This document shows positions 1 through 39,505 of a stretch of 39,505 nucleotides of DNA, piece by piece (positions within the stretch are counted from its first letter, which is position 1; each line of letters opens with the position of its first letter). The position numbers and the translations under genes were made by a program. This stretch comes from Muribaculaceae bacterium (GTDB lineage Bacteria > Bacteroidota > Bacteroidia > Bacteroidales > Muribaculaceae). The notes under the pieces were generated by a model. It searched no databases and was not told where the DNA came from. It saw nothing but the letters and a program-made list of their open reading frames with translations. The stretch lies in assembly GCA_029071345.1 (NCBI GenBank), contig JAIEAO010000066.1:1-39505 (forward strand). Direction: 5' to 3'.

Positions 1-1614
1 CAGTGGGTATGCGACGGCAGCCCCGAATATGAGATGTCGGAAATCGACAAGAAAGATCGAGGTACAGACGTAATCCTCTATCTTGACGACGACAGCAAGG
101 AATTCTTAGAGCAGGCTCGCATCGACACACTGCTTAAGAAATATTGCCGCTTCCTCCCCGTGCCCGTGATTAGCGGTAAGGAGCAGGAATGGAAAGATGG
201 CAAATATGTGGATTCCGACAAAGATAAGGTGATCAATGCCACCGAGCCCCTCTGGACCCGCAAGCCGGCAGACCTTACAGATGAGGATTACCTGAAATTC
301 TATCATGAGTTGCGTCCGGGCGAGGAGGATCCGATGTTCTGGATTCATCTTAACGTGGATTACCCCTTCAACCTCACCGGTATCCTATACTTCCCGAAGA
401 TCAAGAACAACATCGACATTCAGCGCAACCGCATAGACCTCTACTGCAACCAGGTGTTTGTAACCGATCAGGTGGAGGGTGTTGTACCTGAGTTCATGAT
501 GCTCATGCAGGGTGTGATCGATTCACCCGATATACCGCTGAACGTAAGCCGAAGCTATCTGCAGGCCGACCAGCAGGTGAAGAAGATATCGTCTTATATC
601 TCAAAGAAGGTGGCTGAGAAACTCGACAAGATGTTTAAGTCCGACCGCAAGGAATTTGAGAAGAAATGGGATGATATTGAGGTCTTCATCAAATACGGTA
701 TGCTCACCGACGAGAAATTCTACGAATCAGCCAAGAAATTCTTCTTGCTCAAGGATGTAAATGACAACTATTACACTCTCGAAGAATACCGCAAACTCGT
801 TGAGGCTACACAGACCGACAAGGAGGGTATGGTGATCTACCTTTACGCTTCCGACAAGACGGCTCAGTATACCTACATCGCCGGCGCGGAGGAGAAAGGT
901 TACAACGTACTTCTGATGAACGGTCAGCTCGACCAGCACATTATAAGTATGCTTGAAAGCAAGCTCGAGAAAACACGTTTCGTGCGTGTCGACTCCGATA
1001 CTCCCGAGCGACTGATTGCCGGCAAGGATGACAAGAAAGCCGAAATCAGTGCATTGCAGGCAGATATGCTTACCACCATCTTCCGCACTCAGATGCCGGA
1101 GATGAAAGATGTTAACTTCATCGTGGAATACAGTGCCCTTTCGGAGAAAGATGCACCTGCCGTAATCACACAGAACGAGATGATGCGCCGTATGAAAGAT
1201 ATGGCTGCAATGCAACCCGGCATGAACTTCTACGGTCAGATGCCTGATATGTACTCATTGGTTGTCAACACCGAGCAGCCTGCTGTGAAACGTATTCTCG
1301 ACGAGGCCGACAAGAAGATAGGAGCTGAGGTATCGCCGTTGAAGACTGAGATCGAGGCTGAGAACGCCAAGGTTCAGGATCTGCGCAAGAAACTCTCGGA
1401 GAAAGATGCCGACAAAGACGCATTGAACAAAGAGATTTCCGAAGCTGAGGATAAGGTAAGCAAAGACCGCGAGAAAGAGGAAGCAATCATCAAGGCCTTT
1501 GCTTCGGAGGAGCCGGTGGTTAAACAGATAATCGACCTCGCGCTGCTCCAGAGCGGTCTGCTGAAAGGTGAAGCCCTCTCCGCCTTCATCAAGCGCTCCG
1601 TATCGCTTCTCTAA
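1..1614 (+). CDS. htpG: Molecular chaperone HtpG (Hsp90), 5' truncated by the window edge
   Basis: Frame stays open to position 1 (QWVCDGSPEYEM...). Hsp90 middle-domain motifs present: GILYFPK, LYCNQVFVTD, VVPEFMMLMQGVIDSPDIPLNVSRSYLQ. Confidence 0.95.
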   Translation, partial: QWVCDGSPEYEMSEIDKKDRGTDVILYLDDDSKEFLEQARIDTLLKKYCRFLPVPVISGKEQEWKDGKYVDSDKDKVINATEPLWTRKPADLTDEDYLKFYHELRPGEEDPMFWIHLNVDYPFNLTGILYFPKIKNNIDIQRNRIDLYCNQVFVTDQVEGVVPEFMMLMQGVIDSPDIPLNVSRSYLQADQQVKKISSYISKKVAEKLDKMFKSDRKEFEKKWDDIEVFIKYGMLTDEKFYESAKKFFLLKDVNDNYYTLEEYRKLVEATQTDKEGMVIYLYASDKTAQYTYIAGAEEKGYNVLLMNGQLDQHIISMLESKLEKTRFVRVDSDTPERLIAGKDDKKAEISALQADMLTTIFRTQMPEMKDVNFIVEYSALSEKDAPAVITQNEMMRRMKDMAAMQPGMNFYGQMPDMYSLVVNTEQPAVKRILDEADKKIGAEVSPLKTEIEAENAKVQDLRKKLSEKDADKDALNKEISEAEDKVSKDREKEEAIIKAFASEEPVVKQIIDLALLQSGLLKGEALSAFIKRSVSLL

Positions 1615-1649
1615 GCGATAAGTGAGAAGAAAGAAGTGATAAGAAAGAG

Positions 1650-1695
1650 CGTATCCAATTCCGAGATTATTCGGATTCGGGTACGTTCTTTTTTA
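1650..1695 (+). terminator. Probable intrinsic terminator of htpG
   Basis: Imperfect stem CGTATCCAATTCCGA / TCGGATTCGGGTACG followed by TTCTTTTTTATTT. Confidence 0.6.
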
Positions 1696-1749
1696 TTTGC
1701 GGTATTGGGTAGAAATGATTAACTTTGAGATGATTTAAAATTGGTGATT

Positions 1750-2226
1750 ATGAAATCGAAAGTAAAATATAGCACTCTTTCGTGGGTGTTGACATTGGCT
1801 ATTGCCGTGGGTTTGATTGTCGGATTGATTGCATCTTGGGGTGAACCGGAAGCTTTTTACCCGATATTAGCAATAGTGCTCTTACTATTAATTCCCTCTC
1901 TTTTCTTTGCTCCGGTGTCTCTATCTGCCGATAACGACGCGATTCATATTCACAGTCCTTTTAAAATACATTCAATTCCGATGAAAGAAGTGGTGAATGT
2001 TGAGAGATACAGACCGTTGCCGGGCACAATTCGCACCTGTGCTTCGGGAGGTTTCATGGGTTATTGGGGAACGTTCCGCGACAGTGTGTCGAAAAACTAT
2101 ACGGGCTTTTGGGGCGATAAGGATGACTGCTTCATGATCACCCTCACCGACGGCAAGAAATACCTGTTAGGATGCAAAAATCCTGATGCCATGCTCACCC
2201 ACATCCGCTCCCAAATCACCCACTAA
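1750..2226 (+). CDS. Bacterial PH-domain-like membrane protein
   Basis: ORF with two N-terminal TM segments, then a PH-like segment (SLSADNDAIHIHSPFKIHSIPMKEVVNVERY ... FMITLTDGKKYLLGCKNPD). The ORF track begins at a TTG at 1741; the ATG is at 1750. Confidence 0.55.
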   Translation: MKSKVKYSTLSWVLTLAIAVGLIVGLIASWGEPEAFYPILAIVLLLLIPSLFFAPVSLSADNDAIHIHSPFKIHSIPMKEVVNVERYRPLPGTIRTCASGGFMGYWGTFRDSVSKNYTGFWGDKDDCFMITLTDGKKYLLGCKNPDAMLTHIRSQITH

Positions 2227-2265
2227 TCTCGCATTGATGTCATGCTGTCTACATTTGCGAGACGG

Positions 2266-3507
2266 TTATTCGTAGCGCATGGTTTCGGCGGGGGAGATCT
2301 TGGCTGCGAACCAGGATGGGAGGATCAGGCATAGGTAGATGATAATTAAGGTTACGATGTTGAGCGTCACGATTGCGGGCCATGAGAGCTCTACCGGTAC
2401 GAAGTCGATGTAGTAGGCATCGGCGTCGAGGGGGATGAGGTGCCAGCGGTCTTGTGCCCAGAGACCGACGAGGGCGAGGGCGTTACCGATCAGTAGTCCT
2501 AAAACGGCGATGCGCATGGCCATGAAGATAAACACGTGTCTCACACCTTTCACGGTGGCACCGAGTGAACGTACAAGCCCGATGAAATTCTTTTTGTCAA
2601 GTATAATTATAAGCATCCCGGAAATCAGCGTCACGGCCGCGACTATGGTCATAAGCGTTAGGATTACGACAACGTTGGTGTCGAGCAACTGGAGCCATCG
2701 GAAATAGCTTGCTCCCTTGTTGGTCGCGGTGTCTACTCGGTAATAGCGGTAAAGCAAACCGGAGGCAAGGGCCTCGTTGAAGGTGTCGGTAAGATCGTAT
2801 GCCATCTCGTCAAGACGCTCGAAGTCTGTAATGTTGATAGACACGGTAGTGCCCTGTGTGCCGCTCAGTCCGGCAAGCGACTGAATCAGGGGGAGGGCAC
2901 CGTAGATCAAAACGTCATCGTATGTGTCGAAATGGGAATTGAAGATACCTGCGATTTCAAGACGGCGCACACGGATTCCGTCGCTGATGAAATAGGTGTC
3001 GATCTTGTCACCCGTTTTCAGGTTAAGTTGGTCGGCTGCTTTTTGCGATATTATTATTTTTTCATTGTTACCCTCTTTTGTGAAATCGGGGAGTTTGCCG
3101 GCGGTGAGGTTAGATTTAAGGAATTTCCGGGTAGCTTCACCTTCCGTGCTTTTAAGGTACACCCCTTTGAAGTTGTCGGAGGTCTTCAGGATTGCCGGCA
3201 TCGAGGCTTCGAGAGAATAGTCTGATATATAATCTTTGGAGTCGAGAATCGATTTGAGCGTCGGGGTGAGGGTTACGAGGTTGTCGTCATCCTGATTTAC
3301 CGGGATGGCATAAAGAGAGATGTGGGAGTTGAACCCTACGACTTTATCACGGATCTCACGCTTGAATCCTAAGATTATGGCGATGGCAGCAAGCATCACC
3401 GCTACCGAGAGGGCAACGGCGGTCACGGCCACGCGGATGGCCGGAGAACTTTTGCGTCCTTCGGAAGCCAATGAAAGTTTACGGGCCAGAAAAAAAGAAT
3501 AGCTCAT
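2266..3507 (-). CDS. ABC transporter permease, FtsX/LolC-LolE (MacB-like) family
   Basis: N-terminal TM, periplasmic MacB_PCD-like region, C-terminal FtsX domain (TLMTIVAAVTLISGMLIIILDKKNFIGLVRSLGAT). Confidence 0.85.
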   Translation of the reverse strand: MSYSFFLARKLSLASEGRKSSPAIRVAVTAVALSVAVMLAAIAIILGFKREIRDKVVGFNSHISLYAIPVNQDDDNLVTLTPTLKSILDSKDYISDYSLEASMPAILKTSDNFKGVYLKSTEGEATRKFLKSNLTAGKLPDFTKEGNNEKIIISQKAADQLNLKTGDKIDTYFISDGIRVRRLEIAGIFNSHFDTYDDVLIYGALPLIQSLAGLSGTQGTTVSINITDFERLDEMAYDLTDTFNEALASGLLYRYYRVDTATNKGASYFRWLQLLDTNVVVILTLMTIVAAVTLISGMLIIILDKKNFIGLVRSLGATVKGVRHVFIFMAMRIAVLGLLIGNALALVGLWAQDRWHLIPLDADAYYIDFVPVELSWPAIVTLNIVTLIIIYLCLILPSWFAAKISPAETMRYE

Positions 3508-3532
3508 TTATTATAAAGTATTATTCCACGTG

Positions 3533-4333
3533 CTAAAGCACATGGCAGAGTTCCCAGAAGGCAACGGCGGAGGCGGCAGCGACGTTAAGTGAGTCGACTC
3601 CGTGTGCCATAGGAATTTTCACTACATAGTCGGCTTCGTCAATTATCCGGGTGGGTAGACCCTCACCTTCCGTACCCATGATTATGGCTAATTTTGGGGT
3701 CGACTTTAATTGCGGAGAGTCGAGGTTGATGGAATTGTTACGCAAAGCCATCGCCACGGTCTTGAATCCTGATTGCTGCAATGTCTTTTCGGGATTGGCA
3801 CATTTCGCCCAGGGTACGAGAAAGACAGAACCCATCGAAACGCGGACTGCCCGACGGTTGAGAGGATCGCAGCAATCGTTTGAGAGAATAACAGCGTCAA
3901 CGCCGAGAGCAGCAGCCGATCGGAAGATTGCCCCGATATTGGTGGTGTCGCAAACGCCTTCGAGTATTACTACCCTTCTTGCGTCTTTGCATATCGCCTG
4001 AATATCAGAAGGGGCGGGTCGACGGAATGCACACAGCACGCCGCGGGTGAGTGTGTAGCCGGTGAGGGCAGACAAGACTTCGCGTTCTCCGGTATAGACC
4101 GGCATCTCGGGGAAGCGGGCTATGATGTCGCGAGCATCCCCGTCGATATGTCTGCGCTCGCATAGCAATGAAAGGGGTTGATAGCCTGCATCGATCGCTA
4201 CCTTTATCACCTTCGGACTCTCGGCAATGAAAATTCCATTATCCGGATCGAGGTCGTTGCGTAGTTGTGCCTCGGTCAAAGAGGCATAGACCGCTAATTC
4301 GGGTGTTGAAATATCTGTAATCTCTCGAATCAT
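3533..4333 (-). CDS. TrmH/SpoU family RNA 2'-O-methyltransferase
   Basis: SpoU motifs: NIGAIFRSAAALGVDAVIL, IIMGTEGEGLP, VKIPMAHGVDSLNVAAASAVAFWE. Confidence 0.9.
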   Translation of the reverse strand: MIREITDISTPELAVYASLTEAQLRNDLDPDNGIFIAESPKVIKVAIDAGYQPLSLLCERRHIDGDARDIIARFPEMPVYTGEREVLSALTGYTLTRGVLCAFRRPAPSDIQAICKDARRVVILEGVCDTTNIGAIFRSAAALGVDAVILSNDCCDPLNRRAVRVSMGSVFLVPWAKCANPEKTLQQSGFKTVAMALRNNSINLDSPQLKSTPKLAIIMGTEGEGLPTRIIDEADYVVKIPMAHGVDSLNVAAASAVAFWELCHVL

Positions 4334-4342
4334 ACCTATTTA

Positions 4343-5515
4343 TTAGAACACGAATTGCAGGCGAGCCTGGATGATGTTCACACCGCGAGGTTCGCTGACA
4401 GCCGAATTGCGCACGTTAGTATAAGAATAGCGTAGGCGGGCTGCCATATATTTATTGATATAATAATTGAGCGAAGCGCTCCAGTCGTTAGAGATTCCGC
4501 CGTCAATGCCGACCTTGCGGCTGTCGGCGTTTGTATAATCATATCCCAAAACGAGTTCAAGCGTGCGCGGAGAGGGGAGAGCCAATGCTCCCTCGGCGTT
4601 GGAATAGCTATAGTTATCATCTCCAAGCAGCAGGCATCGCAACATTCCGTAAGCTCCCAACGCATTGTATGACGGCAATTCCTTATGGCGTGTGACGGTC
4701 ATATAATAGAACTGCGATTCAAGGGCGAAGCAACCTTTGGAGAGCACGAGCTCCGGCGAGAATTTCCAGTCGCCCACAGCATCGACGATATGGGCCGACA
4801 GCATCGGCACTTTGCTTACGGTCGTGGGGAAGAAGCAGGAATATGTGCGGTAACCCTCGGAAAGCTCCTCGTCGCCGGCATCATTGATGAGCTGAGTGTG
4901 CGAGGCGGTCTCGTAAGAGGCGGAGAAACCGACTTGTACCGTACCCTGTTCTCCGGTGACGGGATGCCAGACCCCACGCAGCGAACCTCCGACGCTTACG
5001 CGCCCCTGTTGCGTGGAAGTCAGCGTAAGTGACCGGCCACCCACGAATGCCGAGCCGCTTAGGAAGTAATCGGAGTTGAAGCGGGTGTAGCCCACACCGA
5101 TCTTTCGGGTCATGGTGCGGAAGAAGGATTCCGAATTCTGCGGGAGCATATCCGGCTTGTGCGATGCCGAGCCACCGCCGCGGATTCCGAACTGCGGTAT
5201 AAAATAACCGATGCGCAAGTGATCGTCGGAGGTGAATTTTCGTTGGATATATACATCCTTCATCCCGATTACGCCGTAAGAATATCCGATTTCAATTCGT
5301 GCCATCCAATTTTGGTATTGGGCGAGCACTCCGGCACGGATTTCAGGTAAAGACGCACCGTCGTTGAAACCATCCTTATCGGGAGCGTAGATAGCGCCGT
5401 CGACATGAATCCGACCGATTGGGGCAAGTGAGATACGGTCTTGAGCGGAGACCGCCGATGCAGAAAATATAAGCGTAGAGAGAAGAGCCGATTGGAATAT
5501 TGTCGTTTTTCTCAT
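4343..5515 (-). CDS. Outer-membrane porin, OprO/OprP (phosphate-selective porin)-like
   Basis: Signal peptide ending ASAVSAQ; repeated amphipathic beta-strands; IEIGYSYGVIGMKDVYIQRKF / LRIGYFIPQFG pattern; C-terminal aromatic (LQFVF). Confidence 0.6.
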   Translation of the reverse strand: MRKTTIFQSALLSTLIFSASAVSAQDRISLAPIGRIHVDGAIYAPDKDGFNDGASLPEIRAGVLAQYQNWMARIEIGYSYGVIGMKDVYIQRKFTSDDHLRIGYFIPQFGIRGGGSASHKPDMLPQNSESFFRTMTRKIGVGYTRFNSDYFLSGSAFVGGRSLTLTSTQQGRVSVGGSLRGVWHPVTGEQGTVQVGFSASYETASHTQLINDAGDEELSEGYRTYSCFFPTTVSKVPMLSAHIVDAVGDWKFSPELVLSKGCFALESQFYYMTVTRHKELPSYNALGAYGMLRCLLLGDDNYSYSNAEGALALPSPRTLELVLGYDYTNADSRKVGIDGGISNDWSASLNYYINKYMAARLRYSYTNVRNSAVSEPRGVNIIQARLQFVF

Positions 5516-5597
5516 TTTTTATCAAATTTACTCGTATTATTGTGCGACAAAGTTAGTAAAAAATTTGGAGGTAAATTTTACAAATTGTAAATTTGCA

Positions 5598-5625
5598 TCA
5601 TGGCGGAATAAAAATTGCGCCATGA
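5598..5625 (+). promoter_or_regulatory. Hairpin in the gcvT leader
   Basis: TCATGGCG-N12-CGCCATGA, perfect 8-bp stem, 26 bp before the gcvT ATG. Confidence 0.45.
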
Positions 5626-5651
5626 AATAATTAAATCTAACCTTCATATAC

Positions 5652-6746
5652 ATGGAAGATCAAATTCAGAAAACGTGTCTTCACGACCGTCATGTAGCCC
5701 TCGGGGCTTTGATGTCGCCTTTCGCAGGCTTTGATATGCCTATACAGTATGCGGGAATCACCGAAGAGCATAATGCCGTGCGTCAGCATGTCGGTGTATT
5801 CGACGTAAGCCATATGGGCGAAGTGAGAGTAACCGGCCCTGATGCCTGCAAATTCGTAAATCATATTTTTGTCAACGACGTTACCGGCGCTCCCGACGGC
5901 CAGATTTTTTACGGCATGATGTGCTATGAGAACGGTGGCACGGTCGATGATCTTCTTGTGTATAAGGTGAACGATGAGGAATATTTCCTCGTCATCAATG
6001 CCTCCAACATCGAGAAAGATGTAAAATGGATTCTCTCGAACGCCGAAGGATTCAATGTCAAGATCGAAGATCAGAGCGAATATTACGGCGAAGTGGCAGT
6101 GCAAGGTCCTGAAGCCGAAGCTGCCGTAGAAAAGCTGCTTGGCCTTGACGTTAAGGATATCGCTTTCTATAACTTCAAGACATTCGACGTTGACGGTGAA
6201 GAAATAATCGTGAGCCGTACAGGTTACACCGGTGAGGACGGCTTCGAAATCTACGGAAGTCATGATTTCACCCGCAAGGTCTGGGACAAACTGATGGATG
6301 GCGGAGTGCAGCCGTGTGGTCTCGGTTGCCGCGATACGCTCCGTTTCGAGGTAGGTCTTCCCCTTTATGGCGACGAACTCGCAGCCGACATCACTCCCAT
6401 TGAGGCAAGTCTTAGTATGTTTGTCAAACTCGATAAGCCTGAATTTATCGGAAAAGAGGCTTTGGCGAAACAGAAAGCGGAGGGAGTTACACGCCGCATC
6501 GTAGGTCTCGAACTTGAGGGCAATGCAATTCCCCGTCACGGTTATCCCGTAGAGATTAATGGCGAGCAGATAGGCGAAATCACGACCGGTTATCGTTCGA
6601 TTTCGACAGGTAAGAGTGTGGCAATGGCAATGATCAACAAGCCTTACGACAAACTCGGCACTGAGGTTGAGGTGCGCATCCGTAAGAAGACTTTCCCCGC
6701 CAAGGTGGTTAAAAAACGCTTTTACGATAAGAACTACAAGAAATAG
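5652..6746 (+). CDS. gcvT: Aminomethyltransferase (glycine cleavage T protein)
   Basis: GcvT motifs: FDVSHMGEVRVTGPDA, SRTGYTGEDGFEIY, CGLGCRDTLRFEVGLPLYG. Confidence 0.97.
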   Translation: MEDQIQKTCLHDRHVALGALMSPFAGFDMPIQYAGITEEHNAVRQHVGVFDVSHMGEVRVTGPDACKFVNHIFVNDVTGAPDGQIFYGMMCYENGGTVDDLLVYKVNDEEYFLVINASNIEKDVKWILSNAEGFNVKIEDQSEYYGEVAVQGPEAEAAVEKLLGLDVKDIAFYNFKTFDVDGEEIIVSRTGYTGEDGFEIYGSHDFTRKVWDKLMDGGVQPCGLGCRDTLRFEVGLPLYGDELAADITPIEASLSMFVKLDKPEFIGKEALAKQKAEGVTRRIVGLELEGNAIPRHGYPVEINGEQIGEITTGYRSISTGKSVAMAMINKPYDKLGTEVEVRIRKKTFPAKVVKKRFYDKNYKK

Positions 6747-6757
6747 CGGAGCTATTT
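6741..6757 (+). terminator. GGA-triloop hairpin at the gcvT stop codon, with T tract
   Basis: AAATAGC-GGA-GCTATTT followed by TTT; contains the gcvT TAG stop. Confidence 0.55.
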
Positions 6758-6763
6758 TTTGTA

Positions 6764-6794
6764 AGTATGAAGTATAAAGTATAAAGTATGAAGT
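6764..6794 (+). repeat. Heptameric tandem repeat array
   Basis: AGTATGA AGTATAA AGTATAA AGTATGA AGT, strict 7-bp period. Confidence 0.85.
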
Positions 6795-6892
6795 CGCGGA
6801 GCGACGAGATTGTGGTTAACCCCACATGATGGAGCGAAGCGACTGAGTGTGGGGAAGGGGAAAATCTCAAAAAAATAGAGTGCCGGAGGCAC
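6793..6892 (+). repeat. Interspersed inverted-repeat element bounded by GGA-loop hairpins (copy 1)
   Basis: GTCGC-GGA-GCGAC, then GAGATT...CCCCACA / TGTGGGG...AATCTC, then GTGCC-GGA-GGCAC. Homologous to 21435-21521. Confidence 0.7.
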
Positions 6893-6904
6893 GATATTAT
6901 GAAT

Positions 6905-6932
6905 CTGCGGACGCGATATATCGCGTCCCTAC
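6905..6932 (-). repeat. GTAG-headed REP-like palindrome (copy 1)
   Basis: Minus strand reads GTAGGGACGCGATATATCGCGTCCGCAG; 8-bp perfect stem GGACGCGA/TCGCGTCC. Confidence 0.8.
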
Positions 6933-6966
6933 TGAAAACTGAAAACCAATAACTGAAAACTAAAAT
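6932..6966 (+). repeat. Heptameric tandem repeat array in the gcvH leader
   Basis: CTGAAAA CTGAAAA CCAATAA CTGAAAA CTAAAAT; directly abuts the REP and ends 11 bp before the gcvH ATG. Confidence 0.85.
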
Positions 6967-6977
6967 AAATAGAATAT

Positions 6978-7361
6978 ATGAGCAAAGTAATTGAAAGTCT
7001 GCTTTATGCAGATTCACACGAGTGGGTAAAAGTAGAGGGCGAGATCGCCACAATCGGAATCAGCGACTATGCACAGCATGCGCTAGGCGATATCGTTTAT
7101 GTCGATATGCCCGAGGTTGGTGATGAAGTTACTGCAGGCGAAGATTTCGGCGCAGTTGAGTCTGTAAAAGCAGCCAGCGACCTTTATAGCCCGGTGTCGG
7201 GTGAGGTTGTCGAGATCAACGAAGAGCTCGAAGATACTCCCGAATCGATCAATGCAGACGCTTACGGCGCATGGATCATGAAGGTTAAAATGTCTGATCC
7301 TTCGGAACTTGAGAAGCTTTTGAACGCTGAGGCTTACGCTAAACTTTGTGAAAATGAGTAA
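6978..7361 (+). CDS. gcvH: Glycine cleavage system H protein
   Basis: Lipoyl domain motifs: DIVYVDMPEVGDEV, FGAVESVKAASDLYSPVSGEVVEIN. Confidence 0.97.
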   Translation: MSKVIESLLYADSHEWVKVEGEIATIGISDYAQHALGDIVYVDMPEVGDEVTAGEDFGAVESVKAASDLYSPVSGEVVEINEELEDTPESINADAYGAWIMKVKMSDPSELEKLLNAEAYAKLCENE

Positions 7362-8676
7362 TCGTTATATCCCTCATACCGAAGAGGATATCAAGGTAAT
7401 GCTGGATCGCATCGGCGTAGAGAGTGTCGACGATCTCTACTGCGATGTCCCTTCGGAGGTAATATTCAAGGGTGAATATGACATTCCCGAGGGTATGTCG
7501 GAGCCGGAGTTGCGCCGTCATTTCCGCGAGCTTGCCGAGAAGAACCGCAACCTGAAGGTATATGCCGGTGGAGGCGTCTATGACCATTATTCACCTTCAG
7601 TGATATCTCATCTCCTGCAGCGCAGCGAGTTTTACACTGCCTACACTCCCTATCAGCCCGAGATTTCGCAGGGTACCCTTCAGTACATCTTCGAATATCA
7701 GAGCATGATCAGCGAACTCACCGGCATGGAGGCTACCAATGCATCTATGTACGACGGCGCCACTGCTGCTGCTGAAGTGATGTTCATGATGGTGGCTTCG
7801 GCACGCAAGAAAAACCGCGTGCTTGTATCTGCAACCATGCTTCCGCAGGTGGTGGCGGTAATCAAGACCTACGCAAAATTCCACGGTGTAGACCTGACTG
7901 TCATCCCCGAGAAGGAAGGCGTTACTGACCTTGCAACCATGGGCGAGGCTCTTGCCGGTGGTGATGTGGCCGGTGTGATTCTTCCCTGTCCGAACCGTTA
8001 CGGTATCGTTGAGGATTTCACAGGTGTGGCCGACACTATCCATGCTGCCAAAGCCCTAATGGCAGTTTATGCAGATCCCTCTGCGTTGGCAGTGCTCCGC
8101 ACTCCGGCAGAGTGGGGTGCCGATATCGCTTGCGGCGACGGTCAGACACTCGGTATGCCGATGCAGTTCGGTGGTCCGTATCTCGGATTCATCTCCTGCA
8201 CCACGGCTCTTCTCCGCAAGATGCCGGGTCGCGTGGTGGGTGCCACTAAGGATGCTTCCGGCAAACGCTGCTTCGTTCTTACCCTTCAGGCACGCGAACA
8301 GCATATCCGCCGTGAGAAAGCTACAAGTAACATCTGCTCCAACCAGAGCCTGATGGCGCTTTATGCTACAATCTATCTCTCGCTGATGGGTCGCAAAGGT
8401 CTTGTAGAGGTTAACAAACTGTCGGCCGACGGTGCGCATTATCTCTATAACAAACTGATTGAGACAGGTAAGTTCGAGGATGCGTTCGGTAAACCGTTCC
8501 TTAAAGAGTTCACGCTTAAGACTTCTCTCGACGTGAAGGAGCTTAACAAGAAACTTCTCGAAAAGGGAATCATGGGTCCGATCGATCTCGGCAACGGGTT
8601 GGTTGAGTTCGCCGTTACGGAAAACCGTACACGCGAGGATATCGATGAATTGGTTAACATAATCCGGGAGGCCTGA
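7354..8676 (+). CDS. gcvPA: Glycine dehydrogenase (decarboxylating) subunit 1
   Basis: N-terminal half of GcvP: RYIPHTEEDIKVML, GGGVYDHYSPSVI, YTPYQPEISQGTLQYIFEYQSMI. Starts within the last codons of gcvH (8-bp overlap ATGAGTAA). Confidence 0.96.
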   Translation: MSNRYIPHTEEDIKVMLDRIGVESVDDLYCDVPSEVIFKGEYDIPEGMSEPELRRHFRELAEKNRNLKVYAGGGVYDHYSPSVISHLLQRSEFYTAYTPYQPEISQGTLQYIFEYQSMISELTGMEATNASMYDGATAAAEVMFMMVASARKKNRVLVSATMLPQVVAVIKTYAKFHGVDLTVIPEKEGVTDLATMGEALAGGDVAGVILPCPNRYGIVEDFTGVADTIHAAKALMAVYADPSALAVLRTPAEWGADIACGDGQTLGMPMQFGGPYLGFISCTTALLRKMPGRVVGATKDASGKRCFVLTLQAREQHIRREKATSNICSNQSLMALYATIYLSLMGRKGLVEVNKLSADGAHYLYNKLIETGKFEDAFGKPFLKEFTLKTSLDVKELNKKLLEKGIMGPIDLGNGLVEFAVTENRTREDIDELVNIIREA

Positions 8677-8688
8677 TAGGAATAAGAT

Positions 8689-10164
8689 ATGAAATATTAC
8701 GATAAGCTGATATTTGAATTGTCGCGTCCCGGAAGAAAGGGTTACGAACTTCCCGCCGACAAGTATGAGACTGACGGCATTGCCGGTATTCCCGCCGATC
8801 TTCAGCGCACACAACCTTTGGAACTTCCCGAGGTGAGCGAGCTGGATGTCGTAAGGCATTATACTAACCTTTCAAACAAGAACTTCGGTGTCGACACTGG
8901 CTTCTATCCCTTAGGTAGCTGCACCATGAAGTATAACCCGAAGATCAACGAAGAGGTTGCTGCGATGCCCGAATTCGCATCGCTTCATCCGCTGCAGGAT
9001 GAGGAGAGCGTGCAGGGTGCGCTTGAACTTTACTACAATCTTCAGAAAGCTCTCGCAAGCATCGCAGGTTTGGCTGAATTCACACTCAACCCATACGCGG
9101 GTGCTCATGGTGAGCTTACCGGTCTGATGGTGATGCGCCAGTATCATCTCTCAAGAGGCGACAACAAGCGCACCAAAGTGATCGTGCCAGACTCGGCTCA
9201 CGGCACAAACCCGGCTTCCGCTATGGTTGCTGGATTAGAGGTTGTGGAGGTTAAATCAAAACCGAACGGATCAATCGACGTTGAGGATCTTAAACCTCTG
9301 CTCGATGACACTGTTGCCGGTATCATGATGACTAACCCCAACACTCTCGGTATGTTCGAGACCGAGATCATGGATATCGCGAAGCTTGTTCACGATGCCG
9401 GAGGTCTGCTCTATTATGACGGTGCAAACCTCAACCCGATGCTCGGCAAGGTACGTCCCGGCGACATGGGCTTCGACATTATGCACATCAACCTTCACAA
9501 GACATTCTCGACACCTCACGGTGGAGGAGGTCCCGGTTCAGGTCCTGTAGGTGTTGCCAAACATCTCGTTGACCTTCTTCCCGCGCCTCATGTGGTTAAG
9601 GGTGAAGACGGCAAATTCCATGTTGAAGGTATGAAAGACACGAGCCTCGGTAGCGTAAGCTCATTCCTCGGAAACTTTGGCGTGATGATGAAGGCTTACG
9701 CTTACATCCTCAGTCTCGGCAAGGAGAATCTGAAGAACGTAGGCCCGATGGCTACCCTTAACGCCAACTATATCAAGGAGTCGCTTAAGGATGACTATCT
9801 GCTTCCGATCGAAGGTGCCTGTAAGCATGAGTTTGTGTTCGACGGTCTGAAAGATAAGTCAACAGGTGTTACCACCCTCAACGTTGCAAAACGTCTGCTC
9901 GACTACGGTTTCCATGCTCCCACGATCTATTTCCCCTTGCTCTTCCACGAGTCAATGATGATCGAGCCTACAGAGACCGAGAGCCTTGAGACTCTTGACG
10001 AGTTTATCGACGTGATGCACAAGGTTGCCAAGGAAGCCAAGGAGAATCCCGAGAATCTTAAGAATGCGCCTTTGACCACTCTTATCTCTCATCCCGACGA
10101 GACCACGGCTGCCAAGAAACCGATCCTTTCTTATCGTCAGTTAAAAGCTTCGCAAGATGCATAG
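8689..10164 (+). CDS. gcvPB: Glycine dehydrogenase (decarboxylating) subunit 2
   Basis: PLP-binding half: FYPLGSCTMKYNPKINE, AHGTNPASA, NLHKTFSTPHGGGGPGSGPVGV. Confidence 0.97.
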   Translation: MKYYDKLIFELSRPGRKGYELPADKYETDGIAGIPADLQRTQPLELPEVSELDVVRHYTNLSNKNFGVDTGFYPLGSCTMKYNPKINEEVAAMPEFASLHPLQDEESVQGALELYYNLQKALASIAGLAEFTLNPYAGAHGELTGLMVMRQYHLSRGDNKRTKVIVPDSAHGTNPASAMVAGLEVVEVKSKPNGSIDVEDLKPLLDDTVAGIMMTNPNTLGMFETEIMDIAKLVHDAGGLLYYDGANLNPMLGKVRPGDMGFDIMHINLHKTFSTPHGGGGPGSGPVGVAKHLVDLLPAPHVVKGEDGKFHVEGMKDTSLGSVSSFLGNFGVMMKAYAYILSLGKENLKNVGPMATLNANYIKESLKDDYLLPIEGACKHEFVFDGLKDKSTGVTTLNVAKRLLDYGFHAPTIYFPLLFHESMMIEPTETESLETLDEFIDVMHKVAKEAKENPENLKNAPLTTLISHPDETTAAKKPILSYRQLKASQDA

Positions 10165-11506
10165 CGATATCATAATCATAGGTGCCGGCCCCGGGGGATA
10201 TGAAACAGCCCTCGAGGCCGCTCACCGAGGCAAAAGCGTGACGCTTTTCAATGGCGGTGCGCTCGGAGGTACTTGTCTTAACGAAGGGTGCATACCCACA
10301 AAATGCCTATGCCGCGATTCACAGATGGTGATGCAGTTCAAGGAGGCCGACAAGTTCGGTATCGATGAATTCACATTCTCTGTTGATTACGGAAAGATCG
10401 TGGAGCGTAAACGTGCTGTCACCGATCAGCTCCGTGAAGGTATCGCCGTGATGCTCAAGCAGGCCAAGGTTAATGTGGTTGATGCCAAAGCTTCATTCAA
10501 GGATGCCAAGACCGTGGTAGCCGACGGCGAAGAGTATACCGCCGACGACATTATCATCGCATCGGGCAGCGTCTCGAAGTCACTTCCTATCCCCGGTCAT
10601 GACCTCGGCTGCGTGATGGATTCAACCGATATCCTCAATATCGAGTATGTACCCGCTTCCCTTATCATAATCGGTGGCGGCGTAATCGGTATGGAATTCG
10701 CCTCTATCTTTGCTGGACTCGGTTCGAAAGTTACCGTAATCGAGTTCATGAAGCAGATTCTCCCTCCGTTTGATTCCGATATCGCAAAACGACTGAAACA
10801 GACGCTTTCAAAACGAGGAATCGAAATCATTACAGGAGCCGCTGCGAAAAAGATCGAACAGAATGAGGATAACGAAGTCGTGGTTACTTACGAAGCCAAA
10901 GGGAAAGAGATGACCGTTGTCGGTACAGACCTTTTGATGGCCGTAGGTCGCGCACCGCGTGTTGACGGTCTCAACCTCGAAGCCGCCGGCGTGGAATATT
11001 CGCCTAAAGGGATTGTGGTTGACGACAATATGCGGACCAACGTAGAGCATATATACGCCGTTGGCGATGTCAACGCACGCATGATGCTTGCTCACGTCGC
11101 CTCGTTCCAGGGTCTCCGTACCTTGAACGCGATTGAAGGTAAAGAGGATAAGATACGTTTTGATATCGTGCCCTCGGCAGTGTTCTGCACACCTGAATGC
11201 GGCATGGCCGGAATGACTGAAGAGGAATGCAAAGCCAACGGTATCGAGGTCGTATGCGGCAAGAGCTTCTACCGCGCCAACGGAAAAGCGTTGGCTATGG
11301 GGGAGAGCGAAGGCCTCTGCAAACTCATCTTCGAGAAAGAGAGCCGCAAGCTCATCGGAGCCCACATCATGGGTGCGGATGCGGCATTGTTGGCTCAGGA
11401 AGCCGTAGACCTGATGAACGCCGGAGCCACAGCCGACTCAATCCGCGACATCATCTTCGGTCACCCGACCCTCAGCGAGATCCTCCTCGCCGCCACCCAC
11501 ATCTAA
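10157..11506 (+). CDS. lpdA: Dihydrolipoyl dehydrogenase
   Basis: GAGPGGYETALEAAHRG, redox motif GGTCLNEGCIPTKCL, GGGVIGMEFASIFAGLGSKVTVIE. Overlaps the gcvPB end by 8 bp. Confidence 0.95.
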   Translation: MHSDIIIIGAGPGGYETALEAAHRGKSVTLFNGGALGGTCLNEGCIPTKCLCRDSQMVMQFKEADKFGIDEFTFSVDYGKIVERKRAVTDQLREGIAVMLKQAKVNVVDAKASFKDAKTVVADGEEYTADDIIIASGSVSKSLPIPGHDLGCVMDSTDILNIEYVPASLIIIGGGVIGMEFASIFAGLGSKVTVIEFMKQILPPFDSDIAKRLKQTLSKRGIEIITGAAAKKIEQNEDNEVVVTYEAKGKEMTVVGTDLLMAVGRAPRVDGLNLEAAGVEYSPKGIVVDDNMRTNVEHIYAVGDVNARMMLAHVASFQGLRTLNAIEGKEDKIRFDIVPSAVFCTPECGMAGMTEEECKANGIEVVCGKSFYRANGKALAMGESEGLCKLIFEKESRKLIGAHIMGADAALLAQEAVDLMNAGATADSIRDIIFGHPTLSEILLAATHI

Positions 11507-11517
11507 CCCTAAAAGGT

Positions 11518-11640
11518 TTGTAAAAATAGTTAGGTATACCCGAATAGAATTGCATATGTTGTAAAAATATATTAGTATACTTGAATAAAATTACAGAATT
11601 TGTAAAAATGTTTAGGTATACCCAAAAGAAATTACGGAAA
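11518..11640 (+). repeat. Three direct tandem copies of a 41-bp unit
   Basis: Copies at 11518-11558, 11559-11599 and 11600-11640, each starting TTGTAAAAAT and containing GTATAC and a GAATARAATT-like block; exact 41-bp spacing. Confidence 0.85.
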
Positions 11641-11704
11641 TTTCCGACAATTTTACACCTGCAAATATACACTTTTCCTATTCAGGGTATTCTATAATAT
11701 AATT

Positions 11705-11737
11705 AAGCCGACAAGATTAAAGTAATCTCGTCGGCTT
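11705..11737. terminator. Bidirectional intrinsic terminator between convergent lpdA and the PEGA gene
   Basis: AAGCCGACAAGATTA-AAG-TAATCTCGTCGGCTT, 15-bp stem with one mismatch, A/T flanks. Confidence 0.75.
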
Positions 11738-11775
11738 TATTGAAGTGTTAGTAAAATAAGTGAATTAATAATGAT

Positions 11776-12513
11776 TTACTCATCTTTAGGAACTAATTCG
11801 AAGAATCCACTTATCTCTTGTTGATCAAATGCCTGTCTGACATTATATCGCTTAACTTGGTCAAGATATCCTTTCTTGGAAATTTTAATCTCCACTGTAA
11901 CATTTCTTGAGTTGGCATAGGTCAATCCCGGGATATTAAAACTTCGGGTTTCTTCGTAAGGGGTAGTAGTCAAGTATGTTTCATTAGTATTTTTCACTTC
12001 CGACGGATTATTGGAGATTACTCTATAGGAAATGCAAGCACCTCTTGGATCTGAGTCAAAATACCATCGAATTATTGTCTCTTCCATTTTAGTCTCTCCG
12101 GGCCTGTCCCTACTTACTCTGGAATTTGCTTGACCATTAGGTATGGTAGGATCGTTTTTATAAGTTTCACGATTTTGCTCCGCTTCTTTCTGTTTTTGGA
12201 TTGCGACTTGATCGAGTGATAGTTTAGCGAATACGACAGGCGAATTTTTTAATTCTTTTTTGTCGAAATTTACAATAACTGTTTTCCCCTCATAGTCTTT
12301 TTTCTCAAAAAGGAAAATCAAATTCCGTTTTGCCATTTTAGAGTCTACCTTAATTATAGCAGGCGTAGTCTGTGCTACGATATTTCCATTAAGATATACA
12401 GTCGCGCCTGACGGTTCTGTAACCAAAGAGACATCATAGTCTTTTGCCTTAGCACCAAATGTTGAAAGAGCAGCGAAGACTAAAACTAAGAGTATTTTCA
12501 TTAAATTTCCCAT
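11776..12513 (-). CDS. Secreted PEGA-domain protein
   Basis: Signal peptide, then PEGA-type repeat (VSLVTEPSGATVYLNGNIVAQTTPAIIKV). Confidence 0.65.
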   Translation of the reverse strand: MGNLMKILLVLVFAALSTFGAKAKDYDVSLVTEPSGATVYLNGNIVAQTTPAIIKVDSKMAKRNLIFLFEKKDYEGKTVIVNFDKKELKNSPVVFAKLSLDQVAIQKQKEAEQNRETYKNDPTIPNGQANSRVSRDRPGETKMEETIIRWYFDSDPRGACISYRVISNNPSEVKNTNETYLTTTPYEETRSFNIPGLTYANSRNVTVEIKISKKGYLDQVKRYNVRQAFDQQEISGFFELVPKDE

Positions 12514-12544
12514 CTTTATAACTTTAAATTAAATATTTAAGACA

Positions 12545-12572
12545 AAACGTCCGGCATAGCAACCGGACGTTT
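12545..12572. terminator. Intrinsic terminator between the lipoprotein and PEGA genes
   Basis: AAACGTCCGG-N8-CCGGACGTTT with flanking A/T. Confidence 0.7.
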
Positions 12573-12613
12573 CTCAAATTATTTAGAAGGCAAGTGTAAG
12601 ATACTCAATGATA

Positions 12614-13120
12614 TTAGAAAATATTTTTCACTTTCTTCATAAACGTTCTGACGAAACCTGGTTTCGACTCCTTCTTGCCTCCAATTGGAGCAGAGGTGTT
12701 TATTATAGCTCCTCCGCAACGCATTTGGCCATCAAGAGTAGAAATGGTTATTGCGTCAGCTTCCGTCATCGGGCGGAAATTATGGTAAGTGGCTGGGTAT
12801 CCACTGACGGTCACTGAACCACCACGGAATAACCCTCGGCGCTTAACGGTATATTGCGGCTCAACGAGTACATCGGCACCAATCTCTTTAAGCAATTCAC
12901 CAGTGGCCTTTTCGGTTTCATGAGAAACAGAAACAGTATTAAAGGGTTTCCATTTCCAATTGCTCGTGTGCTCTATACGTTGAGGTTGCACTGTCATATC
13001 CGCAACAGTCACACTAACCACCTTAGTATCTACATTGGTGTACTCACAGGTGTGTGAAATTGTGGAACATGAGCAAAGCGCAAGCAATGCAGCCGTTGCA
13101 AAAGTTAATGCTAATCTCAT
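12614..13120 (-). CDS. Small lipoprotein, paralog A
   Basis: Lipobox LLALCSC; core CSTISHT..TNVDTK..., RRGLFRGG, VTVSGYPATYHNFRPMTEADAITI. Shares motifs with 13146-13580. Confidence 0.75.
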   Translation of the reverse strand: MRLALTFATAALLALCSCSTISHTCEYTNVDTKVVSVTVADMTVQPQRIEHTSNWKWKPFNTVSVSHETEKATGELLKEIGADVLVEPQYTVKRRGLFRGGSVTVSGYPATYHNFRPMTEADAITISTLDGQMRCGGAIINTSAPIGGKKESKPGFVRTFMKKVKNIF

Positions 13121-13145
13121 AATTATTAGGAATTAAGAGATTAGA

Positions 13146-13580
13146 TTAGTGTTTGCATTTTCTCTTACAATCGTTACCGCCATTGATAGTGTTGATGATG
13201 TCGGCCTCCTCCTGAGTTGTGGAGTGGAATTTCTCATAAGTTCCGACATGGCCGGTAACAGTGATATACTTAATACTGGTTCTAAACAAGCCGCGAGTCT
13301 TTTTGATTTCGAACTCCGGGCATACGATAACATCTCCATTGCCGTTAACCTCCAGAGCTTTGGCAACGGCTGCAGCACGCAGTGATTTCATGCCAGCACG
13401 CTGGTGAGAACGAGTGGGAGTGAATGTGTACTTGATCACTTTGTCTGATACCACGAGATTTGCAGTTGTACGGTTAGTAATTTTAGTGTCAACATTCTCC
13501 GTTGTAGCAGTGTGTGAAATAGTTGAACATGATGTTACAAACATTGCGGCAGTAGCCATCAAAAGAACCAATTTTTTCAT
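13146..13580 (-). CDS. Small lipoprotein, paralog B
   Basis: Lipobox AAMFVTSC; SCSTISHT..ENVDTK, TRGLFRTS, ITVTGHVGTYEKFHSTTQEEADIINT. Confidence 0.75.
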   Translation of the reverse strand: MKKLVLLMATAAMFVTSCSTISHTATTENVDTKITNRTTANLVVSDKVIKYTFTPTRSHQRAGMKSLRAAAVAKALEVNGNGDVIVCPEFEIKKTRGLFRTSIKYITVTGHVGTYEKFHSTTQEEADIINTINGGNDCKRKCKH

Positions 13581-13702
13581 TGAATGAATTGTTTAGTAAT
13601 GAATAGTGAAATTATTAGTTGCAAAATTAAACAAAATTTCACAATTGCCCCCCCCGATTGTTAATTAATGTTAATTAGTATTAACTATTGGCAATAAATA
13701 TA

Positions 13703-13746
13703 AATTAAAAGCGCATCGATCTCTCCCGGTCGATGCGCTTTTAATT
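13703..13746. terminator. Strong bidirectional intrinsic terminator
   Basis: Perfect 17-bp stem AATTAAAAGCGCATCGA / TCGATGCGCTTTTAATT with a 10-nt loop. Confidence 0.8.
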
Positions 13747-13784
13747 GTTTATTATAAGGGATTTAAATTGTCTTTAGTGAAGAT

Positions 13785-14210
13785 TTAATCCTCCTTATCA
13801 TTCTGGATGAGTCTTATGTCTGATTTAATAAATGATTCTATTAAATTGATTAGATTCAGAGATTTTTCAATTATTGGCTCTATATCGCTTTGCTTGATTT
13901 CTGTAAAACAGTTATAGTCGGCTTCTTCTCTCTTTGATTGAAGATACGACAATATATAACCCTCTTCCACTGGAACTAAGCCGGTTTTTACACAATGTTT
14001 ATTAAACATTACAACCGCTCCCTTGTGAGACTTAACAGGTATCTCATTGTGAATCAGAAGGGCTGAAACTGCATGAAATAATGCATAGTAAAGACGATTA
14101 GCAACTAAATCCCAATAATGATTATCTTTTGCCAAACCAGCCTGTTCATAATTCAAGCGGGCTTTATGGAGCTCATAATCAACTATTGATTTTCTATCGT
14201 CATTAGTCAT
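13785..14210 (-). CDS. HEPN-domain toxin (HepT-like, UPF0332/PF05168-type)
   Basis: NRLYYALFHAVSALL (Rx6H) plus SHKGAVVMFNKHCVKTGLVPVEEGYILSYLQSKREEADY, typical of this HEPN family; downstream partner of the MNT ORF. Confidence 0.85.
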   Translation of the reverse strand: MTNDDRKSIVDYELHKARLNYEQAGLAKDNHYWDLVANRLYYALFHAVSALLIHNEIPVKSHKGAVVMFNKHCVKTGLVPVEEGYILSYLQSKREEADYNCFTEIKQSDIEPIIEKSLNLINLIESFIKSDIRLIQNDKED

Positions 14211-14530
14211 AGTAGCGTAACTTTATCTCGGTTGACGTTTTCATAGAACGGCGTGGATTTCATCTTAGCCCATTCTTTTTTACTATACAATACCGGGATG
14301 ATGACTTCATCAAATTCTGAACCCAGTAGGCACAACGGGAATGCATAATTGTTAAAATCCTGTTGAGTAGTTGAATCCTTATCCAAAATAATCAATATAT
14401 CCCAATCCGAGTCTGCCTTGTATGTGCCTCTTGCCCGTGAACCATACAGCCATACATGAGCGTTTGAAGGAAAACTCCGCTTCGAGTATTCCTTCAAACG
14501 GTTCATCAGTATGCTGAATTTATTATTCAT
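14207..14530 (-). CDS. MNT-type minimal nucleotidyltransferase antitoxin (MntA-like)
   Basis: WLYGSRARGTYKADSDWDILIILD (GSx10DxD); 4-bp overlap with the HEPN start. Confidence 0.88.
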   Translation of the reverse strand: MNNKFSILMNRLKEYSKRSFPSNAHVWLYGSRARGTYKADSDWDILIILDKDSTTQQDFNNYAFPLCLLGSEFDEVIIPVLYSKKEWAKMKSTPFYENVNRDKVTLL

Positions 14531-14614
14531 AGGGCAAATATATAACTATTCTCTGTTTAAAACAAATAAATCTGTTTTAGAGAGTAATTATATCAAGATC
14601 GCGGGGCGATAGAA

Positions 14615-15178
14615 TTAGTTTTGGGAAGGATTGGTGTAGGGGGTCATGTGGTAGCCGAGGGCGTTGAGCTCCATTGCCATGCCGGCGAGGTAGAGCTGGT
14701 GCAGACAGGCGATGTAGCATCCTAAGGCTGTTTCTGTGCCGGGTTCTATTTTCTCGTGATTTAGCAGTCCGTAGACCCTCGACGCACATTCGGCTACGAG
14801 GTCGTGGATGCTTTCGGCACCTTCGTTGCGGTAGCCAAGCAGATTTTCCACTACAGTCTCATCGAAATGGTCATACCCTTGCTCGTCGCGCAGTTTTTCG
14901 TAATAATCTGTGCGGTTGGCATTTGCCTCCCAGTCTTTATCCCAATAGAATGCCATCGCCATACCCATGAACATCATCCAGCCAAGCGAGGTGACAGGAT
15001 ATTGCTGGAACTCTTTAACACCGTCGGGCATATAGGCACGGGCGATCATGGGCCATTTTTCTTCTACATCGGGGCATTCGGGTACATGGGCATCCAACGC
15101 ACCTTTTTTCTGCAGAAACTCAGTAAGATCTTTCTTTACTTTCTCTTCAAATTCAGTTACAAATGCTTTATTTTCCAT
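14615..15178 (-). CDS. Conserved hypothetical protein
   Basis: Intact 187-aa ORF in operon orientation with a heptamer-array leader; no family recognised. Confidence 0.6.
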   Translation of the reverse strand: MENKAFVTEFEEKVKKDLTEFLQKKGALDAHVPECPDVEEKWPMIARAYMPDGVKEFQQYPVTSLGWMMFMGMAMAFYWDKDWEANANRTDYYEKLRDEQGYDHFDETVVENLLGYRNEGAESIHDLVAECASRVYGLLNHEKIEPGTETALGCYIACLHQLYLAGMAMELNALGYHMTPYTNPSQN

Positions 15179-15186
15179 AGTTTTTA

Positions 15187-15221
15187 TTTTAGTTTTCGGT
15201 TTTCAGTTATCAATTTTCAGA
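15187..15221 (-). repeat. Heptameric array in the leader of the 14615-15178 gene
   Basis: Minus strand: TCTGAAA ATTGATA ACTGAAA ACCGAAA ACTAAAA, 7-bp period. Confidence 0.8.
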
Positions 15222-15226
15222 ATTAA

Positions 15227-15239
15227 GCCCCTCCGAGGC
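15227..15239 (-). repeat. GGA-triloop mini-hairpin
   Basis: Minus strand GCCTC-GGA-GGGGC (one T-G pair), between the MBL stop codon and the heptamer array. Confidence 0.5.
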
Positions 15240-15247
15240 AGTTAAAA

Positions 15248-15916
15248 TTAAAATTTGAGACGGTAATGGGGATTGGGGGAGAGAAACGGGTTGGCGGCAC
15301 GTTCGCGTCCGATAGTGGTCGAAGGTCCGTGACCGGGGTAAACGACGGTATTGTCGGGAAGAGGCAGCAGATTATCTTTTATCGACTTGATGAGTTGTTC
15401 GCCGTTTCCGCCGGGAAGGTCGGCCCTACCGACTGAGCCTTCAAACAGGGCATCACCGGTGATTACGAAGTCTCCTTCCTTGTCATAAAGCGCGATGCTG
15501 CCGGGTGAGTGACCGGGAACATGGATCACTTCTAATTCTCCGCTACCGACTTTGATCTTGTCGCCGGGTTCAAGATAGGTGTCGATCGACATATCTTCCA
15601 CTTCGGTATTGATTCCGAAGGCTTCTGCCTGCTGGCGCAGTCTTGACGCTAAGAATTCATCATCCTTATGCCCGAAGATCGGCACTTTATATTTGTTCTT
15701 GGCAAATGCCGCTCCGATGGCGTGGTCGATATGGAGGTGAGTGTTGATAATGCTCGTCACCTCAAGCGCGTTGCGTTCGATGAAACGCTCCATCGCTTCC
15801 TCCTCCTGACGGTTGATCATGCCGGGGTCGACGATAGCGGCTTTTTTCTCTTTCGAGTCATAGACAACGTAAGTGTTTATGCCGAAGAGCGAGAATTCAA
15901 ATTTTGCTATGTTCAT
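15248..15916 (-). CDS. MBL-fold metallo-hydrolase (glyoxalase II-like)
   Basis: INTHLHIDHAIGA (HxHxDH), VIHVPGHSPGSIALY, ITGDALFEGSVGRADLPGG, VYPGHGPSTTIG. Confidence 0.93.
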   Translation of the reverse strand: MNIAKFEFSLFGINTYVVYDSKEKKAAIVDPGMINRQEEEAMERFIERNALEVTSIINTHLHIDHAIGAAFAKNKYKVPIFGHKDDEFLASRLRQQAEAFGINTEVEDMSIDTYLEPGDKIKVGSGELEVIHVPGHSPGSIALYDKEGDFVITGDALFEGSVGRADLPGGNGEQLIKSIKDNLLPLPDNTVVYPGHGPSTTIGRERAANPFLSPNPHYRLKF

Positions 15917-15921
15917 GGCAG

Positions 15922-15949
15922 TTTTCGGTTTTAAGTTTTCAGTTTTCAG
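15922..15949 (-). repeat. Heptameric array in the MBL gene leader
   Basis: Minus strand CTGAAAA CTGAAAA CTTAAAA CCGAAAA, ending 6 bp before the ATG. Confidence 0.85.
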
Positions 15950-15978
15950 AGATTAATCTCGATAATCAGGATTAATCC
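15949..15978. repeat. Two tandem palindromes at 19-bp spacing
   Basis: GAGATTAATCTC and GGATTAATCC, each followed by a CGATAA-type spacer; outer pair differs compensatorily. Confidence 0.55.
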
Positions 15979-15986
15979 CGATAAAT

Positions 15987-16020
15987 CTAATTCCTAACTC
16001 CTAATTCCTAACTCCTAACA
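15987..16020. repeat. Heptameric array overlapping the rsmG stop codon
   Basis: CTAATTC CTAACTC CTAATTC CTAACTC CTAACA. Confidence 0.85.
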
Positions 16021-16641
16021 AACAGAAGTGTAGGCTATCTTCTTGGTGTCGAAGAATGGTTCGGTGAAATATTGCGGGATGTCGATGATTTCACTGCGAT
16101 TCTTCAGCGGACGCATCTCGGCAGAAATGTCACCACCTTTCAGGGTGATAAGTCCGTTTGGCAAGGCGTTGCGTTGCTCTGACGAGATATTTTTCTTACA
16201 AATCTTCAATAAATCGGTCTGAGGCATGACGGCACGGCTAACCACAAAATCAAACTTTTCCTTGCATTCGGCCACGTCGCCGTGTTGAAAGGTCACGTTC
16301 TGCAATCCGGCCGCCTTCGCTATCTCCTGCGCTACAAGTAGTTTCTTACCTGTGCGGTCGATAAGATGGAAATGCACTTCGGGGAAAAGCACTGCCAGAG
16401 GCAAGCCGGGGAGTCCGCCGCCGGTGCCGAAATCCATCACTCTTGATCCGGGCGAAAATCTGATGAATTTCGCAATAGCCAGAGAGTGAAGAAGATGATT
16501 GATCTCAAGGTTATCGATATCTTTTCTTGAAATCACGTTGATCTTGGCGTTCCATTCCGGATAAAGTTCCAGCATTTTCAAGAATGCTTCTTTCTGCCGG
16601 TCGGTCAACTCGGGGAAATATTTGAAAATTTGATGTTCCAT
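16015..16641 (-). CDS. rsmG: 16S rRNA (guanine527-N7)-methyltransferase
   Basis: NVISRKDIDNLEINHLLHSLAIAKF, VMDFGTGGGLPGLPLAVLFPEVHFHLIDRTGKK. Confidence 0.95.
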   Translation of the reverse strand: MEHQIFKYFPELTDRQKEAFLKMLELYPEWNAKINVISRKDIDNLEINHLLHSLAIAKFIRFSPGSRVMDFGTGGGLPGLPLAVLFPEVHFHLIDRTGKKLLVAQEIAKAAGLQNVTFQHGDVAECKEKFDFVVSRAVMPQTDLLKICKKNISSEQRNALPNGLITLKGGDISAEMRPLKNRSEIIDIPQYFTEPFFDTKKIAYTSVC

Positions 16642-16683
16642 ATAATTATAACAACCGAATCACATATTTTATTTTATATAAAG

Positions 16684-16729
16684 GCAAACCCCGCGAAGGA
16701 GACTTGATGTCATCCTGCGCAGGGTTTGC
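16684..16729 (-). terminator. Probable terminator downstream of the glycogen phosphorylase gene
   Basis: GCAAACCC...GGGTTTGC stem with T-rich sequence on the minus-strand downstream side. Confidence 0.5.
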
Positions 16730-16752
16730 TAAACAGAGTGAATTATTATGTC

Positions 16753-19314
16753 TTAGAACCAGCGAACGTAAGCGAAGTCCTGACGGTGGGGGAGAGCAGG
16801 GTTGTTCGGATACATACGGAGTGCGAAGCGGTAAGTGCCGGCCTCGGTAAGTGTGGTGCTGAGTTCGTAAGTAACCTTAGAGCCGTCGTTTTCTACGATC
16901 TTAAGCTCTTTGCGACCTTCGTACTTGCTTTCGCCGTCGAGCTCTTTGTAGTAAACGAGCTCTACGCCGATAGAGTCGCCGAGACCGTGAGTGTCGAGCA
17001 CCACCTTGACATCGACCTTGTCGCCGGATCTGAATGCTCCTGCGTGAGCCTCATCGAAGTTGCTTGATATAACCTCAATGCTATCCCACTTGGAGGCAAC
17101 TTCCTCTTTCCATGCTACGATTTCGCGTGCTTTAGCGAAGTCGTTGGCTTCGAGCGATGCAGAACGTTTTGCCTCGGGGATGTAGAAGCGGCTGATATAG
17201 TCGTCGAGCTGACGTTTCATTGTGTAGATAGGCGCGATGTGGCCGATCGAACGCTTAATATACTGGATCCACTCGGGGCTGTAGCCCTTGTAATTCTTGT
17301 CGAAATAGAGAGGAATTATCTCGTTCTCCAGCATAGAGTAGATGGTGGCGGCATCGAGTTTATCCTGCTGAGCCTGATCTGTGTAAGTGCGCTTGTCGGT
17401 AAGCGCCCATCCTGCCTGCTCGTCAAGACGATAGCCTTCATACCACCAGCCGTCGAGCACTGAGAAGTTAAGCACGCCGTTCATCTCGGCCTTCTCGCCA
17501 GATGTGCCGGATGCCTCAAGAGGACGGGTCGGAGTGTTGAGCCAGATATCGACGCCGGTTACAAGGCGTTTCGCAACGATCATGTTGTAATCCTCAAGGA
17601 AGATGATTTTGCCTGAGAACTGCGGCATCTTTGAAATTTCGGTGATGCGCTTGATGAGACCCTGACCTGCGCCGTCGGCGGGGTGAGCCTTACCGGAGAA
17701 GATGAACTGAACGGGATATTTCTCGTTGTTCACGATCTTGGCGAGACGGTCGAGGTCGGTGAAGAGAAGATGAGCACGTTTGTATGTAGCGAAACGGCGT
17801 GCGAAGCCGATGATAAGTGCGTTGGGGTTGATCTTGTCAACGATCTTAAGCACCTCGGTCGGGTCGCCCTGGTTCTTGAGCCATTTCTCTTTGAAATCTT
17901 TCTTGACAAAGTTGATGAATTTGTTCTTCATCGTCATTCGCATATTCCAGATTTCCTCATCGGGCACATCGAAGATCCCTTTCCACATCTCGGGGTCGCT
18001 CTGATTCTGGAAGAGCTCGGGGTTGAGGTGCTTGCCATAGAAGTCTTTCCACTCCGAGGCAGCCCATGTGGGCATGTGAACACCGTTGGTGACGTATCCT
18101 ACATGAGACTCTTCGGGAGCATAACCTTTCCATACGCCGGCGAACATTTTCTTGGAAACCTCACCGTGAAGCCAGCTTACGCCGTTAGCCTCCTGGCAGG
18201 TGTTAAGCGCGAACACGCTCATGGAGAAACGCTCGTTGGTATCGGGATTTTCGCGACCCATGTTCATAAGATCGCTCCATGAGATGCCGAGTTTTGCGGG
18301 ATACTCGCCGAGATATTTTCCGAAAAGAGACTCCTCGAAGTAGTCGTGACCGGCGGGCACAGGTGTGTGGACAGTGTAAAGAGAAGATGCGCGCACGAGT
18401 TCGAGGGCAACATTGAAGGGGAGTTTGTCTTTCTGCACGAAGTCTACGAGACGCTGGAGGTTGAGGAGCGCTGCATGACCCTCGTTGGCGTGATAGATGT
18501 CGGCCTTTATGCCGAGTTTCTCAAGCATGAGAATACCTCCGATGCCGAGCAGATATTCCTGCTTGATGCGGTTCTCCCAGTCACCGCCATAGAGCTTGTG
18601 TGTGATCTCGCGGTCCCACTGTGAGTTCTGGTCGAGGTCGGTGTCGAGAAGGTAGAGTTTCATGCGACCTACGTTTACGCGCCAGATGTGAGCGTAAACC
18701 ACACGGCCGGGATAGGGCACCTCAAGAATCATCGGAGTGCCATCCTCCTCAAGAACTGCCTCGATGGGGAGCTGCTCGAAGTTCTGGCTCTCATAGTTGG
18801 CGATCTGCTGACCGTCGATAGAGAGAGACTGAGAGAAGTAACCGTATTTGTAAAGGAATCCGACGGCAGTCATGTCGATGCGCGAGTCGGAAGCCTGTTT
18901 GATGTAGTCGCCGGCAAGCACGCCAAGACCGCCGGAATAAATCTTAAGACAGTTGCAAAGACCATATTCCATTGAGAAGTAAGCCACAGAGGGAAGTTTC
19001 TTATCCATGGGCTGCTTGATGTAGTCCTTGAACATTCGGTAAACTTCCTTGATGCGCCCCATGAGCTCTTTGTCTTTCAGAATCTCATTATAGCGCTCGA
19101 AAGAGAGACGCTGGAGAAGCATCACAGGGTTTTCGCCCACATGACGCCACAGATCGTGGTCGAGATCGCGGAATAAGGATTTGCCTGCGCTGTTCCATAC
19201 CCACCAGAGATTCTTAGACATTTCCTCTAAGGGCTTGAGCTCCTTAGGAATTTCTGCACTGACGGTCATGGTGCGCCAAGCGGGAGAGTTTGTGTTGCTA
19301 ACTTGGAGTTTCAT
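16753..19314 (-). CDS. glgP: Alpha-glucan (glycogen) phosphorylase, GT35
   Basis: [95 protein letters not shown]. Confidence 0.95.
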
Positions 19315-19405
19315 ATATATTTTTGTTTAAAGTTTTCTTTTTATTTAATTAGACTGACATGATTTAGTGCTCACTGCGTTCGCACCACAATCATTATAAT
19401 AATCA

Positions 19406-21106
19406 TTAATTAGCCGCGTTTCTTTCAGCCGCGCGGTTGAGGGCTATTTGGAAGGCTTCGTCGTAATAGCTGATGAAGAATTTCCAATCGGCCTTTTCGG
19501 CTGTGAGGAATGCCGCATGGCGCGCCTCGGAGCGTTTGATGGGGCCTTCGTTGAAATAACTTACAGCCGCCGATGCGATCGCTTCGCGCGATGCGTCGTA
19601 GTTGCTGTCTTCACGCGACACTACATAAACACCGCAATGATGCAAACCGTTCTTGAAATTATCAAGCACCCACTGTCCGAATCCGGCTTTGTCGGTGGTT
19701 ACGGTCGGCACGCCGAAGGCCGTGCTCTCAAGCGGGGTGTATCCCCACGGCTCGTAATATGACGGGAAGAGCGTGAGATCGAATGCCGGCAGAAGGTCAT
19801 AATAATTGATGTCTATGATGCCGTCGAATCCGTCGAGATAGCTCGGCACATATATAATCTTGACTTTTTTCCCTTTGCCCTGAGCATTGAGTGAGGCGAT
19901 GCGGCAACATACCGGATCGTGATCCTCATTATTCAACCTGTGTGTCAGGAAGTCGGGACCTGAATGATCGTCGCCTGCAAATTTAAGTGTGGTGAGAAGG
20001 CTGCCCGACGGCTCTTTAACCCATCCGGGAACGAGAACGAAAGCCAGAGCTTCGGCATCATCGGGTATCTGCTCTTCAATTCTCACGATGGAGTCGAGGA
20101 AGAGATCGAGACCCTTGTTGCGGTATTCGAGGCGTCCGGAAGTGGCGATGAGGAAAGTGTTTTCATCATATTCTTTACCTGTGAGAGCCTTGGCCACGGC
20201 GAGGAGGTGCTGACGGCCATCGCGACGCAATTTATTGTATTTGTTGGTGCGCGGTACGAAATCCGGTTCGAAGCCGTTAGGCGTGACTACCTGCGGCCGT
20301 ATGTCGAGAAGCTGCTCGCATTCTCGTGCCGTAACCTCGCTTACAGTCGTGAAGCAGTCGGCAGCATGGGCCGCGGCTTTCTCCAATGAGTGTTTCGACT
20401 GCATATTGAGCTCGCCGGCCATCTGGTCGCCGTTGTAGTTGTGGAAATATTCGTAAAGTGGCTTGCCGTTTCCGCAAATGCTACGTCCGATGCTTGTGGC
20501 ATGAGTGGTGAATACGGTAGAAGCCTCGGGCATGGTGACCTGAGTGTAAAGCAGCCCCATACCGGTGGTCCATTCGTCGAAGTGCGCGAGCACTTTTTTC
20601 TCTTCAACTTTGAGGAATTCGGTCAAGGCTTTGATTACAATGGCCGAAGCGATCGAGAAGATACATGACTCATCATAGTCGCCGTAAGCGTGGAGGGAAT
20701 CGACACCATATTTTTCCCACATCTCCGCATATACCTCGTCTGTGTGCCGGCCGGTTTCGCCGGGCTTGACGAGAATCACAATGGGGGAGCCGGGGATATC
20801 CCACCTTCCGGTGCGGATTGTGACACCCCAGGGCAGTTTCAATTTTGATGAGGCATTTTTAAGTAGTGTCTTTTTCTCTTTGAAGTAGGGTGAAGGATTA
20901 TTCTCTGACCAAACATCGGGCCCTATGAATATTAACGAATCACCGAACTGCTCCTTGAGCTGGCGGGCCTTGGTGGAGAGCACCGCGTAGATGCCGCCAA
21001 TCTTGTTGCAGACTTCCCAACTTGTCTCGAACAGCAGACCTATATCCGAAGGGAGCATGGCCGCATTCTGGTTTTGGGAAACTTTTTGATCTTTTTTATT
21101 ACTCAT
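19406..21106 (-). CDS. Glycogen synthase, GT3-type (eukaryotic GYS-like)
   Basis: LLFETSWEVCNKIGGIYAVLSTKA, FTTHATSIGRSICGNG, PSYYEPWGYTPLESTAFGVPTVTTDKAGFG. Confidence 0.9.
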   Translation of the reverse strand: MSNKKDQKVSQNQNAAMLPSDIGLLFETSWEVCNKIGGIYAVLSTKARQLKEQFGDSLIFIGPDVWSENNPSPYFKEKKTLLKNASSKLKLPWGVTIRTGRWDIPGSPIVILVKPGETGRHTDEVYAEMWEKYGVDSLHAYGDYDESCIFSIASAIVIKALTEFLKVEEKKVLAHFDEWTTGMGLLYTQVTMPEASTVFTTHATSIGRSICGNGKPLYEYFHNYNGDQMAGELNMQSKHSLEKAAAHAADCFTTVSEVTARECEQLLDIRPQVVTPNGFEPDFVPRTNKYNKLRRDGRQHLLAVAKALTGKEYDENTFLIATSGRLEYRNKGLDLFLDSIVRIEEQIPDDAEALAFVLVPGWVKEPSGSLLTTLKFAGDDHSGPDFLTHRLNNEDHDPVCCRIASLNAQGKGKKVKIIYVPSYLDGFDGIIDINYYDLLPAFDLTLFPSYYEPWGYTPLESTAFGVPTVTTDKAGFGQWVLDNFKNGLHHCGVYVVSREDSNYDASREAIASAAVSYFNEGPIKRSEARHAAFLTAEKADWKFFISYYDEAFQIALNRAAERNAAN

Positions 21107-21434
21107 TAATATATATATATATCTAATTCGATTCTATAACCTTTCTTTCTCTGTGAATAACATGAAAATCAGAGTTCAATCAGAATTGTGATGCAAAAAT
21201 AATAAAAATGAATTCATGTTGCAAAAATTTTGGCAATAAAATATGTTAAAAGGTGTAATAAATAGCACAATATAAAATACGGGGCAATATAAAGCATCTA
21301 TTTATTAAATTTAAGGCAATATGATGCACCGGTCTCTTACAATTTATCCGACTTTTAATCTAAAAATTCCAACTTTAGTGTAATATCTTGAATATTGAGG
21401 ATGCTTAAGTGAGTTATTAAGGAATAGGAAGAAA

Positions 21435-21521
21435 GCCGGAGGCATGATATAATTGTTAACCCCACACTCCCTCGCAATGCTCGGTCGTATGGGGTTAACA
21501 ATTATCTCGCCACTCCGTGGC
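21435..21521. repeat. Interspersed inverted-repeat element bounded by GGA-loop hairpins (copy 2)
   Basis: GCC-GGA-GGC; perfect 16-bp arms ATAATTGTTAACCCCA (21449-21464) / TGGGGTTAACAATTAT (21490-21505); minus-strand GCCAC-GGA-GTGGC. Confidence 0.8.
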
Positions 21522-21557
21522 TCTGACGCACAGAGACGGGTGGATGATATTCCTTTT

Positions 21558-21983
21558 TTAGAAGGGGAGATCGTCGCTGTCTGATGATCCGAAAGGATCT
21601 GCGCTTGCAGCCGGAGCGGCACCGAAGGGATTCTGAGCCGGCGCACCGCCGAACTGCTGTGCGGGCTGCTGGGGAGCCTGCTGTGTGAAGCCGCCATCCT
21701 GAGGACCGTTGGCTACGTTAGTCTCCTGAATGCTGAACGCGCGGAGATCGGTGTACCATCTGCCGTTAAATTCACGGCTTTCCACGTCTACCGACACGCG
21801 ATAAGTCTTGCCGACCTCAGCTCTGAGAGTGTCGATGCGGTCGCCAAAGATATCAAATTTTGCCTTTCGGGGATACTGGCCGAGAGTTTCGAGCACATAA
21901 CTTTTCTTTCTCCATACGTTGCCGGCTTTGGAAGTTCCACCTTCTTCGGGAAGATCCATTATGATTTTGCCTTCTATTTCCAT
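21558..21983 (-). CDS. DUF3127-family OB-fold protein with SSB-like C-terminal tail
   Basis: MEIEGKIIMDLPEEGGTSKAGNVWRKKSYVLETLGQYPRKAKFDIFGDRID...VESREFNGRWYTDLRAFSI; Q/P/A/G linker; C-terminus DSDDLPF. Confidence 0.85.
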   Translation of the reverse strand: MEIEGKIIMDLPEEGGTSKAGNVWRKKSYVLETLGQYPRKAKFDIFGDRIDTLRAEVGKTYRVSVDVESREFNGRWYTDLRAFSIQETNVANGPQDGGFTQQAPQQPAQQFGGAPAQNPFGAAPAASADPFGSSDSDDLPF

Positions 21984-21990
21984 ATTCTAT

Positions 21991-22024
21991 TTATTGGTGT
22001 TAGTTGTCAGTTGTCAGATTTCAG
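21991..22024 (-). repeat. Heptameric array in the DUF3127 gene leader
   Basis: Minus strand: CTGAAAT CTGACAA CTGACAA CTAACAC CAATAAA. Confidence 0.8.
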
Positions 22025-22050
22025 TAGGGACGCGATAAATCGCGTCCGCC
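22024..22050 (+). repeat. GTAG-headed REP-like palindrome (copy 2)
   Basis: GTAGGGACGCGATAAATCGCGTCCGCC. Confidence 0.8.
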
Positions 22051-22080
22051 TAAACAAAATGTAATTTTTAGCTTATATGA

Positions 22081-22168
22081 CTGCAAATATCGTAGGATAT
22101 TCGCAGGTCGGCTAAGAGCGAACGTCGGCCGAAGGCCGGTGCGCGGTGCCGTAGGCACTTAGACCGAC
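22081..22168 (-). promoter_or_regulatory. Candidate structured 5' leader (branched RNA-like fold) of the DUF3127 gene
   Basis: GTCGGCTAAG/CTTAGACCGAC closing stem (one bulge) enclosing CGGCC-GAA-GGCCG and GTGCC-GTA-GGCAC hairpins, followed by the long hairpin CTGCAAATATC-GTAG-GATATTCGCAG. Confidence 0.5.
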
Positions 22169-22170
22169 TG

Positions 22171-22202
22171 CAAAGTTAATGAAATTAATGAGAAATCACA
22201 AA
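22171..22202 (-). promoter_or_regulatory. Bacteroidetes-type promoter (TTTG-N20-TAACTTTG)
   Basis: Minus strand matches the -33 TTTG / -7 TAnnTTTG consensus at near-consensus spacing upstream of the DUF3127 gene. Confidence 0.55.
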
Positions 22203-23581
22203 TCGGATGCGTGCAGGAGAGGAATTTCTCTTTCGCGGTCGTAGACTTTCTTTCCGGCAACATACGTGGCTTTCACGAGATTATCGGGAGAGAGCGTCTG
22301 AAGGATAAAGAGGCGATCAAGAATAAAGTCATTGAATTGCATACGCCATTCCAAAAAGTCGGTGGGTTTCAGGTCGATCACCGCTATGTCGGCTTCATAT
22401 CCAGGCTCCAGTGAGCCGATTTTATCATCAAGATGAAGCACTTTTGCACCACCCTTAGTAGCCATATAGTAGCTTTTCAGGGCACCGATACTGTGCTTTT
22501 TGAGCATCGCTACTTTGTAAGCCTCGTTGAGCTGGCGGATAAGTGAGAAATTTGTGCCGGCTCCCACGTCAGTACCGACGCCAACCTTCACGGGACGGTC
22601 ATTCCGGATGGCTTCCCAGATCTTAAACATCCCGTCGCCGAGGAAGAGGTTTGACGAGGGGCAATGGGCTATGCCACAGTCATAATCGTGTAGTATCTGC
22701 CATTCCTCTTCTTTCACCAGACAGCAGTGTGCGAAAACCGAGCGATTGCCTAACAGATTGAAACGCTTGTAGATATCGGTATAATTCTCAGCTTCAGGAT
22801 AAAGAGACAAAGCCCATTCGATCTCATCGTCGGCCTCGTCGAGATGAGTGTGCATATATACACCTTTGTCAAGGTTATCCTGATACAGACACCCTGCCAA
22901 TTCAAGTTGTCGCGGTGTGCTTGTCGGGGCGAAACGCGGAATCACGGCATAAAGCTGTCGTCCTCGGCCGTGCCACTTCTTCAACAGTTCCGCGGCTTGT
23001 TCCACCGATTCCTCCGCCGATTTGTCGGCAAGGTATTCAGGTAGATTGCGGTCCTGCAACACTTTGCCTGTGATCAGGCGGGTGTTGTAACGCTCCGATT
23101 CCTCGAAAAGGGCATCGACCGAGCACGGAAAAGTGGTGGAGAAAACGTTGGCTGTTGTTGTGCCCTGACGCAGAATCTGCCCCATGAACAGGGCTGCTAC
23201 AGATTTTGCGAATTCCGGGTCACGAAATTTACTTTCCGTGGGGAATGTGTATTGGTTCAGCCATTTGAGCAACGTATCGCCAAACGATCCTATCATCGGC
23301 GACTGCACATAATGCACGTGTGTATCAATCATTCCGGGCATTATCACCGAGTCCTTATATATCTCTATATCTTTAAGGTCAGGATACAATGGAGCGATGG
23401 CGGAATACTCGCCGGCAGCGAGTATGATTCCGTCTTGAATCACCACCAATCCATCCTCGAAATAATCATAGCATAGGCTTTCATCCTCAACGAGAAAGGG
23501 ATCTTCATGGAATGTAATCATCTGTCCGCGCAACCCTTTGAGGTTTCCGCCATCCGGTCTATAGGGAATATATGTCTTCAT
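22196..23581 (-). CDS. guaD: Guanine deaminase (amidohydrolase)
   Basis: VIMPGMIDTHVHYVQSPMIGSFGDTLLKWLNQYTFPTE, MHTHLDE, FAHCC, IAHCPSSNLFLGDGMF, VGVGTDVGAGTNFSLIRQLNEAYKV. Confidence 0.93.
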   Translation of the reverse strand: MKTYIPYRPDGGNLKGLRGQMITFHEDPFLVEDESLCYDYFEDGLVVIQDGIILAAGEYSAIAPLYPDLKDIEIYKDSVIMPGMIDTHVHYVQSPMIGSFGDTLLKWLNQYTFPTESKFRDPEFAKSVAALFMGQILRQGTTTANVFSTTFPCSVDALFEESERYNTRLITGKVLQDRNLPEYLADKSAEESVEQAAELLKKWHGRGRQLYAVIPRFAPTSTPRQLELAGCLYQDNLDKGVYMHTHLDEADDEIEWALSLYPEAENYTDIYKRFNLLGNRSVFAHCCLVKEEEWQILHDYDCGIAHCPSSNLFLGDGMFKIWEAIRNDRPVKVGVGTDVGAGTNFSLIRQLNEAYKVAMLKKHSIGALKSYYMATKGGAKVLHLDDKIGSLEPGYEADIAVIDLKPTDFLEWRMQFNDFILDRLFILQTLSPDNLVKATYVAGKKVYDREREIPLLHASDL

Positions 23582-23685
23582 AAGTAATTAATAATTCACG
23601 GTAATTTATATATTAAACAAAAAATGCGGTGAATTTTTCTTAACTTAGGGTTAGTTTTTTCTTTAATCCTGTGTCTATCGGGTGT

Positions 23686-24171
23686 ATGACTGACCGAAAA
23701 CACATAGAACGACTGTTCCGCGAGAACTATTCCGCGATGTATCGTCTTGCCGCCATCCTGCTGAAAGACGATGCTTCGGCGCGCGATGTTGTGCATGATG
23801 TGTTCGCCGTGCTCCTCAGGACTGAAATGGAAACTGAGGTCGGCGCTGGCTACCTCATGCGTGCGGTCAGGAACCGATGTCTCAATCTGTTGCGCGATAT
23901 GCCGCTGACCACAGGCGTGGAGCGATTGATTAACGCCGATATGATTGCCGCCGATGAGGATGATGTATTAAACCGCGAGGAATCACTGACGAGGCTATCG
24001 AAAATCATTCGTGAAGAACTCCCGCCTCAATGCTCCCGCGTGATGCTGATGCGCTATGAAGATGGGATGCAGTATCAGCAGATCGCAGAGCAACTCGGGA
24101 TAAGCAAAGTAGCGGTTTATAAGCATCTGAAAAACGGACTCGATATTATTAGAAGAAAACTAACTGAATAG
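23686..24171 (+). CDS. ECF-type RNA polymerase sigma factor
   Basis: Sigma-2 (LFRENYSAMYRLAAILLKDDASARDVVHDVFAVL) and sigma-4 (MRYEDGMQYQQIAEQLGISKVAVYKHLKNGLDIIRRKL). Confidence 0.9.
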   Translation: MTDRKHIERLFRENYSAMYRLAAILLKDDASARDVVHDVFAVLLRTEMETEVGAGYLMRAVRNRCLNLLRDMPLTTGVERLINADMIAADEDDVLNREESLTRLSKIIREELPPQCSRVMLMRYEDGMQYQQIAEQLGISKVAVYKHLKNGLDIIRRKLTE

Positions 24172-24179
24172 ACTGGATT

Positions 24180-24833
24180 ATGGAGAAATTTATGAAAGCT
24201 GTCGATTTGGCAGATCATCCCGAGAATTATACCGCTGAAGAGATTCGGCTCATTCTTGAAGACGCAGAGATCAGAGAAGCATATAATGCTATCTGCGATG
24301 CAGAGAGTGCCCTGAATCTCCCTGCCGATCCCACATCGGAAGAGATTGACAGAGAATGGGAACGGCTTGAGCAAACCCTTAAAACTGAAAAACGGAAGGG
24401 ATTCCGATGGATAAACCATTTCAACCGACGGGCTGCCGTAATCGGGGGCGTGGTTACCATTTCCCTTGTTGCTATGGCGATTGGCGGTGTGATACTCCGC
24501 AAGCATGATGACACCTCAGCCAAGAAGCTAACCATAGAATCACCCGTAATGGCTCCGACTGCAATGGCAACAGGGGTTGCCGCATCCGATACGGTTGCAC
24601 AAGAGGAAATTGAGGAAACCAAGGTGTTTGAGAATGAGACGTTGACAAATATCCTTGATGAAATGTCGCGGCATTACGGTTTTAAGGTGAGAATTCTTAA
24701 CGGCGACGTAGCCGGTCTAAGGCTCTATTTCCGTTGGGATCCGGCTGACGATGTAGCCGACGTTGTCCGTCAGCTTAACAACTTCGAGAGAATCAACATA
24801 GTGCTTGGCAACAATATCCTAACCGTAAAATGA
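24180..24833 (+). CDS. FecR-like anti-sigma factor with DUF4974/STN-like C-terminal domain
   Basis: Cytoplasmic N-terminus, single TM (AAVIGGVVTISLVAMAIGGVIL), C-terminal ENETLTNILDEMSRHYGFKVRI...LRLYFRW...NNFERINIVLGNNILTV. Confidence 0.7.
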   Translation: MEKFMKAVDLADHPENYTAEEIRLILEDAEIREAYNAICDAESALNLPADPTSEEIDREWERLEQTLKTEKRKGFRWINHFNRRAAVIGGVVTISLVAMAIGGVILRKHDDTSAKKLTIESPVMAPTAMATGVAASDTVAQEEIEETKVFENETLTNILDEMSRHYGFKVRILNGDVAGLRLYFRWDPADDVADVVRQLNNFERINIVLGNNILTVK

Positions 24834-27364
24834 TGAGCCTTATGAAGAATATTCTAACTTTACTGTTGCTCCTTATCACTACGCAGTTAGGATTTGCTGC
24901 CACGAACAAGGACTACCTCGGAATGCAGTTGGCCGATGCGTTGGTGAATTATAGCAGAAACAATCCCGACGCCAAACTGAATTTTATATATGATGAGCTC
25001 GAGCATTACAAGGTGAAAGGGCGAATTCGGTCGGAAAATCCGGCAGAGGCCATCCGAGAATTAGTGGCTCTTAACCCTGTCAAGGTCACAGAATCCACCG
25101 ATGGAATCTATATTGAGGCGATGCAGAAAGGGAAATACCGATATTCGGGTCGCACTGTCAGTGCCCTCACCGGCGAACCTGTGGACTATGCCTCCGTGGT
25201 GCTTCTCAATCCTAAAGATTCCACTGTGATAACTTACGGTATATCTGACGGCGGTGGTTATTTCTCGATTCCTTGCGACCGTAAGGATGTGATAGCCAAG
25301 TTCTCGAGCGTAGGTTATAAGACGCTTTACAAGTCCTCACCTTCATTTTCGATGGGGAATGTAAGGCTTAACCAATCGGCAGTTAAGCTGAATCAAATCA
25401 CTGCTACGGCAGAATCGCAGTATGCCCTGAGAGACCGCCTCGTCTTCATCCCGTCAGGACGTGAGAAAAAAGCGGCTATCGGAGGGGTTGACTTATTGCG
25501 CTTTATGGCCATTCCTTCGATAATGGTTAATCCGATGGATAAGTCGGTAACTACGATTAGTGGTGAAGGTGTCGCACTCTTTATCGACAATGTAAAGGCT
25601 TCGGAAGAAGATGTTAAGAATATGCGTCCGGAAAATGTAAAGAAGGTGGAGGTGCTTGATTATCCGGCAGATCCACGGTTTGAAGGTGTGCCGCACGCAA
25701 TCAATTTCGTAATGGTGAAATATGAGTACGGCGGTTATACCAAACTCGCCGGCAGGGAGTCTATGGAATTCCGTAACGGAAGCTATGCTGTAAGTTCACG
25801 TTTCACATATAAGAAGATCACCTACGATATTTATACCGGTTACGACCATCAATCTTCAAATAAAGATTATGCCAATCAGGAATCATCATATAACTTTACG
25901 GATGGAATAATTACCAGCACCAAAGAGAATCTCCTTACCGATTCCCGACAGCAAGTAGGATATGTTACCGCCCGTGTTAACTATGTGTCTGACAAGGCAA
26001 TGATTTCCAACAAGGTATCGCTTAGGAAGGAACTTTCGCCCGGAACGACACAATCATATCTCAACACATATGCTCCCCCGATCTATCCTGCCGGAGTTTC
26101 GGAAAATTTAAGGTCAGGTTCATCTCTCAGCCCTTCGTGGGGTGGTAATTATCAGTTGACATTGCCGAAGTCGTTCAGTATGATAATAACACCCTCGGCC
26201 ACTTATTCGCGCAATCATAGCAACACTCATTTCTCGGAAGATGGAATCACTAATATCAGCAATGTTACAGAAGACGCATGGCGAGCAAGTATCGGGGTGG
26301 GTTTAAGTAAATCGTGGGGAAGAAATTCTGTAACGCTCTCTGTTAACGGAGAACTCGCTGATAATAAACTTGATTATAGCGGCAGTAATCCTGATAATAT
26401 CCATTATTTTTATGAAGCTATCGGTGCGTTTGTAAGAGGGAGTTTTAATTTCGGCATATTGCAGCTTCAACCATCCGCTAAATTCTTTTTCAGCAAAACG
26501 AAATTTGGTTCTGAAAAATATTATCAGCCCCTTCCGGGATATTATATTTCCGGAAGCCTGAATTTCAGCCACAAGCATCAGTTGGGATTCTCTTCCGAAA
26601 TGAGCAACTGGACAGTGGGAGCCGCTCAACGGAGTCCCAATATTGTGGTCTACGACCTGCTGAATGCCGTGAAAGGTAATCCGAGTCTCAAGACCTGGCT
26701 TTATAATTCCGCCAATATTAATTACACTTGGCTGCCTACACAGACTTTAAATATCAGTGCCTATGGCTCATATACGCGCCACACCAAGCCGTTAAGATAT
26801 GTGTATACGCCGACAGACATCAACCGACGTGAGATGATGCTGCGCAGTGCCGTGAAGGATGGTTATTTTCAGATAATTAAGGGAGGAGTATCCGGGACTT
26901 ATCGATTGCTTGACAATTCACTTGTATTTAACGGAGGTGCCGGAATTTCGGGCTATCGCATAGGAGGAATGCAACGTTACGGTTTAACCGCGGCTGAATA
27001 CTATTTGTCGGCCGTATATTATTTCAAAAACTTCTATTTCAACGGATATTATAGCAGCAACAAGAAGTTGGCTAATGAAAACACCCGACGTATAAGCACT
27101 CCATCTTTTTACGGAGTTTGTGCGGGATGGTCGAAATTCGGCTTGAATGTTGATGTGCAATTTGACAATTTCTTCCGGTCTACATATCATTACGGTTACA
27201 CATTGATGTCTCACAATAATTTTAGTTCGCGCGCCGACCAGTTCAGCCTTGGTTATCACCGCAGGGCATGGCTCAACATTGCCTATACCTTCTCATACGG
27301 CAAGAAGGTACGCGAAGAGCGCCTCGACAAAGGTTCCTCCGTCTCCTCCGGCATCGTGCGATAG
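24830..27364 (+). CDS. TonB-dependent-receptor-like outer-membrane beta-barrel protein with STN and carboxypeptidase-regulatory domains
   Basis: Signal peptide; STN-like LADALVNYSRNNPDAKLNFIYDE; YSGRTVSALTGEPVDYASVVLLNPKDSTVITYGISDGGGYFSI; plug-like GVALFIDNVKASEEDVKNMRPENVKKVEVLDYPADPRF; long beta-barrel. Overlaps the anti-sigma ORF by ATGA. Confidence 0.8.
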   Translation: MMSLMKNILTLLLLLITTQLGFAATNKDYLGMQLADALVNYSRNNPDAKLNFIYDELEHYKVKGRIRSENPAEAIRELVALNPVKVTESTDGIYIEAMQKGKYRYSGRTVSALTGEPVDYASVVLLNPKDSTVITYGISDGGGYFSIPCDRKDVIAKFSSVGYKTLYKSSPSFSMGNVRLNQSAVKLNQITATAESQYALRDRLVFIPSGREKKAAIGGVDLLRFMAIPSIMVNPMDKSVTTISGEGVALFIDNVKASEEDVKNMRPENVKKVEVLDYPADPRFEGVPHAINFVMVKYEYGGYTKLAGRESMEFRNGSYAVSSRFTYKKITYDIYTGYDHQSSNKDYANQESSYNFTDGIITSTKENLLTDSRQQVGYVTARVNYVSDKAMISNKVSLRKELSPGTTQSYLNTYAPPIYPAGVSENLRSGSSLSPSWGGNYQLTLPKSFSMIITPSATYSRNHSNTHFSEDGITNISNVTEDAWRASIGVGLSKSWGRNSVTLSVNGELADNKLDYSGSNPDNIHYFYEAIGAFVRGSFNFGILQLQPSAKFFFSKTKFGSEKYYQPLPGYYISGSLNFSHKHQLGFSSEMSNWTVGAAQRSPNIVVYDLLNAVKGNPSLKTWLYNSANINYTWLPTQTLNISAYGSYTRHTKPLRYVYTPTDINRREMMLRSAVKDGYFQIIKGGVSGTYRLLDNSLVFNGGAGISGYRIGGMQRYGLTAAEYYLSAVYYFKNFYFNGYYSSNKKLANENTRRISTPSFYGVCAGWSKFGLNVDVQFDNFFRSTYHYGYTLMSHNNFSSRADQFSLGYHRRAWLNIAYTFSYGKKVREERLDKGSSVSSGIVR

Positions 27365-27384
27365 TAGCGGAGCACACTCCGCTA
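27365..27384. repeat. Hairpin immediately after the receptor stop codon
   Basis: TAGCGGAG-CACA-CTCCGCTA, perfect 8-bp stem; adjoins a heptamer array. Confidence 0.6.
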
Positions 27385-27440
27385 AGAATGAAGTATAAAG
27401 AATGAAGTATAAAGTATAAAGTATATAGTATATAGTATAA
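27385..27440 (+). repeat. Eight-unit heptameric array
   Basis: AGAATGA AGTATAA AGAATGA AGTATAA AGTATAA AGTATAT AGTATAT AGTATAA. Confidence 0.92.
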
Positions 27441-27441
27441 A

Positions 27442-27467
27442 GTAGGGACGCGATACATCGCGTCCGC
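27442..27467 (+). repeat. GTAG-headed REP-like palindrome (copy 3)
   Basis: GTAGGGACGCGATACATCGCGTCCGC. Confidence 0.8.
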
Positions 27468-27474
27468 AGAGATA

Positions 27475-27500
27475 GTAGGGTCGCGGCATACCGCGACCGC
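27475..27500 (+). repeat. GTAG-headed REP-like palindrome (copy 4, stem variant)
   Basis: GTAGGGTCGCGGCATACCGCGACCGC; same flanks, compensatory stem changes (A-T to T-A, A-T to G-C). Confidence 0.75.
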
Positions 27501-27545
27501 CTCAAACCATTGAGACAAACACCTCCGACAAACCTGCTCCGCCTA

Positions 27546-27593
27546 ATTACCATTAACTATTAACCATTAACTTTTAACTTTAACCCTTAACCA
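27546..27593. repeat. Heptameric array
   Basis: TTAACTA TTAACCA TTAACTT TTAACTT TAACCCT TAACCA. Confidence 0.75.
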
Positions 27594-27622
27594 AAGAGAT
27601 CGAGATAAGTTATATAAAAATG

Positions 27623-27653
27623 ATTCCGAGGCGCATTCGTAGCGCCTCGGAAT
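27623..27653. terminator. Bidirectional terminator hairpin
   Basis: ATTCCGAGGCGC-ATTCGTA-GCGCCTCGGAAT, 12-bp perfect stem between convergent genes. Confidence 0.8.
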
Positions 27654-27681
27654 ATCAAGTTTTCTATAATTCAATAGGGGA

Positions 27682-28674
27682 TTAGAACATGTGGAGAGCT
27701 ACGTCTGTGAGCCAGATCCATAGAGGGCAGAAGCCTATGAAGAGAATCACACTCAGGGTCAGTGAAGACGTACCGGTAGCAACATAAGTGTCGTTTTCGT
27801 CGGCAATGATGATTCCGGAGAATGCCGGCGGAAGTGCAGCAGCGACAACAAGCATCTTAAGATTTGACGGATCCATGTGGAAGAGCATACCCAAGATAAG
27901 CACTACGAGCGGCATTACAATCATCTTCATGATCGAACCGAGAACCACCTGCCAGTTGAAAGTGAACTTGATGGCGGAAAGTGTGATACCGGCTGAGAAC
28001 ACTGCCATTGAGGCGTTGGCTTTGGCGATAAGGTCGAACGACGGACTCAGCCATGCCGGCCATTTAAGACCGCAGAGCACGAGGATTACGGCCAAGATAG
28101 GAGCCCAGGCCACAGGCTGTGCCAATGCGTGAAGCACCGGTTTCAGAGGATTCTGCTTTTTGGCGTTGGGGTTCTGTTTCGCAAGCGAGGCGTTCATAAG
28201 TGATAGACCCACCGGGATACCGACTGCATTCACAACGATTCCGACGATTGCGACTACCAATGCCACTGCGGGCAGACCTACTGTAGAGTCAAATATAGGC
28301 TCAAGCACGGCAAATCCGAGGAAGCCGATTGTAGGCGAACCACTGATCAATGCCGAGACGGCAGCGTCGGCGCCCGTGTTCTTCTTGAAGCAGTATTTAA
28401 ACACGAAGTAAACAAGCATAAAGCACCCCATGATGCCTATAAGCGAGACGAGTGTGAGCTTAAGGTCTTTGGCAAGATCTTCGCGACTTGCCGTAACGAT
28501 TGAAACGAAGAGGGCGGCAGGCAACGCGTAATCGAGCACTACTTTATTGAATTTCTTGGCATCATCACCCGAGAATATTCCTTTCTTTCCGGATATGAAC
28601 CCGGCAAGCATTACCACTACAATCGGAACTATAGCGTATAATATAATGTGCATCATATTGCTCATAACTTTCAA
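27682..28674 (-). CDS. AEC (auxin efflux carrier) family transporter, candidate oxalate/formate carrier
   Basis: Multi-TM AEC motifs (IPIVVVMLAGFISGKKGIF, ALPAALFVSIV, LPPAFSGIIIADENDTYVATGTSSLTLSVILF); downstream of frc-oxc on the same strand. Confidence 0.8.
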   Translation of the reverse strand: MKVMSNMMHIILYAIVPIVVVMLAGFISGKKGIFSGDDAKKFNKVVLDYALPAALFVSIVTASREDLAKDLKLTLVSLIGIMGCFMLVYFVFKYCFKKNTGADAAVSALISGSPTIGFLGFAVLEPIFDSTVGLPAVALVVAIVGIVVNAVGIPVGLSLMNASLAKQNPNAKKQNPLKPVLHALAQPVAWAPILAVILVLCGLKWPAWLSPSFDLIAKANASMAVFSAGITLSAIKFTFNWQVVLGSIMKMIVMPLVVLILGMLFHMDPSNLKMLVVAAALPPAFSGIIIADENDTYVATGTSSLTLSVILFIGFCPLWIWLTDVALHMF

Positions 28675-28682
28675 TTTTTAAG

Positions 28683-28777
28683 TTATTAGTTAATGGTTAA
28701 TAATTAATGGTCGGGTAGTTAATAGTTAACGGGGAATAATCACCATTAACTATTAACTTATAACCATTAACCTTTTA
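28683..28777. repeat. Two heptameric arrays in the oxc-AEC intergenic region
   Basis: TTATTAG TTAATGG TTAATAA TTAATGG ... TTAATAG TTAACGG and CCATTAA CTATTAA CTTATAA CCATTAA CCTTTTA. Confidence 0.75.
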
Positions 28778-30529
28778 TACGGTATAGTCGATAAGAGGTG
28801 TGGGGTTCAGGTAACCGATGTGGCCGCTCTCCTTGCCGGAATCGGCTGAGAGCTGGACATCGATCAGACAAGGCTGTTTAGACGCGATTGCCTCGGTGAG
28901 GGCTGTTGAAAGCTCTTCGGGGGTGGTGACATAATATGTCTTGGCTCCGAAGGCATCGCCGAGCTTGTCGTAACGTGCGTGGATATCAAGAGTGGTAGGA
29001 GCGGGGGCATTCTTTCCTGAAGGATCTACACCGATACCGTTGTAGATACCGCCATTGTTGAAGATCACCACTGTGCAGGGGAGTTTATAGCGGCATATGG
29101 TGGCGAAGTCCATGCCGGAGAATCCGAATGCGGAGTCACCTTCGATGGCTACGACGCTCTTGCCGGTTGCAACGGCTGCACCGATCGTGGAGCCCATACC
29201 CATACCCATGATTGACCACGATGCGCAGTCGATGCGATGACGCGGGAGAACCATATCGATGGTGTCGCGGGTATCGTCAAGCGTGTTGGCACCCTCATTC
29301 ACGAGGATCACATCAGGATTCTTGGCGAGAACCGGTTTGATTGCGCTCAGAGCTGTCCAGTGAGTCATCGGCATCTGAGTTGAGGCGTTCTTAAGTCTTT
29401 CCTCAAACTTGGCGTTTTTCTCTTTGCTTTCAGCCTGCAGAGAGGGAACCCACTGTGGGTCGGTCTGCATTGTCTTACCCTTCATGCCTGAGAGGATAGC
29501 GTCGAGTGACAAACCGAGGTCACCGATTACCGGGCAAGCGATAGGAACGTTGCGATCGATCTCCTGAGGCTCGACATCGAGCTGGATAAACTTAACGTTA
29601 GGATTCCATTTCCCTTTACCGAACGAGAGCATCCAGTTGATACGCGCTCCGACCACCATCACTACGTCGGCATCCTCCATAATGGTGCTTCTGCATGAAA
29701 GTGCGCTCAGATCGCCGTTGTCGGGAAGAACACCCTTGGCCATTGACATTGCAAGATAAGGAATCTTGTAGGTATCTACCAATTCCTTAAGCTGGTTTTC
29801 AACCTGAGCGTAAGCGGCGCCCTTACCGAGAAGGAGGGCAGGTTTCTTAGCGGTTGAAAGGAGCTCAACGGCTTTGCTTACAGCATCCTCGTTCGGGCGA
29901 ACGGGTGTGTAGATATCCACCGGAGTATAGAAAAGCTTCTCAGCGTCTTCACGATTCATTATCTCACCGAGGGCCGGAGTCGTCATATCGATGTAAACAC
30001 CACCGGGACGGCCGCTGACCGCCGCACGATAAGCGCGGGCCACTGCCGACGGAATATCTTTTGCATAGCTGCAACGGAAAGCTGCCTTAACGAACGGACG
30101 GGCTGCGTTGAGCTGGTCGAGCTGTTCGTAAGTGCCGACGTTCATATCGACCATAGTAGGGTCTGATGCACCCGAGATCTGAATCATAGGATAGCAGTTC
30201 ACTGTGGCATTTGTTGTAGCGGTAAGACCGTTGAGAAATCCGAGTGAAGAGACTGTCAGGAGCACACCCGGCTGACGGGTAAGGAATCCGTGAGTAGCGG
30301 CAGCCATACCGGCCTGCTGCTCAAAACGGAAACCGTAATAGTTCATTCCGATCTTCTGCATTGCGTAAGCGACTTCGGTTACAGGAATGCCGACAAGTCC
30401 GTAAACATCCATAAGTCCGAGACGGCGGAGTGATTCAGCAAGAATATACATACCTGTCACCTGCTCAGGGAATTTAGGAGCTTCTGCCGTCTTATTGTCG
30501 GTGGAGGTAGTTGTGGTTGTGTTAGCCAT
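28775..30529 (-). CDS. oxc: Oxalyl-CoA decarboxylase
   Basis: ThDP-enzyme: YGLVGIPVTEVAYAMQKIGMNYYGFRFEQQAGMAAATHGFLTRQPGVLLTVSSLGFLNGLTATTNA; GDSAFGFSGMDFATICRYKLPCTVVIFNNGGIY. ATG taken at 30529 (MANTTTTTS). Confidence 0.92.
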   Translation of the reverse strand: MANTTTTTSTDNKTAEAPKFPEQVTGMYILAESLRRLGLMDVYGLVGIPVTEVAYAMQKIGMNYYGFRFEQQAGMAAATHGFLTRQPGVLLTVSSLGFLNGLTATTNATVNCYPMIQISGASDPTMVDMNVGTYEQLDQLNAARPFVKAAFRCSYAKDIPSAVARAYRAAVSGRPGGVYIDMTTPALGEIMNREDAEKLFYTPVDIYTPVRPNEDAVSKAVELLSTAKKPALLLGKGAAYAQVENQLKELVDTYKIPYLAMSMAKGVLPDNGDLSALSCRSTIMEDADVVMVVGARINWMLSFGKGKWNPNVKFIQLDVEPQEIDRNVPIACPVIGDLGLSLDAILSGMKGKTMQTDPQWVPSLQAESKEKNAKFEERLKNASTQMPMTHWTALSAIKPVLAKNPDVILVNEGANTLDDTRDTIDMVLPRHRIDCASWSIMGMGMGSTIGAAVATGKSVVAIEGDSAFGFSGMDFATICRYKLPCTVVIFNNGGIYNGIGVDPSGKNAPAPTTLDIHARYDKLGDAFGAKTYYVTTPEELSTALTEAIASKQPCLIDVQLSADSGKESGHIGYLNPTPLIDYTV

Positions 30530-30627
30530 AGTTTTAATGTTTTTATAAGAAGGGCCGGGATTCACTGGCGATCGCCACGGACCCCGGCTCCTTTTCGGTT
30601 AATTTATAATCTTAAATTTTTAAATTA

Positions 30628-30685
30628 GTGAGAAGTAAGAGGTGAGAAGAAATGTATTACTTCATACTTGATACTTCATACTTTC
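30628..30685. repeat. Heptameric arrays in the frc-oxc intergenic region
   Basis: GTGAGAA GTAAGAG GTGAGAA and TACTTCA TACTTGA TACTTCA TACTTTC. Confidence 0.75.
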
Positions 30686-30712
30686 AAAAGTAATGCTCGG
30701 TATTACTTTTGA

Positions 30713-32035
30713 TTACATTTGGCCGTCGGCAAGAGGTTCGGTCGTACCGTTCTTGGCGAACTCAGCCTGCTGCTCTGCGGTGTAACCGAGGCTTGTAAGG
30801 ATCTCCTCGTTGTTGCCGCCAAGTGTAGGAGCAGGACCGTAAGTAGGCTGGTAGTTGCTCATGGTGAACGGACATCCGACAGTCACGAACTCACCGATTT
30901 CACCACCCTGATTGATGCGGACAAGTGTGTTGCCATCATAGAGCGACTCATCTGTCATGATCTCCTTAGTTGAGAGCACCGGTCCGACAGGAACTCCGGC
31001 AGGGCCGAGGATTTCAGTAACCTCATATTTGGTCTTGTCAGCGGTCCATTCGCCGATTCTCTTATAGATCGCCTGTTTGTTGCGGTCGCGGGCATCGGCA
31101 GTGTTGAAGTCAGGATTGGTAAGCCAGTCCTCGAATCCCATAGCCTTGCAGGCAGCCTCGAAATCCTTGGCACCGCGCTGAAGGATGATGTAGACGTAGT
31201 TGTTGGCATCAACCTCGGAATCGTAACCACCGGCAGGTTTACATTTGTAGGTCCAACCAAGAACACCACCACCTTCGATGTTACCTGAACGGGGAACGCA
31301 ATCACCGAATTTACCGTCAGGATATTGCGGGAACTGAGTAAGATAACCGATCTTGTCGAGTGTAAGCTGGTCGCGGGTCTTGATACGGCAGAGGTTCAGG
31401 CACGCATTGTGCATTGACTGGTAAACGTAGCATCCTTCGCCGGTATTGTTACGCTGCTGAAGAGCGGCGAGAAGACCGATAAGAAGGTGCATACCGGTGT
31501 TTGAGTCACCAAGCGCTGCGCCTGACTGAGTCGGAATGTTGTAGTCGCCGTCGAACCAACCTGTAGTTGAAGCGGCCGCTGCCGTAACTTGTGCGATAGG
31601 CTCGTATGCCTTAAGGTTTGCGTATTTTGAAGATAAAGGGAATCCCTTGATTGTGCCGTAGATACACTTAGGATTGAGCTTGTGAACTTCTTCCCAGCTG
31701 AAACCGAGCTTATCCATTGCACCCGGGTGGAGGTTTTCAACGAAGATATCGCACTCCTGAATAAGTTTGGTAAGAATAGCCTTTCCGTCGGGAGTCTTGG
31801 CATCGAGGGTGAGAGATTTCTTATCGCTGTTAAGCTGGAGGTAATAATAGCTCGGGAGATCGGGGTTGAACTGAAGTTCCTTACGGGTTGCATCACCTAC
31901 ACCGGGGCGCTCGATTTTGATTACATCCGCGCCAAGCCAGGCGAGCATCTGAGTACATGAAGGACCTGACTGAACTTCTGTAAAGTCTACTACTTTAATG
32001 CCTTTCAAAGGGGCATTTGCTGCTGTGTTATTCAT
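30713..32035 (-). CDS. frc: Formyl-CoA transferase (class III CoA-transferase)
   Basis: APLKGIKVVDFTEVQSGPSCTQMLAWLGADVIKIERPGVGDATR, FVENLHPGAMDKLGFSWEEVHKLNPKCIYGTIKGF. Confidence 0.93.
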   Translation of the reverse strand: MNNTAANAPLKGIKVVDFTEVQSGPSCTQMLAWLGADVIKIERPGVGDATRKELQFNPDLPSYYYLQLNSDKKSLTLDAKTPDGKAILTKLIQECDIFVENLHPGAMDKLGFSWEEVHKLNPKCIYGTIKGFPLSSKYANLKAYEPIAQVTAAAASTTGWFDGDYNIPTQSGAALGDSNTGMHLLIGLLAALQQRNNTGEGCYVYQSMHNACLNLCRIKTRDQLTLDKIGYLTQFPQYPDGKFGDCVPRSGNIEGGGVLGWTYKCKPAGGYDSEVDANNYVYIILQRGAKDFEAACKAMGFEDWLTNPDFNTADARDRNKQAIYKRIGEWTADKTKYEVTEILGPAGVPVGPVLSTKEIMTDESLYDGNTLVRINQGGEIGEFVTVGCPFTMSNYQPTYGPAPTLGGNNEEILTSLGYTAEQQAEFAKNGTTEPLADGQM

Positions 32036-32174
32036 AATAATGTAAATTTAATACTATCAATTAAGATTATTTTATTATTAAAACACTCTAAATCATTTTA
32101 AGTTTAGATGAAACATGATAAAAAATAAGAGAACTACAGTTTTTTTAACGATTGGCGCGGAGCAGAAAAAGAAG

Positions 32175-32205
32175 CGGTGCGGAGAATCTGAAGTTCTCCG
32201 CACCG
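32175..32205 (-). terminator. Intrinsic terminator of the EF-G-like gene
   Basis: CGGTGCGGAGAA-N7-TTCTCCGCACCG followed on the minus strand by CTTCTTTTTCTG. Confidence 0.85.
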
Positions 32206-32283
32206 GCCGAAAGGTTATATTACATTAATAATATAGCAAGATTTGGTTAGGTTAGACAATATTAGTGTCAGACCGTCGCTTTA

Positions 32284-34440
32284 TCAGTCTTCAGTCTGAG
32301 TAGCAGCGTATTCTTTGAGAAGTTTCTCCTGCACATCAGAGGGAACGAGCTCGTAGCTTGCGAAATCGAGCGTGAACGAGCCATGACCGCCGGTGATCGA
32401 GCTGAGAGAGGTGGAGTAAGATGCCATCTCTTTCAACGGAACCTTAGCCGACAGTTTCTCGATGCCGTTATCCGATTCCATACCCATAATGATTGCGCGG
32501 CGTCCCTGAAGATCGCTCATCACATCGCCCATAGTATCGCCAGGGGTCAGCACCTCAACGTCATACACAGGTTCGAGAATCTTAGGATTAGCCTCGCGGA
32601 ATGCCTGAGAGAATGCGTTGCGGCCTGCCAGACGGAATGAGATTTCGTTGGAGTCTACCGGGTGCATCTTACCGTCGTAGATCATTACGCGCACGTCGCG
32701 GGCGTAAGAACCGGTGAGAGGTCCTTGCTCCATGCGGTCCATAAGACCTTTGACGATGGCCGGGATGAAGCGAGCGTCGATAGCACCGCCGACGATGCAG
32801 TTGTAAACCACCAGTTTGCCGCCCCATTCCAATGGGATTTCCTGCTTATCGCGGACGTTGAGCTTGAACTCCTGGTTGCCGAATTTGTAGGTATCCGGTT
32901 CGGGCATACCCTCTGCGTAAGGTTCGATAATGAGGTGAACTTCACCGAACTGGCCGGAGCCGCCCGACTGTTTCTTATGACGGTAATCGGCTCGTGCGGC
33001 CTTTGTTATTGTTTCGCGATAGGGGATTTTCTGCTCTATGAATTCGATGGGAAGCTTATCGTTGTTCTCGATGCGCCATTTGAGTGTGCGGAGATGGAAT
33101 TCACCCTGACCTTTTACGAGGGTCTGTTTCAGCTCCTTACTTTGCTCAACAACCCAAGTGGGATCCTCTGCGTGCATACGGGTGAGGATAGATGCGAGTT
33201 TTTCGGAGTCAGCCTCGTTGACCGGACGGATAGCGCGGATATATTTCGGCTGGGGATATTTGATGAAGTCGAATCTGTATTCGCAACCTTTGGCATCGAG
33301 AGTGTTGCCGGTGCGCACGTCTTTAAGTTTCACGGCTGCACCGATATCGCCGGCCTCAAGAGCCTCGATCGGAGTGCGGAGCTGGCCGCAGACTGTGAAG
33401 ATCTGAGCAAGACGCTCTTTGCCACCACGCGAGATATTTTCGAGATCATCACCGGCTTTGAGAGTTCCGCTCATCACCTTGAAATAGGAGACTTCGCCGA
33501 TGTGTGGCTCTACAGATGTCTTAAAGAAGAAGACTGAAAGCGGGCCGTCGGCATCCGGTTTAACTTCAACGCCTGTTGTGGCGCGGGGAGCGGGCATATC
33601 GCTTACGAACGGGCAGACGTTGCCGAGGAATTCCATAAGACGGCGAACCCCCATGTCTTTAGCTCCGCTGAGAACGACTACAGGATAGATCGAGCGGTCG
33701 ATGAGTCCTTTACGGATGCCATCGCGCATCTCATCTTCTGTAAGGCTGCCTTGCTCGAAGAATTTTTCCATCAGGGTCTCATCGTTTTCGGCGGCCGCCT
33801 CTACGAGGGTCTGATGAAGTTCGCGAGCTTTCTCCATCTGGTCTTCCGGTATATCTGAGATGGTGGGTGTGCCGCCGTCGGGTCCCCATTCATATTTCTT
33901 CATCAGAAGAACATCGATCATAGAGTGGAAGCTGGGACCTGATTCAAGAGGATACTGAATCTGAACCACACGCGGACCGAAATGATCGCGCATCTGCTCC
34001 ATGACGTTGTCGAAGTCTGCCTTTTCTCCGTCGATCTGGTTGATACCGAAGATTACGGGTTTTTTGAGTTTGGCTGTAGTGCGGAAGATATTCTGAGTGC
34101 CTACCTCTACGCCATACTGTGCGTCAACAAGGATAAGACCCATATCGCATACGCCGAGAGCCGTGTATGCGTTGCCAACGAAATCGTCTGCTCCGGGACA
34201 GTCAATAATGTTGAGCTTCTTATTGTTGAATTCAGCGTTAAATACTGTTGAGAACACCGAATAACCATATTCCTTTTCAACCGGGAAATAGTCGGAAACA
34301 GTGTTTTTTGCATCCACTGAGCCGCGACGTTTTATAACTCCACACTCGAAAATCATAGATTCTGCGAGTGTGGTTTTTCCTGAGCCCTTAGATCCGAGAA
34401 GGGCGATGTTTTTGATTTCATTGGTTTTGTAAATCTTCAT
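32284..34440 (-). CDS. Elongation factor G paralog (EF-G2-like) with degenerate GTPase motifs
   Basis: EF-G domain layout through domain V; P-loop GSKGSGKTT, switch II DCPGADDF (canonical DTPGHVDF), NQID in place of NKxD. Confidence 0.88.
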   Translation of the reverse strand: MKIYKTNEIKNIALLGSKGSGKTTLAESMIFECGVIKRRGSVDAKNTVSDYFPVEKEYGYSVFSTVFNAEFNNKKLNIIDCPGADDFVGNAYTALGVCDMGLILVDAQYGVEVGTQNIFRTTAKLKKPVIFGINQIDGEKADFDNVMEQMRDHFGPRVVQIQYPLESGPSFHSMIDVLLMKKYEWGPDGGTPTISDIPEDQMEKARELHQTLVEAAAENDETLMEKFFEQGSLTEDEMRDGIRKGLIDRSIYPVVVLSGAKDMGVRRLMEFLGNVCPFVSDMPAPRATTGVEVKPDADGPLSVFFFKTSVEPHIGEVSYFKVMSGTLKAGDDLENISRGGKERLAQIFTVCGQLRTPIEALEAGDIGAAVKLKDVRTGNTLDAKGCEYRFDFIKYPQPKYIRAIRPVNEADSEKLASILTRMHAEDPTWVVEQSKELKQTLVKGQGEFHLRTLKWRIENNDKLPIEFIEQKIPYRETITKAARADYRHKKQSGGSGQFGEVHLIIEPYAEGMPEPDTYKFGNQEFKLNVRDKQEIPLEWGGKLVVYNCIVGGAIDARFIPAIVKGLMDRMEQGPLTGSYARDVRVMIYDGKMHPVDSNEISFRLAGRNAFSQAFREANPKILEPVYDVEVLTPGDTMGDVMSDLQGRRAIIMGMESDNGIEKLSAKVPLKEMASYSTSLSSITGGHGSFTLDFASYELVPSDVQEKLLKEYAATQTED

Positions 34441-34628
34441 AATATGAGATTTTAAGTTAAATAGAATACAAGAGTTGAGGTGAGAGAGTAAGCTTTGTGT
34501 TGTAAAAGCGAGCGCAATTTAATAAAAAATGTGGAAAAGTGTGAGGATTGAAAGATGTTGTGTAACATAAAAAGATAAAAAACTCACCTCTCCAATGTAT
34601 TTTGCCTTAAATTTAGTAATTTCGCGGT

Positions 34629-35768
34629 ATGAAGAAGAGAGGCGGAATTTATGTGCATGTGCCGGTGTGCCGACGGAAGTGTCTCTATTGCAGTTTCTAC
34701 AGCGTAGGGGAGAGATTTGTCGGTGACTGGGCTCATTTTGTCGACGCAATCCTGAGGGAACTGGATTCCCGAATTGATGAGATGAAGGATTGGGATGAGG
34801 TCACTATATATATCGGTGGCGGTACTCCTTCGCTAATGTCCCCTCACGAGTTCCAAAGGATGATGAACGGTTTGCGCCAAAGATTGAATCCAAATGCCGA
34901 AATTATGGAAGTCACGATTGAGGTTAACCCCGATGATGTGACTGAAGATTTGGCTAAGGCGTGGAAAGCCGCCGGGGTGAATCGGGTCAGTATGGGTGTG
35001 CAGAGTCTTGTGGATTCTGAATTGAAGGCTATCGGACGCCGACATGATGCGGTGACGGCGATTAAGGCGAATGAAGTGCTGTCGAAATATTTTGATAATA
35101 TCAGCCTCGACCTTATTTTCGGGTTGCCGAGCCAGACTCTCGATTCATTAAAAAACACCGTCGAGGGGTTGGTGGCGATGCGCCCGAAGCACATCTCCGC
35201 CTATTCATTAATGTATGAGGAGCGGTCGGCATTGACGCGTCTCCGCGATGCAGGCAAGATTGAGGAGACCGACGAGGATGTTACGGTGAAGATGTTTGCA
35301 CTTATTAATGACATTCTGAGTCGTGATGGTTTCCTGCGTTATGAAATCTCAAACTACTCTCTTCCCGGATTCGAATCGCGACATAATTCCTCTTATTGGC
35401 ATGGTGTGCCTTACGTCGGTCTGGGCCCGTCGGCGCATAGTTATGACGGTGTGCGGGTGCGTCGTTGGAATGTCGCAGATATCAACGATTATCTCGAAAG
35501 AATCGAGAATGAGGGAGAGTATTTTGATTACGAAACTCTCAACGAGGATGAGCTGATCGAGGAACGGATAATGATAGGGTTGAGGAATTCGCAGGGTATA
35601 GATCTTCATGAGTTTGAGCTGGATTTCGGTGCGAGTGCGAGAGATAGATTGCTGCGCAAGGCGAGACAGGCCAAACAGGCGGGTAATCTGGAAGAAAATA
35701 ATGGTTTCTTGCGCCTTACTGATAAGGGAGTTATGATTTCAGATGAAATTATAGTGCAACTTTTTTGA
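34629..35768 (+). CDS. hemW: Radical SAM heme chaperone HemW (coproporphyrinogen oxidase-like)
   Basis: GIYVHVPVCRRKCLYCSFYS (CxxxCxxC), YIGGGTPSLM, VNRVSMGVQSL, HNSSYWHGVPYVGLGPSAHSY. Confidence 0.93.
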   Translation: MKKRGGIYVHVPVCRRKCLYCSFYSVGERFVGDWAHFVDAILRELDSRIDEMKDWDEVTIYIGGGTPSLMSPHEFQRMMNGLRQRLNPNAEIMEVTIEVNPDDVTEDLAKAWKAAGVNRVSMGVQSLVDSELKAIGRRHDAVTAIKANEVLSKYFDNISLDLIFGLPSQTLDSLKNTVEGLVAMRPKHISAYSLMYEERSALTRLRDAGKIEETDEDVTVKMFALINDILSRDGFLRYEISNYSLPGFESRHNSSYWHGVPYVGLGPSAHSYDGVRVRRWNVADINDYLERIENEGEYFDYETLNEDELIEERIMIGLRNSQGIDLHEFELDFGASARDRLLRKARQAKQAGNLEENNGFLRLTDKGVMISDEIIVQLF

Positions 35769-35837
35769 CATTAATGAACGAGAATGAAAAATTTTTTGTA
35801 ATTTTACGCCCGGTTAGAAGATCTGCTCCCCAGATAT

Positions 35838-36752
35838 ATGGATTGCAAGAAAAAAGTAAGTTTTACAAAAATGCATGGAGCCGGGAACGATTACGTCTAT
35901 ATAGATGCTACGAAAATCGTCCCTGATAATCTTTCCCTCTTATCACAAAACATCAGCGACCGCCATTTCGGAGTAGGCAGCGACGGACTTGTCGCCATAA
36001 TGAAATCCGATGTGGCGGATTTTCGTATGCGGATGTTTAATGCTGACGGCTCGGAGGCTGAGATGTGTGGTAATGCATCAAGATGCATCGGTAAATACCT
36101 TTATGAGAAAGGGTTGACCGATAAGACCGAAATCTCGCTGGAAACATTAGCCGGTATAAAAATCCTCAAATTGGAAGTTGAGGACGGAGAGGTGAAAACA
36201 GTGACTGTCGATATGGGGGAGCCGGTTTTGACACCCGAATTTATACCTGTGATCAGCCAATCTGTGGACGCTATGATCTCGGAGGAGGTGAATGTGGCGG
36301 GTAAAAACTATAGAGTCACAGCTGTCAGCATGGGGAATCCTCATGCTGTCATTTTTACTAATAATCTTAGTGACCCCGTTGTGCTTGGCGAAGGCCCGGA
36401 GCTTGAGGCTGCCGGCATCTTCCCTAAGAAATCAAACATCGAATTTGTAAAGATAGAGGATCGCAAGCACGTCAGGATGCGTGTGTGGGAGCGCGGCAGC
36501 GGCGAAACGCTCGCGTGCGGCACAGGAGCCTGCGCAGTCGCGGTGGCCGGCGTTATCAACGGTCTCACTGACCGACAGATTACGGTCTCGCTGCCGGGCG
36601 GTCAGCTTCAGATAAACTGGGATGAGACGTCAAATCATGTTTTTCTTAAAGGAGGCGCGGAGTTTATCGCTGACGGCGAATATTATTGGTCACAATTTCG
36701 GAGCGACAGTTGCTCGCAACTGTCGGGTTTATATTCGAAAAGTTGCCTATAA
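35838..36752 (+). CDS. dapF: Diaminopimelate epimerase
   Basis: FTKMHGAGNDYVYID, NADGSEAEMCGNASRCIGKYL, ERGSGETLACGTGACAVAVAG. Confidence 0.96.
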   Translation: MDCKKKVSFTKMHGAGNDYVYIDATKIVPDNLSLLSQNISDRHFGVGSDGLVAIMKSDVADFRMRMFNADGSEAEMCGNASRCIGKYLYEKGLTDKTEISLETLAGIKILKLEVEDGEVKTVTVDMGEPVLTPEFIPVISQSVDAMISEEVNVAGKNYRVTAVSMGNPHAVIFTNNLSDPVVLGEGPELEAAGIFPKKSNIEFVKIEDRKHVRMRVWERGSGETLACGTGACAVAVAGVINGLTDRQITVSLPGGQLQINWDETSNHVFLKGGAEFIADGEYYWSQFRSDSCSQLSGLYSKSCL

Positions 36753-36765
36753 ATAAGAAGTAGTA

Positions 36766-38004
36766 ATGAGAATAAACGATAATTTTGAAAAATTGCCGGA
36801 AGTGTATCTCTTCTCTGAAGTGGCGCACCGACTCAAGGATTTCAAAGAGAAGAATCCCGAGGCCGATGTGATACGCATGGATATCGGTGATGTCACTCTG
36901 CCGTTGCCGAAGTGCGTTACGGATGCGATGCACGTTGCAGTCGACGAGATGGGTACGACCAAAGGTTTCCACGGTTACGGTCCGGAGCAGGGTTATGAAT
37001 TTCTCCGCGAGGCGATCGCCTTTACGGATTATCGCAGACGATTCATCAATATAAGTGCCGACGAGATTTTTGTAAGCGATGGCGCAAAGAGCGACCTCGG
37101 TAATCTCGGTGACATCTATTCTGCCGACAGCATTGTGGCTTTGGCCGACCCCGGTTATCCAGTTTATCTCGACTCTGCTGTTATGTCAGGTCGAGGCGGC
37201 GAGTTGCAGAAAGATGGCAGGTGGTCTAACATTCTTTATCTTGACTGCAACGCCGAGAACAGTTTCAAGCCCGCTGTGCCTGAAGCTCATGCCGATATCG
37301 TTATTCTTTGTTCACCTGCGAATCCTACGGGTATGGTATTCACCAAAGAGGAGTTGCAGAAATGGGTGGAATATGCACGACGTGAAAAAGCGTTGATAAT
37401 ATTTGATTCCGCATACGAGGCTTATATAAGAGATGAGGAATTGCCACGTTCTATATATGAGATAGACGGTGCGGATGAGGTGGCCATCGAAGTCAGAAGT
37501 TTTTCGAAGACTGCCGGATTCACCGGACTGCGTTGCGGCTATACGGTCGTTCCTAAAAGACTGAAAGGTACGGACGCCGACGGGAAAGAGGTAAGCCTTC
37601 GCAAACTCTGGAACCGTAGGCAATGCACGAAATTCAACGGCGCAAGCTATGTGGTGCAGCGTGCAGCCGAGGCGTTGTATTCTCCCGAGGGTCGTGAGTT
37701 CGTAAAGATGGCTACCGACTATTACCTTGAGAACGCCGGCACGATTCGCGCCCGTATGGTGGAAGCCGGCTATACCGTCTTTGGTGGTACGGATTCACCA
37801 TACGTTTGGATAAAGGGAAAGAATGGATTAAGCTCATGGGATCTTTTCAATGAGCTATTGGAAAAATATCATATATCCTCCACACCCGGTGTCGGATTCG
37901 GCAGTGAAGGAGAGGGATATATCCGCCTGACGGGGTTCAACTCCTACGAGAACACCGTCAAGGCAATGGAAAGACTGAAAAAGCCCGAAGCCGGGCGAAA
38001 CTAA
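36766..38004 (+). CDS. dapL: LL-diaminopimelate aminotransferase
   Basis: DIGDVTLPLPKCV, GFHGYGPEQGYEFLREAIA, FVSDGAKSDLGNL, RSFSKTAGFTGLRCGYTVVPK. Confidence 0.95.
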   Translation: MRINDNFEKLPEVYLFSEVAHRLKDFKEKNPEADVIRMDIGDVTLPLPKCVTDAMHVAVDEMGTTKGFHGYGPEQGYEFLREAIAFTDYRRRFINISADEIFVSDGAKSDLGNLGDIYSADSIVALADPGYPVYLDSAVMSGRGGELQKDGRWSNILYLDCNAENSFKPAVPEAHADIVILCSPANPTGMVFTKEELQKWVEYARREKALIIFDSAYEAYIRDEELPRSIYEIDGADEVAIEVRSFSKTAGFTGLRCGYTVVPKRLKGTDADGKEVSLRKLWNRRQCTKFNGASYVVQRAAEALYSPEGREFVKMATDYYLENAGTIRARMVEAGYTVFGGTDSPYVWIKGKNGLSSWDLFNELLEKYHISSTPGVGFGSEGEGYIRLTGFNSYENTVKAMERLKKPEAGRN

Positions 38005-38016
38005 ATAATTTATATT

Positions 38017-39505
38017 ATGTCAAATTTAAGATTTAAAAGTGTGGAGGAAGCCTCAAGTCGCAAAGCTGTGAAAGTAGCGCTTCCCGAAGAGAGACCGGAA
38101 AAGTATTACGGTGAATTGGTGTTTAACCGTCAGAAGATGTTTGAATATCTGCCTAAAGCCACTTACGAATCCTTAGTGAAGGCCATCGATAACCGCGAAC
38201 CCCTTAGCAGGGAGGTTGCCGACAGCATCGCAGAGGGTATGAAGCGTTGGGCGATCGAAAACGGCGCACGCCATTACACTCACTGGTTTCATCCTCTCAC
38301 AGGCAGCACTGCCGAAAAACATGATGCCTTCGTGGAGCACGACGGCAAAGGGGGAGTGGTAGAGAAATTCAGCGGCAAACTGCTCGTACAGCAGGAGCCT
38401 GATGCCTCAAGCTTCCCTAACGGTGGTATCCGCAACACTTTCGAGGCCCGCGGTTATTCTGCTTGGGATATCTCTTCACCGGCATTCATCATCGGCAATA
38501 CACTCTGTATTCCGACCGTCTTCATCTCCTACACCGGCGAGAGCCTTGACTATAAGACCCCGTTGCTGCGTTCGCTTAACAGTATCGACAAAGCAGCCAC
38601 TAAGGTTGCGAAGATTTTCGATCCTGAAGTTAAGCACGTGGAATGCTTCTTGGGTTGGGAACAGGAGTATTTCCTTGTTGATGAATCTTTGTTCGCAGCA
38701 CGTCCCGACCTTGTGATGACAGGCCGCACGCTTATGGGTCATGAATCTGCCAAGAACCAGCAGCTTGAGGATCACTATTTCGGTTCGATACCCAGTCGCG
38801 TCGAGGCATTTATGCTTGATCTCGAAACTGAGTGTCACAAACTCGGTATTCCGGCCAAGACCCGTCACAACGAGGTGGCTCCCAATCAGTTTGAGCTGGC
38901 TCCGATCTTCGAGGAGTGCAACCTTGCCAACGACCACAACCTGTTGCTGATGTCTGTAATGGAGGAGGTTGCGAAGCGTCATAACTTCCGCGTGCTTCTG
39001 CACGAAAAACCGTTTGCTGGCATCAACGGTAGCGGTAAACATAACAACTGGAGCCTCGGCACAGACCGCGGCGAGATGCTCTTCTCACCCGGTAAGACCC
39101 CGATGGAAAACCTCCGATTCGTGACTTTCATCGCCAACGTGATGGCGGCAGTTCACAAGCACAACGCACTGCTTAAGGCTTCAATCATCAACGCCACCAA
39201 CGCCCACCGTCTCGGCGCCAATGAGGCACCCCCGGCAATCATCTCGATGTTCCTCGGTTCGCAGGTTTCTGCGCTGCTCGATACCGTTGAGAACGCTGAT
39301 GCCGACGAGAACATCATGGTGAAAGGTAAAGAGGGTATGAAGCTCGACGTGGCTCAGATTCCGGAACTGATGATCGATAACACTGACCGCAACCGCACAA
39401 GCCCCTTCGCCTTCACCGGCAACCGTTTTGAATATCGTGCCGTTGGTTCGTCGGCTAACTGTGCCTCAGCTCTTATCGCCCTCAATGCTGCCGTGGCTAA
39501 TCAGC
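38017..39505 (+). CDS. glnN: Type III glutamine synthetase (GSIII), 3' truncated by the window edge
   Basis: Manual translation MSNLRFKSVEEASSRKAVKVALPEERPEKYYGELVFNRQKMFEYLPK...HYTHWFHPLTGSTAEKHDAF...; frame reaches the window end. Confidence 0.92.
   Translation, partial: MSNLRFKSVEEASSRKAVKVALPEERPEKYYGELVFNRQKMFEYLPKATYESLVKAIDNREPLSREVADSIAEGMKRWAIENGARHYTHWFHPLTGSTAEKHDAFVEHDGKGGVVEKFSGKLLVQQEPDASSFPNGGIRNTFEARGYSAWDISSPAFIIGNTLCIPTVFISYTGESLDYKTPLLRSLNSIDKAATKVAKIFDPEVKHVECFLGWEQEYFLVDESLFAARPDLVMTGRTLMGHESAKNQQLEDHYFGSIPSRVEAFMLDLETECHKLGIPAKTRHNEVAPNQFELAPIFEECNLANDHNLLLMSVMEEVAKRHNFRVLLHEKPFAGINGSGKHNNWSLGTDRGEMLFSPGKTPMENLRFVTFIANVMAAVHKHNALLKASIINATNAHRLGANEAPPAIISMFLGSQVSALLDTVENADADENIMVKGKEGMKLDVAQIPELMIDNTDRNRTSPFAFTGNRFEYRAVGSSANCASALIALNAAVANQ

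Follow-up and report, generated by a model that had tools for sequence, protein, structure and literature searches.

Heptamer arrays run in phase into GTAG REPs in a 39,505-nt stretch of a Muribaculaceae genome (the window), and this junction, with its fixed side and register, recurs across the draft genome that holds it (G000; 2.56 Mb, 189 contigs). The junction is genuine and lies beyond chance. The most probable explanation, in our judgement, is that the heptamer arrays, AGT-anchored and self-expanding, offer landing sites at which GTAG REPs are later inserted in register. Sequence comparisons suggest that array and REP are not generated or moved as a single unit.

Heptamer arrays and REPs in the window

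Direct reading of positions 27385-27440 (plus strand) confirmed the eight heptamers that the initial annotation had reported (AGAATGA, AGTATAA, AGAATGA, AGTATAA, AGTATAA, AGTATAT, AGTATAT and AGTATAA). This array, in which AGTATAA is the main unit and for which TRF gives a period of 7, continues in phase and without a gap into AGTAGGG (27441-27447), whose GTAG (from 27442) heads a plus-strand type A REP, GTAGGGACGCGATACATCGCGTCC, a 24-nt palindrome at 27442-27465 with a perfect stem of 8-9 bp. After this REP come a plus-strand type B REP, GTAGGGTCGCGGCATACCGCGACC (27475-27498), whose GTAG side directly adjoins no array, and a convergent partner array of AGTTAAT/GGTTAAT units on the minus strand (27549-27593, found with TRF). 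An array on the GTAG side had also been claimed at two further sites, and both were verified (6909-6965 on the minus strand and 21998-22047). Upstream of gcvH, a minus-strand type A REP (6909-6932) carries on its GTAG side a minus-strand AGTTTTC array near the gcvH start (6931-6965), with a convergent plus-strand partner of AGTATGA/AGTATAA units just past gcvT (6763-6794); at the other site, a plus-strand array of AGTTGTC/AGATTTC units (21998-22023) is in phase with a plus-strand type A REP (22024-22047). The window thus contains four GTAGGG-hairpin REPs, all extragenic, whose short palindromes have GTAG at the 5' foot. Arrays with no adjoining GTAGGGNCGCG REP are found at 15179-15220 (AGTTTTC, plus strand) and 30658-30683 (AGTATGA, minus strand).

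The composite upstream of gcvH (6770-6967) is itself a dispersed repeat of approximately 200 nt that is also present at G000:C143:28092-28287 (93%) and G000:C19:7161-7337 (83%). Positions 11518-11639 hold a 41-bp tandem repeat in three copies that is unrelated to the heptamers.

Side, register and unit families across the genome

The GTAGGGNCGCG pattern is found at 162 sites in G000 (83+79), compared to 2+4 for a reversed control pattern. When full flanks of 97 REPs were analyzed, lag-7 identity reached 0.406 on the GTAG side, against 0.273 on the opposite side and 0.253 at random positions, and it was significant (p<0.01) for 35/97, 5/97 and 7/400, respectively. With a 42-nt flank, significant 7-bp periodicity was found to the left (the GTAG side) of 43 of 106 REPs and to the right of only three, which is the genome-wide enrichment that had been proposed as a check on the annotation. 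The register is equally pronounced: AGT is found at -1, -8, -15, -22, -29 and -36 in 76, 24, 20, 28, 19 and 10 REPs, against 0-6 times at other offsets, and phase votes place 32 of the 45 scorable REPs in a single AGT register (p ~1e-17 vs a chance of 1/7). Overall, the fixed junction is present in about 30-40% of G000 REPs.

In approximately 0.9 Mb of G000 DNA, period 7 stands alone, with 200 arrays vs 2, 5, 4, 7 and 3 at periods 5, 6, 8, 9 and 10. An AGT-bearing unit on one strand characterizes 135 of these 200 arrays, while 61 are expected from shuffled units, and the commonest unit families are AGTTAGG (27 arrays), AGTTTTC (24) and AGTGAGA (23). A correspondence of one REP type to one unit family was rejected, as REP types and unit families mix.

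Separate occurrence of arrays and REPs

The initial annotation had combined the fixed junction with the proposal that array and REP are generated or mobilised together; the junction and its side stand genome-wide, but several results speak against the proposal. Of the 200 arrays, 129 have no GTAGGGNCGCG REP within 300 nt in the G000 DNA covered. Where two REPs have homologous right flanks (46 pairs), homology extends to the left flanks in only two pairs, on which basis co-mobilisation was rejected, and in 21 of the 46 an array is present in one member and absent from the other. The same independence is observed across the genus, where array matches per species range from 0 to 525. With 282 and 263 array matches, G005 and G012 contain zero REPs of the GTAGGGNCGCG type, while G021, G016 and G018 have 25, 44 and 12 REPs but only 0-1 array matches; in the 37 genomes scanned for both, REP and array counts do not correlate (rho 0.03). 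These counts cover GTAGGGNCGCG-type REPs only and include several incomplete genomes, and, as the control columns of the scan show, arrays whose units lack AGT go uncounted. At the G064 array ends that were inspected, no GTAGGGNCGCG-type REP is present. The presence of a RAYT/Y1 transposase is not associated with arrays in 61 genomes (p 0.37 and 0.54), and RAYTs were rejected as the source of arrays because genomes with strong Y1 matches do not have significantly more of them.

Allele series in Nostoc and junctions in other phyla

A degenerate junction pattern (two AGT units plus an AGTAG-REP) was used for other phyla. The matches listed include many from Nostoc and its relatives, as well as a Cytophagales MAG, Bacteroidales, an Acidobacteria MAG and a Latescibacterota MAG. 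As the Nostoc contigs were chosen by the junction pattern, they were excluded from enrichment. Orthologous spacers were compared at four Nostoc loci, picked for the presence of the junction in one member.

At the L145 locus, the sisters L340 and L337 (sister grouping 99/97) have spacers of 79 nt without a REP and 111 nt with one, a difference of exactly 32 nt. L340 reads ...AGTTAAGAGTTAAGAGTTAAGAGTTAGGATTTGC and L337 reads ...AGTTAAGAGTTAAGAGTTAGAAGTAGAGACGCGATGAATCGCGTCTGTACAAGAGTTAGGATTTGC, with identical outer sequence on both sides, and the extra 32 nt of L337 consist of the REP between AGT units. Similarly, at the REP2643 locus, L297, L304 and L311 read AGTTAGG AGTTTTC AGTTATG AGTGTTG with no REP, while L305 and L296 hold a 32-nt module in register at that place. 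These alleles fit the earlier suggestion of targeting at GTAG-like heptamers, and the existence of alleles with and without the hairpin at one site suggests that array and REP are not one unit. A reading of the alleles at three Nostoc loci finds heptamers in about 28 of the 31 that lack a REP. The L127 alleles without a REP measure 90, 111, 132 and 237 nt, every length being 6 mod 7; such 7-nt steps are compatible with slippage, which had also been proposed as the source of the arrays, though a REP is not required for it. Other L127 alleles have one to four REPs, and in L359 and L360 single heptamers space the REPs (39-nt period). Species also differ in the array unit that they carry at one place and orientation of the L144 locus (AGTTAGG, GTCATTA/GTCATTG, GGGCATT and AATGGGG).

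On three locus trees, REP presence requires 9, 7 and 6 changes, with L366 and L369 scored as "none" although they hold degenerate REPs. The deepest branches at L145 and L127 are mostly arrays without a REP, and the trees leave the direction of gain or loss unset. In an unbiased Nostoc sample, AGT is at -1 in only 7 of 29 REPs, few REPs lie within arrays, and 7-bp periodicity is significant on the left in 2/29 and on the right in 3/29. Because most of the sampled REPs are instead in minitransposon-like elements (~100 bp) or other settings, seating in an array is one Nostoc context among several.

Two further features of these loci were observed. At the L144 locus (L384-L408), both convergent arms switch unit together between species (AGTTAGG-type, GTCATTT-type and others). 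In L353-L358 of the L145 locus, the REP palindrome is itself interrupted by larger insertions that begin with GACGCGACGCCAGTCGCTACAACGGGGAG and end with GGCTCATTAATCGCGTC, a nested element within the REP.

Array orientation and gene edges

When arrays are read so that the unit starts with AGT, those on the GTAG side of G000 REPs aim at the REP (41 vs 3) and those past the REP aim back toward it (23 vs 4). Neighbouring arrays within 400 nt are convergent in 31 cases, divergent in four and tandem in 13, the two arms mostly having different units, and convergence is also present in Nostoc and G064. Many convergent pairs contain no REP and have tips of just 6 to 14 nt. Two REP-less pairs are found in the window: AGTTTTC at 15919-15949 (plus strand) with AGTTAGG at 15987-16019 (minus strand), where no REP of the GTAGGGNCGCG type is present, and AGTTAAT at 28681-28729 (plus strand) with AGTTAAT at 28742-28772 (minus strand), which fills the spacer between two genes. 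A hairpin formed by the arms was rejected as a common rule: it fits the complementary arms of 28681-28772 (fold z -5.3) and fails for 15919-16019 (z 0.37), and the two arms usually differ in unit.

Array tails lie a median of 1 nt from a stop codon and 8 nt from a start codon; ORFs were called mechanically, and stop-rich units may lower the 1-nt stop distance. Neighbouring arrays converge because arrays begin at gene edges and aim inward. In G070 (L324-L333), arrays are mostly four AGTAATA-type units within a longer dispersed repeat that spans TGCGAAACTTAAA...TGCTTCGAAGGTTGAACTTGCGAAACTTAA and has a strand bias within contigs.

REP surroundings and a candidate transposase

In G000, L091 encodes a 147-aa Y1_Tnp protein, a putative RAYT, flanked by outward-facing GTAG REPs at 1252(+) and 2282(-), so that a probable RAYT gene lies between REPs in this genome. 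Outside arrays, the base at -1 from GTAG is A in 67%, and CA or AA precedes it in 28/46. For comparison, in a published group 3 TnpA-REP, GTAG helps to determine which CT or CA sites are cleaved (PMC8266576). Some REPs form inverted pairs with GTAG facing outward (for example, L040:2270-2346), and many in G000 are single. After G000 REPs, a second palindrome often recurs, such as GGGGCTGTTGCTTGCAACTGCCC or GCGACACTTGCTCGCCAAGTGTCG, which gives mosaic composites (for example, at L039:4235, L068:8984 and L046:7278).

A single ortholog comparison was informative in G000. Upstream of gcvH, G000 has more units plus the REP, while its nearest relative, G026 (82-86% identity), carries two units (...GGAGTTAAAACTGAAAACTAAAAAAATAGAT) and lacks a REP ahead of the ATG.

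Origin of the array-REP junction

We favour the reading in which arrays are an intergenic repeat class of their own that lies at gene edges, aimed inward and often in convergent pairs. Whole 7-nt units would be gained and lost when the arrays realign on AGT during replication slippage or unequal exchange. A GTAG REP, with its head AGTAG, would later insert at a unit boundary and replace a unit; the register would be kept because the REP occupies a unit's place. In Nostoc, the array picks up again in register beyond the REP, while in G000 the REP lies where the array ends inward, and further palindromic modules, frequently with an inverted array, come after it. The mover may be a RAYT-type HUH single-strand transposase that chooses sites through GTAG or, alternatively, recombination between arrays. 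Register, sidedness, the independence of array and REP, the 32-nt allele difference and the 7-nt length steps are observed, while for G000 the array-first order is inferred from its appearance in Nostoc. Several points count against this reading. The array seldom resumes past the REP in G000 (3/106), unlike in Nostoc, so plain insertion alone fails to explain the one-sided form; the Nostoc alleles may differ through exact loss of the REP just as well as through its gain; RAYT presence in the genus does not follow arrays; a single ortholog comparison bears on G000 itself; and the Nostoc loci had been selected for the junction.

An order that is likewise array-first but has another mover, in which homologous or microhomology exchange between arrays copies the REP passively and crossovers within shared heptamers keep the register, is possible but doubtful. 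It is consistent with the REP-adjoining unit differing between empty and filled alleles (AGTTAAG/AGTTAGA at L145 and AGTTTTC/AGTTAGG at REP2643) and with the change of unit throughout arrays between species at L144, but the left-base preference of REPs outside arrays fits site choice by an enzyme, and Nostoc REPs also lie within the minitransposon-like elements. That the REP comes first, its hairpin stalling replication so that the newly made end (...AGT) repeatedly slips back by one heptamer and leaves an in-phase array, is unlikely: although one-sidedness, phase and the AGT of most G000 units would be covered in one step, arrays are common without GTAGGGNCGCG REPs in G000 and at the G064 ends, array-less REPs are common in G021 and G016, REP-less Nostoc alleles hold arrays, and the recurrence of unit families across loci (27, 24 and 23 arrays) would not be yielded by local slippage on random flanks.

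The nearness of array tails to starts and stops, together with the regulatory role that MacGregor 2015 (PMC4679880) proposed for TAACTGA repeats immediately preceding start codons, would suit arrays that are binding sites for a regulator, with the register reflecting protein spacing and the REP tolerated as an extra hairpin. This is improbable given that orthologous Nostoc L144 sites have different units or none and that array matches vary so widely among species of one genus. The single mobile unit of the initial annotation, made and moved together, accounts for a junction fixed in about 30-40% of REPs, but it is highly improbable in view of the independently assorting flanks and the uncorrelated genus counts. 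A more far-reaching reading, in which a dedicated cross-phylum process builds AGT-anchored arrays at gene edges and GTAG REPs are captured in register, strikes us as a long shot; if, for example, repeats were added to the 3' ends of intergenic breaks, convergent arms with different units would result.

Relation to known repeats and significance

The SDRs of Nostoc punctiforme are reportedly hairpins of 21-27 nt that often lie within tandem heptamers or minitransposons. Both contexts are present in the Nostoc DNA analyzed here, and at the loci compared above the array flanks both sides of the hairpin. G000, in contrast, belongs to the Bacteroidales, has many unit families and has one-sided arrays, with periodicity to the right of only 3/106 REPs.

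The heptamer TAACTGA, which is the AGTTATC unit on the opposite strand, is known from Beggiatoaceae, cyanobacteria and a few Bacteroidetes (MacGregor 2015, PMC4679880). Most of its copies in the type genome immediately precede start codons, and it has no evident spread mechanism; that paper deals mainly with this one unit and, in the passages concerned, does not link it to REPs. In G000, AGTTATC accounts for 3 of 200 arrays, the main units being AGTTAGG, AGTTTTC and AGTGAGA. GTAG REPs and their tyrosine transposases (RAYTs) are well described (Nunvar 2010 PMC2817692; Di Nocera 2013 PMC3733652; PMC8266576), and the G000 elements share the GTAG head, short palindrome, high copy number and REP-flanked Y1 transposase. 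The REP-associated repeats covered in the relevant passages of Di Nocera 2013 (PMC3733652) are palindromic tracts and interleaved families, with no heptamer arrays, and the word "heptamer" has 0 occurrences in its text. Some REPs are seen in inverted pairs with GTAG outward, the arrangement of REPINs (Bertels and Rainey 2011, PMC3116915); many G000 REPs are instead single, and the outer flanks are often heptamer arrays.

Our literature search, with most subscription papers beyond it, found no report of a register-locked junction, of convergent arms or of a Bacteroidales case, and all three provisionally appear to be new. To our knowledge, the choice of sites by REPs in genomes is poorly understood, and we know of no accepted origin for the heptamer arrays of cyanobacteria and Bacteroidetes. 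The register-locked junction, together with an allele series with and without REPs and with 7-nt steps, makes both questions testable. The convergent-arm layout is a general property for which every model of heptamer arrays must account.

Follow-up and report, generated by a model that had tools for sequence, protein, structure and literature searches.

The four GTAG-headed hairpins present in a 39,505-nucleotide stretch of a Muribaculaceae MAG (the window, meaning the whole of that stretch) are very probably REPs, non-autonomous single-strand-DNA mobile elements tied physically and evolutionarily to a HUH/Y1 transposase of the RAYT (TnpA-REP) type. We infer the mobilisation itself from TnpA-REPs studied elsewhere. 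A preliminary description made from the letters alone had located and spelled the hairpins, and re-reading the sequence confirms all of them (Table 1). Each one folds as four unpaired nucleotides (GTAG) plus both the 8-bp perfect stem and the 4-nt loop that had been claimed, with folding z values of -3.6 to -4.9, and the four loops are as it gave them. The double compensatory change ascribed to copy 4 is there, and copies 3 and 4 do stand in direct tandem, 33 bp from start to start. Scanning the window with the pattern GTAGGG-N{10,24}-CCGC gave these four matches and nothing more of the type, whereas dinucleotide shuffles averaged 0.35 and none of 100 reached four. An unpaired GTAG directly 5' of a palindrome of 6-13 bp with a short loop is the form of the GTAG REPs, and it is the form found here, in two subfamilies, ACGCGA and TCGCGG.

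Table 1. GTAG-headed hairpins of the window and the 7-bp repeat arrays that adjoin them.
Feature	Position	Strand	Description
REP copy 1	6907..6932	-	GTAG + GGACGCGA-TATA-TCGCGTCC + GC; between gcvT and gcvH
REP copy 2	22024..22049	+	loop TAAA; upstream of a minus-strand ORF, downstream of an amidohydrolase gene
REP copy 3	27442..27467	+	loop TACA; flanked by a CarboxypepD_reg-type gene (+) and, convergent with it, a Mem_trans transporter gene (-)
REP copy 4	27475..27500	+	TCGCGG subfamily, GGTCGCGG-CATA-CCGCGACC; direct tandem with copy 3
7-bp tandem array	27384..27444	+	ends in phase at the GTAG of copy 3
GTTGTCA-type heptad array	21996..22023	+	abuts the GTAG of copy 2
GTTTTCA heptad array	6933..6960	-	abuts the GTAG of copy 1

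Other repeats were seen in the window as well: a 41-bp unit (TTGTAAAAATA...) present three times in direct orientation (11518-11640, intergenic) and a 40-bp inverted repeat with a 1-nt gap and 75% complementarity (21437-21517), which contains GTTAACCCCACA and is related to 6797-6826.

The same hairpins are abundant in the rest of the genome (G000; 2.56 Mb in 189 contigs, 86% complete). A loose pattern gave 188 matches, against 91 for the reversed control, and the covariance-model search that the preliminary description had proposed, with a model built from 19 distinct copies of this genome, returned at least 153 REP copies, many of them letter-identical, a lower bound with 150 of the 1229 first-look candidates scored. 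Over the 19 distinct copies 100% of the stem cells are paired, and sliding the partner by 1-3 columns leaves at most 49% paired; 5 of the 8 stem pairs have changes on both sides (25 cells, against a shuffled mean of 5.3 and at most 3 in the slid controls). The compensatory variation is therefore real and spread over several subfamilies (ACGCGA-TATA, TCGCGG-CATG, ACGCAC-CATG, ACGCTC-CATG and ACATGG-CATG), and subfamilies formed by complementary stem variants are a trait of GTAG REPs. So are high copy number, dispersion and a mostly extragenic location: of the 102 copies in 437 kb sampled from this genome, 90 lie in intergenic DNA, which makes up 12.4% of that sequence. Among the 32 pairs found less than 250 bp apart in these 437 kb, 17 are inverted with the GTAG outside (+-), 2 have the opposite arrangement (-+) and 13 are direct like copies 3 and 4. 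Double-foot REPs (GTAG...CTAC) are also present, and at L230:10306-10333 and L035:5964-5991 their palindrome extends into the flanks (tgtctcact/agtgagaca and tttatta/taataaa). Searching the literature for REPs of Muribaculaceae or Bacteroidales brought up no relevant report.

The cognate enzyme escaped the Pfam Y1_Tnp model, which had no match in 7 of 27 REP-rich genomes; the NCBIfam RAYT model, run on the REP-rich genomes without such a match, led to a divergent RAYT. The representative in the genome of the window is a protein of 158 aa on contig C132 (C132:21682-22158), scoring 13.9 bits with Pfam Y1_Tnp (cutoff 23) and 56 with the NCBIfam model (cutoff 80). It was the sole match of a profile search of this genome, so that the window indeed lacks a RAYT, as had been stated. 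The preliminary description had advised looking for a RAYT with GTAGGG palindromes in its own flanks, and the C132 gene has them, 51 bp upstream (+) and about 25 bp downstream (-), its ORF being free of internal REPs. These bracketing REPs are of the GCACCATGGTGC subfamily (GCACC type), not of the ACGCGA or TCGCGG types of the window. The motifs of these RAYTs are NH[IVLF]H, WQ and Y[IV]xxN, the RAYT profile matches PDB 4er8 at 1.5e-6 (a TnpA-REP in complex with a REP hairpin), and an AlphaFold model of the C132 protein (pLDDT 82) retrieved ISDra2 TnpA, IS608 TnpA and 4er8 with Foldseek at E about 1e-6. Motifs, profile and predicted structure thus agree on the HUH motif, catalytic tyrosine and Y1 fold of a REPtron. 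A search of plasmid records gave only 3 homologues, all distant.

The association is repeated in the relatives. A RAYT flanked by the REP type of its own genome, as in a REPtron, is found in the genome of the window and at 29 of the 30 Muribaculaceae RAYT loci fetched, which hold 79 GTAG REPs in 102 kb, and controls are near zero: the same scan around three other Y1 families found REPs at 1/29, 0/29 and 2/21 loci. The RAYT of G008 lies within a REP cluster, and those of G233, G175, G210 and others are bracketed by that genome's own REP type. The cluster around the G008 gene (L217, G008:C30) is made of repeated units of ~100-200 bp in which forward GCGCCATGGCGC alternates with reverse GCGACATGTCGC, a BIME-like mosaic. 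The preliminary description had seen the work of a RAYT in the GTAG beside a palindrome and had allowed that the idea would fall if no related genome had such a gene and strains did not differ in presence of the hairpins; RAYTs in this genome and in its relatives contradict the first of these, and the GTAG REPs at the same-family loci support the idea. Where a RAYT ORF could be recognised all loci have REPs (28/28), and in 21 of the 28 a REP is inside the ORF; of 34 internal REPs, 25 fall in the stretch from the HuH to the WQ motif, and the reading frame is preserved.

Enzyme and hairpin also vary together. The distance between RAYT proteins correlates with that between REP stems (Mantel r 0.63, p 2e-4, n=25), and with a profile (A3) built from nine divergent RAYTs we have found 84 strong carriers among 297 family genomes, among the matches listed. 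Counting carriers in this same way, at least five REP matches were present in 46 of the 84 and in 37 of the 213 others (OR 5.8, p 5e-10), p-values being indicative because the genomes are not phylogenetically independent. There were 24 genomes with at least 10 REPs yet no RAYT detected, and 16 RAYT carriers without an R1 match, figures to be read knowing that R1 misses divergent REPs and that some assemblies are incomplete. Beyond the family the A3 profile has matches in 135 of 344 Bacteroidales genomes; GTAG hairpins stand at 19 of 29 loci fetched from them, against 0/29 after shuffling, and several of these loci show the double-foot form GTAGAGACG...CGTCTCTAC.

The genome also has four genes that do match Pfam Y1_Tnp (C46, C127, C150 and C170 types). 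Three of them (C46, C150 and C170) were tested against relatives as the possible mobiliser and all were rejected. The most deceptive is that on contig C46, an IS200-like Y1 transposase of 147 aa that has an inverted pair of these REPs at its sides, one 237 bp before the gene and the other about 330 bp after it, and that in its own genome alone resembles a perfect REPtron. Its homologues in relatives, however, have a GTAGGG REP at 0/29 loci, where a mobiliser of subclass 1.2 should show them, its presence does not track REP abundance across genomes, and its motif YIKNQHQHH is that of Quentin subclass 1.2, a class described without REPs (PMC6006769). The comparison makes the flanking REPs a coincidence, and that this enzyme moved the hairpins is scarcely credible. 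The C150-type gene had a GTAGGG REP at 0/29 loci and tracked REP abundance weakly (OR about 2); the C170-type gene had REPs at 2/21 loci, and those were other hairpins. The C127 gene, on a contig that has no REPs, is homologous to the C46 gene (41% identity).

Some further observations concern these genes. A search with the C46 protein retrieved relatives in a Porphyromonadaceae MAG and a Duncaniella MAG, in keeping with a Muribaculaceae host. The subclass-1.2-like proteins (L033:5971-6414, G000:C46, YIKNQHQHH; L034:8602-9054, G000:C127, YIENQQQHH) have relatives in 145 of the 297 family genomes, usually at low copy and without GTAGGG REPs, and the C150 protein (L036:3207-4169, G000:C150) and its homologues form a divergent Y1 family of 320 aa in 119/297 genomes, with GTAGGG REPs not nearby. 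A second GTAG hairpin family, GTAGCGGAGGTTTCCCAACCTCCG, occurs in the genome of the window at L042:7057, L048:2539 and L050:4888 and 4990. It may be the REP of the C170-type RAYT, because similar hairpins (GTAGC..GGTTT) flank C170-type RAYTs in relatives (L118, L121).

The hairpins are intergenic and fold strongly, and one copy is terminator-like on one strand, with a T-rich tail, all of which would suit ordinary transcription terminators or mRNA 3' hairpins and not mobile DNA. Against this, a terminator scan gave no excess (7 versus 8.6 in shuffles), and terminators would not be expected to carry a conserved GTAG on one side only, to lie in frame within RAYT ORFs or to co-vary with the RAYT, so that we consider this origin highly improbable, even if REPs may have a secondary role as RNA hairpins. 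Their dispersed, intergenic palindromes could equally recall operators or chromosome-organising sites spread by selection for protein binding, but the stem sequence varies freely between genomes whereas pairing, GTAG and RAYT linkage are retained, and we give such an origin next to no credence.

More evenly balanced is the question of which RAYT spread the subfamilies of the window. Since REP type tracks the RAYT and the REPs on either side of the RAYT of this genome are of the GCACC type, the chances are about even that ACGCGA and TCGCGG owe their spread to another RAYT, now lost or lying in the missing ~14% of the assembly; in that case the copies in the window may today be relics. Stem type follows RAYT lineage, RAYT ORFs from other genomes (L241, L242, L258) contain ACGCGATATATCGCGT/ACGCGATACATCGCGT types and the RAYT genes of G057, G099 and G076 contain ACGCGATA-type REPs, while the one RAYT found in the genome of the window has only GCACCATGGTGC REPs at its sides. 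On the other hand, the TnpA-REP of E. coli is reported to serve several REP subtypes, so that one enzyme may serve all (PMC6006769), and GTAGGG, stem length and loop length are common to the subfamilies.

For REPs moved by a RAYT, a plausible route can be drawn from the TnpA-REPs already studied, which cleave at CT, or CT/CA, beside the hairpin, need the GTAG, and for which an 8-bp perfect stem is a known type of substrate (PMC8266576). By analogy with them (PMC8266576), the RAYT would bind GTAG and hairpin in the single-stranded state, its tyrosine would cut at a nearby CT or CA dinucleotide, and the cut REP strand would be joined elsewhere by the same enzyme, a process by which REPs would increase in number and form pairs, either tandem or inverted. 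As RAYT lineages diverge the stem would alter in matched steps, which would give the compensatory subfamilies. Of 102 copies in this genome, 28 have the dinucleotide CA immediately before the GTAG, which is compatible with a CT/CA cleavage site and is not proof of one. We have also looked at the orthologues of the Mem_trans gene beside copies 3 and 4. Within the locus examined a GTAG-hairpin REP is absent in 18 of 19 genus relatives, and the remaining one has a REP of other type beyond the same end of the gene. These relatives are one genome per species, the nearest ~70-90% identical in coding sequence and with intergenic DNA too diverged for exact junctions; at that resolution the pattern would fit a REP gain at this site in this lineage.

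A peculiar feature accompanies the REPs of this genome. Tandem repeats of 7 bp abut the 5' (GTAG) side in 24 of 102 REPs and the 3' side in 1/102, with a background of 3.5% of intergenic 28-mers. GT is found at -7, -14 and -21 in 27-30 of the 102 copies, and in at most 10 at any other offset in the range, so the heptads are in register with the GTAG. Their units have the form (GTNNNNN)n, such as GTTTTCA, GTGAGAA, GTAATAA and GTATAAA. There are ~118 arrays in 437 kb of this genome, most of them away from REPs, and one array at 125 REPs in the loci fetched from other genomes, in which heptad arrays are rare generally. The window itself has arrays of these classes that stand alone, apart from any GTAGGG REP (6763-6794, 15921-15949, 15987-16019, 27549-27592, 28666-28708 and 30658-30683), and a further repeat, GTAGCGCCGRCACTCCGTGRCGGC, likewise has arrays ending at its GTAG (L233:17461-17490, L042:976-1006). 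A literature search on heptads with REPs gave nothing relevant. The arrays at REPs are a new-looking feature, for which slippage anchored at the GTAG, insertion at array ends or a by-product of the RAYT are candidate origins. One unlikely scheme is that GTAG elements seed heptanucleotide satellites: a RAYT nick beside the GTAG, followed by slippage or repeated strand transfer, would lay GTNNNNN units on the GTAG side only, in register with GT, and arrays would end up dispersed through intergenic DNA. If true, satellite seeding would be a new product of HUH/REP activity.

Among the described systems, the closest in host and motifs are the subclass 2.4 REPtrons (Quentin et al. 2018, PMC6006769; Bertels group 4), likewise from Bacteroidetes and with NH[IFV]H and WQ motifs. 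In that subclass GTAG REPs are located beside and, uniquely, in frame within the tnpA-REP gene, between the HuH and Y motifs (PMC6006769), and in-frame REPs in the same position are found here. Double-foot REPs are common to subclass 2.4 (PMC6006769), to the genome of the window and to homologues in other Bacteroidales families. The differences lie in the Y motif, mostly Y[IV]xxN[IV] here versus YIxNNP, in the hairpin, short here (8 bp + 4 nt) versus 'long', and in the stem base, with 2-3 G-C pairs here versus 3 (PMC6006769). In our 28 RAYT ORFs WQ is always present, 3 have NHLH and the rest NH[IFV]H, and the Y motif ends in NP in 2/28 and in N[IV] in most. Judged by these motifs and hairpins, the Muribaculaceae system appears 2.4-like, not proven 2.4. 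The REP itself is near-identical to that of the Group 3 / subclass 2.5 REPtron of Stenotrophomonas maltophilia (PMC8266576), GTAG plus an 8-bp perfect palindrome and a short loop, of 3 nt there versus 4 nt here; its RAYT, however, has a YI[VI]ANP motif and belongs to Xanthomonad/Pseudomonad lineages, where intragenic REPs are not reported as typical (PMC8266576).

The GTAG REP families 1-24 (Di Nocera et al. 2013, PMC3733652) share the GTAG tag, the 6-13-bp stem and the complementary sub-families, and their pairs are mostly HH, with the GTAG outside, as here. Direct-tandem (HT) pairs are rare in that survey, versus 13 of 32 close pairs here, and its hosts were Proteobacteria, Cyanobacteria, Chloroflexi and PVC, not Bacteroidetes (PMC3733652). 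With the IS200/IS605 TnpA (IS608, ISDra2) the RAYT has in common the HUH/Y1 fold and the hairpin-plus-tetranucleotide logic, but it is without IS ends or TnpB, low-copy, and associated with REPs instead of transposing as a unit. The GTAGGG REPs and their RAYT are a fresh instance of an already known selfish DNA, and no novel kind.

An abundant REP family of the Muribaculaceae, a dominant gut family, is now tied to a specific RAYT, to which the standard Pfam model gives a weak score or no match at all. The transposase often bears its own substrate within its reading frame, and hairpin and enzyme diverge together. Such matched RAYT/REP pairs can be swapped as a direct test of how TnpA-REP recognises a perfect-stem REP.
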